11,116 bases of DNA from Verrucomicrobiota bacterium (GTDB lineage Bacteria > Verrucomicrobiota > Verrucomicrobiia > Chthoniobacterales > UBA10450): the NCBI GenBank assembly GCA_003218735.1, contig QHOJ01000167.1, positions 1 through 11,116 on the forward strand. The letters are read 5' to 3'. The notes under the pieces were generated by a model. The model saw only the letters and a program-made list of their open reading frames with translations. It was not told where the DNA came from and did no database searches. Below, in pieces: positions 1-11,116 of this stretch. Position numbers and translations under genes: made by a program. How positions within the stretch are numbered: the first letter of the stretch is position 1; each line of letters begins with the position of its first letter.

Positions 1-1384
1 GGCCGCTGCGCAATGTCACTTCGAGAAATTTGTTTTCATCGCGCCGCACAAATTGCCAATCGACAAAACGTTCGATTAATCGTTCGATGGACGCGCCGAT
101 GCCGTCCACCTCTTTCGCAAGCACACCGTCGTAAGGCAGGACGTCGGTGAGATAAATGCGATAAATCTCGCGCGCGCCCCGTTTGTCCGGCCGGCTCACT
201 TTGATTTTTCGATCGATGCGGCCGGGGCGCAGAATGGCGGGATCGATCAGGTCGGCGCGATTCGAAGCCAGAATAATCACCACGTCATTGAGCGAATCGA
301 TCCCATCCATTTCCGAGCAAAACATTGGGACGAGCGTGGAGAGAATGTTCGAGTAACGCGAGGCGCGACGCGTTCCGAGGATCGACTCGGCTTCATCGAT
401 AAACAGAAAAGGCATAAAACCCTCGGTCCGCTTTTCGCGCGCGGTCGCAAAAATTTCGCGTACCATTCTTTCCGACTCCCCCACCCACATGTTCAAAATC
501 TCCGGGCCTTTGACATGCATGAAATATTCGTGCATCTCCGCGCCAGTCTTTTCCCGCAGTTGCTTCGTCAAATTATAAGCAGTTGCTTTTCCAATCAGCG
601 TCTTGCCGCAACCGGGCGGGCCGTAGAGCAGAAAACCCTTGGGTGTCGCGTGCTGAAATTTTTTGAAAAGATCGACATGTAAAAGCGGAAGCTCAATCGC
701 GTCCTTGATCGCCTGGAGTGCTGGTTCCTGTCCGCCAACTTTTTCCCACGGCAGCTCCGGTACGTTGTCGAGATAATGCTCGTGCGATTTCGTGCTGGAA
801 AGCATTTCGAGCGCCATTCGGTAATTGGAATCGACACGGACTTCGTCGCCCGATTTCAAGGTCGAGTGTGCGAGATCGGTTGAGCGCTGCAGGACCATCG
901 AGTGCAATCCGTGCTCCGAACCGACACGCAATCGATCGCCGCCCAGAATTTCTGTGATTTTTGTCACCGGGCCCGCCGTCTCAAATCCAAGATCGCCCAC
1001 AATCACGTACGCTTCATTGACGAGCACTCGCGTTCCCTTCTTGAGTTTTCCCAGCGCGATACGCGGATCAACATTGCAGTAATAATCCGCACCCCCCACC
1101 ACAATGTGCGCTGTGTCTTTCGAGGTCGCGCCGAGAAACGTGCCGATGCGGTTCGCGGGGGACGTGACCTTTTTAACGACTTCCTCGAGCTTCTCGATCA
1201 TCCGGCGCGCTTCGAGCATCGTCTCTTCGCGGTCGGAAATTTCCGGCCGCAAATCGAGCAGTTCGCGGCGAATCGGATCACCAGGAGGCAGCGATGCGAT
1301 CACGCGATCAAACGCATTGAGGAGATTGCGCGGATCCGAGTCCCCTTCCCCGCCCTGAAGTCCTTCGCTGCGCTCGTCGCTCAT
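1..1384 (-). CDS. arc: Proteasome-associated AAA+ ATPase (Mpa/ARC family), 3' end beyond window
   Basis: This is the hexameric ring ATPase that, in the known family, unfolds pupylated proteins and feeds them to the bacterial 20S proteasome in the cytoplasm. 461 codons are visible from an ATG at 1382-1384. A predicted helical segment at about residues 52-75 stands where the family has its Pup-binding coiled coil. The OB-fold region follows (about 78-195), then the AAA+ module: Walker A GPPGCGKT (255-262), a pore-loop segment MWVGESE (299-305), Walker B FLFIDEAES (about 327-335) and RPGRIDR (386-392). The segment ending DENKFLEVT (449-457) is typical of Mpa/ARC and sets it apart from FtsH, VCP or archaeal PAN. 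The C-terminal GQYL-type proteasome-docking tail would lie outside the window. A TTG at 1397-1399 is a weaker alternative start; an in-frame stop lies at 1427-1429. Family assignment is secure; the presence of the rest of the Pup-proteasome system is inferred. Confidence 0.93.
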   Translation of the reverse strand, partial: MSDERSEGLQGGEGDSDPRNLLNAFDRVIASLPPGDPIRRELLDLRPEISDREETMLEARRMIEKLEEVVKKVTSPANRIGTFLGATSKDTAHIVVGGADYYCNVDPRIALGKLKKGTRVLVNEAYVIVGDLGFETAGPVTKITEILGGDRLRVGSEHGLHSMVLQRSTDLAHSTLKSGDEVRVDSNYRMALEMLSSTKSHEHYLDNVPELPWEKVGGQEPALQAIKDAIELPLLHVDLFKKFQHATPKGFLLYGPPGCGKTLIGKATAYNLTKQLREKTGAEMHEYFMHVKGPEILNMWVGESERMVREIFATAREKRTEGFMPFLFIDEAESILGTRRASRYSNILSTLVPMFCSEMDGIDSLNDVVIILASNRADLIDPAILRPGRIDRKIKVSRPDKRGAREIYRIYLTDVLPYDGVLAKEVDGIGASIERLIERFVDWQFVRRDENKFLEVTLRSG

Positions 1385-1573
1385 TATGGTTTGGGTCAAT
1401 CCGCCGAACCGAGTTTGATTATAGCGTTATCCCGTGGTTCCGCAATCTTCGATGCCGCTCGTGTCCAGAATGTTCAACCAACATGTCGATCCTATGTCGC
1501 GAAAAAGATTGAAAACGCGGCTCCTTTGGACATGCATCGCTGGACCTCGAGCGACCGAAGGCTCGATCCCACC
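1385..1573. other. Divergent intergenic region between the ATPase gene and tRNA-Asp
   Basis: This is the left part of the roughly 229-base gap between two divergently transcribed units. Apart from the candidate ATPase promoter I see no gene, tandem repeat or strong hairpin. A long plus-strand frame crosses it, but that frame is mostly antisense to the ATPase gene and shows no protein-like sequence. Confidence 0.5.
1418..1444 (-). promoter_or_regulatory. Candidate promoter of the proteasomal ATPase gene
   Basis: The minus strand carries a perfect TATAAT at 1418-1423, 33 nt before the ATG. Upstream, TTGCGG at 1439-1444 matches the first three bases of a -35 box, but the spacing is only 15 nt. 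The -10 match is convincing; the -35 is weak. Confidence 0.35.
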
Positions 1574-1602
1574 TTGCGGCTGGCGATAGCCGCCTCTAAA
1601 CT
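1574..1602 (+). promoter_or_regulatory. Candidate promoter of tRNA-Asp
   Basis: TTGCGG at 1574-1579 and TAAACT at 1597-1602 are separated by 17 nt. This would place the transcript start a few bases before the tRNA at 1614. Both boxes are imperfect; position and spacing are the main support. Confidence 0.35.
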
Positions 1603-1613
1603 TTGTTTCTTCG

Positions 1614-1687
1614 GGAGCCTTAGCTCAATTGGTTAGAGCGCCGCCCTGTCACGGCGGAGGTTGCGGGTTCGAGCCCCGTAGGCTCCG
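1614..1687 (+). tRNA. tRNA-Asp (anticodon GTC)
   Basis: A complete 74-nt cloverleaf can be folded. The acceptor stem GGAGCCT (1614-1620) pairs with AGGCTCC (1680-1686). The D stem is GCTC/GAGC (1623-1626/1636-1639), the anticodon stem CCGCC/GGCGG (1641-1645/1653-1657) with loop CTGTCAC and anticodon GTC at 1648-1650, and the T arm is GCGGG-TTCGAGC-CCCGT (1663-1679). The discriminator is G (1687) and C38 is present, both aspartate identity elements. The 3' CCA is not encoded and would be added by the nucleotidyltransferase. Confidence 0.98.
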
Positions 1688-1811
1688 GATTTGTTTCTCC
1701 TGTTATATTTTCGATGCGAAAATCGCTGCGATTGAGCGCCCGCTCCCACGCGGAACACTTTATCCAAAAGGCACACATCCACTTCCGAGACGATGCACGT
1801 TAAGGATGATA

Positions 1812-2087
1812 ATGAGAAACGGCACTACGATTTTAAACAGATACGAGCCTGCCGATCGAACGTTGGCAGCGATGGAAGAAATGGAGTTGTATTATGCGTC
1901 GCATCCGCGGAGTCCGGCCGCGGTGCGTCGTCCCCGGTTGTCGATTCGCGGCCGCACCTTTGTCGCTTTGCTGGGTCCGGCAATCGAAGAGGGTATTGCT
2001 GGCTTCGGCGATAGCGTCCAGGCGGCCTTACGCGCCTTCGACGCGCAATACTTGCGCGCTCTCACACCTCCTGCTGATCGGGATTGA
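1812..2087 (+). CDS. Hypothetical protein, 91 aa
   Basis: I do not recognise a named family. An AAGGA ribosome-binding site (1802-1806) sits 5 nt before the ATG at 1812, which fixes this start rather than an ATG at 1629 that lies inside the tRNA. The protein has a polar N-terminal half (Tyr, Glu, Arg rich) and a C-terminal half of amphipathic character around GRTFVALLGPAIEEG (about 47-61), ending in a helical segment AALRAFDAQYLRAL. No signal peptide or true membrane helix is evident. It lies 124 nt after tRNA-Asp on the same strand and converges on the DoxX remnant 11 nt away. The good ribosome-binding site and ordinary composition make a real gene likely; the function is unknown. Confidence 0.65.
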   Translation: MRNGTTILNRYEPADRTLAAMEEMELYYASHPRSPAAVRRPRLSIRGRTFVALLGPAIEEGIAGFGDSVQAALRAFDAQYLRALTPPADRD

Positions 2088-2098
2088 GGTCAGTTGAT

Positions 2099-2323
2099 TC
2101 AGGCGCTGTTTGAACGCGCGATCGCTGCAACCGCTGACCATTTTTTGCCGGCGCCAACGATGAGCAAAAGAGCAATCCAAGCCACATGGAAAAATCGGTG
2201 CGCTGCAAGCTCAACTGGATACAGAAACTTCTGGATGCCTTCGGAAAGTAAAACGCTGCCGACCATGAGTTGTACCAGAACGGTCGAGGCCGGTGCGTTC
2301 GTTGAGAAAAGCCAGCGAAGCAT
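2099..2323 (-). pseudogene. DoxX-family membrane protein remnant (internal deletion plus frameshift)
   Basis: The frame from the ATG at 2321-2323 begins like a DoxX protein: APASTVLVQLMVGSVLLSEG then IQKFLYP matches the first membrane helix of the family. The middle of a normal protein of about 140-150 residues is missing. The text resumes near 2205 in another frame as QRTDFSMWLGLLF, the family's C-terminal segment, and returns to the first frame at a run of four T (2166-2169 on plus, as A) to give LLIVGAGKKWS. The gene has therefore lost roughly 70-80 internal codons plus one base, and the two changes together leave an open 74-codon frame. It begins 3 nt after the hemerythrin stop, so it was probably the second gene of that operon. 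Recognition rests on remembered family motifs. A shortened expressed peptide is possible but would lack the four-helix fold. Confidence 0.75.
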
Positions 2324-2326
2324 CTT

Positions 2327-3052
2327 CTAGATTTTCGGCGTGAACTGCGCGAGATCGTAAATGCCAAATCGCTTCTCGATCGAAGCCACTTTGTCCACCA
2401 TCTTCTCAAAACCGTCGCCGCCGAAGAGTTCGTCTTCCTTTTTTTCAAAATCTTCGCCAAGAGAATCAAACTCGTGCGGCGAAACGATCTTGCGGAACGC
2501 CGGAAAGAGGACAGTATCCTCGCGCGCCTCGTGCGGATTGTACATGCGAATGAATTGTTGCAGGGAGTTAACGAGCTGCGCCCGGTCGGATTCGTTCCTG
2601 AGCGATTGCAGGCTTGCGAACCGGATGGTTACGTCCGTGACGCGCCGCCCGGCTTGATGTTGTTCGCGCAGCACTTTAACCAGATCCACCAGCTGATTGG
2701 CTCTTTCGAAACGCGGGAAAAGAAAGTCTTCCTCGAGCTTCTCGTGGTAATCCTCCACAAAACTGCGAATGATCCTGGCGGCATCCGCCAAAGCTTCAGG
2801 CGGAAAATCCTGTTTCACGTCGATCCGGCGCAACGCTTCGCCGTAAATTAAGAGAACCCGCTTCAAAACGCCGTGCTCGCGCATCAAATCTTCCGGCGGG
2901 CCAACTTCGGCTTCCTTTTCTTCGCTTTTCTTTTCTGCCTCGGTGCCGCTTAATAACCCGACGCCGGCGACTGCGGCCCCGCTAAGAAGAATGCCGCTTC
3001 TTAGAAAAACTCTGCGACCAAGAGTCCGTTTGTCTCGATGTCGATCTTGCAT
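2327..3052 (-). CDS. Tat-exported hemerythrin (HHE) domain protein, 241 aa
   Basis: The N-terminus shows a twin-arginine signal, GRRVFLRSG (12-20), then a hydrophobic stretch (21-36) with an Ala/Gly-rich end, so the mature protein should be folded in the cytoplasm and exported. The body is a helical hemerythrin-like domain. Candidate metal ligands are H60 in REHGVLKR, H103 and E107 in DYHEKLEEDFLFPRF, H132 in REQHQAG, and H174 with E178 in NPHEAREDTVLFPAF. This is the HHE pattern expected to hold a di-iron site that binds oxygen or other small ligands. A charged Lys/Glu linker (38-50) joins signal and domain. It is followed 3 nt later by the DoxX remnant, an integral membrane partner that appears to have been lost. 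The substrate or sensed ligand cannot be read from sequence. Confidence 0.88.
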   Translation of the reverse strand: MQDRHRDKRTLGRRVFLRSGILLSGAAVAGVGLLSGTEAEKKSEEKEAEVGPPEDLMREHGVLKRVLLIYGEALRRIDVKQDFPPEALADAARIIRSFVEDYHEKLEEDFLFPRFERANQLVDLVKVLREQHQAGRRVTDVTIRFASLQSLRNESDRAQLVNSLQQFIRMYNPHEAREDTVLFPAFRKIVSPHEFDSLGEDFEKKEDELFGGDGFEKMVDKVASIEKRFGIYDLAQFTPKI

Positions 3053-3120
3053 ACTTCAGTCGTGCCCTAGCCAAAACGACAATCGCATCTCAATCCTGCA
3101 AACGAGCGCATCGCATCTGA

Positions 3121-3164
3121 AAAAAGCGCTGGCGATAGAAATCTACGACGGAAGCACAGCGCTC
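3121..3164 (-). terminator. Candidate intrinsic terminator after the 106-aa gene
   Basis: On the minus strand, AGCGCTG (3158-3164) pairs with CAGCGCT (3126-3132), 25 nt apart, and is followed by a T run (A run at 3121-3126 on plus). It starts 5 nt after the stop of the upstream gene. The loop is long, so it is a plausible rather than typical terminator. Confidence 0.4.
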
Positions 3165-3168
3165 GGAT

Positions 3169-3489
3169 TCAGCGCCGCATGATGTGGATGGCGAGAATGC
3201 GGCTTTGGTGACGTGCCAGCAAATAATCGATGAAATCGCCAATGATCGAATGAGGTTTGTGCCCGAGCTTCGTCACAACGCGGCAAGTGAGAACTCCGGT
3301 TCGTCCGTGCCATTCGAGATTAATCGCGCCATGTGCGGTTCCGCTGTGAATTTTCGCCCAGCCATGTGGACGACCCGGACGTTGATGTTCGGTGGGAATT
3401 AATTCAAACTTTCGCAGTTGCGAATCGGTCATGATTTTTTCGCGCAACGATCCATGTTCGCTTGTGATTACTTGGATCACCGTTTGCAT
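3169..3489 (-). CDS. Hypothetical protein, 106 aa
   Basis: I recognise no named domain, though the sequence looks like a compact soluble protein. The central part alternates hydrophobic and polar residues as in beta strands (PHGWAKIHSG, AINLEWHG, GVLTCRVVTK), and a C-terminal helix-like segment SIIGDFIDYLLARH precedes a final strand RILAIHIMRR. The ATG at 3487-3489 has GAGAG a few bases upstream. An alternative ATG at 3430-3432 (residue 20) would give an 87-residue protein starting at MTDSQLRKF and may be the true start. It is flanked by a palindromic element on its 5' side and a candidate terminator on its 3' side, so it is probably a single-gene unit. Confidence 0.65.
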   Translation of the reverse strand: MQTVIQVITSEHGSLREKIMTDSQLRKFELIPTEHQRPGRPHGWAKIHSGTAHGAINLEWHGRTGVLTCRVVTKLGHKPHSIIGDFIDYLLARHQSRILAIHIMRR

Positions 3490-3550
3490 TGCGCTCTCAG
3501 ATTCACCAGTCGCCCGGCTTTTTGCAATGCTTGTTTGGAGCCCATCCCGT

Positions 3551-3604
3551 TGTAGCCGCCTCGCTGTGCGACGTGCACGCGCGCCTCACAGAGGCGCGGC
3601 TACA
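3551..3604. repeat. 54-bp palindromic element overlapping the GNAT stop codon
   Basis: The ends form a perfect 9-bp inverted repeat, TGTAGCCGC (3551-3559) and GCGGCTACA (3596-3604). Inside are two smaller hairpins with 3-nt loops: TCGC-TGT-GCGA (about 3561-3571) and GCGCCTC-ACA-GAGGCGC (3581-3597, overlapping the outer arm). A single strand could fold as a two-hairpin or three-way-junction structure. The TAG at 3600-3602 inside the right arm is the stop codon of the GNAT gene. The plan resembles REP/MITE-type repeats. Copy number is unknown from this window, but a related element lies at 3932-3982. Confidence 0.7.
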
Positions 3605-4163
3605 GAAGCGAACGAAACATGACGTAAACATCGACATATCCCTTTTGCGGATGCCGGAAAGCACCTGGCAACGTGCCGAGGACTTCGAAACCGAGCTGTT
3701 TCCACAGGCGAATGGCTCCTTCGTTCGTCGAGACAACAAAGTTGAATTGCATCGCGCGAAAGCCAAGCCGGCGCGCCTCGCTTAGGCAATGCTCACCCAT
3801 CTCTCGACCGATTCCGAGGCCGCGCGCGTTTGGCGCAACCATGAACGCCGCATTCGCAACGTGAGAGCCGAGTGCCGGTTGATTCGGTCTCAAAATGTAA
3901 GTGCCTACGATATCTCGTTCGTACGCCTCCACTGTAGGGGACGGCGCTGCCGTCCCAGGTAAGCCAACGGCTTCCCCTACAGACTGCCGATCCTGCTCGG
4001 CAACGTACGTGTAGGTGTCCGGGCGAAACCAATAGGCGAGCGCCTCCTCGCGAGACATTTTAGGGTCGAACGCGTACGTGTCACCCGGGGTAATTACAGC
4101 ATGAAAAATATTCCAGATCGCATCGTGATCCGCTTCTGTTGCTTGACGAATTTCCAGCATCAT
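3600..4163 (-). CDS. GNAT-family N-acetyltransferase, 187 aa, interrupted by an in-frame palindrome
   Basis: This is predicted to transfer acetyl from acetyl-CoA to an amine; the substrate is not identifiable. It opens with LEIRQATEADHDAIWNIF, typical of the GNAT first strand and helix. Motif A, FMVAPNARGLGIG (107-119), carries the acetyl-CoA pyrophosphate loop, and motif B gives NEGAIRLWKQLGFEVLG (147-163). The start is set by GAGGT (4169-4173) 5 nt before the ATG at 4161-4163; a second ATG follows directly. An open frame extends upstream to 4202 but lacks this signal. Residues about 59-83 interrupt what should be the continuous strand pair VAEQD / DIVGTYIL. They are encoded around the palindrome at 3932-3982, read in frame as SVGEAVGLPGTAAPSPTV. 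The last codons run into a second palindrome that supplies the TAG stop. Function may persist if the insert lies in a surface loop. Confidence 0.88.
   Translation of the reverse strand: MMLEIRQATEADHDAIWNIFHAVITPGDTYAFDPKMSREEALAYWFRPDTYTYVAEQDRQSVGEAVGLPGTAAPSPTVEAYERDIVGTYILRPNQPALGSHVANAAFMVAPNARGLGIGREMGEHCLSEARRLGFRAMQFNFVVSTNEGAIRLWKQLGFEVLGTLPGAFRHPQKGYVDVYVMFRSLL
3932..3982. repeat. 51-bp palindromic element inserted in frame in the GNAT gene
   Basis: The ends are a perfect 10-bp inverted repeat, CTGTAGGGGA (3932-3941) and TCCCCTACAG (3973-3982). Two inner hairpins have 3-nt loops: GGGACGGC-GCT-GCCGTCCC (3938-3956) and AAGCC-AAC-GGCTT (3961-3973). At 51 bp it keeps the host frame and has no stop in the reading frame used. 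It shares end sequence and plan with the element at 3551-3604, although the inner sequences differ. No clear target-site duplication is visible. Confidence 0.75.
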
Positions 4164-4309
4164 TTGCCACCTCGAATACAATGTCGGGACCTTGAGCGAC
4201 ATTTAATCAAGGCGACAAAATCCGCGGCTTGTCACGCGAATCAATGACGACAAACCGCCGCGCGATCAACTAGCGCTCCGGATGGTTATAACTCGTCGCC
4301 GGCTTCAGG

Positions 4310-4573
4310 CTACTTGAGGAAATAAACGTCCGGCTTGTCGCTCACTCCTGCCTTCTGCATCGCTTGACGTAACTCGTCCGAGGCCGCGAATGCTTTCGCC
4401 TTATCGAGATCGTCCGCCGAAAAAAGTAGGATCACCTCATTCGGATCGTCGGCGTTGCGCAAAAGATGTTCCTCTTTTAGCCCTGCTTTCTGCCGCGCCG
4501 AAGAATGCGCGTCATAGACCGGTTTCCATTTAGAGAAGTCAGCGACTTTGTGACGAACCAGCATGTGTATCAT
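4310..4573 (-). CDS. Small dimeric alpha/beta-barrel-like protein, 87 aa
   Basis: The pattern MIHMLVRHKVADFSKW, then a helix (PVYDAHSSARQKAG), then LLRNADDPNEVILLFSADD, another helix (KAKAFAASDELRQAMQKAG) and a final strand (KPDVYFLK) fits the ferredoxin-like dimeric alpha/beta-barrel fold of antibiotic-biosynthesis-monooxygenase-like proteins. Relatives are often labelled cyclase or hypothetical, and no catalytic residue can be assigned here. The ribosome-binding site AAGGGG lies 7 nt before the ATG at 4571-4573, giving strong support for the start. It has its own candidate promoter at 4596-4623 and no close downstream partner (146 nt to the GNAT gene). Confidence 0.85.
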   Translation of the reverse strand: MIHMLVRHKVADFSKWKPVYDAHSSARQKAGLKEEHLLRNADDPNEVILLFSADDLDKAKAFAASDELRQAMQKAGVSDKPDVYFLK

Positions 4574-4595
4574 GATTGATCCCCTTTCCTTACTT

Positions 4596-4623
4596 ATTTT
4601 ACGATTACAACCAAACGCGTCAA
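4596..4623 (-). promoter_or_regulatory. Candidate sigma-70-type promoter of the 87-aa gene
   Basis: TTGACG (4618-4623) and TAAAAT (4596-4601) on the minus strand are 16 nt apart, each matching five of six consensus bases. The -35 box overlaps the stop codon of the upstream 49-aa gene. Predicted transcription would start near 4589, just before the ribosome-binding site. Confidence 0.5.
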
Positions 4624-4769
4624 TGCCGTTTAAAATATTGCACGGCTCGTTCGTGTTTCTTGGCCGCAGCGCGTGTCTTAAACGTGCCCAAATTCCTTCG
4701 CTTGCCCGTCCTCGGGTTCTTTTTGCGCGAATATAAACGATAGCCGCCGGATTTGAGTTTCCTGATCAT
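4620..4769 (-). CDS. Small basic conserved-looking protein, 49 aa
   Basis: The frame from ATG 4767-4769 to TGA 4620-4622 encodes a very basic protein: MIRKLKSGGYRLYSRK, then NPRTGKRRNLGTFKTR, AAAKKHERAVQYFKRH at the end. I recall near-identical short hypothetical proteins in several bacterial phyla, with the same KLKSGxYRLYSRK and TGKRRNLGTF blocks and the HERxVQYFKRH tail. A nucleic-acid-binding or ribosome-associated role would fit the charge but is inference. There is no ribosome-binding site. A TATAGT box at 4778-4783 would start transcription almost at the ATG, so the mRNA may be leaderless or nearly so. It lies between the glycosyltransferase (66 nt) and the 87-aa gene (46 nt). Confidence 0.8.
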   Translation of the reverse strand: MIRKLKSGGYRLYSRKKNPRTGKRRNLGTFKTRAAAKKHERAVQYFKRH

Positions 4770-4808
4770 TGTTCATAACTATAAACCGGTTGGCCTTGAA
4801 TCCCAGAA

Positions 4809-4835
4809 ATCGCTAGGGAGGCGACACGCCCGCTA
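4809..4835 (-). repeat. Imperfect GC-rich hairpin just after the glycosyltransferase stop
   Basis: On the minus strand GGCG-TGT-CGCC forms a short stem, extended by mismatched TAG/CTA arms, starting directly beyond the TGA at 4836-4838. There is no T run, so it would be a weak terminator or an mRNA 3'-end structure. Confidence 0.3.
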
Positions 4836-5540
4836 TCACACTCTTTGGTATCGTCGCATCAGTTTGAAGAAACGAATAGTGTCGCGTGCGGGGTGGATGC
4901 TGCTGACTTGGTCGGCATAAACCGTCGTGATCGGCACCGATTCGATCCGATAGCCTTTGCTACTGGCGATGATGAGCATTTCGGTTTCGTAATCGAAACG
5001 GTTGCTGCCGTCGAGCAGTTCAGGGATCAATTGTCGATCTAACATGCGAAAACCGCACTGGGTGTCGGGAATTTTTTGCCGACAAATACGGCTGATCCGA
5101 TTGCTCATGTAACGATTCACGAGGCGTCGAATAAACGGCATCCCGGTTGGATTATTCATGCGATTGCCAAGAAAAAAGCTGCGATCTCCTGCCTGGGCGG
5201 CGGTCGCCATAAAACGGTCGATTTCTTCCGGCAGATGTTGGCCGTCGGCATCGAGAATGATCACGTATATGAATTGTCGATCCAGCCAGTGTCGCAAGCC
5301 CGTCTTGATCGCTTCGCCTTTGCCGCGGTTTTGGCCATGAACAATAACTTCCGCGCCGGCTTCGCGCGCGCACCGTGCAGTATTATCGCTCGATCCATCG
5401 TCGATCACGACGACATGATCAAGTTGCTGACGGGTTCGACAAACAACGTCACTGATATGTTGTTCTTCGCGGTAGGCCGGAATAATCGCGGCGGTTTTTA
5501 GGCGAATTTGTGCGATACGATTCTGGCCCGCGTCCGTCAT
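4836..5540 (-). CDS. Family 2 glycosyltransferase (DPM1-like), 234 aa
   Basis: This is a GT-A fold enzyme of the kind that moves a sugar from a nucleotide donor to a polyprenyl phosphate or other acceptor; donor and acceptor are unknown. AAIIPAYREEQHI (17-29) is the nucleotide-binding start, VVVIDDGSSDNT (43-54) carries the DDG signature, NRGKGEAIKTGL follows (71-82), and ILDADGQH (95-102) contains the metal-binding DAD. DTQCGFRML (159-167) is typical of dolichyl-phosphate-mannose-synthase-like members. No membrane helix is present, so it is soluble or peripheral. The start is the ATG at 5538-5540, whose ATGA overlaps the lipA stop. The longer upstream frame is antisense-free coding of lipA in another frame, not part of this protein. 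Translational coupling to lipA is likely, although the pathways have no obvious link. Confidence 0.92.
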   Translation of the reverse strand: MTDAGQNRIAQIRLKTAAIIPAYREEQHISDVVCRTRQQLDHVVVIDDGSSDNTARCAREAGAEVIVHGQNRGKGEAIKTGLRHWLDRQFIYVIILDADGQHLPEEIDRFMATAAQAGDRSFFLGNRMNNPTGMPFIRRLVNRYMSNRISRICRQKIPDTQCGFRMLDRQLIPELLDGSNRFDYETEMLIIASSKGYRIESVPITTVYADQVSSIHPARDTIRFFKLMRRYQRV

Positions 5541-6436
5541 CGACGAACCACCGGATGAAAATCCGCCGCGTGATAAGAGCTGCGAACAAGGGGACCGGAA
5601 GCGACGTGCTCGAATCCTTTTCGACGGGCAATATCGCCATAGTAATTGAATTGCTCTGGCGTGATGTATTCGACGACCGGTAAATGTTTTGGAGTTGGGC
5701 GTAAATACTGACCCATCGTCAAAACCTGGCAACCCACTTCACGCAGGTCGTCCATTGTCTGAAAAAGCTCAGTCTCTCTCTCACCAAGGCCGAGCATGAC
5801 ACCACTCTTGGTCACAATCCCGCGACCGCGGGACGATAATTCCCTGGCACGCCGCAACACTTGCAGTGAAGTGCGATATTTTGCACGGGAACGCACGAAC
5901 GGAGTCAAACGCTCCACGGTTTCCATGTTGTGATTGTAAATATCTGGCTCGGCGTCCAGCACAATCTGGATGCACCAATCCTGCGCATGAAAATCGGGAA
6001 CCAGGACTTCGACAATCACCGAGGGATCCATTTCACGAATCGCGTTGATCGTGCGCGCGAAATGGTTGGCGCCGCCATCCTTCAAATCATCCCGCGCAAC
6101 CGCAGTGATGACAACGTGCTTCAATTTCATTCGACGCACCGCCTCAGCGACACGTTGCGGTTCGTCTTCCTCCAAGGCGTAGGGTTTGGCCGTTGTCACC
6201 GCACAAAACCCACAGGCGCGTGTGCAGCGATCCCCCGCTATCATCATCGTGGCCGTACCCTGGCTCCAGCATTCCCAGCGATTCGGACACTGCGCGCTTT
6301 CGCAAACCGTATGCAGCCGCAAATCGGAAATAAGCGCTTTCGTCGAAAAGAAAACCGGGTTCGACGGCAGCCGCACCCTGATCCAGGGCGGTTTCTGTGC
6401 CCGGTGGAGCGCCGGATCGATCTTCGCGCAGGACAT
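5537..6436 (-). CDS. lipA: Lipoyl synthase, 299 aa
   Basis: This radical-SAM enzyme inserts two sulfur atoms into octanoyl groups on lipoyl domains and on the H protein, completing lipoate cofactor synthesis in the cytoplasm. All diagnostic ligands are present: C45, C50 and C56 for the auxiliary [4Fe-4S] cluster that is the sulfur source, and C71, C75, C78 (CTRACGFC) for the SAM-binding cluster. The RSSY motif (285-288) supplies the serine ligand of the auxiliary cluster. KPPWIRVRLP near the N-terminus is typical, and the length is normal. The start ATG at 6434-6436 has no strong ribosome-binding site nearby. A lone TATAAC box at 6481-6486 in the spacer from recR could give it its own promoter. 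The last codon overlaps the glycosyltransferase start by ATGA. No lipB is visible in the window. Confidence 0.98.
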   Translation of the reverse strand: MSCAKIDPALHRAQKPPWIRVRLPSNPVFFSTKALISDLRLHTVCESAQCPNRWECWSQGTATMMIAGDRCTRACGFCAVTTAKPYALEEDEPQRVAEAVRRMKLKHVVITAVARDDLKDGGANHFARTINAIREMDPSVIVEVLVPDFHAQDWCIQIVLDAEPDIYNHNMETVERLTPFVRSRAKYRTSLQVLRRARELSSRGRGIVTKSGVMLGLGERETELFQTMDDLREVGCQVLTMGQYLRPTPKHLPVVEYITPEQFNYYGDIARRKGFEHVASGPLVRSSYHAADFHPVVRR

Positions 6437-6456
6437 TGTGTCAACGTTAACCCACC

Positions 6457-6531
6457 GTCGAAGCGTTGAAAAGTTAAAGCGTTATAGTGCGTGTAAACCG
6501 CTTCATTTCTTCAACGCTTCAACTCTTCGAC
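6457..6531. repeat. Inverted-repeat spacer between recR and lipA
   Basis: GAAGCGTTGAA (6460-6470) is repeated inverted as TTCAACGCTTC (6510-6520), and an outer pair GTCGAAG / CTTCGAC (6457-6463 / 6525-6531) frames it. Both arms are built from a GTTGAA / GAAGCG theme, which makes alternative pairings possible. It starts 2 nt after the recR stop. There is no T run, so it is not a standard intrinsic terminator; it may stabilise the recR 3' end or be a dispersed repeat. The TATAAC box at 6481-6486 lies in the loop. Confidence 0.6.
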
Positions 6532-6533
6532 CG

Positions 6534-7139
6534 TCACAGCTTCGTTCGGCCTGAGAGCGCTTGATAAAGCGTCAGCTCGTCAACCGATTCGAGGTCGGCG
6601 CCTGCCGGTAAGCCGCGGGCGATGCGCGTCAAAGTCACCGCCTTCCCCTTCAAAAGATCGACAAGGTAATTTGTGGTCGCTTCGCCTTCGACATCCGCAG
6701 GGAGCGCAAAAATAATCTCAGAAATCTTTTCTCGGTCGAGGCGCTCGAGCAATTCCTTGATTCGCAAATCTTCGGGGCCGACATGATCGAGCGGCGAGAT
6801 TTTTCCTCCGAGAGAGTGATATCGGCCACGGAACGCGCTCGTTTTCTCCAGGGGAAGAATGTCGGTGGGTTGTTCGACGACGCAGAGTAATTCGGTTGCG
6901 CGCGAAGAATCCGCGCAAATCTGACAGATCTCCTCAGTCGTAAAGAATCCGCAAAGCGCGCACGGATGGATAGATTGCCGGGTGCCACTGATGGCGGCCG
7001 CGATCTGCTCCGGTTGATCATTCCGCGTACGCACAATCCAAAGCGCAATGCGTTCTGCCGAGCGAGGTCCAACGCCAGGCATTTGTCGCAGTTGAGCAAT
7101 CAAATTCCGGAGCGCAGCCGGATATTCGGTCTTTCTCAA
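6534..7139 (-). CDS. recR: Recombination mediator protein RecR, 201 aa
   Basis: RecR works with RecO (and RecF) to load RecA on SSB-coated single-stranded DNA during gap repair. The N-terminal helix-hairpin-helix is MPGVGPRSAERIA (20-32). The zinc finger has C60, C63, C72 and C75 (PCALC ... ICQIC). The Toprim domain follows from LLCVVEQPTD (84-93) with conserved LPLE and LGG blocks, and the C-terminal ARGLPAG is family-typical. The length is standard. The start appears to be TTG at 7137-7139: the frame there gives the usual KxEYPxALRxLI beginning and no ATG is available. It begins 15 nt after the cyclase-like gene and is probably co-transcribed with it. The usual partners dnaX and ybaB are not adjacent. 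Confidence 0.97.
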   Translation of the reverse strand: MRKTEYPAALRNLIAQLRQMPGVGPRSAERIALWIVRTRNDQPEQIAAAISGTRQSIHPCALCGFFTTEEICQICADSSRATELLCVVEQPTDILPLEKTSAFRGRYHSLGGKISPLDHVGPEDLRIKELLERLDREKISEIIFALPADVEGEATTNYLVDLLKGKAVTLTRIARGLPAGADLESVDELTLYQALSGRTKL

Positions 7140-7154
7140 AACGAGCGCCCAGGT

Positions 7155-8402
7155 TTAGTCGGAGGGCAGCTCCGTGAGGTTCAACGTGAGCGGCTCCAGC
7201 CTGCGTAAATAGAATTGTAACGGAGCATCATCCTCGTCATCCGAGCCCCGTGCCTTCTGGAATTCCGTGTACGCTTCCGCCCAACGTTTTTCTCGATAGA
7301 GCACGACGCCATTCCAGAAAAAGTCCCGGCGCGCGATATGTTCGGGCTTGGCCTCGGAGGCAAGCCAAAGCGGCTCGTAAATTTCATGCCGATGTTGCGA
7401 ATCTGTTTCCTTAAGAAAATCGATCGGCCGCGCGACAATTGCATTGCCCGCCAGATCAAACGTGCGCGTGCCAATGAGGATATGCGAGCCATAGAGACGA
7501 TTTGCGGCACACATTCTGCGCGCCAGCTCGACCGGTTCGCCGCTGGTTAACAGGTCCGGACGCTCGCCGGCTTTCAGCGGTGCGACAATTATCGTGCCGG
7601 AGGTGATGCCGACATGGGTATCGCAATTTCCAGAAGTCTCGCCGTTGTTCCGCTGACGCTCACGAGAGCCCTGAACCAAATCGAGAGCAACACGAACGGC
7701 TTTGTTAGCATGTTCGCCGTTACCATCTGGAAACCCGAAGATGGCAACGACGCCTTCGCCGTCGGCAGCTTGTATATAACCGCCCGCTTCCAGAAGACGG
7801 TCGGCCACGTCACGGATGAACTCTTCTGCGGTTTCGGCAAAGACAGCGGGCTCTGAGCTTGCGGCGAGGCCGTGCTTATTCGCAATGTCGCAAGCGATCA
7901 CGCTCACTTCGTGCACTCCTGGTTGCGGATCGAACCGAATTGCGCCTTCCAGGAGGCGACGAAGTTCTTTGTTCGACAATCGGCCAACGAAGAAGGTCTT
8001 GACCCAATGCGAGCGGTGCCGCCTGAAAAGGAAAACCCATCCCTCTGCCACGAGCCATGCGAGGACTACCGCAACAATAGAGGGTAACGGTTGGAAAAAA
8101 ATCCGATAGAGCGAGCAGACCCAGGAAAGACCAAGCAATTCGATCAATAAAACAAGAAATAACCAACGCATCCCGCGGCGAGACACACTGGTCAAGACTA
8201 GCCAGGCAACACCAAGGGCGAGCAGTGGGACAAAGACGTACTGCCACTTCTCGCTGACGACTCTAGTGGCCCCGGCGTAATCAGAAATACGCGCGATCGC
8301 AGCTCGCTCAAAACGCAAGATCAATCCATTGGCATGCAGTGCGCAGACGATTCCGGCAACAGCAACGCCAACGATGACTGTAGTGACCAGCGACCGTTTC
8401 AT
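7155..8402 (-). CDS. Membrane protein with diverged class III adenylate/guanylate cyclase domain, 415 aa
   Basis: Four hydrophobic segments (about 5-22, 55-72, 80-98, 107-126) anchor the N-terminus; a short external loop around 28-50 is all that remains of a sensor region. The cytoplasmic part (about 164-345) follows the class III cyclase fold: VSVIACDIA with metal-ligand D172, DGEGVVAIFGFP where GD normally stands, THVGITSGTIIVAP, and SGEPVELARRM. Compared with active enzymes, the second metal Asp is Glu (E216), the purine-binding Lys position is Ala (A212), the catalytic Asn is Glu (E292), while the transition-state Arg (R296) is kept. A C-terminal tail (FFWNGVVLYREKRWAEAYTEF) matches the usual post-cyclase segment. 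Enzyme activity is therefore doubtful; a regulatory or nucleotide-sensing role is possible. ATG 8400-8402 is preferred to the TTG six bases earlier that abuts the upstream stop. It lacks a ribosome-binding site and is probably coupled to the ClpX-like gene 6 nt upstream. Confidence 0.88.
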   Translation of the reverse strand: MKRSLVTTVIVGVAVAGIVCALHANGLILRFERAAIARISDYAGATRVVSEKWQYVFVPLLALGVAWLVLTSVSRRGMRWLFLVLLIELLGLSWVCSLYRIFFQPLPSIVAVVLAWLVAEGWVFLFRRHRSHWVKTFFVGRLSNKELRRLLEGAIRFDPQPGVHEVSVIACDIANKHGLAASSEPAVFAETAEEFIRDVADRLLEAGGYIQAADGEGVVAIFGFPDGNGEHANKAVRVALDLVQGSRERQRNNGETSGNCDTHVGITSGTIIVAPLKAGERPDLLTSGEPVELARRMCAANRLYGSHILIGTRTFDLAGNAIVARPIDFLKETDSQHRHEIYEPLWLASEAKPEHIARRDFFWNGVVLYREKRWAEAYTEFQKARGSDDEDDAPLQFYLRRLEPLTLNLTELPSD

Positions 8403-8408
8403 TGGCAA

Positions 8409-10001
8409 TCAGGCTTTTTGCGCCGCTGCAATTGGATAATACGATTGCACCACCAGATCGCTCAAAAATTTATCCGGCGCATCGATAGCCTCAGCATTAA
8501 GCACAAACTCTTTTCGACCAGTGTTCTTTTTAATCAGATTCAACCCAAATTGGTAGTCCTTAAACAAATGGGCGCAAAGATCGGTCACAGTCATCCGCTC
8601 GGCCTGCGCGCGTTCAACCAAACGCCGCACTGCTGTCTCGTCGAAAATAACCTCCAATCCATGCTCATTTCTGAATTTCTCGGTGAACTGACGCACATCG
8701 GCTTCGAGAGTTTGCGCCTCGATCTTGTGTCCCTCGGCCATCAACCGATCGAGCACCCGCTTCGGCTCACGCACCAGTTCGGCCGTAACTCGCAACTGGC
8801 TCAAACCGGATCCGGCCAGGTAATATTTGTAATCGCGAAATAGCTTCTCGAACACGGTCAACAATCCGCGGGCGCCCGTTTTTTCTTTCGCCGCAGCGTC
8901 GGCAATCAGCCGTAAGGCTTCGTCATCAAAGCTGATCTCAATCCCGTAGGCGCGAAAGGCCCGTTCGTATTGCCGAAGCAAGCTGCCTTCAGAAAATTTC
9001 ATGATTTTGTAAAGATCGTTGGCATCCAGGTCCTCGCAGACCACGCGCACTGGCAGACGACCGATAAACTCAGGTTCAAATCCGTACTCGACGAAATCCT
9101 GCGTCGTGACGAATTGAAATAATTCGTTGTCCATCACCTTGACCGGCTCAGCGCTAAATCCGATCTGGCCCTGTGAGATGCGCCGCGAGACCTGCTGCTT
9201 CAATCGTTCGAACGCGCCGCTCACCACGAAGAGAATATGCCGCGTATTAATCGTTTCCCGCTTGGCCTTGCCACGTTTCTGGAATTCGAAAGCGGCCTGC
9301 AATTGCGCCTGAAGATCATTCATGCTCCGGACCGGCACCTCGGTCTCTTCCATTAACTTGAGCAAAGTCGTCTGGACCCCGCGTCCACTCACGTCACGAC
9401 CGATCAAATTTGCGGCCGACGCAATCTTATCGATCTCATCGATATAGATAATTCCGAATTGCGCGAGGTTGACGTCGCCATCTGCTTTCTGGACAAGCTC
9501 GCGCACGAGATCCTCCACGTCGCCGCCGACGTAACCGGTCTCGCTAAACTTCGTGGCGTCCGCTTTTACGAATGGAACTTTGATCAGTTCGGCGATGTGC
9601 TTGATCAGATAAGTTTTTCCAACGCCGGTCGGCCCTACCAGGATCACATTTTGCTTTGCGTATTCGGTTTCCTCTGCCCTGGCCGCATCTTCCTTCTCAA
9701 GCCGGCGAAGATAATTGGCGTGATTGTAATGATCGCAAACCGCGATCGAGAGCACCTTCTTGGCTTCGTCCTGTTTGATTACAAAGCGGTCGAGATGCGC
9801 CTTAATGTCGCGCGGAAGAAAATCAAAAACGAATTCTTCACCGCTGGTTTTCGGTGGCGGCGGTTCATCCATGGCAGCAGGCTCTGGTTGGGTAAAGGTC
9901 GCAACCGAGACGCGATCGCCGAAGTTCGACTTCATAAACTCCGTGATCTTCGTTTTCAGCTCTTCCGGCGAAGGAAATGGCGGTGGCGGGTTATGCTCCA
10001 T
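8409..10001 (-). CDS. ClpX-like AAA+ unfoldase without zinc domain, with two lid-like domains, 530 aa
   Basis: A proline-rich, probably disordered N-terminus (1-55) replaces the Cys4 zinc-binding domain of ClpX. The AAA+ module has Walker A GPTGVGKT (123-130), pore loop GYVG (156-159), Walker B IIYIDEID (184-191), SGRGVQTTLLKLME (205-218), EFIGRLP (311-317) and sensor 2 GARG (376-379). IGF at 280-282 in SQGQIGFSAE sits where ClpX carries its ClpP-docking loop, so partnership with ClpP is plausible. Residues 430-530 have no counterpart in ClpX and look like a second copy of the AAA+ lid: GLEVIFDETAVRRL (448-461) and LFKDY (479-483) echo GIEISFDDEALRLI (353-366) and LFRDY (387-391), without the sensor-2 Arg. 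Substrates and adaptors are unknown. It is followed 6 nt later by the cyclase-like gene. This is a paralogue, not the housekeeping clpX. Confidence 0.93.
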   Translation of the reverse strand: MEHNPPPPFPSPEELKTKITEFMKSNFGDRVSVATFTQPEPAAMDEPPPPKTSGEEFVFDFLPRDIKAHLDRFVIKQDEAKKVLSIAVCDHYNHANYLRRLEKEDAARAEETEYAKQNVILVGPTGVGKTYLIKHIAELIKVPFVKADATKFSETGYVGGDVEDLVRELVQKADGDVNLAQFGIIYIDEIDKIASAANLIGRDVSGRGVQTTLLKLMEETEVPVRSMNDLQAQLQAAFEFQKRGKAKRETINTRHILFVVSGAFERLKQQVSRRISQGQIGFSAEPVKVMDNELFQFVTTQDFVEYGFEPEFIGRLPVRVVCEDLDANDLYKIMKFSEGSLLRQYERAFRAYGIEISFDDEALRLIADAAAKEKTGARGLLTVFEKLFRDYKYYLAGSGLSQLRVTAELVREPKRVLDRLMAEGHKIEAQTLEADVRQFTEKFRNEHGLEVIFDETAVRRLVERAQAERMTVTDLCAHLFKDYQFGLNLIKKNTGRKEFVLNAEAIDAPDKFLSDLVVQSYYPIAAAQKA

Positions 10002-10034
10002 ACTCGCGAATCGAAAAGGTCGCGTGAAAATCGA

Positions 10035-10160
10035 TTATGGCAACGGTTCGTCTAAATCTGACTCCCGAATTTGCAATTCGTTCATCTTGAGCGGGCTGCA
10101 AATCTCGTCTCGATCCAGAGCTTCACCAGCAAAATCAACGATCTTCCTCAATACAGGCAT
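10035..10160 (-). CDS. Possible small acidic protein, 41 aa
   Basis: Between kinase and ClpX-like genes an ATG (10158-10160) opens a 41-codon frame ending in TAA at 10035-10037. The sequence (MPVLRKIVDFAGEALDRDEI, then SPLKMNELQIRESDL, ending DEPLP) looks like a compact acidic helical peptide rather than random translation. It fills the gap with 35 and 33 nt to its neighbours. No clear ribosome-binding site is seen: GGCGGGTGAG lies too far upstream. I recognise no family. If real, an adaptor or regulator of the neighbouring unfoldase or kinase is one guess, unsupported by sequence. Confidence 0.4.
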   Translation of the reverse strand: MPVLRKIVDFAGEALDRDEICSPLKMNELQIRESDLDEPLP

Positions 10161-10195
10161 CGACCGGACAAGAAACTCACCCGCCTATCTTTGAT

Positions 10196-11116
10196 CTAAC
10201 GAAATTGTGGAGGGGACGGAAAGAGCTGCGAAATCTGCTCGTGATACTGGTAGTTGACCTTCGCGGCCGCCTCCGCCAATTGTCGCGCAACCTCCGTTTG
10301 GCCGAACTCGCTCGCAAAAACGGCGCAGCGCCATTGTCGATCCGGCGTGTCGGGCGCGTTTGGTTTGACGAATGAAGTAGAAACCATGAGCAGGGTCTTC
10401 GGCGAAAGTTCTCTCCACGCAACTCGTGCGATGCCGTACCGAAGCTTCAAACTAAGGCTCTGATCGGTCGCGCCGGCTATGCCTGTATATTTGGCCCCGC
10501 TACTGTCTGAAATTGCGCCGGAAAAATGCGCGCGATTAATGTCACCAATCAGGTTGTTTTTCCAATCGATCAGCCATTGCGCTCTTTTTGCTGTTGCTTC
10601 CTGCGCCTGTTTCAGCGACGCGTCGTTCAGTTGTACATCCTTAATCGTGTCCCTGGCAGCGGCGAAATCATAAAGAGCGATCTTCTCTCTGTAATTGGCG
10701 AGCGCTGCGTTCCATGGAGCGGTCTCAAGGCCGAGGACCTTTTTTTCGTTTTCCGCGCGGGTAGCATTTGCTGGTTGTGGATTTACCGCACGACGCGGTG
10801 GGCTTTTGTCCTTCGCATTGAGCTTGACCGACGCAACCGATGCGGTCGGCAATGCGCTGGTCGCAACATGCGCGCGCGGTGTGCGAGCAAGAAAAAGGAC
10901 TGCCATCGCCAGGGACATGATGAACACAACAACACCAGCCAAAGCCCACCGCGGCCATCGGCCGCGGCCAACAGCGAGATCTTCCCGACCCTTGAGAGAG
11001 TGCTGCGCGTGCTCCATTTCCGACACCAGCTCGTCGTAAGACGAAAAGCGTTGAGCCGGATCAGGTGCGATCATCCGCTCGAGAACGGTGGCTGTGGCCT
11101 GAGAAACTTCCGGCGC
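10196..11116 (-). CDS. Membrane Ser/Thr protein kinase, C-terminal 306 aa (5' part beyond window)
   Basis: The frame is open to the window edge. The first visible residues, APEVSQATATVLERMIAPDP then AQRFSSYDELVSEMEHA, are the end of a Hanks-type kinase C-lobe (subdomain XI with the conserved RF after the proline-rich turn). All catalytic motifs lie outside the window. After a basic juxtamembrane linker comes a single membrane helix (visible residues about 56-78, WALAGVVVFIMSLAMAVLFL). An Ala/Pro/Lys-rich stalk and an extracytoplasmic domain of about 200 residues follow; it has helical repeats (NYREKIALYDFAAARDTIKD) and an SLKLRYGIARVAWREL segment. The extracytoplasmic domain matches no family I can name. 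TAG at 10196-10198 ends it. It heads the co-directional run with the ClpX-like, cyclase-like and recR genes. Confidence 0.88.
   Translation of the reverse strand, partial: APEVSQATATVLERMIAPDPAQRFSSYDELVSEMEHAQHSLKGREDLAVGRGRWPRWALAGVVVFIMSLAMAVLFLARTPRAHVATSALPTASVASVKLNAKDKSPPRRAVNPQPANATRAENEKKVLGLETAPWNAALANYREKIALYDFAAARDTIKDVQLNDASLKQAQEATAKRAQWLIDWKNNLIGDINRAHFSGAISDSSGAKYTGIAGATDQSLSLKLRYGIARVAWRELSPKTLLMVSTSFVKPNAPDTPDRQWRCAVFASEFGQTEVARQLAEAAAKVNYQYHEQISQLFPSPPQFR

Follow-up and report, generated by a model that had tools for sequence, protein, structure and literature searches.

A probable GTAG-type REP dimer read in frame in a GNAT acetyltransferase gene of a Verrucomicrobiota bacterium, in a loop whose content varies among close relatives

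Results and discussion

A palindrome with GTAG ends lies within a GNAT gene

The window, by which we mean the whole stretch of 11,116 nt analysed here, comes from a draft Verrucomicrobiota genome of 1.49 Mb (322 contigs, 80% complete). On its minus strand, at 3600..4202, lies an open reading frame of 200 residues that is recognised by Pfam as a GNAT acetyltransferase (Acetyltransf_1, E = 7e-14) and for which 7886 of 8000 scored candidates were homologues at E ≤ 1e-20. Within this gene, at 3932-3982, is a 51-bp palindrome, CTGTAGGGGACGGCGCTGCCGTCCC-A-GGTAAGCCAACGGCTTCCCCTACAG, and its description in an earlier sequence-only reading was correct in its coordinates, in its perfect 10-bp inverted ends (CTGTAGGGGA) and in its two inner hairpins with 3-nt loops. 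The two hairpins differ: the type B half-unit (3933..3956, plus strand) reads TGTAG followed by GGGACGGC-GCT-GCCGTCCC, the last G of the tail doubling as the first base of the stem, and the type A half-unit (3958..3981, minus strand) reads TGTAG followed by GGGAAGCC-GTT-GGCTTACC, with one mismatch in its stem. A further palindromic pair with TGTAG ends, of the TGTAGCCGC subtype, was identified by its inverted repeat, a pattern match and its sequence at 3551..3604, where it overlaps the end of the GNAT gene such that the stop codon (3600-3602) is the TAG of the pair. We also note that the GNAT proteins of several relatives end (MFRSLL) where the TAG of this pair gives the stop.

The layout of the 51-bp element is that of a GTAG-tagged REP dimer, a BIME-like palindrome. 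GTAG and CGTC REPs have been described, the GTAG type with stems of 5-13 bp and loops of 2-20 nt (Table 1 of PMC3733652). In the window element the stems are 8 bp and the loops 3 nt, the GTAG tetranucleotide stands at one end of each unit, and the two units are arranged head-to-head around a 1-nt spacer with TGTAG at both outer ends. When the 51-nt segment was folded as RNA, the z score was -1.87 and 10 of 200 shuffles folded equally well; because the fold only moderately surpasses shuffled sequence, it is weak evidence taken alone, and repetition is the stronger evidence. A half-unit pattern, searched on both strands with up to two mismatches such that single palindromic units are counted twice, had 12 matches in the source genome, of which the window element accounts for two, and none when reversed as a control, and in three relatives it had 16, 31 and 22 matches against 1, 1 and 0 for the control, as expected of a dispersed multi-copy family. 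The type B half itself has one exact and one three-mismatch additional copy in the source genome (contigs C207 and C130, respectively), so that the further genomic copies proposed as a check on the initial description do exist. A looser pattern for whole pairs found 15 places in the source genome, five of them of the GGGG subtype, against 11 for its control, a background so high that this count proves little and is not taken as proof. At the Rfam gathering score there was no match to the window element, nor to a second palindrome, pal2, described below, in the five sequences searched (the window, L029, L165, L185 and L300), and the window gave only a tRNA.

Read on the minus strand as part of the GNAT protein, the element encodes VGEAVGLPGTAAPSPT. 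As had been claimed, the frame runs without a stop between VAEQD and DIVGTYIL, and the Pfam domain is recognised in the resulting protein. The number of codons added had been put at 17-18; alignment with orthologues that lack the segment instead defines an insert of 24 codons (72 nt, 3912..3983, residues 74-97), about 21 nt of which are flank outside the palindrome. In an AlphaFold2 model built from 39 sequences (mean pLDDT 81.2), the insert is placed between strands 64-71 and 96-106 as a turn of low confidence, and residues 74-94 have pLDDT values below 50; the REP-encoded segment is probably a floppy loop.

The draft state of the assembly, with its many contigs, raises the question of whether the insert belongs to a pseudogene or is an assembly artefact. 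We regard this as highly improbable: the frame is open, a cluster of 99%-identical proteins (P0001) has 20 member sequences, and similar inserts are present in other genomes and in protein records.

The content of the GNAT slot varies among relatives

To describe the position of the insert across relatives, which we call the slot, we read the best 30 loci, the window included, from 83 family genomes, among which 55 had a GNAT match at E ≤ 1e-15. The slot was empty at 19 of these loci and held a REP pair at eight, pal2 at two and a short insert of another kind at one (L031). Counted from VA onwards, nine residues precede GTYIL in the empty loci (VAEQDRQVV and similar; L032-L050), whereas 29-33 residues cover the same span in the REP-filled ones (L021-L028), and in L029 and L030 the slot holds AACTTGACYGCTTAAAGCRGTCAAGTT, which is pal2. 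In a second set of 80 GNAT loci, some on the same contigs as the first, the proteins from other phyla carry no such insert; across the 110 loci, then, distant taxa do not share the segment, a finding that would have spoken against insertion had it been otherwise. Among the best 120 of the 7886 GNAT proteins, a list that leans to close relatives, nine have an empty slot, 110 have a REP-like segment as judged from residues, and one, P0006, has an unrelated and longer filler.

Several of these differences separate very similar proteins. With the slot left aside, the window protein and P0006 are 96.8% identical, and yet the filler of P0006 is unrelated (about 43 extra residues were seen after VAGQDR); P0023, P0055 and P0076, at 92-93% identity to the window GNAT, have an empty slot; and L024, with a REP pair, and L029, with pal2, have hosts that are 92.3% identical. 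The order of the halves varies as well. Type B comes first in L027 (degenerate) and L028, both read at the DNA level, and in P0025 as judged by residues, and a third type of half seems to come first in P0091, P0100 and P0105, again from residues. P0005 and P0025 have the flank residues VEAHER in common with the halves swapped, in hosts that are 78% identical.

A single old insertion, passed on by vertical descent and with its palindrome maintained for a protein or RNA function of the loop, would account for the many filled GNATs in which the insert has the same 24-codon length and near-identical residues (SVGEAVGFPGTATPSPT), with varying flanks. On a tree of the host sequences (102 rows, 156 columns, 6 of 99 inner branches strong; L047, which was too short, and near-duplicates were left out, and P0087, P0097 and P0118 were labelled AB by hand), the filled and empty states are also clustered, needing 17 changes by parsimony against a mean of 30.2 when shuffled, with none of 500 shuffles as low, indicating that much of the slot pattern is inherited. 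Only three of the 17 changes are forced by the best-supported branches. A single clade of REP-filled rows was, however, rejected in a quick tree of 53 of the 102 rows (21 filled against 32; AU p = 1.8e-84), from which L099, L101, L117, L076, L048 and most protein rows were left out. The occurrence of both half orders, of close relatives that are empty or hold an unrelated filler, and of GNATs from other phyla without the segment likewise stands against one insertion, which we therefore consider unlikely. These data support repeated gain, loss or exchange in the GNAT slot, some of which could be mimicked by transfer of whole genes.

We considered whether REP pairs may have replaced an earlier pal2 in the GNAT gene, as E-L stands at the left flank in 20 of 61 REP-filled rows, in both pal2 rows and in none of the 37 empty rows; these rows are related to one another, and no right arm of pal2 was seen. 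Some GNAT flanks also echo each other at the level of the protein sequences.

REP pairs occur in frame in other genes

The source genome and the three relatives together contain 51 REP clusters, four in GNAT genes and 47 elsewhere, and at least 16 of the 51 are in frame in a recognised protein, by Pfam or, for the GNATs and L154, by homology. This is a lower bound in that the ORFs of 21 of the 47 non-GNAT clusters were given to Pfam; the other 26 comprise L154 and clusters that lack a spanning ORF, lie near a start or have a low-scoring ORF, codon-usage scores having served solely to pick candidate ORFs. L131, L137 and L168, where the Pfam domain is only downstream of the element, and L135, with only a short N-terminal lead, were left uncounted. 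The 12 non-GNAT clusters that are in frame in recognised proteins are found in an AMP-binding ligase (L145), M48 peptidases (L151 and L169), uracil-DNA glycosylases (L153 and L162), RecO (L165, and L154 by homology), RmlD (L160), a 2-oxoacid dehydrogenase acyltransferase (L161), a TRCF/Mfd-type helicase (L163), an FAD oxidoreductase (L164) and the tail of an Hsp20 (L167). The REPs and BIMEs of enterobacteria are chiefly extragenic, and in this they differ from the family described here.

Two of these genes were followed across relatives. Of 30 M48 peptidase loci, 21 were readable and 9 were not; a REP is present at 7 of the 21, as a dimer in one case and in degenerate form in two, and absent from the other 14. 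For RecO, 3 of 30 loci are filled (L225, L226 and L227), 24 have no REP (two of them with a few other extra residues) and three were unreadable. L225 and L226 agree in their flanks (AAATC and TCGGCGTTTGCG) and in the spacer AC, and their halves are swapped. Simple inversion of the whole dimer was rejected as the source of this difference, as the 2-nt spacer has the same orientation (AC) in both loci. At the RecO insert, a stretch of about 16 nt that is present in the host sequence of empty relatives seems to be missing, such that the insertion would not have been clean; no clean target-site duplication, a feature of MITEs, was seen there, and host sequence seems to have been replaced.

A second palindrome, pal2, occupies some of the same loops

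The second palindrome, pal2, is a 29-bp sequence, RAACTTGACNGSTTWAASCNGTCAAGTTY, defined from 63 distinct sites. Its pairing is mostly fixed by the search pattern, and the one free pair (N...N) still pairs, as C-G, T-A or G-C, at 87% of sites. With two mismatches allowed, pal2 was found in 45 of the 83 family genomes, with up to 31 sites per genome and none for the reversed control, and the same search did not detect it in the source genome of the window. Across the phylum, a search of 240 evenly sampled genomes with one mismatch allowed found pal2 in one, a member of the family. The end of pal2 is AACTTGAC, without a GTAG or CGTC tail.

Most of the pal2 sites that were sampled lie within coding sequence. 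We sampled 40 of the 42 sites listed for three genomes (G002, G003 and G004), for which 30 ORFs were given to Pfam (three had no match), four sites had no spanning ORF and six weak ORFs were not submitted; accordingly 27 of the 40 sites are in frame in a Pfam-matched ORF and 13 are without such an ORF. Sixteen of the 27 are inside the matched domain, five between two domains and six beside a domain. The genes, identified from Pfam and our reading of it, include those for SelA, QueA, PdxA, CtaA, PheT, ValS, ArgJ, AroB, glycerate kinase and MutY, and further genomes have pal2 in DnaE, TrpA, TrmB, TilS, SelA, MutY and Mfd. One of the frames of pal2 is open in both orientations, one is open in one orientation and the third contains a TGA; at the sites where the TGA frame is used (L319, L334 and L339), CTCGAC replaces CTTGAC and the stop is removed, variants that fit selection for an open frame, with three sites being few.

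In the TrpA loop that follows LDLPPEED, 22 of 30 loci could be read (eight could not), and these have pal2 in eight cases, a REP pair in one and neither in 13; the single REP pair, in L300, is of the TGTAGCCGC subtype and lies in frame where other genera have pal2. Two or three species share the placement of pal2 in each of SelA, QueA, CtaA, MutY and Mfd, and for MutY and Mfd, whose carriers are of one genus, it is possible that the placement is due to inheritance. PdxA has pal2 at a matching place in L330 and L350, and the frame in which it is read differs between the two, which favours separate events.

Origin and mobilisation of the element

We take the window element to be a head-to-head dimer of GTAG REPs, non-autonomous, that entered a turn of the GNAT protein and is read in frame, an interpretation to which we would give a probability of about 0.85. 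The element is repeated, its frame is open, orthologues without it exist and the content of the slot varies between close relatives; among relatives, REP dimers occur in the GNAT slot and in RecO in either half order, and pal2 occupies GNAT and TrpA slots elsewhere. As to mechanism, such REPs would be moved in trans by RAYT-type Y1 transposases, and copies that land in genes would survive only if the frame stays open and the added residues are tolerated in a loop. The REP pair is closed in just one of its three reading frames, that with the TAG, a property that would have helped survival in coding DNA. Later, similar hairpins may have exchanged halves by conversion or through template switching; alternatively, the slot may have been invaded again. 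No function of the encoded peptide is needed for this explanation.

Y1 matches were found in 33 of 35 genomes of the genus. The source genome has two weak ones, in a frame of 1372 residues and in a frame of 84 residues with a TGA. When Y1 loci were scanned with a hairpin finder, GTAG hairpins were present at 13 of 29, none of them of the GGGGA(A/C)G subtype to which the window element belongs. The involvement of a RAYT for this subtype is plausible.

Relation to known palindromic repeats

The initial comparison of the window element was with the palindromic elements of Rickettsia (RPEs), and in one respect it holds: RPEs are palindromic repeats that insert in frame in unrelated genes (PMC10969869, with PMC3733652), as do the repeats described here in GNAT and other genes. 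GTAG REPs are nevertheless the better comparison, given the head-to-head layout with the GTAG tails facing outward. An RPE-type family in this unrelated lineage, with its own mobiliser, would explain the in-frame insertion, and pal2, with its tail-less ends and its sampled sites mostly in frame in recognised ORFs, is closer to that description. The tail of RPE-4 and RPE-6 is CGTC (PMC3733652), whereas the window element ends in GTAG and has the layout of a REP dimer; moreover, the RPEs first reported are about 150 bp long and from another phylum, and the window element is 51 nt. For the window element we thus find an RPE-type origin doubtful, if less so than a single old insertion.

Nor is the presence of such elements within genes new to this type of lineage, as the comparison with Rickettsia had implied. 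Intragenic REPs occur in several species, and the number of intragenic GTAG REPs is highest in the verrucomicrobium Opitutus terrae (PMC3733652). Its GTAG-17 pairs are head-to-head dimers with 1-2 bp spacers (PMC3733652), and the window element resembles the O. terrae dimers in its outer GTAG tails, its short stem-loops, its two different halves, its spacer and its location inside an ORF. REP ends can also supply TAG stops (PMC3733652), as at 3600-3602. With the enterobacterial REPs and BIMEs that are named together with RAYTs in the same source (PMC3733652), it has in common paired inverted hairpins and GTAG ends. The differences from the O. terrae REPs are the lineage and the tracing of one gene slot across species, with either half order and unrelated palindromes in it. 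One related case is the recB of two Xanthomonas species, a single pair in which different REPs lie at about the same site (PMC3733652). Our literature searches, whose coverage excluded most subscription papers, returned no paper that deals with intragenic palindromes of this lineage or with slots of this kind. The window element is a further member of the known intragenic GTAG REPs, and the new part is the slots reused across species together with pal2.

More generally, we lean, by a small degree, towards the view that certain loops of housekeeping proteins in this family act as palindrome slots, which GTAG REPs and pal2 repeatedly enter, replace and re-form, such that mobile hairpins continue to rewrite the loops; pal2, which among the sampled genomes was confined to this family, would be an undescribed RPE-like family located mainly inside coding DNA. 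The GNAT loop provides a natural series of states of one protein segment, in which some hosts have no filler, some a REP pair with its halves in one order or the other, and some an unrelated palindrome or different filler, the hosts being up to 97% identical. With such a series it can be put to the test by what route REP-like palindromes move and are altered within a site, and whether, beyond Rickettsia, palindromes read in frame continually supply proteins with new segments.

Other repeats were seen in passing. The source genome contains further families of TGTAG-ended pairs (e.g., TGTAGCGGCG...), with longer spacers, on contigs C18, C93, C95, C164, C221, C244 and C261. In the window itself, an imperfect 30-nt inverted repeat (6457-6523; 77%, arms 7 nt apart) lies between lipA-like and recR-like genes and is possibly a terminator or another repeat.
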